Shown piece after piece: positions 1 to 64,000 of a DNA stretch of 64,000 nucleotides; positions within the stretch are counted from its first letter, which is position 1; the number at the start of each line of letters is the position of its first letter. The stretch comes from a virus. The notes beneath the pieces were generated by a model. The model was not told the DNA's origin. It saw nothing but the letters and a program-made list of their open reading frames with translations, and ran no database searches. A program made the translations under genes and the position numbers. Location of the stretch: the IMG/VR virus record IMGVR_UViG_3300025759_000077, positions 1 through 64,000 of that record, one strand, 5' to 3'.

Positions 1-381
1 GCATCAATGGTTTTTAATGAGTTGACAATCAACTTCAATCGTCCTATAATAATAGTTGAAGGTGTTTTTGATGCAATGCGTGTTGGAGAAAACGCTGTCC
101 CAATTTTGGGATCAACAATTAAATCTGACCATCTATTGTTTCAGAGAATTGTAGAGAACAGAACACCAGTTTATATTGCGTTGGATGAAGACGCACATAA
201 GAAAGAAAAGAAAATAATTCAGTTATTTTTGAATTATGGCATTGATGTTAAGAAGGTTGACACATCTGGATATGAAGATATTGCAGCGATGCCAAGAGAA
301 GTGGTAGAAGAGAGAATTGAGAACGCAACTGATATGGGTGGATTAAACTTATTGTATCAGTTGATTGACGAGGTTGCATGA
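1..381 (+). CDS. DNA primase, C-terminal TOPRIM part (partial)
   Basis: The frame is open from the first base, so the gene begins upstream and only about 126 C-terminal residues are present. A VEG-x-FDAM motif followed by an ALDEDAHKKE stretch matches the two acidic motifs of the TOPRIM fold of DnaG-type primases, which bind catalytic metal and make RNA primers for lagging-strand synthesis. The catalytic N-terminal half is outside the window, so a TOPRIM nuclease cannot be fully excluded. It overlaps the start of the recombination nuclease by 4 bases (ATGA), consistent with a replication/recombination operon. Confidence 0.7.
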   Translation, partial: ASMVFNELTINFNRPIIIVEGVFDAMRVGENAVPILGSTIKSDHLLFQRIVENRTPVYIALDEDAHKKEKKIIQLFLNYGIDVKKVDTSGYEDIAAMPREVVEERIENATDMGGLNLLYQLIDEVA

Positions 382-3300
382 GATTTGCACACATAGCAGA
401 CACACACATAAAAAATTTAAAATATCATAAAGAGTATAAAGCAGTATTCAAGCAACTTTATGCTTCTTTGAAAGAACGGGAAGTGGATTACATTATCCAC
501 TGTGGCGATATCGCACACACAAAGACCCAAATCTCACCAGAGTTCGTTGAGTTATGCTCCGACTTCCTGAAGAATTTGGGAGATATTGCCCCCACATACA
601 TTATTTTAGGAAACCATGATGGCAACCTACGAAACTCTTATCGTCAGGATGCTATTACTCCTATTGTGGATGCTTTGAATCATCCAAACTTACATCTACT
701 CAAAGATGCTGGCGAGACACACTTAGATGATAAGTTTTGTCTAAATGTTTTATCAGTGTTCGATGAAGAAAATTGGGTCAAACCAACTGACCCAGATAAA
801 ATTAACATAGGACTTTACCATGGTGCGATTAAATATAGCCGAACCGACATTGGATTCGTTATGGAGCACGGAGAGCACAGCATTTCTATTTTTGATGATT
901 GTGACTATGCTATGCTTGGGGATATCCATAAAACTCAAATCTTAAATAAGGAAGGCACAATCGCTTATGCTGGTTCTACAATTCAGCAAAACTTTGGTGA
1001 GACAGACGATAAGGGTATGTTCATCTGGGATATTCAGTCCAAAACTGAATTCAGCAGAGAAAAAATTAATTTTGTAAATCCAAAACCATTTATTACAATC
1101 CGTCTAACAAAGACGGGTAGAATTCCAAAAGGTTTTAAATGTCCAGATGGTGCAAGACTACGATTAGTAGCAGATACAAACATACCTCTAGAGCGCCTCA
1201 GAAGGGCAGTAGACATCGCAAAACATCGTTTTAAACCCGAGAGTATTACTTTCCTTAATAAAGCGAACAGCGGCGATTTGTCGGTGGAAAATAGTGTTGA
1301 CACAGAATTGTTTGAAAACTTACGCGATGAGAAGACACAGCAAGATCTAATTAAAGAGTACCTTAAAGACTATAATGTCGGGGAGGACACACTGAATGAA
1401 GTTTTCGCTCTTAACTCAAAGTACAACAAGGTTGTTGAGGAGAGCGAAGACATTTCTAGAAACGTCCACTGGCGCATTAAGAAGTTTAGTTGGGACAATC
1501 TATTCAATTATGGTGAGGGCAACTCTATTGACTTTGATAAGTTGTCTGGCACTGTTGGAATCTTTGGTAAGAATTACAGCGGAAAGTCTAGCGTCATTGA
1601 TGCTTTACTTTACACAATTTATAATAATACTTCTAAAAATATTCGAAAGACTTACAACATTATCAACCAAAACAAAGATTATGGATCTGGTTTGGTGGAG
1701 ATTGAGGCTAACAATAAAACTTATCAAATCACCCGCAGGTCCGATAAATATGTTAAGAAACTTAAGGGCAAGACTACAAATGAAGCAAAGACCCAAGCAG
1801 ACTTTGATTATGTGGACCAGGTATCAGGAGAGATTGGTTCACTCAATCAGACGGCACGAGGTGGAACAGACAAAGCAATCCGAAACGTCTTCGGAGATTT
1901 AGACGACTTCCTAAACACATCTATGTCTTCTCAGTTGGGAGCATTAGGATTTATCAACGAGGGATCAACCCGCCGTAAAGAAATTTTAGCAAAGTTCCTT
2001 GACTTAGAGTTCTTTGAGAAGAAGTTTAAGTTAGCAAAGGAAGATGCTGCTGATTTACGAGGAGCGCTTCGCAGGGTTCAAGATGTTGATTATGATGAAG
2101 ATATCAAGAAGACTAAGAACGACATCTTTAGAGCAGGTGCAGCAGTAGCAAGACAAAAGAACTTATGCACGGAACTAAAGCAAAACTTAAGTTCTGTGAT
2201 TGAAGAGATCGCTGAGTTAGAAAATAAACTTACTCAGATTCCAGAGGATCCAATCTCTATTCGTCAGGTTCGTCAGGACTTAGAACGATTGAATCATAAC
2301 GAGAAATCTTTCAAGGAGAAGATTAACTCTCTAAATAAGGAGATCAAAGATAAGGAAGAGTTTTTAGAGAAGGCAGATGCTTTATTAGAGACAATTGATA
2401 TTCTAAATCTCAACAAGCAAAAGGAAGAAGCGGACGGACTACAAGATAAGATTGATTCTCTTTTGAGAGAGCAACAAAGGAAAGAAAAGGAAAAGGAAAC
2501 GAGTCTACGTCAGATCGAGATTCTAACAGACATCCCTTGTGGAGATAAGTTCTTAACTTCTTGTAAGTTCATCAAAGATGCTCATAATGCAAAGCAGGAT
2601 CTTTCTATCACAAAGAAGGTTTTGTCTGAGGTTGAAGACAAGTTAAAACTAAATGCTGGTGAATTATCTAACATTGACGTTGAGAAGGTCGGCAGCACTA
2701 TCAATAACTGGACTCGATTAACTGAGAAGAGAAAGGATGAGCAATCTAAGTTAACCAATCTAAACTTGGACCTAGAGCGGACTAACTCTGCCTTACAGAA
2801 GTTAGAGGGCGAGATTAAAGAGTTAAACGAGACAGCCGATTACTACGAAGAACACAAAGAGGTTCTTGAGAATATCGAAAAGGTTATGTCGGAGTTAGAA
2901 CTTGCAAAGACAAACAAAGAGAGAACAGAGCAGGAACTACAAGATTGTGAAGACCAGATCTACACACTTGTTGGTAAAGAAGGGGCATTAGAGCAGAAAC
3001 TAGAGAACTTAAAAGACCTCAAGACAGAGAAGAATAGATTAAACACAGAATACTCTGCTTACGACCTATTCATGACTTGTATGCACTCTAACGGCATCGC
3101 ATTTGATGTAATCAAGAAGGCATTGCCAGTAATCAATACGGAGATTGCTAAAGTTCTATCTAACATTGTTGAGTTTGAGGTGTTCTTTGAGAATAGTGAG
3201 AATAAACTAAACATTCTAATTAAGCATCCAAAGCATGACCCACGACAACTTGAAACTTGTTCAGGTGCAGAGAAGACCCTTGCTGCTGTTGCTATTAGAA

Positions 3301-3533
3301 TTGCTCTACTAAATGTAAGCAATATGCCAAAATCAAATTTATTCATACTTGACGAACCAGGAACTGCTTTAGATGCTGAAAACATGGAAGGTTTTGTAAG
3401 GATCTTAGATCTTGTAAAAGGATATTTCGATGTTACATTACTAATTACTCACATAGAGAGTTTGAAAGATATTGTCGATATGACTATTGAAATCTCTAAA
3501 ACCGAAGACGGATACGCTTACGTCAATCAATAA
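378..3533 (+). CDS. sbcCD: Fused Mre11/SbcD-Rad50/SbcC recombination nuclease (gp47-gp46 fusion)
   Basis: A 1051-residue protein that joins the two subunits of the gp46/gp47 (SbcCD, Mre11-Rad50) complex, which resects DNA ends for recombination-dependent replication. Residues 1-340 carry the calcineurin-type nuclease motifs: HIADTHI (5-11), GDIAH (about 43), GNHDG (about 78). Residues from about 370 form the ABC ATPase: Walker A with GKNYSGKSS (about 396-404), long coiled coils (about 550-900), an SGAEKT signature (about 963) and FILDEPG Walker B (about 990). Between the coils the hook apex has two cysteines in PCGDKFLTSC, seven residues apart, not the usual CxxC. In T4 these are two separate genes. 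No stop or frameshift separates the halves. Confidence 0.92.
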   Translation: MRFAHIADTHIKNLKYHKEYKAVFKQLYASLKEREVDYIIHCGDIAHTKTQISPEFVELCSDFLKNLGDIAPTYIILGNHDGNLRNSYRQDAITPIVDALNHPNLHLLKDAGETHLDDKFCLNVLSVFDEENWVKPTDPDKINIGLYHGAIKYSRTDIGFVMEHGEHSISIFDDCDYAMLGDIHKTQILNKEGTIAYAGSTIQQNFGETDDKGMFIWDIQSKTEFSREKINFVNPKPFITIRLTKTGRIPKGFKCPDGARLRLVADTNIPLERLRRAVDIAKHRFKPESITFLNKANSGDLSVENSVDTELFENLRDEKTQQDLIKEYLKDYNVGEDTLNEVFALNSKYNKVVEESEDISRNVHWRIKKFSWDNLFNYGEGNSIDFDKLSGTVGIFGKNYSGKSSVIDALLYTIYNNTSKNIRKTYNIINQNKDYGSGLVEIEANNKTYQITRRSDKYVKKLKGKTTNEAKTQADFDYVDQVSGEIGSLNQTARGGTDKAIRNVFGDLDDFLNTSMSSQLGALGFINEGSTRRKEILAKFLDLEFFEKKFKLAKEDAADLRGALRRVQDVDYDEDIKKTKNDIFRAGAAVARQKNLCTELKQNLSSVIEEIAELENKLTQIPEDPISIRQVRQDLERLNHNEKSFKEKINSLNKEIKDKEEFLEKADALLETIDILNLNKQKEEADGLQDKIDSLLREQQRKEKEKETSLRQIEILTDIPCGDKFLTSCKFIKDAHNAKQDLSITKKVLSEVEDKLKLNAGELSNIDVEKVGSTINNWTRLTEKRKDEQSKLTNLNLDLERTNSALQKLEGEIKELNETADYYEEHKEVLENIEKVMSELELAKTNKERTEQELQDCEDQIYTLVGKEGALEQKLENLKDLKTEKNRLNTEYSAYDLFMTCMHSNGIAFDVIKKALPVINTEIAKVLSNIVEFEVFFENSENKLNILIKHPKHDPRQLETCSGAEKTLAAVAIRIALLNVSNMPKSNLFILDEPGTALDAENMEGFVRILDLVKGYFDVTLLITHIESLKDIVDMTIEISKTEDGYAYVNQ

Positions 3534-3547
3534 CCAGAGAGGATAGA

Positions 3548-3742
3548 ATGGTGGCAGTAGTAAAAGCATTTGCAGATAAACATTTAGAAAGATTCGTATC
3601 AAAGAAACTTTTGGTATGGTTAACAACAACAGGTCTACTCCTTGCCGAGAAGGTAGATTCAGAGCAGTGGATAATAATCGCCACAGCATACGTCGGTACA
3701 CAGGGATTCGTTGATGTCGTTGCCCGTTTCAAAGGTAAATAA
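3548..3742 (+). CDS. Small putative membrane protein
   Basis: 64 residues preceded by a GAGAGGA ribosome binding site. The middle part (about residues 19-55) is hydrophobic, with a weak segment at LLVWLTTTGLLLA and a second at WIIIATAYVGTQGFV, so it may be one or two membrane spans or a small amphipathic protein. A holin-like role is possible because membrane/coiled-coil genes follow, but nothing specific supports it. No family recognised. Confidence 0.5.
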   Translation: MVAVVKAFADKHLERFVSKKLLVWLTTTGLLLAEKVDSEQWIIIATAYVGTQGFVDVVARFKGK

Positions 3743-3745
3743 ACA

Positions 3746-4420
3746 ATGAAAAGTATGAAACTCATAATGGAGAACTTTAATAAGTTCTTAGCAGAGCAAG
3801 TAGATTTAGACAAAGCACAAGAACTTATTGACGCGAACCCTTATCTTAAAGGAAAGTTACAAGCAAGTGAAGACAATATGATCGACAGTGACAAATATGT
3901 CCTATTTGTTTCAGAAGATTCACTAGAACATGTAAAAGATAGACATATGGATGCCGATGCACCGGGATCTCTATTTAAAGATGATATTGATCTAAAAGAT
4001 ACAATAAAAAATTTATTAAGCAAAGACCCTTCAGAAGAAGCAGGTGACAGAGTTAAATGGTTGGGTGTTGAAATGGATGAAGATATTGGTGATATGGGTG
4101 TTAAATTAGACGATCCTGAAAAAGTCGCTGATATGAAAGATTATACAATGCCCGATGGAAGACAGGAAAATGTAAAAATTACTGCTGGCGAAAGAGACTC
4201 CACCAACAAAATCACTTTAATTACATCAGAGTTGGGTGAATTAGACGACAAAAAAGTTTTATCTTTGATTACCGCTTTTCCAGGTGGGACTGATATAGAC
4301 GGCAAAGAAATGCCAATGGATAGAAATCAGTTTGCTGAGGAAGGTTTTTACTTTGTTTTACCAGAAGGTAGTCCATTGTTGACTGATGAAGAACCAGCAG
4401 ATACCGAAGAAGAGGCATAA
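3746..4420 (+). CDS. Acidic protein with capsid-targeting-like N-terminus
   Basis: 224 residues, strongly acidic, no recognised domain. The first 17 residues (ending MENFNKFLAE) resemble the capsid-targeting propeptide of T4 internal head proteins, and LAE at residues 15-17 fits the T4 prohead protease consensus (L/I)-x-E. The inference is an internal head protein trimmed during maturation. ATG at 3746 or 3758 could be the start; neither has a strong Shine-Dalgarno sequence. The C-terminal tail is a Glu/Asp/Ala run. It overlaps the next gene by one base (TAATG). Confidence 0.55.
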   Translation: MKSMKLIMENFNKFLAEQVDLDKAQELIDANPYLKGKLQASEDNMIDSDKYVLFVSEDSLEHVKDRHMDADAPGSLFKDDIDLKDTIKNLLSKDPSEEAGDRVKWLGVEMDEDIGDMGVKLDDPEKVADMKDYTMPDGRQENVKITAGERDSTNKITLITSELGELDDKKVLSLITAFPGGTDIDGKEMPMDRNQFAEEGFYFVLPEGSPLLTDEEPADTEEEA

Positions 4421-4824
4421 TGAACTGGTTAATCACCAAACAAATCCTCCAAAAAGTTTGGTTTTACATTAAAAATTATTGGTGGGTTGGAGCACTAATC
4501 GCATTAGGTTTTGTGCTCCACAAGTTTTTTCTATTTGATAAAGATGTTTTAGGTGGTCTTTACGAAGAGAAGGCAAAACAAAACGAAAAAGAATTAAAAG
4601 TTATAAACGAAACTCACAAGCACGAAAGAGTAGAGAAAGAAAGAGCAACTGAAGATTTTAAGGTTGCTGTGGAAGCACTTGAAGAAGAACGAAAACAAGC
4701 AGGCGAAAAAGTCAAGAAAGAAGAGAAGAAAAGAATCAAAGAAATCGTTGCTATGCCTGAAGAGGAAAGAGTGTCTGCTCTTGCTGATGAGTTTGGTTTA
4801 GAGATTGTTGAGGTCGAAGAATGA
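4420..4824 (+). CDS. Membrane-anchored coiled-coil protein, i-spanin-like
   Basis: 134 residues: a short N-terminal cytoplasmic part, one hydrophobic segment (about residues 20-41), then a highly charged Lys/Glu coiled coil (about 48-115). This N-in single-span plus periplasmic coiled coil is the layout of i-spanins (Rz-type), which join inner and outer membrane at lysis. The next gene overlaps it by 4 bases and encodes an exported coiled-coil protein. The lysis role is inferred from architecture only; the endolysin is far away at 43724. Confidence 0.45.
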   Translation: MNWLITKQILQKVWFYIKNYWWVGALIALGFVLHKFFLFDKDVLGGLYEEKAKQNEKELKVINETHKHERVEKERATEDFKVAVEALEEERKQAGEKVKKEEKKRIKEIVAMPEEERVSALADEFGLEIVEVEE

Positions 4825-5258
4825 GAATCACAGCAATCATTTTACTAATAATTCTTTTACCAGCACTCTGTTTTGCTAATGGTAAAGTAGCAGCAATAAA
4901 GAAAGGGCAGAAAGCACCTTTCGACGGCATCTTACTAGATAAGAAAGCAGAAGCAACCATAACTGTCAAAAGAGAATCGGCAGTTAAAATCTGCGAGATC
5001 GATAAGAACTACACGATTAAAAAATTAAAATCAGAGTGCGACTTTAATAAAAGAATCCTAACAATAGAAAAGGATTCAGATAAGAAAAAGCACAACGCTC
5101 TAATGAACCTCAAGAATGCCGAAGTTAAAAGATTAGAGATTGCCCTTAAAAAATCACAGAAACCAGATTATAGTAGATTATGGTTTGTTGGCGGTTTTGT
5201 AGCCGGTGTGGGTTTGTCCATCGGCATCTTCTATGCCGCCGCACAGGCGAGTAAATGA
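4821..5258 (+). CDS. Exported coiled-coil protein with C-terminal membrane span
   Basis: 145 residues. It opens with a classic signal peptide (MRITAIILLIILLPALCFA), continues with a GQKAPFDGILL motif, a Lys-rich helical middle with two cysteines (near residues 53 and 68) and ends with a membrane segment (about 118-142). It is probably anchored in the inner membrane with a periplasmic coiled coil. Its pairing with the upstream single-span protein suggests a complex, perhaps a spanin-like or envelope-modifying pair. The APFDG motif seems familiar from other phage membrane proteins of unknown role. Confidence 0.5.
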   Translation: MRITAIILLIILLPALCFANGKVAAIKKGQKAPFDGILLDKKAEATITVKRESAVKICEIDKNYTIKKLKSECDFNKRILTIEKDSDKKKHNALMNLKNAEVKRLEIALKKSQKPDYSRLWFVGGFVAGVGLSIGIFYAAAQASK

Positions 5259-5623
5259 AAAAAGACCTAAACTACATCGCTGGATTAGAGAAGGCAATAA
5301 AACAAAAGTACGGTGAGGAAGCAGTTCAGAGTCCCTCTTCTAATTGGACGCCGGAAAAAGAAAAAGAATACCTTCAACAACTAAAAGAAAATAAGATTAA
5401 AGAATTGTCTGCCGATCGCGTTGAAGAGCGTGAGGGGTTTTTATTTTCTGCAAAACTAATTAAGAAGGATAGTAAGAATGTTTGTGATGTATGCTCAAAT
5501 ATTCTAAAACAGCAGGACATGCTGTACGAAACAAAATACGAATGCTGTCGGAACTGTTATATACAATATGTAGAAGGCAGGGAAGAGAGATGGAAACAAG
5601 GTTGGAGACCAGATAATGTCTAA
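5255..5623 (+). CDS. Small zinc-ribbon-like protein
   Basis: 122 residues. The first 70 are charged and helical (two Lys/Glu-rich stretches); the C-terminal 50 carry CDVC and CRNC pairs (VCDVCSN at about 78 and CCRNC at about 98) spaced like a four-cysteine zinc site. The function is unknown. The start overlaps the previous stop (ATGA) and its end overlaps the next gene, so the 4420-6107 genes look co-translated up to the terminase. Confidence 0.55.
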   Translation: MKKDLNYIAGLEKAIKQKYGEEAVQSPSSNWTPEKEKEYLQQLKENKIKELSADRVEEREGFLFSAKLIKKDSKNVCDVCSNILKQQDMLYETKYECCRNCYIQYVEGREERWKQGWRPDNV

Positions 5624-6107
5624 AGAAGCACTAGAAGTCCTAAGAGGAATTAGTCAAGCAATGGGTTATGCTTATGATGGCGGCGAAAAAATTGGATTAC
5701 GCCGCGATGAAAAAGATATGATGCTACAATCCAGAGATGGTTGTATGGATGGTTTTGGCGTAAAGATGGCAGGCAATAAACTAATTGTCAATTACCACTC
5801 AGAAGCACCAATGCCAGAGGTACACAAGAAAGGACCAAGCGCTTTTGAGGCAGAAGTCGAGCAGAGATTTGCCAATATTGTTAAGTTTCTTAAGAAGCAG
5901 TATAAAAATGCAACAGGTAAGACCTTATCTCTAAATCCAGACGGTGATGCTGACGTTCTTTTACAGTACATGAATCGCAAGAGAAGTTGGATCCAAGCAA
6001 CAAAGGTATACACTATTGGCGGTTTAGGTTCGGGTGTTGTTGAACCAGAGAAGAAACCATTCGATCCAATTAGAGATTTCTTAAAGACACATAAATACGG
6101 GAAGTAA
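5616..6107 (+). CDS. Conserved-looking protein upstream of terminase, function unknown
   Basis: 163 residues, mixed alpha/beta, no recognised motif. It sits immediately before the large terminase, sharing one base with it (TAATG), which is the T4 position of the small terminase gp16. Nothing in the sequence (no clear helix-turn-helix or coiled-coil oligomerisation region) proves that role, so small terminase subunit is only a positional guess. Confidence 0.4.
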   Translation: MSKEALEVLRGISQAMGYAYDGGEKIGLRRDEKDMMLQSRDGCMDGFGVKMAGNKLIVNYHSEAPMPEVHKKGPSAFEAEVEQRFANIVKFLKKQYKNATGKTLSLNPDGDADVLLQYMNRKRSWIQATKVYTIGGLGSGVVEPEKKPFDPIRDFLKTHKYGK

Positions 6108-7696
6108 TGGCGCGTGGTTTAACCAAGACGCAGATAAAGAAAGAGATTATCGCCTGCGGTAAAGACCCAAACTACTTTATCAACAATTACGGAAAGATTG
6201 CTCACCCAATGAAGGGAACAATTCCCTTCTCTATGTATCCTTTCCAAAAAGATGTTGTAAAAGATTTTCAAGATAATCGTTTCAATATTATTCTAAAGGC
6301 AAGACAGTTGGGTCTCTCAACTGTTTCTGCTGTTTATATTGCGTGGTTTGTTCTATTCCATAAGAATAAAAATGTTGTCGTAATGGCAACCAAACTATCA
6401 ACCGCTGCAAACTTGGTTAGAAAGGTAAAGTTTGCTCTAAAAGCAATTCCTGAGTGGATGAAACTAACAGAGTTGGTAATTGATAACAAAAACTCTTTTG
6501 AGTTGTCCAATGGTTCACAAGTAAAAGCAATTTCAACATCAGGCGATGCTGGTCGTTCAGAAGCACTTTCTTTGCTTGTTATTGATGAGGCAGCGATCAT
6601 TGAAGGTCTTGACGACTTGTGGGCAGGTTTGTATCCTACTCTATCAACTGGTGGTGATTGCATTATTATCTCAACTCCAAAGGGTGTTGGTAACCTTTAT
6701 CACAAACTATATTCAGAAGCGGAGCAAGGTCTAAACGATTTTAATCCAATCAGTTTGCCATGGCATGTCCACCCAGACAGAGATCAAGCGTGGTTTGAAA
6801 AAGAAACTCGCAACATGTCTGCAAGAGAGATTGCACAGGAGTTAGAGTGTAACTTTAACATGTCCGGTGACACTCTCATCAATGGTAAGGATTTAGTTCG
6901 TATTGAAAATGAAGAATTGTTAGAACCAGAATACAAAACTGGATTTGATCGCAACCTGTGGATTTGGAAAAATGCAGAGGAAGGTAAAAAATATTTCATG
7001 GTTGCTGACGTTGCCCGTGGTGATGGTAAAGATAACTCTACCTTCTATGTGTTTGAATCCGATACTATGGAGATTTGCTGTGAATATCAAGGCAAATTAC
7101 CACTTGATAGTTTTGCACGTATAATTTATGACACATCAAAGAGTTATGGTATGTGCATGACTGTTGTAGAGAATAACTCAGTTGGTATGACCGTATTAAC
7201 AAAATTAAAAGATTACGGTCACCCAAACATTTACCACTCAAAGAAGTCAACACACGAGTATGTTGAGACATCTTACACAGAACAAACATCTGTGATTGCT
7301 GGTTTTTCCACCACAGTTAAAACCAGACCTATGATTATCGCTAAATTAGAAGAGTTTATTCGTAATAAGGTATTAAAGATTAGATCAAAAAGATTGTTTA
7401 ACGAATTAAAAACATTTATTTGGAATAATGGCAAAGCAGAAGCGATGCGTTCATATAATGATGACTTAGTTATGGCGTGTGCTATTGGATGTTGGGTAAG
7501 AGATACAGCATTAACTGCAAATCAACAAGAAATAGAGTATAAAAAATCTATGCTTTCTGCTATAATGACAAGCAATAAGTCATTAGATACTAGAATTGTT
7601 GGGATGGAAAGGAATCAGCAAGATAATTATATCTATGGTGGCAACGCAAAACAAAAAACAGTAAAGATACATAAACTACCGTTTTTTATGAAATAG
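6107..7696 (+). CDS. terL: Terminase large subunit (gp17-like)
   Basis: 529 residues. The ATPase domain has KARQLGLST as Walker A (64-72) and LLVIDEAA as Walker B plus catalytic glutamate (156-163). The nuclease domain begins near 297 with MVADVARGDGKD, giving the RNase H-fold aspartates D301 and D307, and ends with a DDLVMA acidic motif around 453. The protein docks on the portal and pumps and cuts DNA into the prohead. Its size is somewhat shorter than T4 gp17 (610). The portal gene follows after 10 bases. Confidence 0.93.
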   Translation: MARGLTKTQIKKEIIACGKDPNYFINNYGKIAHPMKGTIPFSMYPFQKDVVKDFQDNRFNIILKARQLGLSTVSAVYIAWFVLFHKNKNVVVMATKLSTAANLVRKVKFALKAIPEWMKLTELVIDNKNSFELSNGSQVKAISTSGDAGRSEALSLLVIDEAAIIEGLDDLWAGLYPTLSTGGDCIIISTPKGVGNLYHKLYSEAEQGLNDFNPISLPWHVHPDRDQAWFEKETRNMSAREIAQELECNFNMSGDTLINGKDLVRIENEELLEPEYKTGFDRNLWIWKNAEEGKKYFMVADVARGDGKDNSTFYVFESDTMEICCEYQGKLPLDSFARIIYDTSKSYGMCMTVVENNSVGMTVLTKLKDYGHPNIYHSKKSTHEYVETSYTEQTSVIAGFSTTVKTRPMIIAKLEEFIRNKVLKIRSKRLFNELKTFIWNNGKAEAMRSYNDDLVMACAIGCWVRDTALTANQQEIEYKKSMLSAIMTSNKSLDTRIVGMERNQQDNYIYGGNAKQKTVKIHKLPFFMK

Positions 7697-7706
7697 GAAC
7701 TGACCA

Positions 7707-9686
7707 ATGGCAGACAATAAAAACAATCCAAGAAATCCAAACAGTCCTCTGTTCCAAAGACTAACAAGACTATTTTCCGGTCCAATTGTAAACTACAGAG
7801 CACAACAAGTAAGAAATAATCGAAAGTATTCAGTAGACAAGTATGGATCTAAATTTAGATCAGTGGGCGGTCAGTCATTTAAAAGAAAGTCATACAATCC
7901 ATACGAATCAATCTCAACTGCGATGATGAACAACTATAATCGCGTTGAAAGGTACGCTGACTTTGATCAGATGGAATTTATGCCCGAGTTAGCATCTGCT
8001 TTAGATATTTATGCTGATGAAATCACAACACATTCTGAATTTCATAGATCATTAATTATTGACTGTCAAAATGAAGAAATTAAAGATATATTAGAAACAC
8101 TGTTTCACAAAGTTTTAAATATTGATGCTAACCTTTTTGGTTGGGTGCGCTCCATGTGCAAATACGGTGATTTCTTTGGATATCTAGATATTGATGAGGA
8201 AATTGGTATCAAGTCATTTATTGGTCTCCCAGTAAGTGAAATTGAGAGAATGGAAGGCACTGATCAATCTAATCCAAATTACGTTCAATACCAATGGAAT
8301 ACAGGTGGGTTAACATTTGAAAATTGGCAGATGGCGCACTTTAGAGTTTTAGGTAATGATAAGTATGTCCCATACGGTACATCTGTTTTAGATCCAGGTC
8401 GTAGAATCTGGAGGCAATTAACTCTTCTTGAAGATGCTATGATTGCGTACAGAGTTGTTCGCTCGCCATCAAGAAAACAATTTAAAATTGATGTTGGTGG
8501 TATTCCACCAGAAGAAGTAGAGCAATACATGCAGAAAATCATCACTATGATGAAGCGCCACCAAGTTGTTGATGATACAAGTGGTAGAGTTGATTTACGT
8601 TACAATCCACTATCAATTGAAGAGGACTATTACATCCCAACAAGGAATGGACAAGCATCAGTAGATATTAGTCAAGTTCAAGGCGATACTTGGGGAACTG
8701 CTATTGATGATATCAAATACCTACAAAACAAGTTGTTCGCTGCAATTAAAATTCCAATGTCTTACTTGATTCGAGGTGAAGGTGGAACTGAAGAACAAGC
8801 AGCACTTTCTCAAAAAGATATTAGGTTTGCAAGAACAATTCAAAGAATTCAGAGGGCAGTTGTTGCAGAATTAGATAAAATGGCAACAATTCACTTGTAC
8901 ACTCTTGGTTACAGAGGAAATGATTTAATAAACTTTAATATAAAGTTGCACAACCCATCCAGAATCGCTTCTATGCAGGAATTAGAAACTTTGAAGAGTA
9001 AACTAGAGATTGCTTCAACTGCAAGGTCTGACGTGTATAGCAACCGCTGGATTGCAAAAAATATTTTAGGCATATCAGAACAGGAACTAATCAGAAACAC
9101 AAGAGAGAAATTCCACGATAAGCAGATAGAAACAGCATTGGCAAAGATTGCAACCGAACAAGGTGAAGGACTTGCTGCTGAAACATTGACCGGTGGTGGA
9201 TTCGGCGGTGTTGGTGATATTGGACTAGGAGGCGATACTGAGGTTGGTGGAGAAATTGCTGCCCCCGAAACTGAAGTTACTGCTGGTTTAGAAACCGCAC
9301 CAGAACCTGCTGCACCAGAACCTGCTACTCCAGCACCCGAACCAGAAGCAGGCGGCGGTGAAGACGTTCTATTAGCAACTCCAGAAGGTGGTGGCAAGAA
9401 ACCAGATAAACCAGCAGCAATTTATACAGAATACGAAGATGGTTCCCACACGACCAAAGGTTCTAAAGGAAAAAAGTATTGGTCTGTTAAACATGACAAG
9501 CGAGAGAAAGCAGGTCGTAAAGAGTCCTGGGGTGCAACTAAACAAAGAAAACCACGCGATATTAATAAGGCATTATCAATAGGTACGCTTGTTAAAGAAA
9601 ACAAATCTAATTATAGTGAAGAGTTTGAAAATAAAATGTCTTCATTGAATGAGGAAATGGATAGAATACTATCAGAGGATTTATAG
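7707..9686 (+). CDS. Portal vertex protein (gp20-like) with long C-terminal extension
   Basis: 659 residues, clearly longer than T4 gp20 (524). Residues about 40-480 match the gp20 portal family (for example EYADFDQMEFMPELA-type region, RMEG, and QKDIRFARTIQRIQ helix), which forms the dodecameric DNA channel. After about 490 there is a Gly-rich segment, a Pro/Ala/Glu-rich repeat segment (about 530-560) and a basic tail with GSKGKKYWSVKHDK. The extension could be disordered inside or outside the head. Position directly after the terminase supports the call. Confidence 0.87.
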   Translation: MADNKNNPRNPNSPLFQRLTRLFSGPIVNYRAQQVRNNRKYSVDKYGSKFRSVGGQSFKRKSYNPYESISTAMMNNYNRVERYADFDQMEFMPELASALDIYADEITTHSEFHRSLIIDCQNEEIKDILETLFHKVLNIDANLFGWVRSMCKYGDFFGYLDIDEEIGIKSFIGLPVSEIERMEGTDQSNPNYVQYQWNTGGLTFENWQMAHFRVLGNDKYVPYGTSVLDPGRRIWRQLTLLEDAMIAYRVVRSPSRKQFKIDVGGIPPEEVEQYMQKIITMMKRHQVVDDTSGRVDLRYNPLSIEEDYYIPTRNGQASVDISQVQGDTWGTAIDDIKYLQNKLFAAIKIPMSYLIRGEGGTEEQAALSQKDIRFARTIQRIQRAVVAELDKMATIHLYTLGYRGNDLINFNIKLHNPSRIASMQELETLKSKLEIASTARSDVYSNRWIAKNILGISEQELIRNTREKFHDKQIETALAKIATEQGEGLAAETLTGGGFGGVGDIGLGGDTEVGGEIAAPETEVTAGLETAPEPAAPEPATPAPEPEAGGGEDVLLATPEGGGKKPDKPAAIYTEYEDGSHTTKGSKGKKYWSVKHDKREKAGRKESWGATKQRKPRDINKALSIGTLVKENKSNYSEEFENKMSSLNEEMDRILSEDL

Positions 9687-9687
9687 A

Positions 9688-10485
9688 ATGAATCATAATA
9701 AGAGAAGAAATACTGCATTTTTATATGAGGCACTAGTCAGAGAATTGACTAAAAGCGTTGTTGCAAAAGATAATGAAAGAAAATCTGCTGTAATGGCAGT
9801 AATAAAAGAGTTCTTTAACAACAACAGTGTGTTAAAGCAAGATTTAAATCTTTACAAAGAGATTGTAGAAACACGCGGAACAACTAAAGACGCAGCAGAG
9901 AAGATTATTGGATACGTTCGTAAAGAACGTGAGAGATTAAATGCTGAAAAGTTGTTTGAAGCACAGACACGTCTTATCAATAAGATTCACAACAACTTGA
10001 GTGAAGATGTATTTTCTAACTTCGTGCCAAACTATAAAGCATTAGCAAGCGTTTATCAAATGTTTTCACCAAACACAAAGATTAAAAACAAAGTTCTAAT
10101 GGAAAATGTTGTTGTTCAATACATGTCTTCACTTCCTCAACAACTAAATGAAGAAAAAAAGATTAATAATGCAACAATGAGAATCTTCTCTTCTAAATTT
10201 AACAATCACTACAATGAACTTCTAGAGGAACAAAGAGTCTTATTGTCAAAGTATATCTCATCATTTGCAGACAATGGTCTTGAATTAAAGATGTACCTTA
10301 ATGATGAATTGACAAGAATTAAAGAGGCAATTGGTAACGCAAAGTTTGAAGGCGAATTGCAGGAAAAAATTAATAAAGTGTCTTCTGTAATTGATGGATT
10401 TAAGGGCGAGTTAATCAATGAAGATATGCTTAAGCAAATTATGAAAATGCAACAACTTGTGAGTGAGATTGGAAACAATGATTAG
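9688..10485 (+). CDS. Helical head-region protein, function unknown
   Basis: 265 residues from the ATG at 9688, which directly follows the portal stop and has an AGAGG ribosome binding site; an upstream in-frame ATG at 9649 lies inside the portal gene and is unlikely. The protein is almost entirely alpha-helical and charged, with many Asn/Lys/Glu and no hydrophobic span. Its position between portal and prohead protease corresponds to T4 gp67/gp68 prohead core genes, so a prohead core or assembly role is plausible but not shown. Confidence 0.6.
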   Translation: MNHNKRRNTAFLYEALVRELTKSVVAKDNERKSAVMAVIKEFFNNNSVLKQDLNLYKEIVETRGTTKDAAEKIIGYVRKERERLNAEKLFEAQTRLINKIHNNLSEDVFSNFVPNYKALASVYQMFSPNTKIKNKVLMENVVVQYMSSLPQQLNEEKKINNATMRIFSSKFNNHYNELLEEQRVLLSKYISSFADNGLELKMYLNDELTRIKEAIGNAKFEGELQEKINKVSSVIDGFKGELINEDMLKQIMKMQQLVSEIGNND

Positions 10486-11077
10486 TATTGATGAAATCAA
10501 AGTTAAGATTGATGAGGAAAAACCAGATAAGATTACTATATCTGTTGTTGAACCACAACCAACATCAATTGATGTAAGTGTTGAACCCATTCCATCACAA
10601 CCAATTTCATTAGATATTCGACGAACATTAGATAATAATTACATTATTTATGATCACCCACTTTTTGATATTGTAATCAATCCAGACAAAAAGAAGATCA
10701 TGACTTTTGTGAAAAAATTCTCTAAGACAGAAGCGTACCCTCACCAAGATTCATTTTTTAATTTTTTAAAGCATAGGGGTGTTATTTTGCCCGACACTGT
10801 TAAGGGTGGAAATATTTTTGGCAGCATTGAAGCAACTTATCCAGCAAATAAAAAAATTGATGTCATTAAAGTAGTTCTTTTAAATATTTTTATGTTCTTT
10901 AGAGAAGAGTTACCAGCGCTTAAGAAAGTGCTTGATTATGATTTTGAAGTTGATAAAATGCTTGTAGACCCAGACGCAGAGGACAGCACAGAATACGGCG
11001 AAGTCCCACAGCAGAAAAAGAAAGGTACAATGGATCCTTTCTATACACAATACTACGGTTTACTTTACAGGATATAA
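10478..11077 (+). CDS. Head-region protein, function unknown
   Basis: 199 residues from ATG 10478, which overlaps the end of the upstream gene (ATGATTAG); a GTG at 10463 is an alternative start. The N-terminus is a low-complexity beta-like segment rich in Pro, Ile and Glu with repeated S-I-D-V/S-L-D-I units (residues 1-50). The rest contains a hydrophobic stretch VVLLNIFMFFREELPALKK. It ends in an acidic/Gln-rich tail. No family recognised. Confidence 0.55.
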   Translation: MISIDEIKVKIDEEKPDKITISVVEPQPTSIDVSVEPIPSQPISLDIRRTLDNNYIIYDHPLFDIVINPDKKKIMTFVKKFSKTEAYPHQDSFFNFLKHRGVILPDTVKGGNIFGSIEATYPANKKIDVIKVVLLNIFMFFREELPALKKVLDYDFEVDKMLVDPDAEDSTEYGEVPQQKKKGTMDPFYTQYYGLLYRI

Positions 11078-11374
11078 ATGTCTTTACTTTGGTTCGTATT
11101 AACGTGTTATGGTTTAACACAAATTTTGGTATATGGTTCAATTTTTAATGGTATAAGACCCAAATATGGTTTTTTAGGTGATTTACTAAAATGCCCCATG
11201 TGTACAGGATTTTGGGTTGGTGCATTAGTTTTTCTAATTTCGCCTTGTACTGAACTATTTACTTTTGAGTATAATATAATCAACATGCTTTTATGCGGTT
11301 GGTTGAGTTCAGGGACATCATATGTGCTCTGTACTGTTTTCGGAGACGAGGGAATAAATGTCAAAGGGAATTAA
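11078..11374 (+). CDS. Small membrane protein, DUF1360-like
   Basis: 98 residues with three hydrophobic segments (about 2-22, 46-62, 68-88). The central KCPMCTGFWVG motif is the hallmark of DUF1360-type membrane proteins found in phages and bacteria, whose role is unknown. It starts one base after the previous stop and its end overlaps a 36-residue gene. Being inside the head cluster it is probably expressed late. Confidence 0.6.
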   Translation: MSLLWFVLTCYGLTQILVYGSIFNGIRPKYGFLGDLLKCPMCTGFWVGALVFLISPCTELFTFEYNIINMLLCGWLSSGTSYVLCTVFGDEGINVKGN

Positions 11375-11468
11375 CAATTACGTTGAAACTAAGTGGATGC
11401 TCCAACCTCCACGCCTTTGCTGCAAGGGCAGTTGTATCGGGCGGGTGACGCCCGCAGGAGAATTTTGA
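11358..11468 (+). CDS. 36-residue cysteine-containing small protein
   Basis: A short frame from ATG 11358 to TGA 11468 that fills the gap between the DUF1360-like gene and the next head gene and links to both by overlaps (17 bases and TGATG). The product starts MSKGINNYVETKWMLQ and ends CIGRVTPAGEF; it has three cysteines in CCKGSC. A GGAGACGAGGGAA ribosome binding region precedes it. The phased overlaps and the compact composition argue it is translated. Function unknown; a Cys-based metal site is possible. Confidence 0.5.
   Translation: MSKGINNYVETKWMLQPPRLCCKGSCIGRVTPAGEF
11438..11454 (+). other. GC-rich hairpin just upstream of a ribosome binding site
   Basis: CGGGCG (11438-11443) pairs with CGCCCG (11449-11454) around the loop GGTGA. 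The stem ends two bases before the AGGAG (11456-11460) that serves the gene at 11468. It is unusually GC-rich for this genome and lies inside the 36-residue gene, so it could pause ribosomes or tune coupled translation of the downstream core protein. It lacks a T-run, so it is not a terminator. Confidence 0.4.
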
Positions 11469-11848
11469 TGAATCTAAGTGAGATTAAAAAGATGGTCATA
11501 ACATCTCTCATTCAAGAGAGAGTTGGTTATTACGGTGCTATGGACGGTGATGCCGGTGGTGCTGCTGATACACCCGATATTCAGGGCATTGTTGATGATG
11601 CTGAAAAAGAAATAAAGCAGATGATTGCCGCTCAAGGCAATATCATTGACGCTGTTGCAGCAGAGATCGCTGAAATCGCAGGACCTGCATTGGTTCAGGC
11701 AGGCGTTCCAGGTGGAGATGTTGTTAAATTAGTATCAGACTTTTTAACTCACATGCATAGTGCAGTCGATGATGCAAAAAAGAAAAGAGAGCAAGTTGGC
11801 GCAGAACCATCCACACCAGAATTAAACACAAAAGTGGAGGACGAATAA
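11468..11848 (+). CDS. Prohead core/internal head protein
   Basis: 126 residues from ATG 11468, chosen because AGGAG sits 7 bases upstream and the codon overlaps the previous stop; a longer frame from 11393 would have no ribosome binding site. The N-terminus (MNLSEIKKMVITSLIQE) resembles capsid-targeting propeptides and IQE fits the prohead protease motif. The remainder is Ala/Asp/Glu-rich and helical. It directly precedes the prohead protease, like T4 core protein genes 67/68. Role inferred. Confidence 0.6.
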   Translation: MNLSEIKKMVITSLIQERVGYYGAMDGDAGGAADTPDIQGIVDDAEKEIKQMIAAQGNIIDAVAAEIAEIAGPALVQAGVPGGDVVKLVSDFLTHMHSAVDDAKKKREQVGAEPSTPELNTKVEDE

Positions 11849-12463
11849 ATGTCTGACAAGGTATTATTAAGAGAATATTATGCCCTTTGTGAAGGTGGAT
11901 ACTGTCAAGATCTTTTAACTGAGGCAGAAAAGCAAGATATCAAAAAAAATAACGCTTGGTATCTAACTGGTATTTTACAAAAGGGTAATACCAAAAACGG
12001 TAATGGTAGAAAGTATCCATCTCACGTTCTTGAAAGAGAGATGAAAAACTACGATATGCTTATCAAGCAGAAGAGAGCATTCGGTGAGTTGGACCACCCA
12101 GACACATCAGTTGTTGATTTAAAGAATGCATCGCACATGGTTACTCGTTATTGGATGGATGGTGATACCGTCATGGGTGCTATTAAGATTTTAGATACTC
12201 CCTGTGGTGAGATCGTAAAAGGCATTGTTAAATCAGGTGGTCAAGTTGGTATTTCATCAAGAGGTCTTGGATCTGTTGTAAATGAGTCAAACGGTACAAG
12301 CATTGTTCAAGAAGATTTTACTTTAATCTGCTTTGATATTGTTGCTGATCCATCAACTCCAGGTGCATTCATGAACCCACAAAAAATTAGGGAGTCAAAA
12401 GAGTTAAAGGTTCACGATAAAGATTATCGTGTGAACTCATTACTAAACTCAATTTTGGATTAA
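11849..12463 (+). CDS. Prohead core protease (gp21-like)
   Basis: 204 residues, the size of T4 gp21 (212). GELDHPDTS places the catalytic histidine at H83 and VGISSRGLGS the nucleophilic serine at about S136, close to H85 and S140 of T4 gp21. The enzyme is a herpesvirus-assemblin-type serine protease that cleaves scaffold, core proteins and major capsid protein after (L/I)-x-E during prohead maturation. A possible self-cleavage site LTE/A lies at residues 23-26. It sits between two core-protein genes. Confidence 0.92.
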   Translation: MSDKVLLREYYALCEGGYCQDLLTEAEKQDIKKNNAWYLTGILQKGNTKNGNGRKYPSHVLEREMKNYDMLIKQKRAFGELDHPDTSVVDLKNASHMVTRYWMDGDTVMGAIKILDTPCGEIVKGIVKSGGQVGISSRGLGSVVNESNGTSIVQEDFTLICFDIVADPSTPGAFMNPQKIRESKELKVHDKDYRVNSLLNSILD

Positions 12464-12464
12464 A

Positions 12465-12884
12465 ATGAAGAAAGAACAATTTAAGAAAATGTTGAAACCC
12501 ATTATCAAAGAGTGTATTCAAGAGGCACTAGTTGAGTCAAATTTAATTTCAGGAATCATCTCTGAGGTTGTAAAGGGAATGGGCGCTCAACCACAGCAGG
12601 CACAAATCACTGAGCAAAAGAAAAAATATGAGAGTGATGAAGATGCAAAGAAAAGACGCCAAGCAAAAGAGAAAAAGTTGAATAAAACAAGAAAAACTCT
12701 TTTAGGCGCAATTAATAAAGATGCTTACGGTGGTGTTGATTTATTTGAAGGCACAACACCAATGCAAGAATCAAAATCAGGCGGTCCAGGCAGCGCACTT
12801 GCAGGTGTTGCACCAGATGATGCTGGTATTGATATTTCAGGAATTTTAAACATTGGCGGCGATAAGTGGTCAAAATTAATATGA
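12465..12884 (+). CDS. Internal head/core protein with protease-cleavable N-terminus
   Basis: 139 residues. The N-terminus is a basic amphipathic helix (MKKEQFKKMLKPIIKECIQE) followed by ALVE/S, a fit to the prohead protease consensus. The middle is Lys/Arg-rich (KKRRQAKEKKLNKTRK) and the end Gly/Asp-rich with GISG-type repeats. The protein starts one base after the protease gene. The inference is a packaged or scaffolding core component; no specific family recognised. Confidence 0.55.
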   Translation: MKKEQFKKMLKPIIKECIQEALVESNLISGIISEVVKGMGAQPQQAQITEQKKKYESDEDAKKRRQAKEKKLNKTRKTLLGAINKDAYGGVDLFEGTTPMQESKSGGPGSALAGVAPDDAGIDISGILNIGGDKWSKLI

Positions 12885-12891
12885 GGTTAAA

Positions 12892-13116
12892 ATGAGTGCA
12901 ACTAACGTCCATGTGACAGCAAGAAGAAACGAATCAGGTGAAGCGCTAATCAAAAGATTTAGCAGAAAGGTAAAGAGAGAGGGGATTATCGAAGAGTGCA
13001 AAAAAAGAATGTACTATGAAAAACCCTCTGTAAAAAGAAGAAGAGATAAGTTAAGAAGAAAAAGAGTTTTAAAGAAACTATTTATGAAACAGAGCGGAGA
13101 GAAAGATGTCAGATAA
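12892..13116 (+). CDS. rpsU: Ribosomal protein bS21 homologue
   Basis: 74 residues that align along their whole length with bacterial bS21: RRNESGEALIKRFSRKV in the first half and the hallmark MYYEKPSVKRRR in the middle, followed by a basic Lys/Arg tail. bS21 sits at the anti-Shine-Dalgarno region of the 30S subunit and affects initiation, so a phage copy could bias ribosomes to viral mRNAs. The start has GAGGT upstream. Its place inside the capsid cassette, between two head proteins, suggests late expression. Confidence 0.9.
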   Translation: MSATNVHVTARRNESGEALIKRFSRKVKREGIIEECKKRMYYEKPSVKRRRDKLRRKRVLKKLFMKQSGEKDVR

Positions 13117-13573
13117 CGGAAACATCCAAGCAAATACAAGTTATGCAGATCAAAGATTTCAGTATAACAGTCCCGGTGTTGGCGCAGTTGGTCAATACCA
13201 GACCAGTGGTATTCCATATGCCACCGCATCTGTTCTTGTTCAGAGTATTCTGAATGGTGAAGGTGCCACAGAGGTCCCATTCCCATATGTTACAAAGTTT
13301 GTAACAGTTGTAAATGAACACAGTGGTTCATCAGCAAAACTCAGAGTTGGTTTTAGCGCAGCAGGAATTACTGGATCGGGTGCTCCATCTGGACATGGAG
13401 ACAATTACTTTATATTAGATAACGGTGAATCATACACTGGTGAATTTAGAGTATCAAAAGTTTTTATTGCAGGTGATTCATCTGCAACAACCGCTTCTGT
13501 AATTGCTGGCATGACTGGCATTCCATCAACCAAACTAAAAACTAACTGGTCAGGAACCTCTGGAGTAGGTTAA
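13106..13573 (+). CDS. Probable virion surface/decoration protein
   Basis: 155 residues rich in Gly, Ser, Thr and Ala with beta-strand patterning and no charged helices, typical of capsid decoration or fibre proteins. It overlaps bS21 by 11 bases and the following lectin-like gene by one. The segment YVTKFVTVVNEHSGSSAKLRVGFS reads like a beta sandwich. No family recognised; the virion role is inferred from composition and place in the head operon. Confidence 0.45.
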   Translation: MSDNGNIQANTSYADQRFQYNSPGVGAVGQYQTSGIPYATASVLVQSILNGEGATEVPFPYVTKFVTVVNEHSGSSAKLRVGFSAAGITGSGAPSGHGDNYFILDNGESYTGEFRVSKVFIAGDSSATTASVIAGMTGIPSTKLKTNWSGTSGVG

Positions 13574-14901
13574 TGATAATAAGTGGCTTCGGCGGAAAAG
13601 GCGGGTCTTTATCAAGTCGTTCTTCTGGAGTTACCACTGAAGAAGATAAGTCCGGTGGATTTTTAAACATTGTAAAATCTATTGCTGGGGATGACTTACT
13701 TTTTTGTTTAGATCCAGGTTCAATTACTGTTGATATTGGTCAAACAGTAAATGAGTGGTTTGATTCGCTTGGAGCATTTGATACTCACTTCACAGCACAA
13801 GATGTTGCAAACCGCAAACCTTCTTTTAGTTTATACAACAATAAACCAGTTCTCGACTTTGACGGCACTAACAATGCTTTTAGATCAGCAGCAGTTGTTT
13901 CGCAACTAAATAATAAAAAAGCATTATCTTTGATTTATTTTGCAAAAGTAAATGGTGGCAGCGGTTTTAAAACAATTTTAGAACTTGATGCTTTGTGGTA
14001 CAATGTAAACGGGTTTACAGCAGGCGTCGAACGCGATGCGGCTGATTATACAATATATAATGCACAAGACCAACACCCAGATGGACTCAACACAGGCGGC
14101 GTTGCTGGCAGCAACGGAACAAATGTTGATGTTGATTTACCAATAGTTCATGGCGTTGTTTATAATCGCAACGGCGCAGGCGGCTCTGCTGGCACAACCA
14201 CAAGACCATTTGTAAATGGTGTTGCAATGACAGCCGCACAAACTTACACAGGCGGCAACACATACAACATTGATAGTGCCTGGGTAAGTGATAAATTGCT
14301 TTTCATGGGTGCTCGCGGCACAACAGTACTTAACTTCAATGGTTCAATTGGAACATTTATCGCTGTCACAAGAGCCCTTACAGACGACGAAATGGGAAGG
14401 TTGTCGAGAGCAGTTTTAAGAAAACATAACTTAGGAACTGATGCTCCCGCGATTCCTGCTCCCTCTGGAGGAGGTGGCGATAGTGGAGTCACTTATAATA
14501 TTGATGAGGTCGCAGGGCAGAACATTACAGACACCGCTGGTACTCTTTACGATGATGGCGGTCCAACTGGTACTTATTCACAAACCGACTACACAACTTA
14601 CATTGTTCCAGGCGCAGGTAAGAAAGTTGTAATTACAATGAGAGAGTTTGAAATGGGTCCTGGCGACGGCAACTTTAACGAAAAATTACGTTTCTTTAAT
14701 ACCACTTCAGGTATTCTAAACTTCTACGGTAGTATGACAGATGGAGGATCCAATGCTCCAACACAAGATCAAGTTATTAATGGTGTTGATGGCGGTACAG
14801 TTACCATTATCTTTGACCAGTCAGGTTATTATGGCGCAGGCGGGTTCTTTAGTCAGGACGCCGAAGGATTTAAATTAACTTGGGAAATAGTTGATGTGTA
14901 A
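13573..14901 (+). CDS. Virion protein with LamG/lectin-like and CUB-like domains
   Basis: 442 residues. After a Gly/Ser-rich N-terminus, residues about 45-285 read like a concanavalin/LamG-type sandwich (DFDGTNNAFRS, then an IGTFIAVTRALTDDEMGRLSR end typical of such domains). A Gly-rich linker (about 296-304) leads to residues about 313-441, which fit a CUB domain: GTLYDDGGPTGTYS, then a YIVP strand, KLRFFNTTSG and a final AEGFKLTWEI strand. Such folds bind glycans or proteins. A head-surface adhesin or fibre is likely; host binding is inferred. Confidence 0.6.
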   Translation: MIISGFGGKGGSLSSRSSGVTTEEDKSGGFLNIVKSIAGDDLLFCLDPGSITVDIGQTVNEWFDSLGAFDTHFTAQDVANRKPSFSLYNNKPVLDFDGTNNAFRSAAVVSQLNNKKALSLIYFAKVNGGSGFKTILELDALWYNVNGFTAGVERDAADYTIYNAQDQHPDGLNTGGVAGSNGTNVDVDLPIVHGVVYNRNGAGGSAGTTTRPFVNGVAMTAAQTYTGGNTYNIDSAWVSDKLLFMGARGTTVLNFNGSIGTFIAVTRALTDDEMGRLSRAVLRKHNLGTDAPAIPAPSGGGGDSGVTYNIDEVAGQNITDTAGTLYDDGGPTGTYSQTDYTTYIVPGAGKKVVITMREFEMGPGDGNFNEKLRFFNTTSGILNFYGSMTDGGSNAPTQDQVINGVDGGTVTIIFDQSGYYGAGGFFSQDAEGFKLTWEIVDV

Positions 14902-14918
14902 TAATAGGAATAAATAAT

Positions 14919-15158
14919 ATGTCTACATGCCCACAACCAATAACTTATTATATCCAAACTGAATCTATTGCAGGTCAGGTAGGAATACAAATAGAGAAAA
15001 ATTTTACAAAATACAGAGTTATTGGTATTTGGGGACATGTCACTCCACCACCCTCTGTTGAGTGGATACAAACAGAGTGGCACGGATTTGATGTTCACGA
15101 GTGGGTCACCTCGTTAGGTTATGTCTTTGTACCAATACTTCCCCGCCCAATTCCATAA
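14919..15158 (+). CDS. Small protein of unknown function in head operon
   Basis: 79 residues, rich in Trp, Tyr, Pro and Ile, ending in a Pro-rich tail (VPILPRPIP). There is no good Shine-Dalgarno sequence (AATAGGAATAAATAAT precedes the ATG, with AGGA about 10 bases away). No family recognised. It lies between the lectin-like virion protein and the late promoter of the scaffold gene, so it is probably the last gene of the upstream unit. Confidence 0.45.
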   Translation: MSTCPQPITYYIQTESIAGQVGIQIEKNFTKYRVIGIWGHVTPPPSVEWIQTEWHGFDVHEWVTSLGYVFVPILPRPIP

Positions 15159-15179
15159 AGCATTTTACCTTTTTTACAA

Positions 15180-15193
15180 CTATTTATTGTAGC
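15180..15193 (+). promoter_or_regulatory. Late-promoter-like motif before scaffold gene
   Basis: CTATTTATTGTAGC begins 33 bases before the scaffold start, in a short intergenic gap. The same CTATTTATTGTAGC is found before the tail sheath gene. It resembles a -10-only late promoter of T4 type in position but not in sequence. Confidence 0.6.
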
Positions 15194-15212
15194 GTAAATT
15201 AGGAGTTTACTT

Positions 15213-16235
15213 ATGTCATCTATGTTAGAACAAGCAATTATCGACGCAACTGCCCTTAGAGAAGCAGCAATTAAGAGCGCTGAACAAGCAGTTGTAGAAA
15301 AATATTCAACCGATATTAAAGAAGCAGTTGAGAAACTTATGGAAGAAAATGATTTCGAAGAGAATAAGACTGTTGATGAGCAGATTGTAGAGGCAGATGA
15401 GAAGGGCAGAGGTTATGCTTTTGCTGAAGACACTGAACTAAGCGATCTTGAGGCACATGAGGTGGTTGACATTGATGTTAAATCTCTCTTTGAGCAAGTT
15501 CAAAAAGAACAACTTCAAGAAGAAGTTGAATTGGAAGAAGATATTTTTGAAGAAGAATACGATCTAAGTGAAATAGTTGATGAAGTTTCTGATGTCTTAG
15601 ACGAAATGGGTGACACCGATGAGCAACTTGAAGACATGGTAGAACTTGAAGAAGAGTTGGAAGAGTCAATGAAGTTTGACTTTGATCCAGTTCCAGAGGG
15701 ACAAACAACCGCTTTTGGTGCAACAAGGGCACAGCAGGCAGAACAAGCAATGTTAATGGACGTCATGCTCGCCGTTGAAGAAGAGAACTCTAAATTAGAA
15801 AGCAAGAACGAATCTTTGGTTAAGACCAATAAAGAATTAACTGAGTCTAACCAAAAACTAAAAGAAACCGTGCAGAATATTGCAGATAAGTTTGAAGAGA
15901 TCAAACTAGTAAACAGCAAGTTGTTCTACACAAACAAAACTTTAATGGACGACTCCCTGAATGAGCGACAAAAGGGTAACCTTGTCGAGTCCATTAATAA
16001 CGCTCAGACATCTGAGCAAGCGAAGATTGTCTATGAAACTCTAAAAAGCACAGTGGGCAATGCTACTACAAATAAGCAACCGGAATCATTGAGTGAGGCA
16101 GTAGGCAAGCGATCTTCAACATCTTTATTGCTAAAAGCAAGAAAAAGCGACGAAAAGCAAGTTGTTAACGAAGGTAACATCTTTGCTGATCGTATGCAAA
16201 TTTTAGCAGGCATTAAACATCAAAAGGAGGATTAA
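15213..16235 (+). CDS. Prohead scaffold/core protein (gp22-like)
   Basis: 340 residues, very acidic (Glu/Asp-rich blocks at about 45-150) and almost fully helical with a coiled coil at about 185-240, as expected for the T4 gp22 scaffold that fills the prohead and is degraded to peptides. The C-terminal FADRMQILAGI ending is typical of gp22 proteins. Several (L/I)-x-E sites are present, for example LRE at residues 15-17. It directly precedes the major capsid gene (3-base gap), the T4 gene 22-23 order. A late promoter motif and GGAG lie upstream. Confidence 0.85.
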   Translation: MSSMLEQAIIDATALREAAIKSAEQAVVEKYSTDIKEAVEKLMEENDFEENKTVDEQIVEADEKGRGYAFAEDTELSDLEAHEVVDIDVKSLFEQVQKEQLQEEVELEEDIFEEEYDLSEIVDEVSDVLDEMGDTDEQLEDMVELEEELEESMKFDFDPVPEGQTTAFGATRAQQAEQAMLMDVMLAVEEENSKLESKNESLVKTNKELTESNQKLKETVQNIADKFEEIKLVNSKLFYTNKTLMDDSLNERQKGNLVESINNAQTSEQAKIVYETLKSTVGNATTNKQPESLSEAVGKRSSTSLLLKARKSDEKQVVNEGNIFADRMQILAGIKHQKED

Positions 16236-16238
16236 ACA

Positions 16239-18077
16239 ATGTCAAACATAGTCGAAAGATTAACAGAAAACATCGTTGCTCGTGACCTCCGTCAAGAAGG
16301 CGCTGCCCTAGTTTCCAAATGGGAAAAAACAGGTCTACTTGAGGGTCTCGGTGATGATAGAACAAAGGACAACATGTCCCGTCTCTTAGAGAACCAAGCC
16401 AAGGAACTTCTACGTGAGGCTTCCACAATGGCAGCAGGTGATGTCGAAGGTTTCGCCGCCGTCGCATTCCCAATCGTCCGTCGTGTATTCGGCGGTCTAC
16501 TCGCTAACGATCTCGTTAGTGTTCAACCAATGAGTCTACCAAGTGGTCTCATCTTCTTCCTAGACTTCCAGAAGGCAAATGCCCGTCTAGGTGATGACGC
16601 TGCTGATTCCGTTTACGGTGGTGGCGTTGTTGGTCAGGCAATCACAGGTGGTGTATCACTAACCGGTCGTAACGCTGAAAAGTCACTTTACAGTCTAAAC
16701 AACGGTTACTCCTCACCAGTTTCCGGTGCAGTAACTGACATGAACGTCGGTCTAGAAGTTGTCGCTTCAGGTGCTATCGACTCATCAGGTCTATTCCAGT
16801 TCATGGATAACGATCCTGCTGACCAGATCACAATCGAAGAGGCAAGAAGAATTCTTCGTTACGATCCAGATCTACCATCAGGAACTGGTATCATCATCGC
16901 TGAGGGTGAGGCAACTGACTTACCACAACTCAACCGTGATGACTTGGTTGCTATTTCTTACCGTGACGAGAATGGTGCAGTCCTATCAGGTACTGCTGCT
17001 CAGTTCTCACTAACACAGGTTCGTCGTTTGACCACCTATGCTACTGCTTCAAACGGTACACCAAACAACGCTAGAATCTTCTCAGTGTTCACCACAACTG
17101 CTTCCGTTAACGTAGCAAATGATTCTACTGCTCTTCTTGACGCTGCTGCCAACATTCCAGTTGATCAGACAGTCGCAAGAGTTCAGTACGCTACTGCTGA
17201 TAACTTCGCAACAGGATTGGGCGATCCCGGTTCAGTCGCTGGTACAGCAAGTTGGTTGCTAGAAGGTGACGTTGAGGGTGCTGCCCCAACATTTGGTGAT
17301 GTAAGCAATGAGATCCCAGAGATCGACATCAAAGTAGATTCAGTTGCTGTAACAGCAGTAACTAAGAAACTACGTGCTAAGTGGTCACCAGAGTTAGGTC
17401 AAGACCTAAACGCTTACCACAACCTCGACGCCGAGGTAGAGTTAACTGGTATTCTTTCTGAGCAGGTCGCTCTAGAAATCGATCGTGAGATCCTAGAAGA
17501 CCTCATCAAGAGAGCAACTGCCGGTACACTACACTGGTCACGTCAACCCGGTCGTTTCGTTAACCGCGAGACTGGTGCTGATTTAGAGGAAGCCAGTTCC
17601 TCAACTGGTTACCCAGAGTTTACTGGTACCGTTTCTGAGTGGTACGAGACCCTCATTGAGACAATCAATGACGTTTCTGCTCGTATCCACAGAAAGACAC
17701 TTCGCGGTGGTGCTAACTTCCTAGTTTGCTCACCAGAAGTTGCCAACATCCTTGAGTTCACCGCTGGTTTCCGCGCAAGCGTCAGCGTTGATTCAAATGG
17801 TACCGCTGGTGCTGTAAACGTTGGTTCAATCTCTAAGAAGTTTGACGTATACGTCGACCCATACTTCCCACGTAACGTAGTTCTCGTTGGTCGTAAGGGT
17901 GCTAGTTTCCTAGAGAGCGGTTACGTTTACGCTCCATACGTCCCACTACAGGTCACTCCAACCATCTTTGGTACAGAGGACTTTGCACCACGTAAGGGTG
18001 TAATGACTCGCTACGCCAAGAAGATGGTTCGTCCTGACATGTACGGTCTAGTAATTTGCCATAACTTGGTTGGTTAA
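16239..18077 (+). CDS. Major capsid protein (gp23-like)
   Basis: 612 residues; the region from about 70 on (GFAAVAFPIVRRVFGGLLANDLVSVQPMS) is the HK97-fold gp23 signature and the end (TRYAKKMVRPDMYGLVICHNL) is also typical. A prohead protease site LRE/A at 58-61 predicts a 552-residue mature protein, equivalent to the T4 cut after residue 65. It has the strongest ribosome binding site seen here (AAAGGAGGA) and its codon use is richer in C-ending and CGT/GGT codons than its neighbours, as expected for the most abundant protein. A strong terminator follows. Confidence 0.95.
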   Translation: MSNIVERLTENIVARDLRQEGAALVSKWEKTGLLEGLGDDRTKDNMSRLLENQAKELLREASTMAAGDVEGFAAVAFPIVRRVFGGLLANDLVSVQPMSLPSGLIFFLDFQKANARLGDDAADSVYGGGVVGQAITGGVSLTGRNAEKSLYSLNNGYSSPVSGAVTDMNVGLEVVASGAIDSSGLFQFMDNDPADQITIEEARRILRYDPDLPSGTGIIIAEGEATDLPQLNRDDLVAISYRDENGAVLSGTAAQFSLTQVRRLTTYATASNGTPNNARIFSVFTTTASVNVANDSTALLDAAANIPVDQTVARVQYATADNFATGLGDPGSVAGTASWLLEGDVEGAAPTFGDVSNEIPEIDIKVDSVAVTAVTKKLRAKWSPELGQDLNAYHNLDAEVELTGILSEQVALEIDREILEDLIKRATAGTLHWSRQPGRFVNRETGADLEEASSSTGYPEFTGTVSEWYETLIETINDVSARIHRKTLRGGANFLVCSPEVANILEFTAGFRASVSVDSNGTAGAVNVGSISKKFDVYVDPYFPRNVVLVGRKGASFLESGYVYAPYVPLQVTPTIFGTEDFAPRKGVMTRYAKKMVRPDMYGLVICHNLVG

Positions 18078-18101
18078 TTGCTAATGCGTAGTTAAGGGTT
18101 G

Positions 18102-18137
18102 CCCCTCATCCGTTTCGACGGGTGGGGGGTTTCTCTT
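18102..18137 (+). terminator. Rho-independent terminator after major capsid gene
   Basis: A 12-bp stem (18102-18113 with 18118-18129) closed by a TTCG tetraloop and followed by TTTCTCTTT. It stops transcription after gp23 and sits just before the late motif of the neck genes. Confidence 0.85.
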
Positions 18138-18145
18138 TAATAAAA

Positions 18146-18159
18146 CTATTTAGATAGTA
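18146..18159 (+). promoter_or_regulatory. Late-promoter-like motif before neck gene
   Basis: CTATTTAGATAGTA lies 27 bases before the ATG at 18173 and immediately after the gp23 terminator, so a new transcript is needed here. It is followed by TAGGAG as ribosome binding site. Confidence 0.6.
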
Positions 18160-18172
18160 GGAGATTACGTGA

Positions 18173-19462
18173 ATGTCAGTACCAGATTTAACACCGTTAA
18201 GTAATTCAAGCAAAGTAATTTTGCCAATTACAGGAACACCCGATAATGTAAATGCTTCAAGCAACCCATTACCATTTGGTTTTTATATGCAAGGACCAGA
18301 TTCCGCAGCATTTGCTTCAGGTGCAGCAGATCAGGTTAGTTTTGTTTACAAGAAATTAGGTGGCGATGTATTAGATATTGAATTAACTCAATACAATGTT
18401 TATGCAGCATATGAAGAAGCAGTGTTGGAATATTCATACTTGGTAAACATTCACCAAGCAAAGAACTCGTTAAACAACCTACTTGGCGCTACAACCGCTT
18501 CTTTTGATGAAGACGGACAGATTGTCGCTGGTGATGCTTTAAGCGGTTCTAACATCGAAATGGCGCTTCCTAGATATACGTTTGATTACACAAGAAGAGT
18601 TGCTGAAGGCATTGCTTCTGAAGCGGGTGCTGGTGGTGGTTTAACTTACTATACAGCATCATTTGTTCCAACTGCTAGTGTGCAAGATTACGATTTACAG
18701 CAAATCGTTAGTTCATCAATTACAAATGGAACGTTGACATTAAACAGCGGCGACACAGTTGGCGATAATAAAATTATTATTAGAAACGTTTATTACAAAA
18801 CACCAAGATCAATGTGGAGATTCTTTGCATATTATGGTGGTTTGAATGTTATTGGTAACTTATCAACATATGGTCAATATGCTGACGATTCAACTTTTGA
18901 AATTGTTCCAACTTGGCAGAACAAACTTCAGGCAATAATGTATGAAGATTCAATTTACACCAGAACTTCACACTATTCATACGAAGTTATTAATAATAAA
19001 TTAAGATTGTTCCCAACTCCAAGCACTGTTGGTTCACCAGATAGATTTTATTTTAGATTTACTGTAAAGAAAGATTCATTTGAGGAATATCCAGATCGTA
19101 AAACTGGAACAAAGGGTGTCAATAACATGAACAACCTACCATTCCAGAATATTCCATATGCATCAATCAACTCAATTGGTAAGCAATGGATTCGTAGATT
19201 TGCTCTAGCACTTTGCAAGGAAATGCTTGGACAGATCAGAGGAAAGATGGGCAACGCCGTTCCACTTCCAGGTGGTAACATTACACTTAATGCACCTTCT
19301 TTGTTGGCAGAAGCAGCAAAAGAAATGGGTGATTTAAGAACAGAACTTAAGACAGTATTAGACGAATTAACTTATGAGAAATTGTTAACAAAAGACTCTA
19401 ATATGACCAAGGCAACTGCGGAAACACTCAAACAAGTCCCAGTTCCATTATTTGTAGGGTAA
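18173..19462 (+). CDS. Neck / head completion protein, gp13-like
   Basis: 429 residues. The order (directly after the major capsid protein, before gp14- and gp15-like genes) and parts such as YNVYAAYEEAVLEYSYLVNIHQAK and the C-terminal helical part WIRRFALALCKEMLGQIRGK fit a head-tail connector that closes the packaged head. It is longer than T4 gp13 (309). The middle has Ser/Thr/Gly-rich beta segments. The specific gp13 label is by order and weak similarity, so treat it as a probable neck protein. Confidence 0.6.
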   Translation: MSVPDLTPLSNSSKVILPITGTPDNVNASSNPLPFGFYMQGPDSAAFASGAADQVSFVYKKLGGDVLDIELTQYNVYAAYEEAVLEYSYLVNIHQAKNSLNNLLGATTASFDEDGQIVAGDALSGSNIEMALPRYTFDYTRRVAEGIASEAGAGGGLTYYTASFVPTASVQDYDLQQIVSSSITNGTLTLNSGDTVGDNKIIIRNVYYKTPRSMWRFFAYYGGLNVIGNLSTYGQYADDSTFEIVPTWQNKLQAIMYEDSIYTRTSHYSYEVINNKLRLFPTPSTVGSPDRFYFRFTVKKDSFEEYPDRKTGTKGVNNMNNLPFQNIPYASINSIGKQWIRRFALALCKEMLGQIRGKMGNAVPLPGGNITLNAPSLLAEAAKEMGDLRTELKTVLDELTYEKLLTKDSNMTKATAETLKQVPVPLFVG

Positions 19463-19468
19463 TAAAGA

Positions 19469-19954
19469 ATGGCAGATGATAAATGGACAAGACCTGATGC
19501 GCCACCGCCTCCACTTTTTACGGGGCAGAAAGAGGCAGACTTTGTTAAGCAGATCAATGACGAGGTTATTGAGCGTGTTGCTGGTCAACAAATTCTTTAT
19601 TTTGCTATCTCAAGAGAACACTCAAATTATCATCCACTTTACGGCGAGGCAATAGAAAAAACATACTTACCACCAGTTAGAGTGTACAGTCGTGTAAAGT
19701 GGAATGGTACAAAAACTGAGTTTACAAAGTACGGTGTTGATAGAAGACCACAAATTGTAGTCGATTTTCATAAGAGGCGCTTAACAGAGGATCAGGATCT
19801 TTATGTTCGTGTCGGTGACTTTGTTCGCTATGGCGATTTCGATTATGAGATTGTTGAATTGAGTGAACCAAAACTACTCTTTGATCAGACAGATAGAAGT
19901 TTTGAGATTAGTGCAACTTGTATTTTAGCAAGAGAAGGAAAATTTAACCCATAG
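19469..19954 (+). CDS. Neck protein, gp14-like
   Basis: 161 residues. The pattern ERVAGQQILYFAISREHSN, then YGEA and later a GDFVRYGDFDYEI motif matches the gp14-type neck family, which with gp13 closes the portal for tail joining. It starts 6 bases after the previous gene and is shorter than T4 gp14 (256). No membrane or enzyme motifs are present. Confidence 0.65.
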   Translation: MADDKWTRPDAPPPPLFTGQKEADFVKQINDEVIERVAGQQILYFAISREHSNYHPLYGEAIEKTYLPPVRVYSRVKWNGTKTEFTKYGVDRRPQIVVDFHKRRLTEDQDLYVRVGDFVRYGDFDYEIVELSEPKLLFDQTDRSFEISATCILAREGKFNP

Positions 19955-19963
19955 GATTATTAA

Positions 19964-20932
19964 ATGCTACCAAAGTATATTGAAGAAAATTACAAGTTTA
20001 ACAATTATCGTGATGCTCTAAGAAAAGCAGAAACTCTTGGGTGTGTTGGAACACATACAGAGGATGGAAACTATTACCCATGTAAGAATGCTGATGAATT
20101 ATATAAATCAGCATATTCAGTGCAGTATGATACACTAGTCCCTTCTACATTTGAAACAATTGATATGGCGCTTTACGATTGGTTGAATCAAACTATTGAT
20201 TTATTCGCAACTCGTAATGATGGTTGGCGCAAAGTTCCAATCATTTGGTTAACTCAAGAGAGAGCATTTCAAATTAAAGACGATAGAGAAATGAGAGAGT
20301 TGGGTACTGAGTCTTTAAAATTTCCAATGATCTCAGTACAAAGAACAACTGTTAAAAAAACAGATCCAAAAGACTCTCCGATACCAGCAAAACTATTTGC
20401 TAATAGTGACGGAACAACATTAACAATTGCTAGGAAAGTCAAGCAATCTAAAACTAAAAACTTTGCAAATGCAACAAGTTTAAGACTTTATAAACAAAAT
20501 AACTTTAAATTTAAAAATGAAAAAGTTGTTTATGAAATGGCAACAGTTCCTTTGCCAATTTATCATGATTTGAATTATGAAATAAATTTAAGAGCAGAGT
20601 ATCAACAACAAATCAACGACATGATTAGACCTTTTGCAACTTTTAACAATAACATAAATCAATTCATGATTAGAGATAGTGGACACAGTTATGAGGCATT
20701 TTTAGAAACAGACTATGGTGTAACAAGTAACATAAGCAATCTTGATAGTAATGAAAAAGTATATGAAGCAAGCATTAAGATAAAAGTCATAGGATACATT
20801 ATGGGTGCTGGTGAAAATCAAAAAGGTCCACAAGTTGCAAGAAAAGAAAATTTTGTTGAAGTACGTTTCCCTAGAGAACATGTTATGTTGGGCGATATCA
20901 ATGAATTCTCAGATGACGGATATAGACCCTAG
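19964..20932 (+). CDS. Tail sheath stabiliser / completion protein, gp15-like
   Basis: 322 residues. The gene lies between the neck gene and the sheath gene, the place of the tail terminator gp15 in T4-like phages. The central part (YDWLNQTIDLF..., KVPIIWLTQERAFQIKDDRE) and the C-terminal KVIGYIMGAGENQKGP strand fit the gp15/gp3 fold that caps the sheath and tube. A specific choice between gp15 and gp3 is not secure. Confidence 0.6.
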   Translation: MLPKYIEENYKFNNYRDALRKAETLGCVGTHTEDGNYYPCKNADELYKSAYSVQYDTLVPSTFETIDMALYDWLNQTIDLFATRNDGWRKVPIIWLTQERAFQIKDDREMRELGTESLKFPMISVQRTTVKKTDPKDSPIPAKLFANSDGTTLTIARKVKQSKTKNFANATSLRLYKQNNFKFKNEKVVYEMATVPLPIYHDLNYEINLRAEYQQQINDMIRPFATFNNNINQFMIRDSGHSYEAFLETDYGVTSNISNLDSNEKVYEASIKIKVIGYIMGAGENQKGPQVARKENFVEVRFPREHVMLGDINEFSDDGYRP

Positions 20933-20951
20933 TCTTTGCCGTATTTCTAAA

Positions 20952-20965
20952 CTATTTATTGTAGC
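20952..20965 (+). promoter_or_regulatory. Late-promoter-like motif before tail sheath
   Basis: CTATTTATTGTAGC, identical over 14 bases to the site before the scaffold gene, 32 bases before the sheath ATG. GGGAG follows as ribosome binding site. Confidence 0.65.
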
Positions 20966-20983
20966 ATAATTGGGAGATATTTT

Positions 20984-23941
20984 ATGAGTGCCAGAAAATT
21001 TAAGTTTATTTCACCCGGCGTTTTCCTAAACGAGATTGATAATACACAACTACCAAACGAACCAGCAGAGACTGGTCCATTGTTTGTTGGTAGAGCAAAG
21101 TATGGTCCAGCAATGAGACCTGTAACAGTTGACTCATTTGCTGAGTTTGTACAGTTATATGGTGAACCAGTTCCAGGTGGAAAGTCTGATGATGTTTGGA
21201 GAAACGGCAATGAGCAGTCTCCTATGTACGGTACTTACACTGCACAATCCTGGTTAAGAAACTCATCAACCTGCACCTACGTTAGAATGTTGGGTTCTGA
21301 GCATACTGAAGCAACCACAGCAGGAAAGGCAGGTTGGAAAATCACAGGTGTTTCCCCACTTGGACTTGATATTCCCCATGGTGGACAGTTCCCAGAGTTT
21401 ACAGGCGATGCAACTGGTTCTGCTTACGGACTCTTTGTATTCCCAAACCAACTTAGTGGTTCTGAGACAGAAAGCGCTCACGGAACTGGATCATTGGTCG
21501 CAACATGGTATGTAGAGGACGGTCTTGTTGGACTAGTAGGTAAAGACACCTTTGGTTCAAACGTTAATGCTGATACCGCGCCTACTGGTATGTGTACTTT
21601 GATTGCATCAGACGATAGCGGCAAATTCACAGTTGTAATTACAGGTTCAACTGGATACGATAAAGATCGTATCATAAGTTTTTCATTGAATGAGAATAAT
21701 AAAGATTATCTCAGAAATGTTTTTAACACAAACCCAGCATTAGTCAATAAGTCAATTACTAAATCATCTCAACGAGAGAGATACTGGTTGGGCGAGACTT
21801 ATGCTAGAGAGTTTAGTCAAAAATTAACACGAGGTGTAGTTACAGGATCTGGTGGCGCTTCCCAGGGATCACCCAATGCAACTTACTTGGGTGCAATAAT
21901 TCCCCTAGCAACCGGTTCTGATGCAAGACATAGTAACAGGCAAATACCTTTTGAGAGAGGTACAACAAGAAATAACCCAGCAACAGGTATGGTTTTTGGT
22001 CAGGACTTGGGTGGCGCTGCTGCTTCAGGTTCTTACACATATGGTAATATGACTGAGTTGTTTAAGTTCCACGCCCTAGATCATGCTGAGTGGGCACAGA
22101 ACAATCTCAAGGTTTCTATTGCCAATATTAACTATTCGCAAGATCAGTTCAATAAGTTTGGTACATTTGACGTTCTAGTTCGCCGCGCTAGTGATACAGA
22201 CGCAGCACCAGTTGTTTTGGAGAGATTCAGCAATTGTAACTTAGACGCAAACTCTTTAGACTATGTTGCAAGAAAAATTGGCGATCAGTTCTTACAGTTC
22301 GATCCAGTTACAAGAAGATTAAGAACAAGAGGTGAGTACCCTAACAGTTCAAAATACATTAGAATTGAAATGGATGCTGACGATTACGATTCTCAATTGT
22401 TGCCATTCGGATATTACGGTCCTTTAAAGTACAAAGATATTGAAGTGGATAGAGAGACAAACACTCAGCAGAATAACTTTGGTACTGGCATATTTGGACT
22501 AGGTGCCAAAAATATCTTCGATGGTGCTCAAGACCAATTAATTATTACAGGTTCAGGTCTCGGCGCTAGTGGATTCAAGGGACCAGGACTTAAGTTGCTT
22601 TACCCATCTCACGAATTGAGAATTTCTGGTAACCAAGATGGTTTAGCAGACCAAACTGACGCTTACTGGGGTGTTTGGACTGGTATCTCTAAGACAAGTA
22701 ACAAGTTTAACCGCGATTACGCCGACTTGAATAGAAACAGATCAGACATTATCACTGCGCCACTAACTGATACCGCGTACAGTGAGTACCAATACATCTT
22801 TACTCTTGACGAAGTTGTATCTGGATCATCAGATGGTATTCTAAGTTGGGTTTCAGGTTCAAGAGTAGATGGTGATGCCATTTCTGCTCAGTCAGGATTT
22901 ACCTACAAGAATGTACTTGATAAGGGTGTTGATAGATTTACAATGCCCATGTACGGTGGTTCTGATGGTCTTGACATCACAGAGAAAGACCCCTTCAGAA
23001 ACACCTTGTTAGATGGTAAGACAGAAACAACCAACTATGCATACAACACTGTCAAAGAGACAATTGATATTGTTAAAGATCCTGAGTTTGTTCCATACAA
23101 CTTAATCTCAGTTCCCGGCATTACTAATGAGCAGTTAACCACACACCTCATTAACACTGCCGAGGCAAGAGCAGACGCTCTAGCAGTTATCGATCTAAAG
23201 GGTGACTTCCAACCCTCACACGAAGACGATGACGGTAAGGTATACCCTAACTTAAGTGAGACAATTTCTAACTTGAAAGAGCGTCAGATTAACTCAAGTT
23301 ACGGTTGCGCTTACTACCCCTTCGTTCAGATTAGAGATACTCTAGAAGGACAGTTAGTATATGTCCCAGCATCTGTTGCCGCTATCGGCGCAATGTCTTA
23401 CACAGACAGAGTGAGAGCACCATGGTTTGCACCAGCAGGATTCAACCGTGGTGGTCTTTCAAGCGGCATTGTTGGTCTACCAGTTGTTAACGTAACTGAG
23501 AAACTTACATCGCAAGATAGAGACCTTCTATACGACGCCAACATTAACCCAATTGCCTCATTCCCAAATGAGGGCATTGTAATCTTTGGTCAGAAGACTC
23601 TACAGGTTACAAGAAGTGCTTTGGATAGAATTAACGTTCGTAGATTGTTGATCTTTATCAAGAAAGGTATTTCTAACATCGCTGCTGGTATCTTGTTTGA
23701 ACCAAACGTTCGTGCTACATGGGCACGATTCATTGGTCAAGCAGAACCCTTCTTATCAGATGTTCAAGCAAGATTTGGTTTGGATGAGTACAAGTTGGTT
23801 CTTGATGAGACAACAACAACACCGGACTTAGTTGATAGAAACATTCTGTACGCCAAGGTTTACTTGAAACCAACCCGTGCAATTGAGTTTGTTGCTGTTG
23901 ACTTCATTATTACCAACACTGGTGCATCTTTTGAGGATTAA
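20984..23941 (+). CDS. Contractile tail sheath protein (gp18-like)
   Basis: 985 residues, about 50% longer than T4 gp18 (659). The N-terminus (KFKFISPGVFLNEID) and C-terminus (RIGQAEPF-type region, then LVDRNILYAKVYLKPTRAIEFVAVDFIITNTG) are the conserved sheath core that polymerises around the tube and contracts. The extra length lies in the middle (about 120-620) as Gly/Ser/Thr-rich segments, probably surface-exposed insertions. A perfect late motif precedes it and the tube gene follows. Confidence 0.93.
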   Translation: MSARKFKFISPGVFLNEIDNTQLPNEPAETGPLFVGRAKYGPAMRPVTVDSFAEFVQLYGEPVPGGKSDDVWRNGNEQSPMYGTYTAQSWLRNSSTCTYVRMLGSEHTEATTAGKAGWKITGVSPLGLDIPHGGQFPEFTGDATGSAYGLFVFPNQLSGSETESAHGTGSLVATWYVEDGLVGLVGKDTFGSNVNADTAPTGMCTLIASDDSGKFTVVITGSTGYDKDRIISFSLNENNKDYLRNVFNTNPALVNKSITKSSQRERYWLGETYAREFSQKLTRGVVTGSGGASQGSPNATYLGAIIPLATGSDARHSNRQIPFERGTTRNNPATGMVFGQDLGGAAASGSYTYGNMTELFKFHALDHAEWAQNNLKVSIANINYSQDQFNKFGTFDVLVRRASDTDAAPVVLERFSNCNLDANSLDYVARKIGDQFLQFDPVTRRLRTRGEYPNSSKYIRIEMDADDYDSQLLPFGYYGPLKYKDIEVDRETNTQQNNFGTGIFGLGAKNIFDGAQDQLIITGSGLGASGFKGPGLKLLYPSHELRISGNQDGLADQTDAYWGVWTGISKTSNKFNRDYADLNRNRSDIITAPLTDTAYSEYQYIFTLDEVVSGSSDGILSWVSGSRVDGDAISAQSGFTYKNVLDKGVDRFTMPMYGGSDGLDITEKDPFRNTLLDGKTETTNYAYNTVKETIDIVKDPEFVPYNLISVPGITNEQLTTHLINTAEARADALAVIDLKGDFQPSHEDDDGKVYPNLSETISNLKERQINSSYGCAYYPFVQIRDTLEGQLVYVPASVAAIGAMSYTDRVRAPWFAPAGFNRGGLSSGIVGLPVVNVTEKLTSQDRDLLYDANINPIASFPNEGIVIFGQKTLQVTRSALDRINVRRLLIFIKKGISNIAAGILFEPNVRATWARFIGQAEPFLSDVQARFGLDEYKLVLDETTTTPDLVDRNILYAKVYLKPTRAIEFVAVDFIITNTGASFED

Positions 23942-23971
23942 ACTAATTAATAGGAGAGTAGGAGACTAAAA

Positions 23972-24526
23972 ATGCCAAACAAAGCAACACCAATTCCACC
24001 ATGGGCATCAGTTAAGATTGAACCAAAAAGAGAGTTTAAATTTATTCTAACTTTGGGTGAAATCCCAGCATGGGTTGTCACTGATTGTGATAGACCAAAC
24101 CCAAATTTTGATGGACAAGTAAACCATGAGTTTTTAGGACATCAATTTAAGTTTCCTGGTAAATTAAAGTGGTCAGATATTAACATGACACTTGTTGAAC
24201 CAATTGATCCCGATGTATCTGGATTGGTGCTAGGTGCAGTTGAAAAGGCGGGTTATAACCCACCATCAACATGGACTGCCGACAATGAAGGTTGGAGAAC
24301 TACCTTTTCTAAAGAAAGATTTGTAACTGGAAACTTTGGTAATATTTCAGTCAAGGTATTAGATTCTGATGGAAATGAGATTGAGACATGGACTCTATAC
24401 AATTCATTTGTCAATGGTGTTTCCTACTCTAGTCTAAATTACGGTGGTAGCGCAATCAACACAGTAAAATTGACATTTTCCTATGATTATGCTACTTTGA
24501 ATATTACAGAAATTAATCAAAATTAA
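23972..24526 (+). CDS. Tail tube protein (gp19-like)
   Basis: 184 residues, close to T4 gp19 (163). It directly follows the sheath gene. The pattern EFKFILTLGEIPAWVVTDCDRPNP, then FKFPGKLKWSDINMTLVEP and the C-terminal TWTLYNSFVNGVSYSSLNYGG...FSYDYA is the tube fold shared by gp19 and Hcp. AGGAGA upstream gives a good ribosome binding site. Confidence 0.88.
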   Translation: MPNKATPIPPWASVKIEPKREFKFILTLGEIPAWVVTDCDRPNPNFDGQVNHEFLGHQFKFPGKLKWSDINMTLVEPIDPDVSGLVLGAVEKAGYNPPSTWTADNEGWRTTFSKERFVTGNFGNISVKVLDSDGNEIETWTLYNSFVNGVSYSSLNYGGSAINTVKLTFSYDYATLNITEINQN

Positions 24527-24532
24527 TAGTGT

Positions 24533-24547
24533 GACATAATTATTGTA
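24533..24547 (+). promoter_or_regulatory. Variant late motif abutting a start codon
   Basis: GACATAATTATTGTA ends three bases before the ATG at 24550; 14 of 15 bases recur before the gene at 27568. Its TAATTATTGTA core is close to the TATTTATTGTA of the standard late motif. No Shine-Dalgarno sequence is visible between it and the start. Confidence 0.4.
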
Positions 24548-24549
24548 AG

Positions 24550-25107
24550 ATGTCAGACATAAATTATACACAAACTGTAAGATCTAGTTTACAATCTAAT
24601 TTTAGATTTCTTTTGCGTATTGATAATATTCCCTTTGCTATGGTCTCTTCTGTTAGTAGACCAAAACCAAACATATCATCACCGAAAGAGTTCACACTAT
24701 TAAACTGGAAATTTAAACAACCAGGGACTATTGTAACTTGGGACAATGTTACATTTAAAGTTGTTGAGAGTTTTGACAACGAAAAATTTGATTCAATATC
24801 TGGAATCCTTTTAAAAACATATAAAGAAAGAGGGTATGATAATCCAAACCAGATTGATGCTAGTAATTTAAAAGATATGAATAAAAAGTCATTAATAGAT
24901 TCAATCGGAACTGTTAAAATAGAAGTGATAAATCCAGATGGAGAAGTTTACGAAACTTGGAAATTATATAATGCTTTTGTTAGCGGAATTGATTTTGATG
25001 GACTCAATTATTCAGGAGCATCTATTTTGGGAGCATCGGTAACTTTAAGTTATGACTGGGCAGATTTAACATATAGAACATCCACTGGTAGAGAAATTAC
25101 ATACTAA
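24550..25107 (+). CDS. Second tail tube-type protein (gp19 paralogue)
   Basis: 185 residues with the same layout as the preceding tube protein: NFRFLLRIDNIPFAMVSSVSRPKPN, a WKFKQPGTIVTWDNVTF segment and the end TWKLYNAFVSGIDFDGLNYSGAS...LSYDWADL. The two proteins are clearly paralogous but divergent. The second copy may form the tube tip, cap or a minor ring rather than the main tube. The start at 24550 lacks a Shine-Dalgarno sequence. Confidence 0.82.
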   Translation: MSDINYTQTVRSSLQSNFRFLLRIDNIPFAMVSSVSRPKPNISSPKEFTLLNWKFKQPGTIVTWDNVTFKVVESFDNEKFDSISGILLKTYKERGYDNPNQIDASNLKDMNKKSLIDSIGTVKIEVINPDGEVYETWKLYNAFVSGIDFDGLNYSGASILGASVTLSYDWADLTYRTSTGREITY

Positions 25108-25118
25108 AAGAGGTAAAA

Positions 25119-25910
25119 ATGCAAAAATTTGAACTTGAAGAGCAGTCTTCATTGTTGGAACACAATGGAGCAACTTTTTTTATTGATTTGCCAACAAAAG
25201 GTAAATTTTATTCAGAAGATCATCCTTTTCATAATAAAGAACAAATTGAACTTAAGATGATGACTACAAGGGAAGAGGAGATTCTAACAAACCCTTCTTA
25301 TATCGAAAATAATTTAACAATTGACAAACTCCTTCAGAGTGTGTTAAACATGCCTACAATAACGACTGCGGATCTTTTTGAGGTTGATCAGTATGCAATA
25401 CTGATTGGACTTAGAATCGACGCTTATGACGAAAACTACAAGGTTGTAGCAGCATGTTCTAACTGTGAGGAAGAGTATCCTTTCTCTATTGATCTCGATG
25501 AGATGCGTGAAAAGGTTAATTACAGTGATCTGGAAGAAACACCGAACAATACTTTTGTTGTAAAGTTGCCAAAGAGTAATAGAACGGTAGAATTTAAATT
25601 AGTTTTGCCTAAAGAAATATTATCTGTGCAAAAAACAACAGAAAAACTTTCAAAGATGAACGTTAAAACAAACTTCACTCAAGAATTTTTAAAGAGAATC
25701 GTTGTGTCAGTTGATGGTGATACTGATTCAGCAGAAAAAGATAAATTTTTAAGGTTTTTGCGAATCATGGACTCTAGATTTTTGATGTCTGCATATGAAA
25801 AAGGTATCCCTGAACTTGATTTATCGGTTACAAGCACCTGCCCACACTGTAATCATCAGCAGGAAGGGGGTATGCCTATCCAGGCGAACTTTTTTTTCCC
25901 TGAATTCTAG
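25119..25910 (+). CDS. Baseplate hub assembly protein, gp26-like
   Basis: 263 residues. FFIDLPTKGKFY near the start, then KMMTTREEEILTNPSY, matches the gp26-type baseplate hub family (LPSkGkfY...mTa.EE). A four-cysteine zinc site is made by CSNC (about 113) and CPHC (about 243). The last codons run through an 8-T tract, and a second frame open across that tract continues to 26061, suggesting a frameshifted longer product. It lies between tube and tape-measure genes, where tail assembly chaperones are found. Confidence 0.7.
   Translation: MQKFELEEQSSLLEHNGATFFIDLPTKGKFYSEDHPFHNKEQIELKMMTTREEEILTNPSYIENNLTIDKLLQSVLNMPTITTADLFEVDQYAILIGLRIDAYDENYKVVAACSNCEEEYPFSIDLDEMREKVNYSDLEETPNNTFVVKLPKSNRTVEFKLVLPKEILSVQKTTEKLSKMNVKTNFTQEFLKRIVVSVDGDTDSAEKDKFLRFLRIMDSRFLMSAYEKGIPELDLSVTSTCPHCNHQQEGGMPIQANFFFPEF
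25890..25897 (+). other. T8 slippery tract, probable programmed frameshift or slippage site
   Basis: Eight T residues in ...GCG AAC TTT TTT TTC CCT GAA TTC TAG at the end of the gp26-like gene. Moving to the +1 frame (skip one base, or -2) here avoids the TAG at 25908 and continues for 54 codons. Both translational slippage and RNA polymerase slippage are possible on such a run. Confidence 0.5.
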
Positions 25911-26061
25911 TTATATAGAAGATATATACAGCAATGTAACTGCTGCAATAACTCATACCGGATGGAGATACAAGGATCTGTTTAATTTACCGATTAAAAA
26001 AAGAAACTGGATTTTTCATTTGATTGTAAAAGTGAACCAACCGAGCGAGGAAGATGAGTAA
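25891..26061 (+). CDS. +1-frame extension of gp26-like protein (gp51/chaperone-type)
   Basis: This frame encodes SSYIEDIYSNVTAAITHTGW followed by RYKDLFNLPIKKRNWIFHLI and an acidic tail ending at 26061. The helical W-x-Y-xx-L-xx-LP-xx-R-xx-W pattern resembles the small domains that end T4-type hub chaperones. The frame stays open back to 25795 but has no start codon with a ribosome binding site, and its end overlaps the tape-measure start by 8 bases. The simplest reading is expression as a C-terminal extension via the T8 tract. Confidence 0.5.
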   Translation, partial: FFSLNSSYIEDIYSNVTAAITHTGWRYKDLFNLPIKKRNWIFHLIVKVNQPSEEDE

Positions 26062-27520
26062 AGATTTTATAACGCGATTTATTAATCCTGATGGTACATT
26101 TAGAACGGATGACTTTCTTAAAGCGTCCAGTAAATTAGGTGGTGATATAACGGAAGCGGTAACAAAGGCTACTGTGCTGCAAGCCGCCGCTGGTGTTTTT
26201 GAAGGTTCTCTTGCAGGGCAAAAACTATTATTTTTAGAACTAGTAGGTCAAATAGAAAAATTTCAAGTAGATGCGTTAAAGACTCTTGGTATAACTGACT
26301 TTAATAAAGAACTTGGACAATCAGTAGCATTGTTTCAAGATTTAAACAGTAATGTGAATAGGTTTGGTATTACTCAGGAAACGCTTAAAGATACTATTAT
26401 TGAGACTACAAAAGCGTTTGATCAATCAGGAGAAGTTGGTAGCAAAGGAATAGAAAAACTTTCAAGAGCAATTGCAGCAAACTCTAACATAGTAGATAGA
26501 TCTACATTAGTTGAATTTTCTAAAGGATTGGTTTTTCAATCAGGTCGTTCAGCAGAACAAGTTGCTGGATTATCAGATAATTTAATAAAACTTGCTGTAG
26601 ATCTTCGAAGACCGCCTAGTGAAATTATTAAAATGACAACGGCGTTGGCATCAAATAATGCTACTTTTGCTACAACTAGTAAAGAAATGGATAAGATCAT
26701 AATAAGATCTACTAAAATGGCGCGCGCGCTAGGTATTGGGTCTGATGCTCTTAGAGGTTATGGCGCTAGAACGTTTACAATTCAATCAAGAATACGTGAA
26801 CTTGGACAACTTGGTAGACTTGCAAGAAGATTGGGATTTGATATTAATGCGAGACTTATAGGTTCGACAAAAGCAGCAGATAGAATACAGGGAGCGATTC
26901 AATTTCTATACAAATTAAATAGAGCAATGCAAACTGCGACAGAAGATCAAAAACAAGCAACTGCCGCGTACTTGGAGACAACGCAACTTGGTGCTATCGG
27001 TGGACAGGGAATCAGGGCGGCAATTATGGCAAGAAGACTTCTCAGTCCTGCTGAAATAGAGAAACTGGTCAAAGAACGTGCTGGTCGCGGTGCAAGACCA
27101 GGAGAAATAGATCGGTTAAGAAGAGGGGCAGTAACTACAGCAGATCGATTAAGAGTTCAAGCGGATCAAATACGACTTGCAGCAGCAACGAAAGCGATCT
27201 CTGAGTTGACAGGAATTACGGGAACTACACAGGAGATTGTACAAACTCTCGGAAGAGACTTGCAGGTATACATACCACAGTTTGAAAAAGCAGCAAGAGC
27301 AATTAGTGAAGGAACAGGAAAATTTGCGGGAGTGATGGTTGAATTTGTTGGTTTGGTAGTTAGACTTGTAGCAAACAGGGGACAACTAGATAGCGCAGAA
27401 GCACAGCGTTTAATAAATAGATTGACACAAATACTCCCACAAGTACAGACAAAAATGGGTATGGGTGCTGGAGGTCGCACCGCAGCGCCAGCAGCGGCAC
27501 CTGCACCCCGGACTCCTTAA
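26054..27520 (+). CDS. Tape measure / baseplate hub protein (gp29-like)
   Basis: 488 residues, almost all helical with Ala/Leu/Arg-rich repeats and a central hydrophobic Ala/Gly region, as seen in tape measure proteins that set tail length; T4 gp29 has 590. It follows the frameshifted chaperone gene, the common arrangement in tailed phages. The C-terminus is a low-complexity Ala/Pro tail (APAAAPAPRTP). The start overlaps the chaperone frame by 8 bases. Confidence 0.65.
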   Translation: MSKDFITRFINPDGTFRTDDFLKASSKLGGDITEAVTKATVLQAAAGVFEGSLAGQKLLFLELVGQIEKFQVDALKTLGITDFNKELGQSVALFQDLNSNVNRFGITQETLKDTIIETTKAFDQSGEVGSKGIEKLSRAIAANSNIVDRSTLVEFSKGLVFQSGRSAEQVAGLSDNLIKLAVDLRRPPSEIIKMTTALASNNATFATTSKEMDKIIIRSTKMARALGIGSDALRGYGARTFTIQSRIRELGQLGRLARRLGFDINARLIGSTKAADRIQGAIQFLYKLNRAMQTATEDQKQATAAYLETTQLGAIGGQGIRAAIMARRLLSPAEIEKLVKERAGRGARPGEIDRLRRGAVTTADRLRVQADQIRLAAATKAISELTGITGTTQEIVQTLGRDLQVYIPQFEKAARAISEGTGKFAGVMVEFVGLVVRLVANRGQLDSAEAQRLINRLTQILPQVQTKMGMGAGGRTAAPAAAPAPRTP

Positions 27521-27553
27521 CTTTAGTCAGTCTCTGAAATAAAAACATTTAAA

Positions 27554-27568
27554 GACATAATTATAGTA
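27554..27568 (+). promoter_or_regulatory. Variant late motif overlapping a start codon
   Basis: GACATAATTATAGTA, whose last base is the A of the ATG at 27568. It differs by a single base from the element at 24533. No ribosome binding site lies between it and the gene. Confidence 0.4.
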
Positions 27569-28401
27569 TGGCAATATCAATAGGCAACACTTATATAAAT
27601 GGTTTAATAGATGCTGCGGTCGGACCACTTGACAGTATTTTTACTTCACATGCGAGTGATCCCACATTAAAGACAGCACTTCCCGCAGAAACAGAAATAA
27701 GAAATAAGTTGAGTTTTGCCAACATTTATATTTCTTTTCCAACTAAAGGTGGCAACATACCATTTTTAAATTTTTTGCCCTCAAACATTTTAGTTTTTCC
27801 AGCGTACTTGTCTTCTTTTTCTGACAAGTTCCAAGTAGACGCTTCTGGTCAAAAGTATTATGGTAGGACTGATCCAACACCAAATTATAAAGGTGTTACA
27901 AGAAATATTTCTGTTGGACTATCAATTCCATGCTTTAACTCTAAAGATGCAAACGAGAACATGAAAAAGATTAACGCATTTGTTCAGAATCTATATCCAA
28001 CATATAATTCTTTTAAAGGTGATTTGATAATGGGTTCGCCACCTCTTGTGAGAGTAAAATTTGGTAACTTAATAACAAATCAAGCAAAAGGTTATGGTGG
28101 ACTTTTAGGATATATAACCAGTTTTGATTATAGTTTTGATGTTAATGATGGTTTTTATTTTTCAAATGACGGATCAAACTCAACAAATTTGTTTTTTAAA
28201 TCTTATAATTTAACTTTCACTTTTACAGTTCTACACGAAGGTGTCGTTGGAAACATAAACGGAAAAGAGTCTATAAACCGTCCTTTCCCTTATCAGACAA
28301 ATACAAGCAGATTCAATCCTGCACAAATTTTGGGAGGGTCTGGGGCAACCGCACCAATATCTCAAGATATAGCACAGCAATCACAACTGGGGGAGAACTA
28401 A
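27568..28401 (+). CDS. Baseplate tube-cap type protein (gp48/gp54-like)
   Basis: 277 residues, beta-rich, with IYISFPTKGGNIPFLNFLPSN and a C-terminal half (GYITSFDYSFDVNDGFYF..., YNLTFTFTVLHEG) resembling the tube-initiator proteins gp48/gp54 that link hub and tube. It sits between the tape measure and the gp53-like wedge gene. The start lacks a Shine-Dalgarno sequence. The family assignment is moderate. Confidence 0.55.
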   Translation: MAISIGNTYINGLIDAAVGPLDSIFTSHASDPTLKTALPAETEIRNKLSFANIYISFPTKGGNIPFLNFLPSNILVFPAYLSSFSDKFQVDASGQKYYGRTDPTPNYKGVTRNISVGLSIPCFNSKDANENMKKINAFVQNLYPTYNSFKGDLIMGSPPLVRVKFGNLITNQAKGYGGLLGYITSFDYSFDVNDGFYFSNDGSNSTNLFFKSYNLTFTFTVLHEGVVGNINGKESINRPFPYQTNTSRFNPAQILGGSGATAPISQDIAQQSQLGEN

Positions 28402-28402
28402 T

Positions 28403-28753
28403 ATGACATCTAGGTATTCAAAAACTCGACCCCAAGAATTAAATGACTTGCAATATAAACAAGTTTATCCTGAGAAGTTTGAAAATTATCGAAAAAGTTA
28501 TTTGTTAAAAAAAGAAACACTAAACATAAATTATCCTACATTTAATGATGTGCTTGGGTTTGATTATGAGATTCATGTTTGGGGGGTTGGTGATCGCTAT
28601 TACAAACTCGCCTCTAGATATTATGGCGATCCTACATATTGGTGGGTGATCGCGTGGTTTAATAAAAAACCAACAGAAAGTCACATTGAAGTTGGAGATT
28701 TTATAAGAGTGCCCCTTCCTTTAAATCAAGTTTTAGTTACTTTGGGGTATTAA
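28403..28753 (+). CDS. Baseplate wedge protein, gp53-like with LysM fold
   Basis: 116 residues. The segment WGVGDRYYKLASRYYGDPTYWWVIAWFN followed by EVGDFIRVPLP is the LysM-like motif of gp53-type baseplate wedge proteins. It follows the previous gene after one base and precedes a large baseplate gene with no gap. The short N-terminal part (about 45 residues) is specific to this protein. Confidence 0.78.
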   Translation: MTSRYSKTRPQELNDLQYKQVYPEKFENYRKSYLLKKETLNINYPTFNDVLGFDYEIHVWGVGDRYYKLASRYYGDPTYWWVIAWFNKKPTESHIEVGDFIRVPLPLNQVLVTLGY

Positions 28754-31462
28754 ATGTCATACTTCTTTCCTTTAAATACAAAAAGCAAAGTCAAACCTGC
28801 TTCAATTTTAGAGTCTTTTCTTTATCAGATTTTATTGCCAGATATTTCAAACACAAAAAATCGCAGCAAAGCGTTCAAATTTTTAAAGAATGAAGATCGA
28901 TTAGAGGAATTATTTAAAAAAAATAATGGATTAATTCAACTTAGTCCAAGTTTTGGTTGTGATTTTGAATCTAGTGTTAAAAACACATCAAAAGAAGGTA
29001 AAAAAGAGCACTTGGAGTTTATACAAAATTTGTCCCCTGAAAAGTTGGCAGTTATGACACCATTCATAAGAATGTATATTGTTCCAAAAAAGTTTTTAAA
29101 CAATCCTAAAGATTTTAAATCAAACCTTATACCAATTTCTTTTTCTAAAGAATTTGACACTGACTTTTATTTAAAAAGACAACGTGGGTTGGGCAACGCT
29201 TTGGCAACTGCAATCCCAGGGCAGGGTCAAGATACAGTATCAACAAGTCGCGGCGAAACTGCTGCGATCTTAGATCTTTCATTGTCAAGAAACTACAATA
29301 CTGTTGGTGCTCAGGACTTTTACAATGTAAACGTAAAATTTTATTTTTCATCTTTTAATGTTTTTGCCTATAAACCAGCAGTTGAAAAGCAGTTTTTAAC
29401 TGGTTTTGGTTATGGTGGCGATACTGTGGCAGCATTAGGTGCCTCTAATGTAAGGTATAGTAAATTAATTGAACAAAATAATAATGATTTTCAGTTGGTA
29501 TTACACTATGGATACACAGTTGATAGAACTGTATCTGAGTCCATATTTCCTTTTTCAGAGAGATCTATTATTGAAAATTTTGAACAAAGATATGTTGCGA
29601 TAAAACCGTACCAGAATGATATATCTTTTGACGAGTTCGGAGGCGTTACTTTAAATGTGACATACTCACCAGAAATAGATAACATTTTACTAGACACAAT
29701 AAAATTTCCAACAAAAATATTTGAGAACAAAGAAGTTTTTAATATTGTTCAAAAGGATATGTCTCCTTTGGAAATAAATCTTTCAAATCAACTAGAGCAA
29801 GCACAAAAAGAATTAAAAGTTGCAAATAAAAATCAGGTTGCTAGAAAAAAACTAACAAGCAAAGTTAGAAGTTTGAAAACAAAAATCGCTGCATATCCTG
29901 CATTTAGATATGCACAGTTGTTAGGAGACCTCTTAAATAAAGAAAAAAGTGTTTATGATTTATCCGTATCAGGAAATAAATCAGGAAAAGGTATAGACTC
30001 TAAATATACTTTTAATGTAACATTGAAAGATGGTGATAAGAAAACTGAAATTTTAAGAGAAACTTATACCTTGAAAAAAATAAAAAAGCAAGTTGAAAAA
30101 ATTAAACTAGAAAGAAAGGATGAAAAGGATTTATTAATTTTAAAAGATGATAAGTTCTTAGAACTCACAGTTTCAAGAATGTTGCCAAGCATGACAACAA
30201 GTTCTATAAAGTTTGTTTTTTTAAGAGATTTAATTTCAGCAGTTGTAAAAATATCGAATGTTGATAAAAATATGCCTCCCATAATTTTTGATAACTTTCC
30301 AATGATATTACCAGATGGTAAAAGATATTGGTGTAATATGGGCGATATCCCAATTAGATTTAAGAGAATCAAAGGCATACTACAAACCTTTTTAGTGCAA
30401 AGTCCTGGTGGAGATTTGCGCGATTTCTTAAAATATATTTTTTCCGTTGTTGTGCCCAACACAATTGTTGAGGAAGAGCAAAAAAAGTTCTTACCACAGT
30501 TCTCTTTCAACTATGTCAATTTTGATATTTCATCTTGGAAATCAGATAATAAAAATGGTAAAAAAGCAAAAGAACTTTTTCTTGATGGCGATAAGGGAGA
30601 CTTGATTGATTTTGCTAAAGATTATTTAGATAGTTCAGATGCTGGTGCATCTAAGCATTGCATATATGTTGGAGTGAACCCTGACATTACTCAACAAGAT
30701 ACGTCTCTTTCTCTTGGTACCGAATTGCCAATAGACTCTGACCTTTTTAAAAATGATGACAAATTATTAAAAGCGGGCGTGGTAAAGACAATCATAGGCA
30801 ACCCTAGAGGCGTTGTTCAACAAATAAACTTTTCTGGAGAAAGTTCAGAAATGTTTACCAACTTCCTTTATGCGTATAGAGGTTCAGACAAGTCCTCTTT
30901 CAACGCAAGTTCAATTTCTAACTACAACTGCACTGTGCAAATGTATGGAAATTTTGCTCTGGACTTTCCAGGTCGCTTTTATATTCCCGCTGCTTCTATC
31001 GGATATAGTCCAGATTATAAAGATGGAGAAAGGGATAGGTTGTTAGGAAATGATTTTGAAATTGGTGGAATTTATACCATACAAACAAAAACAGATACTT
31101 TAAGTTTGACAAATATGACTTATTCTTCTACAGTTAGTGGGTTTCAACATCTCAGAGAATCAGAGAGATCAAAAAGAGAAATAAAAGAAAAAGTAGATTC
31201 AAACGAAAAGCAAAAAATAATACCAACAAATAGTCCAAAAATCACAATAAGCGATTATCTTTATGAGCAGAGTGGGGAATATGAACAGATATATGTCAAG
31301 AAGTCAAGAGCACCAGTTCCATCTGCAACCCCAAGAGTAAAATCTGCTGCTGATGTGGGTGTAACACTACCTGGGTCAACTCCAGCACCAACCCCTGCAC
31401 CACCACCGGGTGGATTGTTTGGTCGTCAAGCAGGTGGATTTAAACAGTTTCCAGAGGGATAG
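28754..31462 (+). CDS. Large baseplate-region protein, function unknown
   Basis: 902 residues without a clear family. It has mixed alpha/beta segments, a Lys-rich coiled-coil stretch (about 340-385 and 430-460) and a Pro/Ala/Thr-rich C-terminal tail (about 870-890, SAAD...PTPAPPPGG). A YGNFALDFPGRFYIPAASIG segment (about 735-755) looks like a beta structure of hub proteins, so a gp27/hub-type role is possible. Location in the tail operon makes it a virion or assembly protein. Confidence 0.5.
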   Translation: MSYFFPLNTKSKVKPASILESFLYQILLPDISNTKNRSKAFKFLKNEDRLEELFKKNNGLIQLSPSFGCDFESSVKNTSKEGKKEHLEFIQNLSPEKLAVMTPFIRMYIVPKKFLNNPKDFKSNLIPISFSKEFDTDFYLKRQRGLGNALATAIPGQGQDTVSTSRGETAAILDLSLSRNYNTVGAQDFYNVNVKFYFSSFNVFAYKPAVEKQFLTGFGYGGDTVAALGASNVRYSKLIEQNNNDFQLVLHYGYTVDRTVSESIFPFSERSIIENFEQRYVAIKPYQNDISFDEFGGVTLNVTYSPEIDNILLDTIKFPTKIFENKEVFNIVQKDMSPLEINLSNQLEQAQKELKVANKNQVARKKLTSKVRSLKTKIAAYPAFRYAQLLGDLLNKEKSVYDLSVSGNKSGKGIDSKYTFNVTLKDGDKKTEILRETYTLKKIKKQVEKIKLERKDEKDLLILKDDKFLELTVSRMLPSMTTSSIKFVFLRDLISAVVKISNVDKNMPPIIFDNFPMILPDGKRYWCNMGDIPIRFKRIKGILQTFLVQSPGGDLRDFLKYIFSVVVPNTIVEEEQKKFLPQFSFNYVNFDISSWKSDNKNGKKAKELFLDGDKGDLIDFAKDYLDSSDAGASKHCIYVGVNPDITQQDTSLSLGTELPIDSDLFKNDDKLLKAGVVKTIIGNPRGVVQQINFSGESSEMFTNFLYAYRGSDKSSFNASSISNYNCTVQMYGNFALDFPGRFYIPAASIGYSPDYKDGERDRLLGNDFEIGGIYTIQTKTDTLSLTNMTYSSTVSGFQHLRESERSKREIKEKVDSNEKQKIIPTNSPKITISDYLYEQSGEYEQIYVKKSRAPVPSATPRVKSAADVGVTLPGSTPAPTPAPPPGGLFGRQAGGFKQFPEG

Positions 31463-31468
31463 AATGCG

Positions 31469-33142
31469 ATGAAAATTAATGTTCAAAAAATAATATCCTA
31501 CACAGAACCTTCAGAAGTTAATGAAGAGAATACTAAATTAGATATTGAATCTGTAGAACCTGGGTCTGAGACTGCACCATTGTATGAATATAAAAGTGAA
31601 TACAAGAAGCAAGTCAATGAACAAAATTATCCTGTTGGGGTTACCAAAAAGTTTAACCAAAAGAAACTTAATTTAAATTTCAACTTTTTTAAAACAAAAG
31701 AAGCAGCAATTAAATATCTGGATGGACTTGATGAATATGCTGGATATAAAATTATTTATGTCAAAGGTCCTATGCCAATTGACGCCAGCAACCCTGATAG
31801 CACTAAAGTTTGGAAATTTAAAATTGAATATCCAATTAACCCACCATTAAATCTATACAATGGGATAGACCTTCTTTATAAAGATCTTTTTTATGGAAAA
31901 TTAAATAACAAAAACAATGTTATAAAATTTAAAAATGATGAAAAATTATTAAAGCAGTTTAATGGGACATCTTTCAAGGCAATAAACTTTGTTCATGACG
32001 CTGCCGTAGAACTTTTAAAGCAGTATAACCAACAAAGAAAAACTCATCCAAAAAGTATATTAAACAATATACAAATAACTAAAGCATATACAAAAAGTAT
32101 AGATTATAAGAATTATTTAAAAATATTAAATCAACAGTTTTTCAATGAAGTTTTAAATCCAATTAAAAATACAAAAAAGATTTCAAATTTTGATAATTTT
32201 TTACTTTTATTTCACCAATGGATGAAAACAAAGGGAGGACCTGTAACAGAGTCTTCCTTTTATAAAAGTTTTTATAACAACATTTATGCTACTGGATTAG
32301 CATTTGATGTTTATGAAATTACTAGCGAAGAGGAAAAAGAACAGATATTAAATGATCCAAGATATTCAACTTTATATTATCTTGCAAAAATGAATGGGTT
32401 TAGAATTGATCCAAACTATCCAACGAGACTCGTAGCAGATATAAAATCAGAAAAGATGTTGGACTTATATGCAAAAAAATATTTTGAAGAACAAGATATA
32501 GAAAAAATACCACCTTTAATATATAAAAATTATTTTGACTTGGTTGAATTCTCTTTTTCCTCTAAAGATTCAATTTCTTTATTCTTATTAAATTTAATAA
32601 ACTTTTACAATAACTTTGTTGACAAATATTTGTACTCGATAGATTTTACAGCATCTGCTGATATAAGTCAAAACTATAAAAAGAAGTTTGCAACCAATAA
32701 AGTATTAAGAAGAAAATTTGATGCCAACGATTTGGTGGTTGAAAGGGTTGATGGTAATTTTACTTTAAATAAAAAATATTTGAAGACTTATGTTGATTTT
32801 AGATTATATGAAGAATCAATAAATTTACCACAAAAACAATATGAACATTTAATTGATAAAATGATGACTTTGATAAGTGTGTTTGATTCAAAAAGTTTTA
32901 TAAGCACAACTAATTTTTCTGAGAAACTTTTAACTTCAGTGCAGGCAATAAATTATTTAGAGAATTTTATTAATAGTAAAAAGAATCCAGACTCTGACAA
33001 GGTTGATTTTGCTTATGTTTTTGGTTTAGCGAAAGAAAAACTCTTGACATCTGGTGAGGACTTTAGTAATCTTGTACAGCAAGACGAAGAAGGGAACATA
33101 TTCTCTGTTTCGCCGGTTGATATTAGCACAGACTTTTCTTAA
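31469..33142 (+). CDS. Tail-region protein, function unknown
   Basis: 557 residues, rich in Lys, Asn, Tyr and Phe, with helical repeats in the second half. The start at 31469 has AGAGGG upstream; an ATG at 31463 is out of frame. No motif is recognised. It is the last gene of the tail cluster, and codon use (very A/T-ending) matches the preceding baseplate gene, so it is probably a virion-associated protein. Confidence 0.45.
   Translation: MKINVQKIISYTEPSEVNEENTKLDIESVEPGSETAPLYEYKSEYKKQVNEQNYPVGVTKKFNQKKLNLNFNFFKTKEAAIKYLDGLDEYAGYKIIYVKGPMPIDASNPDSTKVWKFKIEYPINPPLNLYNGIDLLYKDLFYGKLNNKNNVIKFKNDEKLLKQFNGTSFKAINFVHDAAVELLKQYNQQRKTHPKSILNNIQITKAYTKSIDYKNYLKILNQQFFNEVLNPIKNTKKISNFDNFLLLFHQWMKTKGGPVTESSFYKSFYNNIYATGLAFDVYEITSEEEKEQILNDPRYSTLYYLAKMNGFRIDPNYPTRLVADIKSEKMLDLYAKKYFEEQDIEKIPPLIYKNYFDLVEFSFSSKDSISLFLLNLINFYNNFVDKYLYSIDFTASADISQNYKKKFATNKVLRRKFDANDLVVERVDGNFTLNKKYLKTYVDFRLYEESINLPQKQYEHLIDKMMTLISVFDSKSFISTTNFSEKLLTSVQAINYLENFINSKKNPDSDKVDFAYVFGLAKEKLLTSGEDFSNLVQQDEEGNIFSVSPVDISTDFS
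33044..33072 (+). promoter_or_regulatory. Weak sigma70-like promoter before polymerase gene
   Basis: TTGACA (33044-33049) with a 17-base spacer to TAATCT (33067-33072). The -35 is perfect but the -10 is poor. It lies at the end of the tail gene 31469, about 80 bases before the replication block. Confidence 0.3.
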
Positions 33143-33149
33143 GGACTAA

Positions 33150-34337
33150 ATGTTTTTCTCAAAAATTGATTCAAAAAATAACTGCAAGAGCATCTATGCA
33201 GATGATAAAGTATTCTCAGATTATGACGAGGATATGAAGTATACTTGGACTTATCAAGAAGATCTACCACAGGACGTTAAGTTTGTAAAACTGTTCTGCG
33301 GTGGTAAAGATTACTTGGAACTGCTCCCAAAGCGTGATGCAGATGAATACAAATCACTTGAGAACAAGATTAAGAACACTCTCAAGTCATACAGTGTGTG
33401 TGGGTATGACCCTCGTGGATATTGTTTGGATGAGTTGGTGGGCAAGACCTTCATTGAAGATTTTTTCAATCTCAAGAATAAAGCGATGGAACTTGCAGTA
33501 AAGAACTTCCCAGAACCAAAGAATTATGCTCAGTTGGAAAAGATTGAGCGTTTAGTTCATTCTATTTCAAAACGTCAGTTGAACTTAGACCTTACCAACG
33601 TTTATACGGCAGCGAACGACAACCGTATCAAGAAGATCATCAAGAGGTACTCAAGTAGTCCCGCCTTTATCCACTACAACACCTTCGGGACCGTTACGGG
33701 GCGGTTATCTACTACCCCCTCTTCATTTCCCATCCTTACCTTAAACAAAGAATATCGCACTATGATTACACCAAATAATGGTGTTTTTGTCGAGTTCGAT
33801 TATAATGCCTTTGAATTACGTGTTCTAACCGCCCTGCTTGGGCGTGAGCAACCGAAAGGGGATATCCACGACTGGAACATCAAGAATATCTTTAAGGACG
33901 GTACAAGTCGTTCTGAGGCGAAACAGAGGATTTTTGCTTGGTTATATAATCCCAACTCCAACGACAAACTTTTATCTGAGAAGTACGACCGGGAGGGTCT
34001 GTTGAAAAAATATTTTTCTGATGGTAAGATTGTGACCGACTTTGACCGTGAGATTGAGGCAGATGATTATCATGCACTTAACTATCTAATCCAAAGTACG
34101 GCATCTGACTTGTTTTTGGAGCAGGTATATAAGGTATTCAAAATTTTAGAAGACAATAACGCTAAATCTTATGTATCGATGCTTATTCATGATAGTATGA
34201 TCTTAGATTTTGATAGAATGGATTACAAATTGCTGAATCAAATCAAGGATGCTTTCAAGCAGACAAGATATGGTGACTTCAAACTAAATATTCAGGTCGG
34301 AAGGACATTAGGAGATCTAAGCGCAGAATGGAAGTAA
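33150..34337 (+). CDS. polA: Family A DNA polymerase, polymerase domain only
   Basis: 395 residues. TFGTVTGRLSTTPSSFP, FVEFDYNAFELRVLTALLG (motif A aspartate), SRSEAKQRIFAWLYN (motif B), LNYLIQSTASDLF and LIHDSMILD (motif C) are all in Pol I order. No 3'-5' exonuclease domain is present and the protein is well under the usual 600-900. Motif C reads HDS where most Pol I enzymes have HDE. It is the first gene of the replication block and overlaps the tubulin-like gene by 10 bases. It may be a specialised repair, priming or lagging-strand polymerase beside the DnaE-type enzyme. Confidence 0.88.
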   Translation: MFFSKIDSKNNCKSIYADDKVFSDYDEDMKYTWTYQEDLPQDVKFVKLFCGGKDYLELLPKRDADEYKSLENKIKNTLKSYSVCGYDPRGYCLDELVGKTFIEDFFNLKNKAMELAVKNFPEPKNYAQLEKIERLVHSISKRQLNLDLTNVYTAANDNRIKKIIKRYSSSPAFIHYNTFGTVTGRLSTTPSSFPILTLNKEYRTMITPNNGVFVEFDYNAFELRVLTALLGREQPKGDIHDWNIKNIFKDGTSRSEAKQRIFAWLYNPNSNDKLLSEKYDREGLLKKYFSDGKIVTDFDREIEADDYHALNYLIQSTASDLFLEQVYKVFKILEDNNAKSYVSMLIHDSMILDFDRMDYKLLNQIKDAFKQTRYGDFKLNIQVGRTLGDLSAEWK

Positions 34338-35173
34338 TTGGTATTGGCAATGCAGGTCGTGAGATTTGTAAAATATTTGAGCAAAAAGGGTATAAAACAT
34401 ACTCTATTGATAATCACAGCGATGCTTTTGTAAAGTTTCCTAAAGTAAAGACGATTGAGGAGGCAGAAAAGGTTGAAATTGACCTTTCAGAGTTAAAAAA
34501 TAATATAAAATCGGACCATATTCTGTGTGTAATGGCAGGATCTGGTCTTATAACAGGTGCTTGCCTTAGAATTTTAGAGAATTTCAGAGATAAGAAGATT
34601 GATTTTCTTTATATTCAACCTGACACATCATTTATGAACAATAATGGCAAGACAAGAGAGCGAGTTGTAAGGAATATTCTACAAGAGTTTGCCCGTTCAG
34701 GGTTATTCAACAAAATGTGGATGGTTTCCAACAAAAGTATTGCTAACCTCTCGTCAGATATATCGATTGGCAACTATTTTGAGAAGGTCAACGAGAAAGT
34801 AGTTGACATGTGGCACCTGATGGAGTATTATAGTCAGGCAACTGCGTTGATGGGGAACTTGGAAGAACCACAAGAGCAGAATAGGATAGCAACTTTTGGT
34901 CTGTATAGTTTGAACGACGAAACAGAGCAGAAGTTCTATGAACTGGAAGGAGTGAGAGAAAAACACTTTTACTTTACTTTTAGTGAAGAAACATTGAAAG
35001 AAACAGGCAATGTTTTAGAATTAGTATCTCGTAAATTGGAAAAAGCGCAAGAAAATGAATTTCAGGAAGTATCTTACGGATTTTTCCCATCGGGATATAC
35101 TGTTGACAAAGTGTACATAATGTACTATACTAATCATATACAAAGCGAGGCAGGAAAATCACCTGTCTTATAA
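34328..35173 (+). CDS. Divergent FtsZ/tubulin-superfamily protein
   Basis: 281 residues. The N-terminus VIGIGNAGREICKIFEQK plus TYSIDNHSDAF aligns with FtsZ loops T1/T2 (VIGVGGGG..., NTDAQAL). HILCVMAGSGLITGACLRIL (64-83) followed by FLYIQPDTSF aligns with FtsZ GGGTGTGAAPVVA and VVTKPF, and NGKTRERVVRNILQEF, the SNK motif near 134 and EKVNEKVVDMWHLM follow the FtsZ order. The C-terminal half ends in strands matching FtsZ_C. The GTP motif is MAGSG, not GGGTGSG, and the T7 NxDxxD is not evident, so polymerisation or GTP hydrolysis may differ. It lies between PolA and gp32 genes. Confidence 0.6.
   Translation: MEVIGIGNAGREICKIFEQKGYKTYSIDNHSDAFVKFPKVKTIEEAEKVEIDLSELKNNIKSDHILCVMAGSGLITGACLRILENFRDKKIDFLYIQPDTSFMNNNGKTRERVVRNILQEFARSGLFNKMWMVSNKSIANLSSDISIGNYFEKVNEKVVDMWHLMEYYSQATALMGNLEEPQEQNRIATFGLYSLNDETEQKFYELEGVREKHFYFTFSEETLKETGNVLELVSRKLEKAQENEFQEVSYGFFPSGYTVDKVYIMYYTNHIQSEAGKSPVL
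35103..35131 (+). promoter_or_regulatory. Early promoter of ssDNA-binding protein gene with palindromic spacer
   Basis: TTGACA (35103-35108), 17-base spacer, TATACT (35126-35131). A perfect palindrome GTACATAATGTAC fills 35113-35125 of the spacer and touches the -10, an operator candidate. Confidence 0.65.
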
Positions 35174-35188
35174 AAAGGAGAAAATAAT

Positions 35189-35929
35189 ATGGCTATTGAT
35201 TTGAGTAAAATGCGTGCGAAACTTGCTGCTTCAGAGGGCAAGGGCGGTGGTTCTAGTAAGAACCTTTTCTGGAAACCAACTGATGGCGAGAGTGTCATTC
35301 GTATTGTTCCAGATGCAGACGGAGACCCCTTCAAGGAGTATTGGTTCCATTATAATGTTGCTAATGCCCCAGGTTTCCTATCACCTAAGAAGAATTTTGG
35401 TGAGGAGGATGTGCTAGATAAGTATGTTCGCAAGTTGTTCAACGATGGTACAGAGGAGAGTCGCGAGGAAGCGAAGAAGTTGATGGCAAAGCAGCGTTTC
35501 TTTTCCCCTGTAATTGTTCGTGGCGAAGAGGAGAAGGGTGTTCGTCTTTGGGGTTACTCCAAGACTGTTTACCAGAAGTTGCTACAGTTGGTTCTAAACC
35601 CAGAGTACGGTGATATCACTGATCCAGAGGAGGGTACTGACCTAACTATTAATTACGGTAAGAAGGCAGGACAGATGTTCCCAAGCACTGACATCTTCCC
35701 AGCACGTCGCACCTCACCTCTACACAGTGATCGCAACATCGCTAAGGATCTTGTTGATACTGACATCGATTATGATAATGTCTTTAGCAAGAAGACCCCA
35801 GATGAGGTTCAGCAGTTGTTGGAGCAGCACCTATCAGGTGATACCGATGACAGCACTGGTACTGTTCAGTATGCACAGACCACCGATGATGCAGCAGACC
35901 AAGCATTTAAGTCCTTGCTTTCTGCGTAA
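35189..35929 (+). CDS. Single-stranded DNA-binding protein (gp32-like)
   Basis: 246 residues (T4 gp32 has 301). An N-terminal basic segment is followed by the OB core with NLFWKPTDGESVIRIVPD, then an acidic Asp/Thr-rich C-terminal tail (TDDSTGTVQYAQTTDDAADQ) used by gp32 to bind replication partners. The protein contains no cysteine at all, so the zinc site of T4 gp32 is absent. It has AAAGGAG upstream, its own promoter, a terminator after it and more C/G-ending codons, fitting high expression. Neighbours are RecA, FEN and helicase. Confidence 0.85.
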   Translation: MAIDLSKMRAKLAASEGKGGGSSKNLFWKPTDGESVIRIVPDADGDPFKEYWFHYNVANAPGFLSPKKNFGEEDVLDKYVRKLFNDGTEESREEAKKLMAKQRFFSPVIVRGEEEKGVRLWGYSKTVYQKLLQLVLNPEYGDITDPEEGTDLTINYGKKAGQMFPSTDIFPARRTSPLHSDRNIAKDLVDTDIDYDNVFSKKTPDEVQQLLEQHLSGDTDDSTGTVQYAQTTDDAADQAFKSLLSA

Positions 35930-35943
35930 GATAGTGCTATAAT
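35915..35943 (+). promoter_or_regulatory. Promoter for RecA gene
   Basis: TTGCTT (35915-35920), 17-base spacer, TATAAT (35938-35943). The -35 lies in the last codons of the gp32-like gene. Transcription would begin inside the hairpin that follows. Confidence 0.5.
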
Positions 35944-35944
35944 G

Positions 35945-35975
35945 GGCGAGGGGGCAAGTCCCCCTCGCCTTATTC
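35945..35975 (+). terminator. Strong hairpin between gp32-like and RecA genes
   Basis: A 10-bp GC stem (35945-35954 with 35960-35969), loop CAAGT, followed by TTATTCT. It likely terminates gp32-like transcripts. The T-run is short, so partial read-through is possible. Confidence 0.7.
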
Positions 35976-35987
35976 TATGGAGACAAA

Positions 35988-37097
35988 ATGGCAAAAACAA
36001 AAAGCGGCAAGTTGTCTATTGCCGATATGAAAAAGTTGATAAACAAGAAAGCAGGCGTTGACGTTGCTTTTTCTTTATCAGATGATAACCCAACAGAGGT
36101 AAACCAGTTTATCCCGACTGGTTGTAGATGGCTTGATGGTATTATCAAGCGTGGTGATTGGGGTGGTATTCCTGTAGGTAAGGTTAGTGAGATTGCTGGT
36201 TTAGAAGCAACTGGTAAATCTTATATGGCAGCACAGATTGCAGGCAATGCTCAAAGAATGGGAATTGATGTTGTTTATTTCGATTCAGAGAACTCTATTG
36301 ATCCTGGTTTCTTGGAGAATGCTGGGTGTGATATTGAAAGATTGCTTTATGTTCAGGCAAGTTCAGTAGAGTTTGTATTGGAAACTATTGAGAGTTTATT
36401 GGCAAACAACGATAGTCAGATGCTTTTCATCTGGGATAGTATGGCACTTACACCATCTGTTTCTGATATTGAGTCGGACTTCAACCCACTCTCTACGATG
36501 GCGGTAAAACCTCGTATTCTTTCTAAGGGTATGTCTAAGTTGATTCAGCCGATTGCAAATACAAAGTCAACTTTGCTTATTCTAAATCAGTTGAAGACCA
36601 ACATTACAAGGAATACAGCAGAGGCGTTGACAACCCCTTACTTTACCCCAGGTGGTAAAGCACTTGCTTATTCCTACTCTTTGCGCATCTGGTTGACAGC
36701 ACGCAAGGGTAAGTCATCTTTCATCTTTGATGATAAGGGATTTAGAATTGGTACAGAGGTTAAGGCAAAGATTGAGAAATCCCGCTTTGGAACTCAAGGA
36801 CGTAACTGCGCTTTCAAGATTTTGTGGGCAGGTGAGCAAGTCAAGATCATGGACAAGGAAAGTTGGTTTGAGGCAATCAAGTCATCTGATAAACTAACAA
36901 ATGCAGGTGCTTGGTTTACTTTACATCATGATGATGGAACGCAAGATAAGTTCCAATCGAAACAGTGGTTGGAAAAGTTGGAAAATGAAAAATTTTATAA
37001 CACAGTACAGAAGTTGTTAGAAGAAGAAGTAGTAATGAAGTTTGACAAGCGTATTGGCGATTCAAGCGATTTTTATGAGGATAAGGAGGAGAAGTAA
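35988..37097 (+). CDS. uvsX: RecA/UvsX recombinase
   Basis: 369 residues. Walker A is GLEATGKSY (about 69-77), followed by the VVYFDSENSIDP segment containing the catalytic glutamate, and MLFIWDSMALTPS as Walker B; LLILNQLKTN matches the RecA polymerisation/ATP-sensing region. The enzyme forms filaments on ssDNA and drives strand exchange in recombination-dependent replication. It overlaps the 45-residue basic gene by one base (TAATG). Length is typical for the T4 UvsX family (391). Confidence 0.9.
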   Translation: MAKTKSGKLSIADMKKLINKKAGVDVAFSLSDDNPTEVNQFIPTGCRWLDGIIKRGDWGGIPVGKVSEIAGLEATGKSYMAAQIAGNAQRMGIDVVYFDSENSIDPGFLENAGCDIERLLYVQASSVEFVLETIESLLANNDSQMLFIWDSMALTPSVSDIESDFNPLSTMAVKPRILSKGMSKLIQPIANTKSTLLILNQLKTNITRNTAEALTTPYFTPGGKALAYSYSLRIWLTARKGKSSFIFDDKGFRIGTEVKAKIEKSRFGTQGRNCAFKILWAGEQVKIMDKESWFEAIKSSDKLTNAGAWFTLHHDDGTQDKFQSKQWLEKLENEKFYNTVQKLLEEEVVMKFDKRIGDSSDFYEDKEEK

Positions 37098-37234
37098 TGA
37101 ACCCATCTAAAAAGGGCGCACGTAAGAAGATAAGCAGAAAAAAGACAAATCAAGGAAACGGAACTTTCAGTAAGAAGTTCCACAACAAGCGATCAAAAAC
37201 ATACAAGAAGCGATACAGAGGACAAGGGAAATGA
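37097..37234 (+). CDS. 45-residue highly basic protein
   Basis: A short frame from ATG 37097 to TGA 37234, linked by one base to RecA and by four (ATGA) to the FEN gene, with AGGAGG upstream. The product begins MNPSKKGARKKISRKK and ends KKRYRGQGK; nearly half of the residues are Lys or Arg. It probably binds nucleic acid, perhaps assisting recombination or coating DNA/RNA. No family is recognised, though its position between two replication genes is telling. Confidence 0.7.
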   Translation: MNPSKKGARKKISRKKTNQGNGTFSKKFHNKRSKTYKKRYRGQGK

Positions 37235-38190
37235 CAGAGAGATCTCTAATAATTGACGGCACAAATATATTCTACAGAGCATATGTAGTAAATCCATCTT
37301 TATCTAACAGCGGTTTACCCGTTGGCGGGTTGGTTGGTTTTTTAAAGTCATTACAAAAACTTATTAGAGAGATGAAACCAACTAAGGTTTTCGTTTGTTG
37401 GGATGGGGCAGGCGGGTCTTCACGACGAAGGTCCGTTGTGTCCTCATACAAGGAAGGTAGAAAGGCAATTAGGTTGAATAGATCTACAGGTGTTTCACTT
37501 TCTTTGGAAGAGGAAAACCAAAGCAAGTTACGTCAGATAATGCGTTTATTTGAGTATCTTGATAATTTACCTCTCATTCAGTTGATGCACGATGGTGTTG
37601 AGGCAGATGACATGATTTCTATTTTGTGTCAGGAGTTGAGAGGCGAGCAAAAAATAATTGTTTCAAGCGATAAAGATTTTTATCAATTGTTGGATGATGA
37701 GACAATTATTTATCGTCCAGTGCAAGCAGTATTCAAAACTAAAAAGGATATTGTGGAGGAGTTTCAGATTCATCCAAACAACTTTGCCCTAGCAAGAGCG
37801 GTTAGTGGTGATAAGAGTGATAATTTACAAGGTGTTAAAGGTGCAGGGTTGAAGACCCTAGCAAAGCGTTTCCCCTTTTTGGTAGAGGAAAAAGATTATA
37901 GTTTGACTGATTTGGTTGATGCGTGTGAGGAAACAGAGAACAAGTTAAAGATCCATGAAGGCATTCTTGACAACTACGACAAGATCCTAAAGAACTACAA
38001 GATTATGCAACTATACGTCCCGAATGTTTCATTCCAGGTGAGAGATATAGTAAAGAATGCAAAAGAGAACTATTCAAGATATTACAATAAAACAGAGATT
38101 GTTAAGATGATGTTTACGGATGGTTTCCCACAGATCAGTTGGACAGACCTTTTTGCTCACTCAAACAGGATTGCTTCCATAAAGGACTAA
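37231..38190 (+). CDS. 5'-3' exonuclease / flap endonuclease (RNase H-like, FEN)
   Basis: 319 residues. LIIDGTNIFYRAYV at the start, VFVCWDGAGGSSRRRSVVSSYKEGRK, GVEADDMISIL and SSDKDFYQLL carry the conserved acidic residues of the FEN/T4 RNase H family; an SGDKSDNLQGVKGAGLKTLAKRF helix-hairpin-helix follows (about 190-212). It removes RNA primers and flaps on the lagging strand. The gene overlaps the basic 45-residue gene. T4 RNase H is 305 residues, a close match. Confidence 0.88.
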   Translation: MTERSLIIDGTNIFYRAYVVNPSLSNSGLPVGGLVGFLKSLQKLIREMKPTKVFVCWDGAGGSSRRRSVVSSYKEGRKAIRLNRSTGVSLSLEEENQSKLRQIMRLFEYLDNLPLIQLMHDGVEADDMISILCQELRGEQKIIVSSDKDFYQLLDDETIIYRPVQAVFKTKKDIVEEFQIHPNNFALARAVSGDKSDNLQGVKGAGLKTLAKRFPFLVEEKDYSLTDLVDACEETENKLKIHEGILDNYDKILKNYKIMQLYVPNVSFQVRDIVKNAKENYSRYYNKTEIVKMMFTDGFPQISWTDLFAHSNRIASIKD

Positions 38191-38210
38191 TTATATTCGG
38201 AGGTTTTGAG

Positions 38211-38486
38211 ATGAAAAATTTCAAAGAAATGGTATATAAAAATCTTTTTGAGGCAAAGCACAATAAGATGAATGAGCAGGAAAATAAAACTCCTGATAAA
38301 TTCCAGGTTGGAACTAGAGTAGTTCACACACCAACAGGCGATCATGGCGAAGTAATGGAGCGTGATCTTGGTGGTCCACAAGTTCTAGTAAAGTTTGATA
38401 ATGATGGTGAAAAATCAGTAAGTCATATAGATCTAGAATTAGAAACAGTAAAATCAGAAGATCCTGCTGACTATTCAGCAAATTAA
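38211..38486 (+). CDS. Small protein with capsid-targeting-like N-terminus and SH3-like core
   Basis: 91 residues from ATG 38211, chosen because CGGAGG lies 9 bases upstream. The N-terminus MKNFKEMVYKNLFE/A looks like a prohead-targeting propeptide with an LFE/A cut site. Residues 35-75 (GTRVVHTPTGDHGEVMERDLGG..., VLVKFDNDGEK) read as a small KOW/SH3-like beta barrel. An internal head protein is inferred; it sits oddly among replication genes. Confidence 0.55.
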   Translation: MKNFKEMVYKNLFEAKHNKMNEQENKTPDKFQVGTRVVHTPTGDHGEVMERDLGGPQVLVKFDNDGEKSVSHIDLELETVKSEDPADYSAN

Positions 38487-38492
38487 TATCAC

Positions 38493-38521
38493 TTGACATC
38501 AATAACCATTCTTGCTATAGT
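38493..38521 (+). promoter_or_regulatory. Early promoter of helicase gene
   Basis: TTGACA (38493-38498), 17-base spacer, TATAGT (38516-38521), in the gap before the helicase start at 38546. Confidence 0.75.
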
Positions 38522-38545
38522 GGTAGACCCAACAAAAGGTGATCT

Positions 38546-39922
38546 ATGCGTACAAGCGAGAAGGTGGACTTTTCAAAGTTCGGTAATATGTTTCAAGAGA
38601 ATCTTGCCAAACTTATCCTTATGGATAGGGCATACTCTGACCAGATTGGCGAGGTCCTTGAAACTGAGTATTTTGAAACGAAATATTTGAAAAGGTTCAC
38701 AAATCTAATTTATCAATATAAAGAAAAGTATGAGGTTCATCCGTCGATGAACCTCATGGCGTCTCTAATCAATACAGAGATGGACAAGGAAGACGACTTG
38801 GTAATCAAGCAAGTTCGTGATTTCCTTATTCGTATTCACTCAGACCCAGCAGTGCAGGGCGAGGAATACATCAAAGATACTGCTTTGGACTTTTGTAAGA
38901 AGCAGAAACTAAAAGAAGCAATCGTAAAATCAGTTCGTCTTTTGGAGAAATCTTCATTTGACGAGATTAGTGATTTGATTAACGAAGCACTCAAGTTAGG
39001 TCAGTCAAATGATTTTGGTTATCATTATATTAAAGATTTTGAGAAGCGATTTGAGGTAAAGGTTCGTAGTCCTATGACAACAGGATGGAAGACCTTTGAT
39101 GACCTAATGCAAGGTGGACTTGGTGCTGGCGAACTTGGTGTTGCTATGGCAGGTACTGGAGCAGGAAAGAGTCATATTCTTGTACACTTAGGTGCTCAAG
39201 CATTGAAAGAAAAGAAAACTGTGGTACACTATACTCTGGAACTTTCCGAGACAGTTGTTGCTCGACGGTATGATTCATGTATCACAGGTGTAAAACTAAA
39301 AGACCTAAATGTATTCAAGGATAATATTCTGGAAGTTGTAAAAGATATTGAGGGGACTTTGATTGTAAAAGAGTATCCAACTCGATCTATCTCAACAACA
39401 GCAATTAAGAATCACCTTTCTAAATTGAAGATGCGTGGTGTTGAACCAGATATTATTATTGTTGATTATGCAGATTTGATCAACCCAAAAAAGAGTTATG
39501 GCGAAAAACGACACGATTTAGAATCAATTTATGAGGAATTACGAGGAATTGCGCAAGAGCATAAATGCCCAATTTGGACCGTTTCTCAGACGAATAGGAC
39601 AGGGTACAACGCAGAACTTGTCACAATGGAGTCAATTTCGGAGGCTTTTTCCAAATGTTTTGTTGCCGACTTCATATTTACTCTATCCCGAACTACCGAG
39701 GATAAAAACAACAATACAGGAAGGTTCTTTGTGGCTAAAAATCGTTTCGGTCCAGACGGCTTAATTTACCCAGTCAAGATGGATACAAGTAATGTAAAGA
39801 TTTCTGTTGAGCAGAATTCTATTGATCCGTCCGCTGTTGGCAAGAACGCTGCAAAAGAACAAAAAGATATGTTGAGACAAAAATATAAGGAATTGCAACA
39901 AGAAATGAAAGGAGATAAATAA
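38546..39922 (+). CDS. Replicative DnaB-type helicase (gp41-like)
   Basis: 458 residues. An N-terminal helical domain is followed by the RecA-like core: GTGAGKSHILVHLGAQAL as Walker A (about 202-209), a TVVHYTLELSE segment, ARRYDSCITGV, IIIVDYADLI as Walker B (about 307-316), and a TVSQTNR sensor. It unwinds duplex DNA at the fork and loads the primase. Length matches T4 gp41 (475). The C-terminus is a Lys/Glu tail. It overlaps the RNR start by one base. Confidence 0.9.
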   Translation: MRTSEKVDFSKFGNMFQENLAKLILMDRAYSDQIGEVLETEYFETKYLKRFTNLIYQYKEKYEVHPSMNLMASLINTEMDKEDDLVIKQVRDFLIRIHSDPAVQGEEYIKDTALDFCKKQKLKEAIVKSVRLLEKSSFDEISDLINEALKLGQSNDFGYHYIKDFEKRFEVKVRSPMTTGWKTFDDLMQGGLGAGELGVAMAGTGAGKSHILVHLGAQALKEKKTVVHYTLELSETVVARRYDSCITGVKLKDLNVFKDNILEVVKDIEGTLIVKEYPTRSISTTAIKNHLSKLKMRGVEPDIIIVDYADLINPKKSYGEKRHDLESIYEELRGIAQEHKCPIWTVSQTNRTGYNAELVTMESISEAFSKCFVADFIFTLSRTTEDKNNNTGRFFVAKNRFGPDGLIYPVKMDTSNVKISVEQNSIDPSAVGKNAAKEQKDMLRQKYKELQQEMKGDK

Positions 39923-41781
39923 TGCAAATAGCGTCAGAAATTCTGTCAGATATCACAGTGCATATGAAATATGCGAAGTATATCCCCGAAAAGCAACGTA
40001 GGGAAAATTGGGTTGAACTTTGTACTCGTAATAGAGACATGCATATTAAGAAATACCCAGAGTTGAAAGAAGAAATTACCCAAGTGTATGAAAACTTTGT
40101 CATACCAAAGAAGGTTTTGCCTTCAATGAGATCAATGCAGTTTGCTGGTAAACCAATTGAGGTTGCCCCAAACCGTGTATATAACTGCGCTTATATGCCA
40201 ATCGATCACCCTGATGCTTTTGCAGAGTGTATGTTCCTTTTATTAGGTGGAACTGGCGTTGGTTTTTCTGTCCAGGCACACCATGTTGAGAAACTACCAG
40301 AGATCCGCAAGCCAAACCCAAAGCGTACTCGTCGTTTCTTAGTATCTGATTCTATTGAGGGATGGGCAGATGCTGTTAAGGCACTTGTTTATTCTTACTT
40401 CAAGGGCACATCTAAACTTCGTTTTGATTTCAGCGATATTCGTCCAAAGGGCGCTCGTCTTGTAACCTCTGGTGGTAAGGCACCAGGACCCCAACCACTA
40501 CGTGAGTGCTTGGTAAAGGTTGAGGGCATTCTTTCAGAGAAGGCAAATGGTGACAAACTTGAAACAATTGAAGTTCATGATATGATTTGTCATATTGCTG
40601 ATGCTGTTTTAGCAGGCGGTATTCGTCGTGCAGCACTTATTTCACTCTTCTCAGCAGATGATGATGAAATGATTGCAGCAAAGTCAGGAAGTTGGTGGGA
40701 GACAAATCCACAGCGAGGCAGAGCAAACAACTCCGCAGTAATTCTACGACACAAAGTTGATAAAGAATACTTTATGTCACTTTGGGATCGTATTAAAAAG
40801 TCAGGTTCAGGCGAGCCAGGAATTTATCTATCAAATGATAAGGATTGGGGTACCAACCCATGTTGCGAGATTGCTCTTCGTCCTTACCAGTTTTGTAACT
40901 TAACAGAGGTAAATGCTTCAGATTTAGAAGATCAGGAAGAGTATGAGTCCCGTGTTAAGGCAGCAGCGTTTCTAGGTACCCTACAAGCGGGTTATACGGA
41001 CTTTCACTACCTACGCGATGTATGGCGTCGAAACACTGAGAAAGACGCTCTCATCGGCGTCTCAATGACAGGAATCGGGTCTGGTGCTGTTCTCAACTTG
41101 GATATGGAAGCAGCAGCAAAAGCAGTCAAAGAAGAGAATAGCAGGGTTGCAAATCTAATTGGTATTCGTGAGGCAGCGAGAACTACTTGTGTAAAACCAG
41201 CAGGCACAACCTCACTAACATTAGGCACTTCTTCAGGCATTCATGCTTGGCATAATGATTACTACATTCGTCGCATTCGTGTTGGTAAGAATGAAGCAAT
41301 TTACAACTACTTATCACTGGCACATGAGGAATTGATTGAAGATGAATATTTTAGACCCCACGACACTGCTGTTATCTCTATTCCACAAAAGGCTCCAGAA
41401 GGAGCAATTTACCGAACAGAATCAGCCATGTCCATGCTCAAGCGAGTGGCAAAGGTCTCAAACGAGTGGGTTAGGAAAGGTCATAGAAAAGGTCAAAACA
41501 CTCACAACGTTTCCGCAACTGTAAGCATTCGTGAGTCCGAATGGGCAGATGTTGGAGAGTGGATGTGGGAAAACCGCGATGTTTATAATGGTCTTTCAGT
41601 TCTACCTTACGATGGTGGTAATTACGATCAGGCACCATTTGAGGATTGCTCTAAAGAAACTTATGAGGTTATGCTTCAGTCATTAACTAAAGTTGATCTA
41701 AATAATGTTTACGAAGCAGAGGACAACACTGATTTATCAGGCGAGTTGGCTTGTGCAGGCGGTGCTTGCGAAGTAGTATAA
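39922..41781 (+). CDS. nrdJ: Class II (B12-dependent) ribonucleotide reductase
   Basis: 619 residues, the monomeric adenosylcobalamin-dependent type. YNCAYMP holds redox Cys C89, LLLGGTGVGFSV and SGGKAPGPQPL are typical, NPCCEI gives N312, thiyl C314 and E316, and YQFCNL supplies C325; the C-terminal shuttle pair is C611/C616 (CAGGAC). It makes deoxynucleotides without a separate radical subunit, needs cobalamin from the host and works anaerobically as well. A terminator follows. T4 uses class I enzymes instead. Confidence 0.92.
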   Translation: MQIASEILSDITVHMKYAKYIPEKQRRENWVELCTRNRDMHIKKYPELKEEITQVYENFVIPKKVLPSMRSMQFAGKPIEVAPNRVYNCAYMPIDHPDAFAECMFLLLGGTGVGFSVQAHHVEKLPEIRKPNPKRTRRFLVSDSIEGWADAVKALVYSYFKGTSKLRFDFSDIRPKGARLVTSGGKAPGPQPLRECLVKVEGILSEKANGDKLETIEVHDMICHIADAVLAGGIRRAALISLFSADDDEMIAAKSGSWWETNPQRGRANNSAVILRHKVDKEYFMSLWDRIKKSGSGEPGIYLSNDKDWGTNPCCEIALRPYQFCNLTEVNASDLEDQEEYESRVKAAAFLGTLQAGYTDFHYLRDVWRRNTEKDALIGVSMTGIGSGAVLNLDMEAAAKAVKEENSRVANLIGIREAARTTCVKPAGTTSLTLGTSSGIHAWHNDYYIRRIRVGKNEAIYNYLSLAHEELIEDEYFRPHDTAVISIPQKAPEGAIYRTESAMSMLKRVAKVSNEWVRKGHRKGQNTHNVSATVSIRESEWADVGEWMWENRDVYNGLSVLPYDGGNYDQAPFEDCSKETYEVMLQSLTKVDLNNVYEAEDNTDLSGELACAGGACEVV

Positions 41782-41807
41782 TCGCTTTACAGCATCTAAG
41801 TAGATGG

Positions 41808-41840
41808 AAGGCATGAGGTTTTTATCTCATGCCTTTCTAT
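41808..41840 (+). terminator. Rho-independent terminator after RNR
   Basis: AAGGCATGAG (41808-41817) pairs with CTCATGCCTT (41826-41835), 10 bp, loop GTTTTTAT, followed by TCTATTTATT. The T-rich end is shared with the late motif of the next gene. Confidence 0.8.
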
Positions 41841-41850
41841 TTATTATATC
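41837..41850 (+). promoter_or_regulatory. Late-promoter-like motif before virion protein 41868
   Basis: CTATTTATTATATC, 31 bases before the ATG, directly overlapping the T-rich tail of the RNR terminator, so early transcription ends where late transcription starts. Confidence 0.6.
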
Positions 41851-41867
41851 ACCTACAGGTAAAATAA

Positions 41868-43400
41868 ATGGCAACATCAGGATTTTCTTATAAACCACTA
41901 AAAAACATAACTATTGGCGATCCCGGTGGTTCACAACAAACTTCTTTTGGCGAGTTGAGAGTTGAATCTCTAACTCCATCTGCTCAAGCAGATTTTGTTT
42001 ACACAGTCAACGAGAAGATTGTTACACCAATCAATTATGCTGGCGGCGGTGTTTATCAAGAAGATGGTTATGCCGTTGCCACAAGTTCAACAAATGCAAA
42101 TGGTTCTGGTGGTGTTCAACTCCGCAGAGGTCTAAAATACTCAGCAGGTCAAGGTTCTTTATTTAGAGGGACTGCTCTTTTTGACACACCAGTAGACGGC
42201 AACATCCAAATTATTGGTCTTGGTAATGGTGAGTGTGGTTACTTTTTTGGTTACCTCAACGAAAACTTTGCTATTTTACACCAAGACACTTCCAAGAGAG
42301 AGATCAGAAAATTTACTATTACAACAGGAGCAGGTACAGAAGATGTTACTGTAACCCTTGATGGCGATTCTATTGTTGTTCCATGCACTGGTGCGGGGGA
42401 CACAACACAAACTGCTTACCAACTTTCCCTTGCTGACTACACAAATGTAGGCGATGGTTGGCAAGTTGATGTTGTTGGGTCAGATTTATTTTTCCTTTCT
42501 GCTCGTGCTGAACCTTACAGCGGTTCTTATTCATTAGCAGGTGCTTCAATTGTAGCAACACCATCACAGGTTTCCGAAGGTGTTGCTCCTTCGTCAGATG
42601 TTTATCTTCAATCTGCATGGAATTACGATAAGATGGACGGCACAGGTCCAAGTGGAATGGTTTTGAATCCACAAAGAGGTAATGTCTTCCAGATTGGTTT
42701 TCAATATTTAGGTCAAGGTAATGCTTTCTTCTCTATCGAAGATGAAAATACCGGTAGACTGGCTTTAGTTCACCAAATTAAAAATGCAAATAATAGAACC
42801 ACACCAGTTCTAAGAAACCCAAATGTAAGTGGATTAGTTGCTTCAACAAACACAACTGCTACAACAAGTGTCGAAGTTCGTTGTGCTTCTATGGCAACTT
42901 TTACAGAGGGCGAATTCGTAACATTAGACCCAAAATTTGCTCATGTAAGAACTTTCGATTCAACGGACACTTCTGGAGATTTCAGGGGTCTTGTCGCTCT
43001 AAAAGTAAATCGTGTTTTCCATAATCAATCTTGCTTTGGCGAGTTGGACCTTTTAAGTATTAGTGCTACTAATGCTGCTGGTTCAACGACACCAAAACCA
43101 TTCACTATCGGCATTTTCAGAGGTGTTGAAATAACTGGAGATGTAAACTTTATTGAAGTAAATGGTGGTTCAAGCACAGTTTCCTATGCTGATTTAGGGA
43201 CTGCTGGCGGTACTGGTTTGGTAATTTCTCAAAATGAACCATTATTCACTTTTGGTGTTAATGGCGGTGGATCAAACACAATTGATTTGACAGATTTAGA
43301 AATTGTTAGCACCGCTGGCGAAGTCCTTGTTATCGGTTTTAGGTCGGACGATGCTGTTTCCGACAACACCTTGAGTGTAAACTGGTTTGAGCAGCAATAG
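41868..43400 (+). CDS. Late virion/fibre-type protein, function unknown
   Basis: 510 residues, beta-rich with many Gly, Thr, Ser and Asn, few charged helices. It begins MATSGFSYKPLKNITIGDPGG and contains a QIGFQYLGQGNAFFSIEDENTG segment (about 275-300) and a C-terminal LVIGFRSDDA strand. Such composition fits a tail fibre, head fibre or adhesin. It has its own late motif and is placed before the lysis pair. No family could be named. Confidence 0.5.
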   Translation: MATSGFSYKPLKNITIGDPGGSQQTSFGELRVESLTPSAQADFVYTVNEKIVTPINYAGGGVYQEDGYAVATSSTNANGSGGVQLRRGLKYSAGQGSLFRGTALFDTPVDGNIQIIGLGNGECGYFFGYLNENFAILHQDTSKREIRKFTITTGAGTEDVTVTLDGDSIVVPCTGAGDTTQTAYQLSLADYTNVGDGWQVDVVGSDLFFLSARAEPYSGSYSLAGASIVATPSQVSEGVAPSSDVYLQSAWNYDKMDGTGPSGMVLNPQRGNVFQIGFQYLGQGNAFFSIEDENTGRLALVHQIKNANNRTTPVLRNPNVSGLVASTNTTATTSVEVRCASMATFTEGEFVTLDPKFAHVRTFDSTDTSGDFRGLVALKVNRVFHNQSCFGELDLLSISATNAAGSTTPKPFTIGIFRGVEITGDVNFIEVNGGSSTVSYADLGTAGGTGLVISQNEPLFTFGVNGGGSNTIDLTDLEIVSTAGEVLVIGFRSDDAVSDNTLSVNWFEQQ

Positions 43401-43404
43401 AAAA

Positions 43405-43418
43405 CTATTTAACTTACG
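43405..43418 (+). promoter_or_regulatory. Late-promoter-like motif before lysis pair
   Basis: CTATTTAACTTACG, 25 bases before the ATG at 43430, followed by ACGAGGAA as ribosome binding site. Confidence 0.55.
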
Positions 43419-43429
43419 AGGAATGAAAA

Positions 43430-43714
43430 ATGTCTGAAGAAAAGATAAACAACGCAGTTGAGTTTGCTGAACTCAAAGGTTCACTCAAAAGAATTGAAGA
43501 TGTTATTATGACAATAAAAGAAAAAAATGAGGAAATGGCTGGTGATATTACCAAGATCAAAGAAGCAATCTACAACCCAGATCAAGGCATTTACTCTCGT
43601 CTAAAAGAACTTGAAGCATGGAAAGCAAACATGAGTAAAGTTCTTTGGATTGGCGCAACCGGAGTTATTGGTTCTATTGGTGTTGCAATCTGGGAAGTTT
43701 TAAAAAACACATAA
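43430..43714 (+). CDS. Holin-like coiled-coil protein (XhlA-type layout)
   Basis: 94 residues: a Lys/Glu coiled coil (about 8-65) followed by one hydrophobic C-terminal span (VLWIGATGVIGSIGVAIWEVL, about 70-90). This layout is typical of XhlA/hemolysin-type holin partners, located next to endolysins. The endolysin gene follows after 9 bases. The holin role is an inference from layout and context. Confidence 0.6.
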   Translation: MSEEKINNAVEFAELKGSLKRIEDVIMTIKEKNEEMAGDITKIKEAIYNPDQGIYSRLKELEAWKANMSKVLWIGATGVIGSIGVAIWEVLKNT

Positions 43715-43723
43715 GGATATAAA

Positions 43724-44650
43724 ATGTTACTAAAAAAAGGTTCATCCGGTCATCAAGTAGTCGAACTACAAGAGGGACTTGAAGCATTAGGTTACGAATT
43801 AGGTGCCTGTGATGGCGCTTTTGGTCCAGCAACAGAAAAAGAAGTTAAAAAGTTCCAAGCAGAAAATGGACTAAAAGCAGATGGTTTAGCAGGTAAAGGA
43901 ACAATTGGCAAACTAAATGAGTTGCTAAATGCTAGAAATATTGAGATCCAAGTTGGCGAAGATGATCAAAATGAAGAGGACTTACCACCAGACGAAAAGT
44001 TGAGTTGGGTAAAATGCCCAGCAGATAAGTTCCCAGGCAGAGCAGGTTACACCCGTGTAACACTCCGTTCAGATGCCGCAGGGGCATACAACGCTCTCTA
44101 TCAAGAGGTTCAGGACTTAGGCGGTTACTTAACTTCAGCAGGCGGTAGAAGAGGTTTAGCATCCAAAGCAGGAGCCGCACGATCTAAGAAATCAATGCAT
44201 TATGTAGGTTTAGCATTTGACATGGCACTGCCAACAGGTATGTACAAACCAGAGAAAGACCCTTATGTTATTGAAGATGTTGGCAATCGTCGCTGGAAGG
44301 TCTGGATGAGATGTGATAAGGGCGAGGAAATGACCATCGAAGGAACTTATGTAACTCGTTCAGGCGGTAAGACAAAGTTGAATAAAAAAGAAGTGACAGG
44401 AACATTTGTAGATTTCACAGCACTCGCTCTAAAACATGGTTTTCATTCCATTCGTGCCCGTAGTTCATTTTTTAGAGGCGGTTCCTATGGTGGAGCAGAA
44501 TGGTGGCATTTCCAGTATGAAAGAGCACTTACAAGAGGCGAATCTACTTTTGGTGAAGAACTACTAAAAGTTTACCCACTCGCCAAAGCAAAGCGATTTG
44601 TTTACTGGAACCAGTCAAAAGATTGTGTTTTCGGAAAGAACTGGTTTTAG
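43724..44650 (+). CDS. Endolysin: peptidoglycan-binding domain plus M15-type peptidase
   Basis: 308 residues, no signal peptide. Residues about 5-67 form a PG_binding_1 domain (VVELQEGLEALGYELG...FGPATEKEVKKFQAENGLKADG). Residues about 105-280 carry an M15-like zinc peptidase: SMHYVGLAFDMALP supplies H and D, and EWWHFQYE the last zinc histidine. It cleaves peptide crosslinks in the cell wall at lysis. A holin-like gene precedes it under the same late motif. Confidence 0.85.
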   Translation: MLLKKGSSGHQVVELQEGLEALGYELGACDGAFGPATEKEVKKFQAENGLKADGLAGKGTIGKLNELLNARNIEIQVGEDDQNEEDLPPDEKLSWVKCPADKFPGRAGYTRVTLRSDAAGAYNALYQEVQDLGGYLTSAGGRRGLASKAGAARSKKSMHYVGLAFDMALPTGMYKPEKDPYVIEDVGNRRWKVWMRCDKGEEMTIEGTYVTRSGGKTKLNKKEVTGTFVDFTALALKHGFHSIRARSSFFRGGSYGGAEWWHFQYERALTRGESTFGEELLKVYPLAKAKRFVYWNQSKDCVFGKNWF

Positions 44651-44653
44651 TTC

Positions 44654-44682
44654 TTGACATAGACCCCAAGATCACCTATAAT
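44654..44682 (+). promoter_or_regulatory. Early promoter before gene 44701
   Basis: TTGACA (44654-44659), 17-base spacer, TATAAT (44677-44682). GATCA and TGATC flank the -10, a small inverted repeat. The -35 lies right after the endolysin stop. Confidence 0.8.
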
Positions 44683-44700
44683 TGATCAAGCGAGGTCGAG

Positions 44701-44907
44701 ATGAAAAGATTCCAATTTGTAATTCATAATCCAAAAACAGAAGAAGTAAAGATGCGAAACATCGAAAGGCGAAATTTTGATGAAGCCGTAGTAGATGCCC
44801 GTATTTATGCCCGTAGTGAATGGGAAAACACAGGAGAACAATGGTTCTTAGTTGCTGTTTACGACATGGATTATCAATTTGACCTCTCAAGACCGACAAG
44901 GGGGTGA
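44701..44907 (+). CDS. Small protein, function unknown
   Basis: 68 residues, mixed charge. FQFVIHNPKTEEVKMRNIERRNFDEAVVDARIYA followed by WFLVAVYDMDY suggests one alpha/beta domain. It is the first gene after an early promoter and probably one of the host-takeover or accessory early proteins. The last codons take part in an inverted repeat that continues downstream. Confidence 0.5.
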   Translation: MKRFQFVIHNPKTEEVKMRNIERRNFDEAVVDARIYARSEWENTGEQWFLVAVYDMDYQFDLSRPTRG

Positions 44908-44928
44908 TTTCCATTAGGTCGAGGTCAA
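44879..44928 (+). other. Inverted repeat / structured region at the end of gene 44701
   Basis: TTGACCTC (44879-44886) is the exact complement of GAGGTCAA (44921-44928); a shorter GACC/GGTC pair lies inside. The 76-base gap that follows the gene (44908-44983) is unusually GC-rich (for example GCAGGGCGGCACGGGG) and holds no gene that I can support. It may be a structured leader or an early transcript end. Confidence 0.35.
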
Positions 44929-44983
44929 CCCGCAGGGCGGCACGGGGTAAAAGGTGTCGCACTCTCACTAGTTATGGTATAGA

Positions 44984-45493
44984 ATGGATACTTTGGTATT
45001 ATCGTCTGCTTATCAACCGATGCACCATGTAAAGTGGCAAGAAGCCATTTCTATGTGGTTTGCTGGAAGGGTTGAGATTGTTTCAGTTTACGAAGACAGA
45101 TTTATCAAAACTGTTGACGACATCTTAAATGTTCCTTCAATTGTTCGATTTGTAGGTAATGTTCTAAAAAGATTTCAGTTCAATAGGGTCGTAAAGTTTA
45201 GCAGAGACAATGTTTTTCTAAGAGACAAAGGTCAGTGTCAGTATTGCTCAAAGCAATTGACCAGACAAAACTTTACCTTAGACCACATCATTCCTGTCTC
45301 ACAAGGCGGTAAGAAGGTATGGCAGAACATTGTAACTTGCTGTAAGTCCTGCAATCAAAGGAAGGGAAACAAGTCAGTGAAGCAAGCAGGAATGAGATTA
45401 CAAAACAAACCAATAATTCCAAAAGAACTAATCGTTGGAAGGGAAAACATTTTTAGCACAAACACTCCTGAAGAGTGGAAAGATTATCTATGA
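44984..45493 (+). CDS. HNH endonuclease
   Basis: 169 residues. The N-terminal half (VLSSAYQPMHHVKWQEAISMWFAGRVEIV) and the HNH core CQYCSKQLTRQNFTLDHIIPVSQGGKKVWQNIVTCC are those of a widespread bacterial HNH protein, with two CxxC zinc pairs (CQYC, CKSC), D-H and N residues. It may be a mobile or DNA-processing nuclease. It overlaps the thymidine kinase by 4 bases. No obvious intron or intein surrounds it, so it is free-standing. Confidence 0.85.
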   Translation: MDTLVLSSAYQPMHHVKWQEAISMWFAGRVEIVSVYEDRFIKTVDDILNVPSIVRFVGNVLKRFQFNRVVKFSRDNVFLRDKGQCQYCSKQLTRQNFTLDHIIPVSQGGKKVWQNIVTCCKSCNQRKGNKSVKQAGMRLQNKPIIPKELIVGRENIFSTNTPEEWKDYL

Positions 45494-46047
45494 AACAAGA
45501 ATTCGTTATTTACACAGGGTCAATGTTTGGTGGCAAGACATCACGAATGCTTGCCAGATTAGAAAGAGCAAAGTACAAGAAAAAAGTAATTAAATTGTTC
45601 AAACCAAATATGGACACAAGATACTCAACTGAATCGGTTATGTCTCATAACGGAGTTCGCTGGAGATCTACAAACATCGTAAATGGTCAAGACATCTTAG
45701 AGAATCTTGGAAGAGCAGATGTTGTTGCTGTAGATGAAGCATTTATGATTCCAGGTGTAGCAGACACCCTTGTAGAACTTTATAAGAGGGGCAAAACAAT
45801 CTATGTTTCATCACTACAAATGTCATCTGCGGGAGATCCTTTTGAAGAGGTCGTAAAGATGATGCCTTATGCTACAAGGATTGAAGTTTGCCCAGCGGTT
45901 TGTTTTTGTGGAGAAGATGCCTATTACACTATTCGACTGAATAATGAAGAAAGAGAAGTTATGGTTGGCGGTAAAGATGACTATGAACCGCGATGCAAAG
46001 AACACACTCATTATATGAACGAGTTAGAAAAACTTGACAATGAGTAA
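45490..46047 (+). CDS. tdk: Thymidine kinase (TK1 type)
   Basis: 185 residues from ATG 45490, which overlaps the HNH stop; an in-frame ATG at 45475 lies inside the HNH gene. GSMFGGKTSRM is the P-loop (about 10-20), VVAVDEAFMIPG the lid/Walker B region, and CPAVC with CFCG and a later RC-x-EH form the zinc site. It phosphorylates thymidine for dTMP supply. It belongs with ThyX, dUTPase and RNR in nucleotide metabolism. Confidence 0.92.
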   Translation: MKQEFVIYTGSMFGGKTSRMLARLERAKYKKKVIKLFKPNMDTRYSTESVMSHNGVRWRSTNIVNGQDILENLGRADVVAVDEAFMIPGVADTLVELYKRGKTIYVSSLQMSSAGDPFEEVVKMMPYATRIEVCPAVCFCGEDAYYTIRLNNEEREVMVGGKDDYEPRCKEHTHYMNELEKLDNE

Positions 46048-46062
46048 AAAATACCATATAAT
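46034..46062 (+). promoter_or_regulatory. Early promoter of tRNA-Tyr with inverted repeat at -10
   Basis: TTGACA (46034-46039), 17-base spacer, TATAAT (46057-46062). ATACCAT and ATGGTAT (46051-46067) form a perfect 7-bp inverted repeat centred on the -10. Confidence 0.8.
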
Positions 46063-46075
46063 GGTATTCAAGTTT

Positions 46076-46159
46076 GGAGGAGCGGTAAAGTTGGAGAGTT
46101 GCCCTGGTCTGTAAAACCAGTGCCGAAAGGCTGAGTGAGTTCGAATCTCACCTCCTCCA
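46076..46159 (+). tRNA. tRNA-Tyr (GTA)
   Basis: Acceptor GGAGGAG pairs with CTCCTCC; the anticodon loop CTGTAAA in the stem CTGGT/ACCAG gives GTA. A long variable arm (GCCGAAAGGC) and TTCGAAT T-loop fit a type II tRNA-Tyr. The CCA end is not encoded. Confidence 0.92.
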
Positions 46160-46174
46160 CCCTGGAGAAAACAA

Positions 46175-46396
46175 ATGAGATATTATAAAATAATAGATTT
46201 TAAAGTAGGAGATTTTATTTACAAGTTTAAAGAAGATCAGTGGTTAAGGTACGGCAAGGTTGTTCTGGAACAGGACGATATCTTTGGAGTAACCTCTAGC
46301 AATTTTAAAGGTGTGATGATGCTCCGCAAAGATCTTCTTTATTCAGAAGGGTTTATTGCAAGCAACTATGAACTTGACAACAAGCAAGAAGATTGA
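46175..46396 (+). CDS. Small protein, function unknown
   Basis: 73 residues, beta-rich (YYKIIDFKVGDFIYKFKEDQWLRYGKVVLEQDDIFGVTSSNFKG), perhaps an SH3-like fold. TGGAGA upstream gives a ribosome binding site. The tail of the gene contains the -35 region of the tRNA-Leu promoter. No family recognised. Confidence 0.5.
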   Translation: MRYYKIIDFKVGDFIYKFKEDQWLRYGKVVLEQDDIFGVTSSNFKGVMMLRKDLLYSEGFIASNYELDNKQED

Positions 46397-46402
46397 TACA
46401 AT
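46374..46402 (+). promoter_or_regulatory. Early promoter of tRNA-Leu
   Basis: TTGACA (46374-46379), 17-base spacer, TACAAT (46397-46402), overlapping the end of gene 46175. Confidence 0.7.
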
Positions 46403-46414
46403 AGTTTTCAAGAA

Positions 46415-46501
46415 GCGAGCATGGTGGAATTGGTAGACACAACGGACTTAAAATCCGTCGCCTCGTTTGGCATGGGGGTTCAAGTCCCCCTGCTCGTACC
46501 A
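46415..46501 (+). tRNA. tRNA-Leu (TAA)
   Basis: Acceptor GCGAGCA pairs with TGCTCGT, anticodon loop CTTAAAA in CGGA/TCCG gives TAA, and a long variable arm (CGCCTCGTTTGGC) marks the type II class. The CCA is encoded. It reads TTA and TTG, common here. Confidence 0.92.
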
Positions 46502-46511
46502 AAGGTGTTTT

Positions 46512-46736
46512 ATGAAAAATAAAAAAGCATTGAAAGAATTTAGAGAAGAATTTTTATTAGATGAAGATTATGAGTATAGCATTGAACAAGATGATGGCGG
46601 GAAGACATTAGACATTATTGTCCCAGAAGGACATGCCCAGTTCCTAAGACAAAAGATTCCACGAAGATGGAGAGGGATTAGGACGATGATAATTTCCCGT
46701 AAAAAAAGAAAGCAAATAGATGAAGATGAAATCTAA
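46512..46736 (+). CDS. Small protein, function unknown
   Basis: 74 residues from ATG 46512 with AAAGGTGT upstream; longer in-frame versions would run through the tRNA and are rejected. The protein is charged: an acidic helical N-terminus (ALKEFREEFLLDEDYEYSIEQDD) and a basic end (PRRWRGIRTMIISRKKRKQ). No family recognised. Confidence 0.5.
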   Translation: MKNKKALKEFREEFLLDEDYEYSIEQDDGGKTLDIIVPEGHAQFLRQKIPRRWRGIRTMIISRKKRKQIDEDEI

Positions 46737-46739
46737 TTT

Positions 46740-46961
46740 ATGAAGATAGGTGATTTAGTTATAACAAAAACAAACAGACATGTCGGCTGTATAATCGACA
46801 TAAAAAAACAAAGGTGGGCTGGTGTTTGTGCCAAGATCTTATTCTTCAAAACAGGTAAGAAAGAATGGAGAAAAATGGGCAACTTAGAACCACTTGACAA
46901 AATCCACAAGGAGGGTTATAATGGATTCACTTCACGAGAAAAGAATGAGAGAGATCAATAA
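46740..46961 (+). CDS. Small SH3/KOW-like protein
   Basis: 73 residues. IGDLVITKTNRHVGCIIDIKKQRWAGVCAKILFFKTGKKEWRKMGNLEPL is a beta-strand succession like the small KOW/SH3-like barrels found in phage early proteins. Its last 41 bases overlap the next gene. Its tail carries a promoter whose -10 spans the next start codon. Confidence 0.5.
   Translation: MKIGDLVITKTNRHVGCIIDIKKQRWAGVCAKILFFKTGKKEWRKMGNLEPLDKIHKEGYNGFTSREKNERDQ
46894..46922 (+). promoter_or_regulatory. Early promoter whose -10 spans a start codon
   Basis: TTGACA (46894-46899), 17-base spacer containing AAGGAGG, TATAAT (46917-46922). The first two bases of the ATG at 46921 are the last two of the -10, so RNA would start after that codon and serve the tRNAs downstream. 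Confidence 0.7.
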
Positions 46962-47079
46962 AGAACAAGATAGGCTTCGTCGTAACGAACTTATCTATGT
47001 AGCGGTCTCAAGCACATGTATGGGTTATTGCCTTGGTGAATTGGTGAGAAACTTTTTCCATTACATGGGCTGGATGTAA
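46921..47079 (+). CDS. Small membrane protein
   Basis: 52 residues from ATG 46921 with AAGGAGG upstream. The first half is charged (MDSLHEKRMREINKEQDRLRRN) and the second half (about 24-42) hydrophobic, suggesting one membrane segment with a GYCLGELV turn. An upstream ATG at 46894 overlaps the -35. It can be translated only from transcripts that begin upstream of 46894. Function unknown. Confidence 0.5.
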   Translation: MDSLHEKRMREINKEQDRLRRNELIYVAVSSTCMGYCLGELVRNFFHYMGWM

Positions 47080-47087
47080 AAATCCAA

Positions 47088-47164
47088 GCGCCCTTAGCTC
47101 AGTTGGATAGAGCATCGGTCTTCTAAACCGAGGGTCACAGGTTCGAATCCTGTAGGGCGTGCCA
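47088..47164 (+). tRNA. tRNA-Arg (TCT)
   Basis: Acceptor GCGCCCT pairs with AGGGCGT, anticodon loop CTTCTAA in TCGGT/ACCGA gives TCT, T-arm GTTCGAATC is present and CCA is encoded. It reads AGA and AGG, the most used arginine codons in this phage. Confidence 0.93.
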
Positions 47165-47166
47165 AA

Positions 47167-47243
47167 GCGGGTGTAGCATAACTGGTAAATGCACTGTTCT
47201 TATAAAGCAGAGATAGTGAGTTCAAGCCTCACCACCCGTACCA
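47167..47243 (+). tRNA. tRNA-Ile (TAT)
   Basis: Acceptor GCGGGTG pairs with CACCCGT, anticodon loop CTTATAA in CTGTT/AGCAG gives TAT. The T-loop TTCAAGC and an encoded CCA support the call. A TAT anticodon reads ATA, which is frequent in the A/T-rich genes here and rare in many hosts. Confidence 0.85.
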
Positions 47244-47247
47244 AAAC

Positions 47248-47320
47248 GCCGAAATAGCTCAGTTGGTAGAGCGCTTCACTTGTAATGAAGATGTCACGGG
47301 TTCGATTCCTGTTTTCGGCA
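47248..47320 (+). tRNA. tRNA-Thr (TGT)
   Basis: Acceptor GCCGAAA pairs with TTTCGGC, anticodon loop CTTGTAA in CTTCA/TGAAG gives TGT. GGTTCGATTCC forms the T arm. CCA is not encoded. Confidence 0.92.
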
Positions 47321-47331
47321 CTGGACGAAAA

Positions 47332-47577
47332 ATGAAAGAAATAACAATAAAATTCGATGAAAAGTTTTATAAGCGTCTAAATGACGCACGCAGATTAGAA
47401 GCACCAGATATTAGGAACGCTAAGTTCTGTAAAGAATTGGTAGAAGCGATGGTCGGTGCTATTGAAGACGATCACAAAAATAAAGGAGATAAAAGTGCAA
47501 ATCGTAAAAAACGAACTAACAAACAAACTAAACAAACTAAACCTCGCAAACGACGCCGAAGTAACTCTTCGTTATGA
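47332..47577 (+). CDS. Small protein with basic out-of-frame tail
   Basis: 81 residues from ATG 47332, since the upstream frame runs through tRNA-Thr. The first half (ITIKFDEKFYKRLNDARRLEAPDIRNAKFCKELVEAMVGAIED) is helical. The last 28 residues (rich in Lys, Arg, Thr) lie in a region also read in another frame by the gene starting at 47495, so one of the two is an overprint. Function unknown. Confidence 0.45.
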   Translation: MKEITIKFDEKFYKRLNDARRLEAPDIRNAKFCKELVEAMVGAIEDDHKNKGDKSANRKKRTNKQTKQTKPRKRRRSNSSL

Positions 47578-47980
47578 GAACGGTCGTCAGGTATTTCACT
47601 ACACAGGCGATTATTTAGACGAGGTTCTTCAAGAGACCAATGTTATTAGTGAGGTCGCACACCTCGTATCCTACGATGGTATTCGTAAGCATAACTCAGT
47701 AATTAACGATCTCCGAAACAACGGAGCACTTGATGATTATGAGCGAGGTTCATTCACCTTTGAAGACCATGTTTACGAGGCAGTAAAGAACGACTGGTAT
47801 GATTACATCGAAGAGTCAGTCGAACAATGGGATCACAAGCGAGGAATGTGTAATGTTTCCGCAGAGGTAAAGGTTCCACTAAATCTACTAGCAGAAGCAG
47901 AGGAGTTTGGATTTACTCTTGATAATGCTTGGAAGGTCTTTGTTCGCACTGATGCCGGTGTGTTGGAGGTAGAGCGATAA
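47495..47980 (+). CDS. Protein of unknown function (GTG start)
   Basis: 161 residues from GTG 47495, chosen for AAAGGAG seven bases upstream; an ATG at 47456 in frame has no such site. The protein is acidic and Tyr/Asp-rich, without membrane segments or cysteine pairs. It overlaps the previous gene by 83 bases in a different frame and the next by one. No family recognised. Confidence 0.6.
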   Translation: MQIVKNELTNKLNKLNLANDAEVTLRYENGRQVFHYTGDYLDEVLQETNVISEVAHLVSYDGIRKHNSVINDLRNNGALDDYERGSFTFEDHVYEAVKNDWYDYIEESVEQWDHKRGMCNVSAEVKVPLNLLAEAEEFGFTLDNAWKVFVRTDAGVLEVER

Positions 47981-48093
47981 TGTTTGTAGATGATAAGCAA
48001 TTTGAGAAGGAAGCAGGTAAGGTCTTTTGGGCATTTGTAGCAGCATTCGCAGGAGTTGCGGGACTATTCCTTTATCTTGGGAGTTTGGGATGA
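47980..48093 (+). CDS. 37-residue membrane protein
   Basis: A short frame from ATG 47980 to TGA 48093 that fits exactly between neighbours: it shares one base with the previous stop and four (ATGA) with the next start. A charged N-terminus (MFVDDKQFEKEAGK) precedes one hydrophobic span (VFWAFVAAFAGVAGLFLYLGSLG). Perhaps a tiny holin, toxin or membrane modulator; function unknown. Confidence 0.55.
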   Translation: MFVDDKQFEKEAGKVFWAFVAAFAGVAGLFLYLGSLG

Positions 48094-48191
48094 CTCTAAA
48101 ACAATTATTTTACAGTATTTTGGGAATCACATTTGTTGGTTATTGTTTGTTCAGAATGATTCCTGGTGTTTATAATTTATTTATGGGGTAA
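48090..48191 (+). CDS. 33-residue membrane protein
   Basis: ATG 48090 overlaps the previous TGA. The product starts MTLKQLFYSILGITFVGYCL and has one hydrophobic segment. It is followed by ThyX after one base. The tight phasing with both neighbours supports translation. Together with the preceding gene it may form a two-component membrane pair. Function unknown. Confidence 0.5.
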   Translation: MTLKQLFYSILGITFVGYCLFRMIPGVYNLFMG

Positions 48192-48192
48192 A

Positions 48193-48891
48193 ATGTTATT
48201 AAAAATGAAAATCCCTCTTTATGAGGACGGCAAAGGTTTCGTAGAGTTAGTTGATGCTGTGGGTTCAGACCTTTCAGTTGTAAACTCTGCTCGCGTTTCC
48301 TTTGGCAAGCACAAAACAGAACTTGATAATAAAGATAAAAAACTTATCAAGTATCTTATCAAACACAAGCACACTTCCACCCTGGAACACTGCTTTGTAA
48401 CCTTCCGTGTAAAGGTTCCGCTGTTTGTTCGCTCTCAACACCACAGGCATCGCACTTGGTCTTACAACGAGATTAGTCGTCGTTACACTGACTTTGACAT
48501 TCAGTTCTATGAACCATCAACTTTTAGAACTCAGCACAAATCAAACCGTCAAGCAAGCAATGCAAGTGATTTAATTGATCCCGTTTTGCCACAGTGGGAA
48601 ACATCAGCAGCAGTAGCAATGCGACACCACCATCAAGCAAGTCTTCAATTGTTTGAAGAACTTATTGAGTCAGGTGTTTGCCGTGAACAAGCAAGGGGTG
48701 TTCTACCACAGAACATGTATACAGAATACTATGCTTCAGCAAACCTAAATAACATTTTGAAGTTTATTGACCTCCGCACACACGAAGGAGCGCAGTGGGA
48801 AATTCAAGAAATGGCAAAGGGAATGCTGGAAATCATTACAAAACTTTATCCAGAGACAGTAGGGGCATATCGTGAAATCAGGGGAGCATAA
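48193..48891 (+). CDS. thyX: Flavin-dependent thymidylate synthase (ThyX)
   Basis: 232 residues from ATG 48193 (48205 is possible). The signature RHRTWSYNEISRRY is the ThyX RHRxxSxNxxSxRY motif that binds FAD and dUMP; EHCFVTFRVKVPLFVRSQHHRHR lies before it. The enzyme makes dTMP from dUMP using folate and reduced flavin. It contrasts with the ThyA enzyme of T4. Together with dUTPase, TK and class II RNR it completes a nucleotide supply set. Confidence 0.95.
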   Translation: MLLKMKIPLYEDGKGFVELVDAVGSDLSVVNSARVSFGKHKTELDNKDKKLIKYLIKHKHTSTLEHCFVTFRVKVPLFVRSQHHRHRTWSYNEISRRYTDFDIQFYEPSTFRTQHKSNRQASNASDLIDPVLPQWETSAAVAMRHHHQASLQLFEELIESGVCREQARGVLPQNMYTEYYASANLNNILKFIDLRTHEGAQWEIQEMAKGMLEIITKLYPETVGAYREIRGA

Positions 48892-49350
48892 ATGGTCATT
48901 ACTGGAAAAGTTATCTGTCTTGCTGTCATGGTTAACACAGCACTCTTTAGTCGTGCTGGTACAAATAGTGCTTGTCGTTATAGCAATATTGTTGTAAAAG
49001 CGAGTTCTAAATATAAACTGGACCCCTACTTATTAACAGCACTTATCAAAGTGGAATCTAATTGGAAACCTCATGTTGTTTCACCTGCCGGTGCTTGCGG
49101 ATTAACCCAGGTCGTTCATAAATACAGCAAATATAATTGTAAGCAATTAAAAAATCCAAAGATCTCAATTTGGGAGGGTGCTAAAAAATTAAATTACTGG
49201 ATTTATAAATACGGCAAGGGCAATGTAAAGATCGGATTATGTGGATATAACGCAGGTTTTCGATGCAAAGGAAAGTCACCCAACAAAAAAGGGTTGACAT
49301 ACGCAAAAAAAGTTGTTACAATAAGCAACAGGTTAAAAAGGAGAAAATAA
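48892..49350 (+). CDS. Secreted lytic transglycosylase (SLT domain)
   Basis: 152 residues. A hydrophobic N-terminus (GKVICLAVMVNTALFS) looks like a signal peptide. TALIKVESNWKPHVVSPAGACGLTQV gives the catalytic glutamate E55 and the GLxQ motif, and IGLCGYNAG is the family N-A-G motif. It cuts peptidoglycan glycan strands. As a second muralytic enzyme exported to the periplasm it may act in lysis or in wall remodelling rather than as a virion lysozyme. It starts at the stop of ThyX with no gap. Confidence 0.85.
   Translation: MVITGKVICLAVMVNTALFSRAGTNSACRYSNIVVKASSKYKLDPYLLTALIKVESNWKPHVVSPAGACGLTQVVHKYSKYNCKQLKNPKISIWEGAKKLNYWIYKYGKGNVKIGLCGYNAGFRCKGKSPNKKGLTYAKKVVTISNRLKRRK
49294..49322 (+). 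promoter_or_regulatory. Early promoter of lipoprotein gene
   Basis: TTGACA (49294-49299), 17-base spacer, TACAAT (49317-49322), within the end of the transglycosylase gene. Confidence 0.65.
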
Positions 49351-49351
49351 T

Positions 49352-49588
49352 ATGCGAAACCTATTTCTAATCACAGCAGCACTATCAATGTTACTATTTG
49401 GTTGTGGATGCGATGAAAAGAAGGAAAAGAAGGAAGCAGATGTAGAGGCAGTTACAGATGCGGGAACTTCAAGTGATGCTGAGGCAACACCAGATGCTGG
49501 AACACCAGCAGACGCTACAAGCACACCAGATGCAGCAACACCAGTTGATGCTGTAGTGCTTCCCGGTGATGTAACACCACAAGGTTAA
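49352..49588 (+). CDS. Small acidic lipoprotein with Asp-Ala-Gly repeats
   Basis: 78 residues. A signal segment (MRNLFLITAALSMLLFGC) ends with the lipobox LFGC, so Cys18 would be lipidated. The rest is Lys/Glu then a repetitive Ala/Pro/Thr/Asp tail with TPDAGTPADA-type units. AAAAAGGAGAA precedes the start. Candidates are an o-spanin (lipoprotein partner of an i-spanin) or a superinfection-exclusion lipoprotein; the sequence cannot decide. Confidence 0.65.
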   Translation: MRNLFLITAALSMLLFGCGCDEKKEKKEADVEAVTDAGTSSDAEATPDAGTPADATSTPDAATPVDAVVLPGDVTPQG

Positions 49589-49595
49589 TCACCTT

Positions 49596-49671
49596 TCCGT
49601 GATAGTTCAGCAGGTAGAACAAGTGGCTGTTAACCACTGGGTCGGGGGTTCGAATCCCTCTCACGGAGCCA
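49596..49671 (+). tRNA. tRNA-Asn (GTT)
   Basis: Acceptor TCCGTGA pairs with TCACGGA, anticodon loop CTGTTAA in GTGG/CCAC gives GTT, T arm GGGTTCGAATCCC is intact and CCA is encoded. It lies 7 bases after the lipoprotein stop. Confidence 0.92.
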
Positions 49672-49687
49672 ACTAGGAGAAACTAAA

Positions 49688-49903
49688 ATGGATAGGACCG
49701 CAATAGGAAACTTATTTTTAGAAGCAGCAAAGCGTCGTCTTGAGGCACAAATCAAAGATGCAGAAGCAAAAGTAAATCTCTATCTAACTCAGGCGGTTGG
49801 AGTTGGAGAACATCCAGAAATTACAGAAGAAATTATTAAAGCAGCAGAACAAGGCGCTCACGCTCAAGATGTTTTAAATTTCATCAATAAGCGCTGGAAT
49901 TGA
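49688..49903 (+). CDS. Small helical protein, function unknown
   Basis: 71 residues, helical and Ala/Glu-rich, with AGGAGAAAC as ribosome binding site. No cysteines or membrane segments. It sits between tRNA-Asn and tRNA-Glu. No family recognised. Confidence 0.5.
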   Translation: MDRTAIGNLFLEAAKRRLEAQIKDAEAKVNLYLTQAVGVGEHPEITEEIIKAAEQGAHAQDVLNFINKRWN

Positions 49904-49909
49904 TAGAAT

Positions 49910-49984
49910 GCTCCCATAGTTTAGTGGTTAGAACGCTGGGCTTTCATCCCGGTAGCGAGGGTTCGATTCCCTCTGGGAGTACCA
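49910..49984 (+). tRNA. tRNA-Glu (TTC)
   Basis: Acceptor GCTCCCA pairs with TGGGAGT, anticodon loop CTTTCAT in CTGGG/CCCGG gives TTC, T arm GGGTTCGATTCCC and an encoded CCA follow. It reads GAA and GAG. Confidence 0.92.
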
Positions 49985-49996
49985 TAAGGAGGCGCA

Positions 49997-50302
49997 ATGA
50001 TAATGGAATTGCACAGAACAGATGATAAAGTTGATCCGTTTGAGATGCCAACACAGGGATATGAAATGAATTCAGACAGAAATCAACTAAAAAGTTATTC
50101 AGAATTAGTAAATCACCCTGACCATTATAACACTGGAAAGATTGAGGTTATCGATGCGATTCAGGATTGGGGACTTGACTTTATCGAAGGTAATGTGGTA
50201 AAGTATGTAGCAAGGTCAAGGCACAAGTCATCTCGTGTTGGCGACCTAAAGAAAGCCAGATGGTATCTGGATTATCTTATTAGACAATTAGAAGGAGAAT
50301 AA
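49997..50302 (+). CDS. DUF3310-type protein
   Basis: 101 residues (ATG 50003 is an alternative start). VNHPDHYNTGKIEVIDAIQ, GNVVKYVARSRHK and DLKKARWYLDYLIRQ are the hallmarks of DUF3310, often called nucleotide-kinase-like in phage annotations though the activity is uncertain. The early position and nucleotide-metabolism neighbours agree with that reading. AAGGAGG precedes the start. Confidence 0.8.
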   Translation: MIMELHRTDDKVDPFEMPTQGYEMNSDRNQLKSYSELVNHPDHYNTGKIEVIDAIQDWGLDFIEGNVVKYVARSRHKSSRVGDLKKARWYLDYLIRQLEGE

Positions 50303-50303
50303 A

Positions 50304-50486
50304 ATGTCAGTTAAGGTTTCACTTGAACAAGTAGTTCAGCAACTTACAGAGGCACTTGCCGACGCAGAGAAGACCGATAGTGGTAATAAGGCAGCAGGTA
50401 CTCGTGTACGCAAGGCAGCACAATCAGCAACAAATGCCTTGAAGGATTTGCGTAAGCAGGTTCTTGAAGTCCGTAACGCCGACTAG
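50304..50486 (+). CDS. Histone H1/Hc1-like small DNA-binding protein
   Basis: 60 residues. The segment GNKAAGTRVRKAAQSATNALKDLRKQVLEVRN matches the DSGNKAAGTRVRKALQ-type motif of bacterial H1-like proteins. These are small basic nucleoid proteins. In a phage it could help compact or protect viral DNA or affect host nucleoid structure. AGGAGAA precedes the start. The family call is from motif memory. Confidence 0.6.
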   Translation: MSVKVSLEQVVQQLTEALADAEKTDSGNKAAGTRVRKAAQSATNALKDLRKQVLEVRNAD

Positions 50487-50629
50487 TGTATAAAGGCAGA
50501 GCGGAATACGAACAGATGAGGGACTTTGTTTTGAAAGCAGAGTCCTTCATTCATAAAACAAAGAACTATTTAGTAAAGCAATACAAGAGAATAGTTCTCC
50601 ATGTTCGTAGATTTTTCATTAAAAAGTAA
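50486..50629 (+). CDS. 47-residue basic protein (GTG start)
   Basis: A frame from GTG 50486 (joined to the previous stop as TAGTG) to TAA 50629. The product starts MYKGRAEYEQMRDFVLKAES and ends VRRFFIKK; it is helical and basic. It covers an otherwise empty 115-base gap and ends inside the kinase gene. No Shine-Dalgarno sequence is clear, so translation would depend on coupling. Treat as likely but unproven. Confidence 0.4.
   Translation: MYKGRAEYEQMRDFVLKAESFIHKTKNYLVKQYKRIVLHVRRFFIKK
50516..50552 (+). other. Hairpin before kinase gene, possible weak terminator
   Basis: GGACTTTG (about 50521-50528) pairs with CAGAGTCC (about 50538-50545) over a 9-base loop, with extra pairs outside. Only a weak T-rich tail (TTCATT) follows. 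It could end the early unit 49352-50486. Confidence 0.3.
50562..50598 (+). other. Inverted repeat spanning late motif and kinase start region
   Basis: AGAACTATT (50562-50570) is the exact complement of AATAGTTCT (50590-50598), two bases before the ATG at 50601. The left arm contains the first bases of the late motif. RNA started at that motif would lack the left arm, while read-through RNA would form the hairpin next to the start. Confidence 0.4.
50566..50579 (+). promoter_or_regulatory. Late-promoter-like motif before two-component genes
   Basis: CTATTTAGTAAAGC, 35 bases before the kinase ATG. It is the only CTATTTA site here that precedes signalling genes rather than virion, scaffold, lysis or head genes. 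Confidence 0.5.
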
Positions 50630-51854
50630 AATATCATTATTTGTTTGTATTTTCATTATGTCTTGCTATTTTGTTATGCAAGTCATGTTAGAGGCAGGCG
50701 TGCTTCCTTTGACTCACCATGTGATTCACTTTGGAACCGCCTGCATTTCTTTATTTATCATGCCTTTCGGTGTTATCTTAATGGAGATAATAGGAAGGTA
50801 TCAAAGCGATAAAGTAAAGAAAAAAGCATTAGAAAGAATTTTAGATGAATCCTGTCTTGTTTCACGAACAGACCGCCAAGGCAGAATCACAGAAGTAAAC
50901 GATAAGTTCTGCGAGGTTTCAGGTTATTTAGCACAGGAACTCTTAGGACAAGACCACAAACTCCTAAACTCAGGTTTACAACCCCGTTCTTATTGGGGAA
51001 ACATGTATACTGTAACAGTCAAGTACAAATCTATTTGGCATGATATTGTGACCAACCGAGCCAAAGATGGTAGTTTATACCATGTAAAGACATGGATTAT
51101 GGCGAACTTTGATGACCAAGACAAACTCACAGGTTTCCTTTCAGTTAGACAAGATGTAACCAACCTTGTAGAAACACTACAACAAATTGACAAAAAGAAC
51201 GACTATCTGGAACATGCCGCAAAGATTTTACGACACGACATGCACTCAGGCATCAACACTTATCTACCAAGAGGTATCAAGTCCCTAGAAAGACGCCTAG
51301 AAAAGAAACCAGAGGTTGCAAAGCAGTTAAACCTATCCATGCCCCTAAAACTAATAAAAGACGGTCTGGCGCACACACAGAAGGTTTATAGCGGTGTCTT
51401 TGAGTTTACCAACTTGGTTCGCAAAGATGCTTCTCTCAATAGAAAACCCCACGACACAAAAGAAATTTTGAGAAACTACTTGAGTTTGACTTCTTACTCT
51501 GATCAAGTTGTTATTGACGGAAACTTACCAGTTTTGGAAGTAAATGAAGCACTTTTCTGCACAGCAATCGATAACATGATTCGCAATGGTCTAAAGTACA
51601 ACGACTCAAAAACAAAAATGATCATGATCAAAATGGTAGATGATGAGACCCTTGCTGTAATAGACAACGGCAGAGGAATGTCTCAAGAAGAATTTGAAGA
51701 ACTTTCAAAACCTTATCTCAGAAAGCAAGACCAAAAAGAGAAAGGCACAGGATTAGGACTATCTATTACAACCGCCATTTTAAAAGAGCACGGTTATGAA
51801 GTTTCTGCGAAAAAACAAGAAACAGGAACTATGATGAGGATAAAAATAAAATGA
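50601..51854 (+). CDS. Membrane-bound PAS sensor histidine kinase
   Basis: 417 residues. Two hydrophobic segments (about 10-30 and 36-62) anchor the protein, a PAS domain (about 85-195; DRQGRITEVNDKFCEVSGYLAQELLGQDH, WHDIVTNRAKDG) follows, then a dimerisation region with LRHDMHSGIN (phospho-histidine near 212) and the HATPase: AIDNMIRNGLKYND N-box, AVIDNGRGMS G1, KGTGLGLSI G2. It should autophosphorylate and pass phosphate to the next gene product. The start has only weak AAGAGA. Such full kinases are very unusual in phages. Confidence 0.88.
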   Translation: MFVDFSLKSKISLFVCIFIMSCYFVMQVMLEAGVLPLTHHVIHFGTACISLFIMPFGVILMEIIGRYQSDKVKKKALERILDESCLVSRTDRQGRITEVNDKFCEVSGYLAQELLGQDHKLLNSGLQPRSYWGNMYTVTVKYKSIWHDIVTNRAKDGSLYHVKTWIMANFDDQDKLTGFLSVRQDVTNLVETLQQIDKKNDYLEHAAKILRHDMHSGINTYLPRGIKSLERRLEKKPEVAKQLNLSMPLKLIKDGLAHTQKVYSGVFEFTNLVRKDASLNRKPHDTKEILRNYLSLTSYSDQVVIDGNLPVLEVNEALFCTAIDNMIRNGLKYNDSKTKMIMIKMVDDETLAVIDNGRGMSQEEFEELSKPYLRKQDQKEKGTGLGLSITTAILKEHGYEVSAKKQETGTMMRIKIK

Positions 51855-52282
51855 TTAACTCTATTCTATTAGTTGATGACGAGAACCTTTTCCATCTTGT
51901 CTTTGAGGATGCTTGCTCTCTATTAGACATTACACTAGATTTACAGAGCATTTCATCATCAGACGAAGCAGCAAAGATGTTTGAGGATTGGAGAGGACAC
52001 CCAGAAGATAAACCAGAGTGTGTTTTTGTTGACCTAAACATTATTGGTTCATCTTTTGATGGTATTGAACTTATTCGTAAGATTAACTTTGAGTACGGCA
52101 ACGGAGTTGTTATTGGCATCATCTCATCTTCAACTGACGAATCAGAAATAACAAAAGCAGTTTCAGCAGGTGCTCAGTTTTGGATTGTAAAGTCAGATGA
52201 AATCGAACCACGCCTTGAAGAGTTCCGTAGAGATTATGCGGGGTACAAAGACAGAAAAGCACCATTCAAGGTCTACAAATGA
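51851..52282 (+). CDS. Single-domain response regulator (CheY-like receiver)
   Basis: 143 residues. SILLVDDEN places acidic residues D9/D10, CVFVDLNI the phospho-acceptor D61, SSS near 99 the switch Ser/Thr and WIVKSDE the lysine K114: a complete receiver. No DNA-binding or enzyme domain is attached, so it acts by protein contact. It overlaps the kinase stop by 4 bases (ATGA) and the next start likewise, giving a tightly coupled trio. The Asp-61 helix insertion DWRGHPEDK is a small local feature. Confidence 0.88.
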   Translation: MINSILLVDDENLFHLVFEDACSLLDITLDLQSISSSDEAAKMFEDWRGHPEDKPECVFVDLNIIGSSFDGIELIRKINFEYGNGVVIGIISSSTDESEITKAVSAGAQFWIVKSDEIEPRLEEFRRDYAGYKDRKAPFKVYK

Positions 52283-52836
52283 AACTCTCACAAGAAATGA
52301 AGTCGGCATTGTTAGACCTTGCCGAGAAAAGAAATATTTATCTTGAAGGTAATATTATCAAGGTAATAGACCCTGACAGCGATGAAGAGTTCGCTGGATA
52401 CCTAACAAAAGCAAAAGAGCAAGACACCGACAACCGAAAGAAAAGGTTGGAGATAACCAAGCAAGTCCAGCGACAATACAAAGAACTCCTTGAGGAAAAA
52501 GAAAAAAATGACACCCTCATGGATGAACTCAAAGAAGCACTTGGTGCTGCTGAGGAAGCAAAGAAAACAGCACAGAATGACTTAGACGTGCTGCAAAAGC
52601 GCACGCAGTTTGAACTCATAGGCAAGATAGTCAATGTTGCTCTGTGGGTCATTATGGGTGTGGGAGTGACAACTACTGCCCTCTACATGTTCGCTATGAT
52701 TACGAAGTTTGATACAACTCTAATTGGCAACGCTTGGTCAAACTTATTCGGCATCCTTCTCACTAACTCCTTCAGTATTATAGGAACTATCATGGGTGTG
52801 AAGTATGCGAGCAACGACTCTAAAGAAAAGACTTGA
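52279..52836 (+). CDS. Coiled-coil membrane protein of the two-component trio
   Basis: 185 residues. Residues about 1-40 form a small alpha/beta part, 45-113 a strong Glu/Lys coiled coil, and two hydrophobic spans follow (about 114-138 and 148-172). It has no recognised family. Since it is translated with the receiver, it may be the output protein that the regulator controls, for instance a membrane or lysis-timing effector. That is inference. Confidence 0.5.
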   Translation: MKLSQEMKSALLDLAEKRNIYLEGNIIKVIDPDSDEEFAGYLTKAKEQDTDNRKKRLEITKQVQRQYKELLEEKEKNDTLMDELKEALGAAEEAKKTAQNDLDVLQKRTQFELIGKIVNVALWVIMGVGVTTTALYMFAMITKFDTTLIGNAWSNLFGILLTNSFSIIGTIMGVKYASNDSKEKT

Positions 52837-52861
52837 CATAGGATCCAAACTAACATATAAT
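52833..52861 (+). promoter_or_regulatory. Early promoter of dUTPase gene
   Basis: TTGACA (52833-52838), 17-base spacer, TATAAT (52856-52861), immediately after the stop of the trio and 24 bases before the dUTPase start. Confidence 0.8.
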
Positions 52862-52884
52862 GTGTGCTGCAAGTAGGAGGAAAA

Positions 52885-53340
52885 ATGCTTCTAAAAGTAG
52901 CACGAACACACAACATGGCAAAGTTGCCAAGCAGGGCAAATCCATCTGACGCAGGTGCAGATGTTTTTTATTGCCCAACAAAAAATGTATTTACTGAATT
53001 GCAGCCGGGTGAATCCGCTGTACTTCCAACGGGATTGAAGGTTGAGGTTCCACATGGATATATGTTAGAGGTCAAGAACCGTTCAGGCATGGCGGCAAAG
53101 AATAGTTTGGTTGTCGGTGCTTGTGTTGTTGATTCAGGTTATTCAGGTGAGATTTTTGTAAATCTACACAACATCGGTAATACGCCAAAGACCATCGACA
53201 TGGGTGATAAGATTGCACAACTGGTTCTAATTCCAGTTGTTCAGTGGCGTAGTTTTCCGGTAGCGGAAGAAATGCTTTATGTTGATCCTCTTACGATCTC
53301 AGATCGTGGAGATGGAGCATTAGGCAGCACAGGTAAGTAA
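52885..53340 (+). CDS. dut: dUTP pyrophosphatase
   Basis: 151 residues from ATG 52885 with TAGGAGG upstream (an earlier in-frame ATG at 52864 lacks a site). SDAGADVFY, EVKNRSGMAAKNSLVV, GVVDSGYSGE-type ACVVDSGYSGEIFV, GDKIAQLVLI and the C-terminal RGDGALGSTGK are the five trimeric dUTPase motifs. It removes dUTP and supplies dUMP for ThyX. The length is standard. Confidence 0.95.
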   Translation: MLLKVARTHNMAKLPSRANPSDAGADVFYCPTKNVFTELQPGESAVLPTGLKVEVPHGYMLEVKNRSGMAAKNSLVVGACVVDSGYSGEIFVNLHNIGNTPKTIDMGDKIAQLVLIPVVQWRSFPVAEEMLYVDPLTISDRGDGALGSTGK

Positions 53341-53846
53341 TGAAAGACATACAGGACTATCTAATAAATTTTATTGAAAAAGAACAAGAAATTTTTAATG
53401 GATTTCCTGTATGTCCTTTTGCAAGAAAAGAAAGAATAGAAAACAAAATAAAATATGTTGAATGTTCATTTACAAACATCGATACAGAAAAAGTGATAGG
53501 CGAGACGCTTGATTGGTTAGAAGGCGACTACTCAACACTTCTATATGTTGATAATAGTGATTCAAGTTATATCCAAACAAACCACTTTAATAGATGTATT
53601 GATGCTTTAATGGATAAGAAAAATGTAATTACTTTTCTTTTTCACAAAGAAAGTAAAAGAAAGTTTGGTGGAATATATACCAGACGATCACCAAGACCAT
53701 TTATTATGGTCGGATATAAAAAACAGATTGGGAAAAAGAAAACCCAACTACTAAAAACAAAATATTACGATAAATTAACAGACAAAGAATATGGTGTCCT
53801 GAATTCAAAGGAGAGGAAACGTGGGAAAGATAAAGCAGATAATTGA
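53340..53846 (+). CDS. Protein of unknown function with CPFA motif
   Basis: 168 residues. The segment GFPVCPFARKERIENKIKYVECSF resembles a PCPFA motif seen in small phage and bacterial proteins of unknown role. The rest is mixed alpha/beta with a basic C-terminal tail. It shares one base with the dUTPase stop and its end overlaps the next GTG start by 26 bases. Confidence 0.5.
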   Translation: MKDIQDYLINFIEKEQEIFNGFPVCPFARKERIENKIKYVECSFTNIDTEKVIGETLDWLEGDYSTLLYVDNSDSSYIQTNHFNRCIDALMDKKNVITFLFHKESKRKFGGIYTRRSPRPFIMVGYKKQIGKKKTQLLKTKYYDKLTDKEYGVLNSKERKRGKDKADN

Positions 53847-53985
53847 AAAAATAAAAACAGACGAGGACCTCACAACACAAGAGGTCTTGACAAAGTACCC
53901 AGACCTTGCTATACTATTAGAGCAAGAAGAACAACAGGAGAAACTAAATGAATCAAAAGACGGACGAGTTCTTCTCAAAAGTTGA
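53821..53985 (+). CDS. 54-residue acidic protein (GTG start)
   Basis: A frame from GTG 53821 to TGA 53985 preceded by AAAGGAGAGG, a strong ribosome binding site at good spacing. The product starts MGKIKQIIEKIKTDEDLTTQ and contains an LLEQEEQQEK stretch, probably a short helical coiled coil. It overlaps both neighbours, and its middle holds an early promoter. Function unknown. Confidence 0.6.
   Translation: MGKIKQIIEKIKTDEDLTTQEVLTKYPDLAILLEQEEQQEKLNESKDGRVLLKS
53887..53915 (+). promoter_or_regulatory. Early promoter within gene 53821
   Basis: TTGACA (53887-53892), 17-base spacer, TATACT (53910-53915), serving gene 53948 and the co-chaperonin unit downstream. Confidence 0.65.
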
Positions 53986-54178
53986 GAACAAGTATGAAGT
54001 CAAAATTGGTCGTGTAAGGCGGTGTCCTATTTGTAAGGCAGAAGGAACACCAATGCAAGGCAATGGAATGGTTATGGAACATCGAGTAGAGGGTGCTAAG
54101 GGTATCGTTTTTCATCGCTGGTCTTATGGCACAGGACGCCTTGTTCAATACGAATCAAGTGATACAAATGTTTTGTGA
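53948..54178 (+). CDS. Small CPIC-containing protein
   Basis: 76 residues with AGGAGAA upstream. A CPIC pair at about residues 26-29 follows a basic VRR stretch; no second cysteine pair is present, but His residues (MEHRVEG, FHRW) could complete a zinc site. Function unknown. It overlaps the 54-residue gene by 38 bases. Confidence 0.5.
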   Translation: MNQKTDEFFSKVENKYEVKIGRVRRCPICKAEGTPMQGNGMVMEHRVEGAKGIVFHRWSYGTGRLVQYESSDTNVL

Positions 54179-54414
54179 TGAATAAAAAAATTACCGTTTT
54201 TGTTGATGACTCAGAACAATCGCGTCAGGTTTTAGGTTTTATTGTAAAAAATGGAATCACTCACGACTTGGTAACAGACCAAGATATCGTGAATAAAATA
54301 AAAGAGGCATTAGACTTTGAACCACCGATTATTCTGTGTCATGATGAAGACACTAACGAATATTCTATTTTAGAGAATAAAAAAGAATTAATGGAGATTA
54401 AAAATGGAAACTGA
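54178..54414 (+). CDS. Small thioredoxin/glutaredoxin-fold-like protein without CxxC
   Basis: 78 residues from ATG 54178 (GTG 54175 also possible). KITVFVDDSEQSRQVLGFIVKNG followed by HDLVTDQDIVNKI and PPIILC suggests the beta-alpha-beta start of a glutaredoxin-like fold in which D-S-E-Q-S replaces the active-site cysteines. If right it is a non-redox relative. The fold is a guess from strand pattern. Confidence 0.4.
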   Translation: MNKKITVFVDDSEQSRQVLGFIVKNGITHDLVTDQDIVNKIKEALDFEPPIILCHDEDTNEYSILENKKELMEIKNGN

Positions 54415-54676
54415 TAATAGGCAGCAAAAGATGGCAGAGTATATTCAATCCCTCGCCGCTATTGAGGATTGTATGCGTCCTTACCGTGAGTCCCGCAAGG
54501 AACTACGCAAGAACTTTATTGAGAACGATTGGTTGGATAAGGACGAGATTTCCCTTGCAACAAAGGCATATCGTATGTGGGAGCAGCAGATTGACTTTGA
54601 TGACTTTGCTAAGATTTTTGAAGCAGTAGAGACAAGTTTTATTGATAAGGAGGATAAGGATGACTCCACTCAATAG
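54404..54676 (+). CDS. Small acidic helical protein, function unknown
   Basis: 90 residues, helical, charged, with RESRKELRKNFIENDWLDKDEI in the middle and an acidic end. It overlaps the previous gene by 11 bases and the co-chaperonin by 17. No family recognised. Confidence 0.5.
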   Translation: METDNRQQKMAEYIQSLAAIEDCMRPYRESRKELRKNFIENDWLDKDEISLATKAYRMWEQQIDFDDFAKIFEAVETSFIDKEDKDDSTQ

Positions 54677-54929
54677 GTCCTTGCTTGTAAATGTCTTGGA
54701 GCAAGAAGAGGAAAAGCAATCCGCTTTTTATTTGCCTGATGATGTTGTAACGGGTACGAAACCGTTTGAGGTTGTGGAGATTGTTGACGTATCCTTAGAA
54801 TCAAAGTTTGTGGATAAGTTAACTCCAGGCGACAAGATTGTCGTTGAGGGTCACATGCTTCGTAAGATTAATGTGTTTGGCGAGACAGCAACTTTGATTG
54901 AGGATAATTACGTTTTAGCAAAAATGTAA
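54660..54929 (+). CDS. groES: GroES-like co-chaperonin (gp31-type role)
   Basis: 89 residues from ATG 54660 with AAGGAGGATAAGG upstream; an in-frame ATG at 54642 is less likely. TPLNRSLLVNVLE, FYLPDD, FEVVEIVDVS, LTPGDKIVVEGHMLRKI and LIEDNYVLAKM follow the Cpn10 order. The mobile loop is short (EEEKQSAFYLP). T4 gp31 replaces GroES to fold the large major capsid protein, which is the likely role here as well. Confidence 0.78.
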   Translation: MTPLNRSLLVNVLEQEEEKQSAFYLPDDVVTGTKPFEVVEIVDVSLESKFVDKLTPGDKIVVEGHMLRKINVFGETATLIEDNYVLAKM

Positions 54930-55777
54930 TGCCTAAAAAGATTGTTGAAATACCTTACGAAAATATCGTTGTTGGGTCGGACGTAAGAGCACTGTTGTAT
55001 TCTTTCACTAAGGGTATGACGTGCTTTTACGTCCATCAGGATAAGATAGAACCAATTGTCCAACCAACTAATCAATTTGTCTTAGATAATTTCTGTGCAG
55101 ATGAGAATATCGCAAATGAAAATAAACAAGAAAAGTTTTTAGAAACTGATAAATTAGAGTTCTTTTTGCGTTATATTCTAAATCTGGATGGCAAACTTTA
55201 TCAGATAAACCGGGACAACTTACGATATACAGATGGTAATTTAACTCACAAAACAAATAAGACAGAGTTTGTCTTACAACCTGAGAACATTCATCTTTTC
55301 GACAACATAAAACTGAATGGTGCAAAGCACAAACAAGCACAAAGATCTTGTGTGGTTGAGGATCATTTCAGGACAAACGCAAAGTCGATGGATAAAACTT
55401 GGTTTCGTGGTCACGATCCATTTTTAAATTTTGTTCATATCGATGGTAAAGTTTTGAAGTCAAGGTTTTATCTAAAAGATGATAAGGGTTTGAATGACTT
55501 TGATAATAGTACAGTGACAATCCGTTATATGTTAGATGAGTTTCTAACTGGCAACGAAGAGATTACACTAACCAGAGATTATTATAGAAGTTTGAAACCA
55601 AAGTTAGAGAATAGAATAATTGTATCAGATTATAGATACAAGACAGAAGAAGAGAATATTACTGTAATAGAAGAGAGTTTAGATCAGTTATGTCAGAAAC
55701 CAATACTGCCTCAGCGGGAGTCATATCTTTACTACCTAACAAAAAGAATTTTGGATTTGATTGGCACGACTGCTTGA
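54929..55777 (+). CDS. Protein of unknown function, first of a pair
   Basis: 282 residues, mixed alpha/beta, no cysteine cluster or membrane span. Features include a GSDVRALLYSFTKGMTCFYVH start and a KTWFRGHDPFLNFVHIDGKVLKSRFYLKDD segment (about 151-180). It shares one base with the co-chaperonin and overlaps the next gene by 88 bases. A role alongside DnaE is conceivable but unsupported. Confidence 0.45.
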   Translation: MPKKIVEIPYENIVVGSDVRALLYSFTKGMTCFYVHQDKIEPIVQPTNQFVLDNFCADENIANENKQEKFLETDKLEFFLRYILNLDGKLYQINRDNLRYTDGNLTHKTNKTEFVLQPENIHLFDNIKLNGAKHKQAQRSCVVEDHFRTNAKSMDKTWFRGHDPFLNFVHIDGKVLKSRFYLKDDKGLNDFDNSTVTIRYMLDEFLTGNEEITLTRDYYRSLKPKLENRIIVSDYRYKTEEENITVIEESLDQLCQKPILPQRESYLYYLTKRILDLIGTTA

Positions 55778-56580
55778 TGCCAATAAATCACGACTTTACG
55801 CTTTTAGATTTAGCAGTTTATGAATGCGCCTGTGCTGGCGTCAAATCGATTTGGATCTCAATAAACGATGATTGGGCACCTGTCGTAAAGAAACGCCTTA
55901 GAGATTACGTCATGGACCCTGTATGGCAGAAAAGGACTATGGACCCAATGCCATATCAGAACAAGAGATTGATCCCAATCTTTTTGGTTCCATGCCATGC
56001 AAGATATTATAATACGAGAGATAGTGAGGGTTGGGGATATATTAACGCTGCCCTTTATGCTTCATTATCAGCGAGAAGGATTAGCAACTTCCTAATACCA
56101 GATGTGTTTTATGCGACATCACCTTACGTTGTTTATGAACCAAGTTATATTTCAAAGTTCAGAAAGATTATCAAAGACAAAAAAAGGTTTATGTTTGAGA
56201 GTGATGGCAAGAATTTTCTGAACGATAGTCATCATGCTTTTACTTTTCTAAAAGAAGATATTAAAACTGTTCGCAAATATATTAATGATAATGCAACGAT
56301 GCGATACACAAAATCAGAAGAATATGAACAAACGGGCGAAGGCAGATTACTAAAGCAGTTGCCAAAAGAAGAAAGGTATAGTGGAAAGAAGTTTGGTCTC
56401 AACGATTTATTCAGTCATTTAGATGAAAAAGATTATCATAAAGAACAACTCAATTGGAGTTATACGATGAATGGTTGGGAAGATTACAGGGAATATATGC
56501 GAGACGGCAAAGAATTTAAGAAACCAAGTTTATTAGAAAGAAAAAGTATTTATAAAATTTATGGAGACGAAGATGATTGA
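55690..56580 (+). CDS. Nucleotidyltransferase-like (GT-A fold?) protein
   Basis: 296 residues. After a short N-terminus, DWHDCLMPINHDFTLLDLAVYECACAGVKSIWISIND resembles the Rossmann-like start of sugar-nucleotide transferases, with PDVFYATSPYVVYEP later. The match is weak and no complete GxGTR motif is visible, so a nucleotide-binding function is only suggested. Start and 88-base overlap with the previous gene should be checked; an internal start such as the ATG at 55777 would remove it. Confidence 0.4.
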   Translation: MSETNTASAGVISLLPNKKNFGFDWHDCLMPINHDFTLLDLAVYECACAGVKSIWISINDDWAPVVKKRLRDYVMDPVWQKRTMDPMPYQNKRLIPIFLVPCHARYYNTRDSEGWGYINAALYASLSARRISNFLIPDVFYATSPYVVYEPSYISKFRKIIKDKKRFMFESDGKNFLNDSHHAFTFLKEDIKTVRKYINDNATMRYTKSEEYEQTGEGRLLKQLPKEERYSGKKFGLNDLFSHLDEKDYHKEQLNWSYTMNGWEDYREYMRDGKEFKKPSLLERKSIYKIYGDEDD

Positions 56581-56743
56581 TCCTCAAGAGGAATTACAAA
56601 TTTTAAGAGAAATGAATAGAGAGTTAATGGAAGAGAATGAACACCTCCGCAATCAAGTCAGGGCGTTAGAAGAACTTGCAATCGACGTCAAATCTGGTTA
56701 TAATTGGGACATGAATGAGCACGAATTCATGGAGGACGATTAG
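56573..56743 (+). CDS. Small coiled-coil protein
   Basis: 56 residues from ATG 56573 (GGAGA 6 bases upstream). MIDPQEELQILREMNRELMEENEHL followed by RNQVRALEEL is a leucine-zipper-like coiled coil. The acidic tail ends EFMEDD. It overlaps the previous gene's end by 8 bases. A dimerisation or scaffold role is possible. Confidence 0.5.
   Translation: MIDPQEELQILREMNRELMEENEHLRNQVRALEELAIDVKSGYNWDMNEHEFMEDD
56676..56704 (+). promoter_or_regulatory. Possible promoter before DnaE genes
   Basis: TTGCAA (56676-56681), 17-base spacer, TATAAT (56699-56704), inside gene 56573. It would serve gene 56745 and DnaE. Confidence 0.4.
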
Positions 56744-56744
56744 A

Positions 56745-56975
56745 ATGAATAACGCAGAAATTTACGAGATGATCCCCTTTCAAGTGTTGGAGAGGGTTGG
56801 TTTTCCAACAAACTATATTCAATTAAGTTTAGATCAAAAGTTTTTTGTAGATTGTGTCTTTAATAATTCACGCGATATCTTTAGTGAGAATTTGCGTATG
56901 CAAGACAAGATCTACCATCTAGAAGATAAGGTAGCAGACCTACAACACGAACTCAACAACCTAGCAGGAGAATAA
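56745..56975 (+). CDS. Small helical protein before DnaE
   Basis: 76 residues from ATG 56745 with GGAGGA upstream. The end (MQDKIYHLEDKVADLQHELNN) is a coiled coil. It shares one base with the DnaE start (TAATG). Its translational link suggests a partner of the polymerase, but no family is recognised. Confidence 0.5.
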   Translation: MNNAEIYEMIPFQVLERVGFPTNYIQLSLDQKFFVDCVFNNSRDIFSENLRMQDKIYHLEDKVADLQHELNNLAGE

Positions 56976-59900
56976 TGAGTAACCAAATTAAATTTGTGGG
57001 ATTGCACGCCCACTCTGTTTTCAGTGTATTTGATGGACTTGGATATCCACAAGACCACATTGATTATGCTATTGAGAACGGCATGGACGCCTTGGCACTA
57101 ACAGACCACGGCAACATGAACGGACTTTCTTATCAGGTGCTTCACTCAAAGAAGTTGCAGAAAGAAGGCAAAAACTTCAAACCAATCTTTGGCATTGAAG
57201 GATATTTTATTGATTCCATCTCAAAGTGGAAGGAAGAAAAAGAAGAAATCGACAAAAATAAAAAGGGTCGAAAGAAGAAAGAAGAGAATAGCGCAGTGGT
57301 TATTGAAGACGAGGAAGCAACAAAACGGCAGGAAAAGAACATTCTAAACCGTCGTGCTCACTTGGTTTTGTTAGTTCAGAACCAAACTGGTCTAAATAAC
57401 TTGTTTACTTTGGTAAGTAAGTCGTTTGACCCAGAGAACTTTTATCGTTATCCCCGCATTGATTTTGATATGTTGCGGGAACACAATGAAGGTATTATTG
57501 TATCTTCAGCGTGTATGGGTGGTCCTTTGTCGAAGGATTACTGGAACAACCGGGAGGAAGGTGATGACGCTGTACAGCGGGCGATGGTCGCAACAATTGA
57601 AAACTTTACCTCTATCTTTGGAGATAGATTTTACGGTGAACTTCAATGGAACGCAATCCCAGAGCAACACGAGATTAACAAACACATTATCCGCGCTGCT
57701 GAAAAGACCGGCATTAAACTTATTTCAACGGCAGATAGTCACTACCCTCGACCAGAGTTGTTCAAAGATCGAGAACTTTATAAGCAACTTGGATGGTTGG
57801 GTAAATCTAAACCAGACTACGCAGAATCAACACTCCCAGAGAGCAGAAAGGAACTAAAGTATGAACTTTATCCAAAGAACGGCGACCAAATGTGGGATGC
57901 TTACAAGACTTATTCAAAACAATGTGGGGTAGATTATGATGATGACTTTATTCGTGAAACAATTGAGCGCACTTATGAAATCGCTCACAGCCGTATTGAA
58001 TCTTTCTATCCCGATGCTACTGTTCGCTTACCTGATTTTGTTGTCCCTGACGGAAAGTCGCCTGATGAAACGCTACGAGACTTATGTTTTGAAGGTCTTA
58101 AGCAAAAGGGGTTGGATTCCAAAGATGATTATAGTAAACGACTCAAAGAAGAACTCGGAGTAATTCAAGACCGAGGTTTCTCAAAATATTTCTTAACAAT
58201 GAAGGCGGTTAGTGATGAAGCAATTAAAACACAATTGGTTGGTGCCGGTCGCGGTAGTGCTGCTGGTTCTCTTGTTGCTTATGTACTTGGTATTACTGGT
58301 ATTGATCCCATCGAGTATGGTCTCCTCTTTAGTCGATTCCTTAGAAGAGATGCTGTCGATTATCCAGATATCGATTATGATGTTGCTGATCCGATGGTAC
58401 TGAAGGAGATCCTTATTGATAAGTGGGGCAAAGATGTTGTGGTTCCAATTAGCAATTACAACACACTACAGTTGCGTTCACTAATCAAAGACATCTCAAA
58501 GTTCTACGGTGTTGACTTTACAGAGGTAAACCGTGTAACTTCTGTGATGCTAAAAGAGGCAACTCCGATTGCAAAGAAAGCGCACGGAATTACAGCAGGA
58601 GTTTATGCTCCAACATTTGAAGAGGTAAAAGAATACAGTGAGACACTTAAACAATTTCTTAGAAAGTATCCGCACATCGCTACCCACGTTGACAACCTTT
58701 ATGGTCAGGTTCGATCTATCAGTCGTCACGCTGGCGGCGTGGTTATTGCTGACGGATTGAACAAACACATGCCGCTAATTAATAGTGGTGGTGTACAACA
58801 AACACCATGGAGTGAGGGACAAAATGTTAGACACCTTGAACCTCTTGGATTTATTAAATTTGATATCCTTGGACTCGCAAGTCTCAGAATGGTGGAGGGT
58901 GCTATCAGTCATATTCTTCGCAGGCACCATGGGATTAAGGAACCTTCGTTCGCTGACATTAAAAAGTGGTATGACGAGAACTTAGAACCTAATGTTCTAA
59001 ATCTAAACGACCAGAAGGTTTACAAGAATGTTTTCCACCGTGGCAAGTGGGCAGGAGTATTCCAGTTTACAGAGAAAGGAGCACAAGGTTTTTGTAAGAA
59101 GGCAAAACCAGAGTCAATCATTGACATTTCTGCTATTACATCGATTTATCGTCCAGGTCCACTATCGGCAAAGGTTCACAATCACTATGTAAAAGCAAAG
59201 CGAAACCCAATGAGTGTGAAGTATTTGCATCCTTTGGTAAAAGAAGTAACTGAAGAGACTTATGGATTCTTAATTTTCCAAGAGCAAATTGCGTTGCTTG
59301 CTCACAAGTTGGGCAAAGATCTATCACTTGACGAAGGTAACATGCTTCGCAAACTATTAACTAAAAAGGGAACGGGGAAAGGCAATGAAAAGAAAATGGC
59401 AATCCACAAAAAGTTCATTGAAGGTTGCGTTGAGAAAGGCATCAAAGAAAGCGATGCACAAACACTTTGGCAAACATTTGAATACTTTTCAGGATACGGT
59501 TTTAATAAGTCCCACGCTGTATCTTACAGCATTCTTAGTTACCAGTGTGCCCATCTTCTTACTTACTATCCCGTTGAATGGTTGGCAGCATTTCTCGACA
59601 AGGAACCAGAAGGACGAAAAGAACAAGCAATCAACATTGTACGAAGTCTTGGATATCGAGTAAAACGTCCTGATATTAACGAGTCAGGTCAGGTCTGGGA
59701 GATTAGCGAGACGGAAAAGAAAACTTTGGTTCAACCTTTGACTTCCATCAAAGGTCTTGGAGATAAGGCAGTTGAGCAGATCTTGCAGCACCGACCTTTT
59801 AATACACCAGAGGAGTTATTGTTTAATGAGGATGTTAGTTATTCCAAACTAAACAAGAAAGCATTAGACGTTTTAACTCGTTCGGGTGCTCTAAACAATA

Positions 59901-60400
59901 TGGTTGATGATCGTTTCACAGGTCTGAAACACTTCTGGTCTGCTGTTGCAGTTGACCGTCCAAAGAAGGAAAAGAATTTGTTAGATAATATCGAACTCTA
60001 TAAACCTGAAGGTGATTTCACTAAGGCAGAGAAGATGGAGTTTCTAACTAATCTAACTGGTATTTATCCAATCAACGAGGTTGTTAGTGATAAGTTACTG
60101 AAAAAGTTTGGTAAGTTGAAGGTTCCACCAATCGGTGAATACGATAGGGATTTGCGTCTATGTTGGTTTATTATTCGCGATGTTATTGAGAAGAAGACAA
60201 AGACAGGTAAAGATTACTGGATCTTAAAGACAATCGATAACGAAAGCAATCAGGTTGATATTAAATGTTGGGGTGTTGATCCACAGTTAGATTATTATAA
60301 GAAGAACGTTCCTTGTATGGCAAAGTTAGACTATAATGACACCTGGGGATTCAGCACTAGGTCGTTCAGAAGGAACATTAAGTTTGTGGAACTTAGTTAA
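56975..60400 (+). CDS. dnaE: DNA polymerase III alpha subunit (family C, DnaE-type)
   Basis: 1141 residues, full bacterial DnaE length. The N-terminal PHP domain has HAHSVFSVFDGLG and LTDHGNM (residues about 10-50), with a Lys/Glu linker insertion near 88-118. The palm has GAGRGSAAGSLVAYVLGI and YPDIDYDVAD, giving the catalytic aspartates (about 467-471). A helix-hairpin-helix (SIKGLGDKAVEQIL, about 925) and an OB-like end (LRLCWFIIRDVIEKK...) follow. It is the main replicase candidate. Phages usually carry family A or B enzymes. Confidence 0.95.
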   Translation: MSNQIKFVGLHAHSVFSVFDGLGYPQDHIDYAIENGMDALALTDHGNMNGLSYQVLHSKKLQKEGKNFKPIFGIEGYFIDSISKWKEEKEEIDKNKKGRKKKEENSAVVIEDEEATKRQEKNILNRRAHLVLLVQNQTGLNNLFTLVSKSFDPENFYRYPRIDFDMLREHNEGIIVSSACMGGPLSKDYWNNREEGDDAVQRAMVATIENFTSIFGDRFYGELQWNAIPEQHEINKHIIRAAEKTGIKLISTADSHYPRPELFKDRELYKQLGWLGKSKPDYAESTLPESRKELKYELYPKNGDQMWDAYKTYSKQCGVDYDDDFIRETIERTYEIAHSRIESFYPDATVRLPDFVVPDGKSPDETLRDLCFEGLKQKGLDSKDDYSKRLKEELGVIQDRGFSKYFLTMKAVSDEAIKTQLVGAGRGSAAGSLVAYVLGITGIDPIEYGLLFSRFLRRDAVDYPDIDYDVADPMVLKEILIDKWGKDVVVPISNYNTLQLRSLIKDISKFYGVDFTEVNRVTSVMLKEATPIAKKAHGITAGVYAPTFEEVKEYSETLKQFLRKYPHIATHVDNLYGQVRSISRHAGGVVIADGLNKHMPLINSGGVQQTPWSEGQNVRHLEPLGFIKFDILGLASLRMVEGAISHILRRHHGIKEPSFADIKKWYDENLEPNVLNLNDQKVYKNVFHRGKWAGVFQFTEKGAQGFCKKAKPESIIDISAITSIYRPGPLSAKVHNHYVKAKRNPMSVKYLHPLVKEVTEETYGFLIFQEQIALLAHKLGKDLSLDEGNMLRKLLTKKGTGKGNEKKMAIHKKFIEGCVEKGIKESDAQTLWQTFEYFSGYGFNKSHAVSYSILSYQCAHLLTYYPVEWLAAFLDKEPEGRKEQAINIVRSLGYRVKRPDINESGQVWEISETEKKTLVQPLTSIKGLGDKAVEQILQHRPFNTPEELLFNEDVSYSKLNKKALDVLTRSGALNNMVDDRFTGLKHFWSAVAVDRPKKEKNLLDNIELYKPEGDFTKAEKMEFLTNLTGIYPINEVVSDKLLKKFGKLKVPPIGEYDRDLRLCWFIIRDVIEKKTKTGKDYWILKTIDNESNQVDIKCWGVDPQLDYYKKNVPCMAKLDYNDTWGFSTRSFRRNIKFVELS

Positions 60401-60408
60401 TTTAGACA

Positions 60409-60422
60409 CTATTTATAACATT
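60409..60422 (+). promoter_or_regulatory. Late-promoter-like motif before basic protein 60435
   Basis: CTATTTATAACATT, 26 bases before the ATG, followed by TTGGAGG. Confidence 0.55.
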
Positions 60423-60434
60423 GGAGGAACCATT

Positions 60435-60635
60435 ATGGGTAGAAAATCAAGAATGCGTAGAAGAGCACGCGCCGCAGCAGCAAGAGAGGCGGCAAAGGCA
60501 CCTGCAACTGTAGTCGAACAACCAAAACCAGTTGTTAAGAAAGAGGTGGTTGCTCCAAAGAAAGTTGTAGAAAAGAAAGCAACCGAACCAAAGAAGGTTG
60601 TTCGTAAGGTCAAAACAGTTAAAGGAGAAAAGTAA
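60435..60635 (+). CDS. Lys/Ala/Pro-rich H1-tail-like basic protein
   Basis: 66 residues from ATG 60435 with TTGGAGG upstream; an in-frame ATG at 60336 lies in DnaE. An Arg-rich start (MGRKSRMRRRARAAAAREAAK) precedes a repetitive tail with PKKVV-type units (about 30-60), as in histone H1 tails. It probably binds DNA or RNA, perhaps inside the head. The late motif supports a virion or packaging role. Confidence 0.6.
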   Translation: MGRKSRMRRRARAAAAREAAKAPATVVEQPKPVVKKEVVAPKKVVEKKATEPKKVVRKVKTVKGEK

Positions 60636-60904
60636 TGAAACTAACAAAGGAAACCTTAAAGCAAATCATTAAAGAAGAGATTCAAGCAGTTCTAAACGAA
60701 GAGAAGATCGCTCTTGATAGAACTGATATGGGCGCTGTTCGTGCAGCAGCAAGAATGATTATGAAGGCAGAAGGACTCGACGCAGACATGCTCAAGCACC
60801 TTAAGAAAGCACTTGCCGGTGGTCACAAAATGGTCGCTATTGTCGGTGGTCCCGATGATGGTGATACTGTTGAGTTATTGAAGTATGTAACATACACTAA
60901 ATAA
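60635..60904 (+). CDS. Internal head protein candidate with MKLTKETL N-terminus
   Basis: 89 residues. The N-terminus MKLTKETLKQIIKEEIQ, then AVLNE/E, is an amphipathic capsid-targeting-like helix with an LNE cut site. The rest (AARMIMKAEGLDADMLKHLKKALAGG..., VAIVGGPDDGDTVELLKYV) is a small alpha/beta domain. It shares one base with the previous gene and both likely belong to the same late transcript. Confidence 0.6.
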   Translation: MKLTKETLKQIIKEEIQAVLNEEKIALDRTDMGAVRAAARMIMKAEGLDADMLKHLKKALAGGHKMVAIVGGPDDGDTVELLKYVTYTK

Positions 60905-60912
60905 TTTATCGC

Positions 60913-60941
60913 TTGACAAGTAGTTTAAAAAAGCATATAAT
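60913..60941 (+). promoter_or_regulatory. Early promoter of exported-protein unit
   Basis: TTGACA (60913-60918), 17-base spacer, TATAAT (60936-60941). RNA would start around 60948, inside the left arm of the inverted repeat. Confidence 0.8.
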
Positions 60942-60968
60942 GGAGACTCCAACAACCAAGGAGTCTCC
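60942..60968 (+). other. Inverted repeat covering transcription start and ribosome binding site
   Basis: GGAGACTCC (60942-60950) is the exact complement of GGAGTCTCC (60960-60968), loop AACAACCAA. The right arm holds most of the AAGGAG (60958-60963) for the TTG start at 60970. Read-through RNA would hide this site, RNA started at the local promoter would not. Confidence 0.6.
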
Positions 60969-60969
60969 A

Positions 60970-61353
60970 TTGTTCATTTTGAAGAAATTTTTATTAATTA
61001 CATTTATTGTTTGTTGTGCTTCCACGTCAAGCGCAAAAGACAATGACTTAGGAACAATTGATATCACTGGGAATACAACTCCTGATGTCGTTATGAAATT
61101 ATTTTGGTCAAAAATGCATCCTCACTTAAAGAAAGGATCGCACAATTATTGCCATAGTAAGATGGCAGATTACCCAAAAACGTTTTATAAAGATCTTGTT
61201 GAGAAACATTTAAAAGAAACTGCCAGTGGAGAATTTTTCATTCGATTTTACATTTACAAATGTTTTTGGAATAACAAATCCTGCCAGGAAGAAGGTTCTT
61301 TTGACAAGGATAATCGGATTCAATTCGATGTACATTATGATTTTGATTGCTAG
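60970..61353 (+). CDS. Exported protein with TTG start, function unknown
   Basis: 127 residues from TTG 60970, chosen because AAGGAG lies 6 bases upstream and the frame then begins exactly with a signal peptide (MFILKKFLLITFIVCCAS, cleavage near SSA/K). Longer in-frame starts at 60913/60940 overlap the promoter. The mature part has four cysteines (HNYCHSK, YKCFW, KSCQE, FDC), likely disulfides. Probably periplasmic. No family recognised. Confidence 0.65.
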   Translation: MFILKKFLLITFIVCCASTSSAKDNDLGTIDITGNTTPDVVMKLFWSKMHPHLKKGSHNYCHSKMADYPKTFYKDLVEKHLKETASGEFFIRFYIYKCFWNNKSCQEEGSFDKDNRIQFDVHYDFDC

Positions 61354-61361
61354 GAGTAAAA

Positions 61362-61742
61362 ATGAAAAACATGATTAAATTATTTGTAAGCATTACATTA
61401 TTGTGTGCGAGTGTCTGTCATGCCGACATTCAAAGTGAAAAGAAAGAAACTACAACACTTCGTACATCGGGCAGAGTTGATTCAAAAGATCGCCCAATAA
61501 CTTGGACAATTTTAAAAGATAACTTAAAAAGTCGTTATGTTTACCGATGTTCAGAACTCTCTCGATTTCATGGACTTTTTGACCGTATGCACAAATATGG
61601 TGAAAAACATTATCGTGAATACGTCGCTAAAACAGGCGTCGTAGGATATAAAATCTGGTATGATCTTGAAGAGGGTAATGGAAAATTCTCAGCAGAAAGA
61701 GAGTGGGACTACAAAGTTATTACGTGTGATTGGGACCAATGA
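61362..61742 (+). CDS. Exported protein, function unknown
   Basis: 126 residues from ATG 61362 with TAGGAGT upstream. A signal peptide (MKNMIKLFVSITLLCASVCHA) is followed by a charged mature domain with two cysteines (YRCSEL and ITCDW). Its ending pattern resembles the previous exported protein, so the two may be paralogues or partners in the periplasm. It overlaps the thioredoxin start by 4 bases. Confidence 0.65.
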   Translation: MKNMIKLFVSITLLCASVCHADIQSEKKETTTLRTSGRVDSKDRPITWTILKDNLKSRYVYRCSELSRFHGLFDRMHKYGEKHYREYVAKTGVVGYKIWYDLEEGNGKFSAEREWDYKVITCDWDQ

Positions 61743-62071
61743 AAGTATTTAGTGAAAAAAATTATAAACAAATAGTAAATTCAGATAAAGTTGCCATAGT
61801 TGTATTTACATCGCCACATTGCCACCTGTGCAATAAACTAAAACCAATCTTGAAAAAACTAGAAAGGCGCTATAAGAATATTGGTTTTTACGTTAGTGAT
61901 GTAAACAAAGAAGAAAAGTTGACTGAACTTCTTGTAAAAGAAGATGGAGTGCCAACTGGATTTGTTGTAAAGGGAGGATCTATTTTTAAAATAAAAGATC
62001 CAGAATTGCCAGATGACAAGTCTTGGTATTCAGAAAAATATTTAATAGAATTAATTGAAGCATTACAGTAA
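61739..62071 (+). CDS. Thioredoxin-like protein (CHLC active site)
   Basis: 110 residues from ATG 61739. IVVFTSPHCHLCNKLKPIL has the CxxC redox pair C28/C31, followed by a VPTGFVV cis-proline motif. It probably is cytoplasmic (no signal peptide). It could reduce the class II RNR or work on the disulfides of the exported neighbours. The CHLC site differs from the usual CGPC. Confidence 0.85.
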   Translation: MKVFSEKNYKQIVNSDKVAIVVFTSPHCHLCNKLKPILKKLERRYKNIGFYVSDVNKEEKLTELLVKEDGVPTGFVVKGGSIFKIKDPELPDDKSWYSEKYLIELIEALQ

Positions 62072-62081
62072 AGGAGAATAA

Positions 62082-63089
62082 ATGCAGAAGGGATTAACTT
62101 ATGATGATGTCTTGCTTGTGCCACAATACAGCGACATCGAATCAAGATCAGAGGTTTCACTAACTACTGATTTTGGCAGGGGAGTTGAGTTGGAATTGCC
62201 AATTATCGCTTCTCCTATGGATACAGTTAGCGAAGCAAATATGGCGGGTTCTCTAGGAGAATTGGGAGGAATATCAATTGTTCATCGCTACAATTCAATT
62301 GAGGAACAGTCTGCTATGATTGCTTCACTTGGCGAGAACACTTTAGTAGGTGCTGCCGTTGGAGTTAGTGGCGACTTTGCAGACCGTGCCGTCTCTGCTG
62401 TTGCCGCAGGTGCAAAGGTTATTTGCATTGATATTGCCCACGGTCATCACATTTTAATGAAGAAAGCAATTAAGAGGATTAGAGAAGTTCTGCCGAAGAT
62501 TCACATCATGGCGGGAAACGTAGCAACCTTGGAGGGTTTCAATGATTTGGCTGATTGGGGCGCTGATTCTATTAGATGTAATATTGGAGGTGGCAGTATT
62601 TGTACTACAAGAGTACAAACGGGGCACGGTGTTCCAGGGATTGAAACAATATTCCAATGCGCCAAATCAGACCGAAATGCAAAAATCATTGCAGATGGCG
62701 GTCTTAAAAACTCGGGTGACATTGTTAAGGCTCTTGCTGCTGGCGCTGATGCTGTTATGTTGGGATCGCTCCTTGCAGGAACAGATTGTTCCCCAGGCAC
62801 AATCTTCAAAACAGAAAGCGGTGAATTAAGAAAGACTTATCGCGGCATGGCATCTGCTGCTGCCCAAAAGGATTGGCGAGGTCGTGTAGCATCTTGCGAA
62901 GGTGTTTCATCTTCAGTTCCCTACCGAGGCAAACTTGCTGATGTTGTTAAGGAATTAGAGAGAGGTATTCGTTCAGGTTTATCTTATTCAGGTGCTCGTT
63001 CGGTAAAGGAACTACAAGCAAAAGCACAGTGGTTACAGCAGAGTAGTGCAAGTGCTACGGAGAGTTCGGCACATATTAGATTGCGATGA
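62082..63089 (+). CDS. guaB: IMP dehydrogenase without CBS domain
   Basis: 335 residues. LTYDDVLLVPQYSDI, PIIASPMDTVSE, GGGSICTTRVQTGHGVP (catalytic C174) and ADGGLKNSGDIVKALAAGAD are IMPDH barrel motifs; the loop sequence favours IMP dehydrogenase over GMP reductase. It lacks the CBS pair that regulates most bacterial enzymes (about 490 residues), so it should be unregulated by nucleotides. It diverts IMP to GMP during replication. AAAGGAGAA precedes the start. Confidence 0.92.
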   Translation: MQKGLTYDDVLLVPQYSDIESRSEVSLTTDFGRGVELELPIIASPMDTVSEANMAGSLGELGGISIVHRYNSIEEQSAMIASLGENTLVGAAVGVSGDFADRAVSAVAAGAKVICIDIAHGHHILMKKAIKRIREVLPKIHIMAGNVATLEGFNDLADWGADSIRCNIGGGSICTTRVQTGHGVPGIETIFQCAKSDRNAKIIADGGLKNSGDIVKALAAGADAVMLGSLLAGTDCSPGTIFKTESGELRKTYRGMASAAAQKDWRGRVASCEGVSSSVPYRGKLADVVKELERGIRSGLSYSGARSVKELQAKAQWLQQSSASATESSAHIRLR

Positions 63090-63409
63090 GTGAACCAACA
63101 AAGAACATAAAAATCACTATTCCTGCAAAGTTACATATTGACTTTCGTAATAGATTGTTGTATGATGATATGACGATGATGGCGTTTTTTTCTTATGTTA
63201 TTCATGAATATACGAATAACTCTGAATTGATGTCGCAGGTAGTTTGTGATATTATGGAAAAGAGAAAGTTAAAATCAAAAAGAATTATAAAGAATAAAGC
63301 AAGATTAACAAAACAAGCAGAAAAGAACTTGAAGAAGAATTTTCTTTCAGACGATGAAATTGAGGATATGTATGATATTATTGAGAGGTTTGACATAGAT
63401 GAAATGTAA
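63086..63409 (+). CDS. Small basic protein, possible ribbon-helix-helix
   Basis: 107 residues. NIKITIPAKLHIDFRNRLLYDDMTMMAFFSYVIHEYTNN reads like a ribbon-helix-helix start (a strand then two helices), followed by a Lys-rich helical part and an acidic end. A DNA-binding regulator is a reasonable guess. It overlaps the IMPDH stop by 4 bases and the mini-sigma gene by 11. Confidence 0.5.
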   Translation: MSEPTKNIKITIPAKLHIDFRNRLLYDDMTMMAFFSYVIHEYTNNSELMSQVVCDIMEKRKLKSKRIIKNKARLTKQAEKNLKKNFLSDDEIEDMYDIIERFDIDEM

Positions 63410-63632
63410 AGATGATATAATAACTGGTGAAACACCATGTTGTAATAAAGAATGTAGAAACTGGATAGATTATGATGAGGATAAGAACTGTTGCCTTGTA
63501 AGTATAGATAAGCATGGACAAATGACGCTCATGCAGGTGGCAGAACGATTGGGTGTTTCACACGTCAGAATCAAACAAATCCAAGATAAGGCACTAATTA
63601 AATTAAAGAAAAACAACGAAATTCATGAATGA
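63399..63632 (+). CDS. Mini sigma-like protein: Cys cluster plus sigma region 4 HTH
   Basis: 77 residues. Six cysteines (C3, C14, C15, C19, C31, C32) could hold a zinc ion; from about 42 on TLMQVAERLGVSHVRIKQIQDKALIKLKK matches the region 4 helix-turn-helix of sigma70 factors. No region 2 is present, so it cannot be a complete sigma. It may be a late-transcription adaptor or a DNA-binding regulator recognising promoter elements. Confidence 0.7.
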   Translation: MKCKDDIITGETPCCNKECRNWIDYDEDKNCCLVSIDKHGQMTLMQVAERLGVSHVRIKQIQDKALIKLKKNNEIHE

Positions 63633-63652
63633 GCGTTTTAGTTTTTCCAATA

Positions 63653-63666
63653 CTATTTATTACAGG
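63653..63666 (+). promoter_or_regulatory. Late-promoter-like motif before head protein 63692
   Basis: CTATTTATTACAGG, 39 bases before the ATG. AAGGAGAA follows as ribosome binding site. Confidence 0.55.
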
Positions 63667-63691
63667 TTTTATAACAAGGAGAATATAAACC

Positions 63692-64000
63692 ATGAGCAAG
63701 AAACTACTAGAAGAAAGCACAATTCGCCAATTCATGAAGTTGGCACAACTTGAGCCACTCGCAGGTGACTTCCTAGAAGAGAAGAAGCACCGCCCAAAGA
63801 AGCGCCCAATGCATGAAGAGGAAGTTGTTGAAGAGGGTCCAATGCAAAAGCGTGAAGAGGACGCAACAACTCCACGACCAAATAGAGGTCTTGGTAAGAA
63901 AAAGACAATGGATGCAACTAAAGGGGCAAACGCCAAAGCAAGAGCAGAAATAGAAAAGAAACCCGGCAAGGTTGATGAAGAAGTATCACTAGACGAAGGT
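63692..64000 (+). CDS. Probable internal head protein (partial)
   Basis: 103 residues in an open frame that leaves the window. The N-terminus (MSKKLLEESTIRQFMKLAQ..., then a FLEE/K cut-site candidate) belongs to the capsid-targeting-like group, followed by basic HRPKKRPM and an acidic, Lys/Arg-rich disordered part. It has a late motif and a good ribosome binding site. Function inferred from the N-terminus only. Confidence 0.55.
   Translation, partial: MSKKLLEESTIRQFMKLAQLEPLAGDFLEEKKHRPKKRPMHEEEVVEEGPMQKREEDATTPRPNRGLGKKKTMDATKGANAKARAEIEKKPGKVDEEVSLDEG

Follow-up and report, generated by a model that had tools for sequence, protein, structure and literature searches.

In lambda, one gene located before the tape measure gene yields a short protein, gpG, and a low-level frameshifted long form, gpGT, whose C domain has no start codon (Atkins 2016, PMC5009743). 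This G-T frameshift is conserved, and T4 has been singled out as the exception (PMC5009743). According to two citing papers (PMC10885494, PMC12846349), Vladimirov, Gautam and Davidson (2022, Virology 566:9) reported T4-like phages that carry separate short and long tail assembly chaperone (TAC) genes, and the Adele paper credits the same work with polyT -1 signals in some T4-like TAC genes; frameshifting in some T4-like phages is therefore already known. The accounts of that work in the citing papers do not mention a +1 mode. Forward shifts have been described elsewhere: the tail assembly gene of the haloarchaeal myovirus HSTV-2 very likely uses +1 frameshifting, and the Listeria phages PSA, A118 and A500 use it in structural genes (PMC5009743). 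A further point of comparison is RF2 (prfB), in which a YUU codon slips +1 onto UUU with the help of a Shine-Dalgarno (SD)-like stimulator.

The gene described here lies in a window of 64,000 nt, the whole stretch of DNA that was analyzed (positions 1 to 64,000 of the IMG/VR virus record IMGVR_UViG_3300025759_000077), and is the single gene of its type in the 69.7-kb record. It resembles lambda G/GT in its place before a tape measure gene and in its short form followed by a start-less C domain; unlike lambda, where the shift is -1, it has its second domain in the +1 frame behind an upstream SD-like element and hairpin, and its N domain belongs to the T4 gp26 family (PF12322). By the description available, HSTV-2 is similar in using +1 frameshifting in a myovirus tail assembly gene. 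The Listeria genes share the +1 direction in phage structural genes but differ in that the codon that shifts is CCC, for proline, and the genes concerned encode capsid and tail-shaft proteins rather than a TAC.

Gene order in the window runs from the sheath gene through two gp19-type tube genes and the TAC gene to a tape-measure-like gene with a weak TMP match (Table 1). The same order was present in the annotated relatives SP-15, immuto and LIS04, in which a tail or tape measure protein is annotated at the TMP position. Judged by its sequence neighborhood, the gene stands in the classical TAC place of the lambda G/GT type, between a major tail tube gene and a tape measure gene, the latter being a weak assignment in the window. 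The two tube genes lie side by side (23972-25107), with a PHROG 4542 match in both. The tape-measure-like gene, at 488 aa, is short. From its ATG on, it shares 8 bases with the end of the extension, an overlap that suggests translational coupling.

Table 1. Coordinates of the tail genes and putative recoding elements in the window
Feature	Position	Strand	Evidence
Tail sheath gene (context)	20984..23941	+	PHROG 23 tail sheath, E=8.9e-68
Tail tube gene 1, T4 gp19 type (context)	23972..24526	+	PF06841, E=9e-7; PHROG 4542
Tail tube gene 2, T4 gp19 type (context)	24550..25107	+	PF06841, E=4e-6; PHROG 4542
TAC short form (N), gp26-like, 263 aa, zero frame	25119..25910	+	PF12322, E=3.7e-15; PHROG 150, E=9.9e-15; AF2 model, pLDDT 93
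Shine-Dalgarno-like element AAGGGGGT, 22-29 nt before the slip codon	25864..25871	+	Duplex of -11.3 kcal/mol with the anti-SD; enriched across relatives
Predicted upstream hairpin, TGCCT-atcc-AGGCG	25873..25886	+	Enriched across relatives
Slippery T8 run; likely P-site codon TTT 25893-25895, re-pairing on 25894-25896	25890..25897	+	
+1-frame extension (C domain), 54 residues from TCC 25897, stop TAA 26059-26061, DUF6760-like	25897..26061	+	Open +1 frame; purifying selection; weak PF20546 match
Tape-measure-like gene, start overlapping the end of the extension	26054..27520	+	PF20155 TMP_3, E=9.7e-4 (below family cut-off); position before baseplate genes

A preliminary description of this locus had noted a gp26-like frame ending shortly after the T8 run, and the zero frame does stop at TAG 25908-25910, with 10 bases between the run and the stop codon. 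The +1 frame continues to 26061, as described there, and reaches 50 codons beyond the zero-frame stop; it is open already from 25786 rather than from 25795, which is the position of an ATG. Since this ATG lies deep in the overlap and is missing from most close relatives, it is not a credible start, and the description of the second domain as start-less holds to that extent, though not literally. The term gp26-like agrees with the match of the short form to Pfam T4_baseplate (PF12322, the gp26/gp51 family; 56.6 bits, curated cut-off 24.5). The short form is assigned to PHROG 150, a baseplate hub group, but the protein called a hub chaperone is more aptly described as a TAC than as part of the hub, and the supposed T4-type baseplate cassette reads as sheath, tube, tube, TAC and tape measure rather than as baseplate proper.

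We built an AF2 model of the short form using an alignment free of rows from annotated records. The model matched viral gp26-family models, among them those of the SP-15 hub (E=4.9e-16) and of Aeromonas phage 25 gp26 (E=9.9e-7). A search of the PDB for a helical TAC fold such as that of HK97 gp13 returned no solved-structure match at E<=0.001. In profile alignments, T4 gp26 (208 aa) covered the short form and ended at its FF, and T4 gp51 (249 aa) spanned the whole fusion, its last part weakly; the gp51 profile match as such was weak (hhalign probability 4%). T4 thus has counterparts of both forms, gp26 matching the short one and gp51 the whole fusion, but encodes them in two separate genes without a frameshift, in contrast to the one gene with a +1 shift proposed for the window phage. 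Because gp26 matches the short form and gp51 the long form, the two genes of T4 seem, from these alignments, to have replaced a frameshift.

To compare the two frames across relatives, we gathered loci through the hub protein and also through the T8 motif, on which 17 loci were selected. The first set contained 118 unique testable loci, near-duplicates included, with two further loci that stop before the extension; the second contained 131 dereplicated out-of-sample loci, each with <85% identity both to the others and to every locus of the first set. The extension was out of frame in every one of the 249 testable loci: 239 had it in the +1 frame, 10 in the -1 frame and none in frame. Broken down by set, the counts were 108 in +1, 10 in -1 and 0 in frame for the first, and 131/131 in +1 for the second. 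No ATG, GTG or TTG from which the extension alone could start was present in 54/118 loci of the first set and 37/131 of the second (~37% overall). This agrees with the G/GT type, in which a start-less second frame is joined by a conserved frameshift. The extension was under purifying selection, with a median dN/dS of 0.27 and codon-position divergence of 0.37/0.24/0.52, and the other two frames over it held 48 and 49 stops across 13 sequences. One assignment, that of Rhodothermus phage RM378 (L142), was made from its open frame and its TTTTTTTGG site, with no profile match. In this phage (2998-3877), the site and the open +1 frame are annotated as two hypothetical genes, and the profile misses the domain.

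The run itself is not rare by chance in an AT-rich window, where we found 3 T8 runs compared to 29 expected in shuffles; its conservation exceeds chance. In the T8 clade, several loci of which were fetched by motif, third-codon-position identity climbs from about 0.36 to 0.97 at the site. An identical T8 is present in three contigs of the same virus from different metagenomes (L008-L010), and T8 also occurs in L011 and L012, both of which were found through the protein and have 45-48% protein identity. A sequencing error in the T run is excluded because the run recurs in these contigs and in the protein-found relatives.

Slip sites were strongly constrained. The commonest in the first set were TTT TTT TGG (69), TTT TTT TTC (16, many of them motif-selected) and TTC TTT TGG (7), and rarer forms included TTT TTT TTT, TTT TTT TAC or TAT, TTT CTT TGG and TTT TTT CGG, among others. 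The second set contained TTT TTT TGG in 120 loci, TTT CTT TGG in seven and TTC TTT TGG in four, and the slip codon was TTT or CTT followed by T in all 131. With few exceptions, then, +1 sites share YUU followed by Y, and a P-site tRNA can therefore re-pair one base forward, on UUU or UUC, as in RF2; L005 (TTT AGT) is a weaker fit. Some members are exactly CUU U, the RF2 configuration. Among the +1 members, the second Phe codon before the shift was TTT in 71/71 scored representatives, compared to 79% TTT in the remainder of these genes (p=4e-7). In the window, the presumed slip would bring UUC into the A site, a codon that is not evidently slow.

A canonical -1 heptamer (X XXY YYZ) with a -1 extension is absent from the window. 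Such heptamers were found in nine of the ten -1 members, as A AAT TTY in seven and T TTT TTC in two, with no clear heptamer in L007. The -1 members are scattered over the tree, and well-supported branches force at least three changes of direction. The seven with A AAT TTY (L044, L046, L058, L060, L068, L084 and L086) are sister phages that represent a natural direction switch in one gene family. The two with T TTT TTC are gp26 homologues of the jumbo phages RaK2 (L143) and 121Q (L144); in 121Q, part of the extension is annotated as a hypothetical gene of its own.

The +1 members carry an SD-like element 17-32 nt ahead of the slip codon and then a small hairpin. We scored both against a null in which synonymous codons were resampled from each gene, with the SD-like signal lying around 22-36 nt upstream and folding measured in the 21 nt before the slip site. 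In 44 representatives with <60% identity, the SD score was -10.09 compared to -6.49 in the null (sd 0.31), about 12 sd below, and the hairpin score was -4.28 compared to -1.95 (sd 0.23), about 10 sd below, with control windows flat; these figures come from interdependent relatives and from a synonymous control that carries no phylogeny model. The 131 new loci gave -22.6 sd for the SD and -26.1 sd for the hairpin, with -2.2 and -0.4 in control windows. We found no strong SD-like element in any of the eight -1 members that were scored. When the hairpin was examined for covariation in a single fixed register, the signal was weak (best z 4.4, away from the expected pairs), and because the stems sit in several registers, the case for the hairpin is made by folding energy against synonymous resampling and not by fixed-column covariation. 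Downstream of the site, the mean z for RNA structure was only -0.3 to -0.5, with no strong 3' stimulator.

The RF2 SD lies 3 nt from the slip site. In the 42 loci with both elements, the median distance between the end of the SD and the P site was 22.5 nt, reduced to 8 nt with the hairpin looped out, with a wide spread. Thus the family shares with RF2 the forward slip of YUU and an SD-like stimulator, but in RF2 the SD is close and a stop codon occupies the A site, whereas here a hairpin intervenes and a sense codon, mostly UGG, comes next. The SD-like element, at a distance far exceeding that in RF2, may act jointly with the hairpin as a forward-drive signal. It has been suggested that mRNA structure 5' of a recoding site perhaps stimulates +1 frameshifting (Atkins 2016, PMC5009743). 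The PRFect work notes that a ribosome can slip backward where 5' structure is absent and ranks UUU as one of the most slippery codons in +1 shifts of the prfB type. The family offers a large natural set in which an SD-like element and a 5' hairpin are conserved ahead of a +1 site, and so bears on 5' stimulation of +1 shifts.

Three other explanations for the out-of-frame extension were weighed. RNA polymerase slipping on the T8 run could produce T7 or T10 mRNAs that read directly into the extension, and the homopolymer, which reaches T9 in L100-L102, is suited to this. The +1 extension is nevertheless kept where only a T4 run precedes GG (TTC TTT TGG; seven loci in the first set and four in the second) and also with TTT CTT TGG, TTT TTT CGG and TTT CTA TTC. 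Moreover, most -1 members have ribosomal heptamers, and an SD-like element with a 5' hairpin is sensible for ribosomes only; we therefore consider transcriptional slippage improbable as the source of the extension. A -2 ribosomal slip on T8, which would add one extra Phe (ANFFF-SLNSS), is a mechanism that some tail genes, such as those of Mu, use, and P-site and A-site tRNAs on T8 could indeed re-pair two bases back. At TTC TTT TGG, however, tRNA-Phe moved back by two would meet UCU, a mismatch, while a +1 move pairs perfectly, and CTT TGG behaves likewise, which makes a -2 slip a poor candidate. The members with a T4 run and those with CTT TGG agree with forward slipping of the P-site tRNA by one base and, on the evidence of their sequences, argue against both a -2 slip and polymerase slippage; as mechanisms for the family as a whole, we rejected these two on the short-run and CTT variants. 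Within the T8 clade, either could contribute at the run.

An independent start for the C domain might seem to be offered by the ATG at 25795 in the +1 frame, together with the strong SD-like element upstream of the T run. That ATG is not conserved, 45 of the 67 loci with a strong SD-like element lack any ATG, GTG or TTG that is in the extension frame and no more than 30 nt from the slip codon, and the 54/118 loci mentioned above have no start codon of any kind. With so many loci lacking a usable start, and with an SD that no start follows, we rejected separate initiation and regard it as highly improbable.

A single TAC gene in the window phage very probably gives two proteins through a +1 slip on the T run, with the upstream SD-like element and hairpin as probable stimulators. 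The reading frames and their conservation, the switches of direction, the slip-codon constraint and the enrichment of the upstream elements are properties of the aligned genomes, and from them we infer the slip, its direction in this phage, its rate, the working of the stimulators and the chaperone role of the products. The majority of ribosomes would read 25119-25910 through to make the short form. In a fraction of them, peptidyl-tRNA-Phe would slip from UUU 25893-25895 to UUU 25894-25896, and these ribosomes would read the +1 frame to 26061, giving a 313-residue long form ending ...ANFF-SLNSSYIEDIYS.... By analogy with lambda gpG/gpGT, the short form would be expected to form a coat on the tape measure protein, and tail tube subunits would be recruited by the C domain of the long form. 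The SD-like element and the intervening hairpin probably stimulate the forward slip, the hairpin by shortening the path from SD to P site and, as 5' structure, by hindering backward movement. With confidence a little better than even, we propose that the family defines a distinct class of +1 signal, in which an SD-like element is brought to a working P-site distance by a short hairpin ahead of YUU U, the hairpin behind the ribosome blocks backward movement, and hundreds of uncultured phages thereby set the ratio of two tail chaperones.

These comparisons bear out the frameshift fusion of a gp26-like protein to a second domain that the preliminary description proposed, the extension being out of frame in 249/249 loci, and they support its parallel with the frameshifted TACs encoded before tape measure genes. 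Its proposal to compare related genomes gave a run conserved in the T8 clade and an extension that is always out of frame. Of the outcomes that it named as contrary, a separate gene with a credible start for the domain was not found among the phage relatives, none of which has the domain in frame either, and an error in the T run was excluded by the three contigs and the relatives. The direction, left there as +1 or -2, is better supported as +1 by the TTC TTT TGG and CTT TGG sites. As judged from the sequences, the finding is right and stronger than first stated: a +1 programmed frameshift in a T4-type TAC gene.

Frameshifted TACs, T4-like TACs and +1 TACs are each known or proposed already, and our literature search found no description of a +1 TAC combined with an SD and hairpin signal. 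What is new is accordingly the +1 mode with its 5' signal, TAC frameshifting being known, partly for T4-like phages too. Relatives of gp26/gp51 with the frameshift in place bear on the standing of T4 as an exception (PMC5009743), and in their light the two genes of T4 look like a replacement. The results also correct annotation, since SP-15, immuto, Mel-JY01 and RM378 have the C domain either labelled as a hypothetical gene or missed.

The C domain matched DUF6760 (PF20546) at 16.4 bits (E=0.0094), under the curated cut-off of 27. At E<=0.1, 15 of the 56 family members of the C domain matched DUF6760 (best 2.6e-4), and by these profile scores the C domain is likely a distant DUF6760 relative. 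We also examined DUF6760 in cellular contractile injection systems, using as the first probe a consensus-like peptide and as the seed of the first profile the loci found with it; the later evidence came from real loci. Our literature search found no paper describing a -1 DUF6760 frameshift in these systems. The profile search covered 85 loci of such systems from bacteria and archaea (L146-L230), 80 of them from genome contigs and 5 from plasmids. At 84/85, a short gene annotated as a phage tail assembly protein has DUF6760 in its -1 frame. Of these 84, 81 show a G5A, G6A or G7 run, in a single register, directly ahead of the stop codon, and 44 have no start codon for the domain. Their sequences suggest that L146-L230 probably encode a -1 frameshifted tail chaperone whose second part has been annotated as a separate gene or missed.
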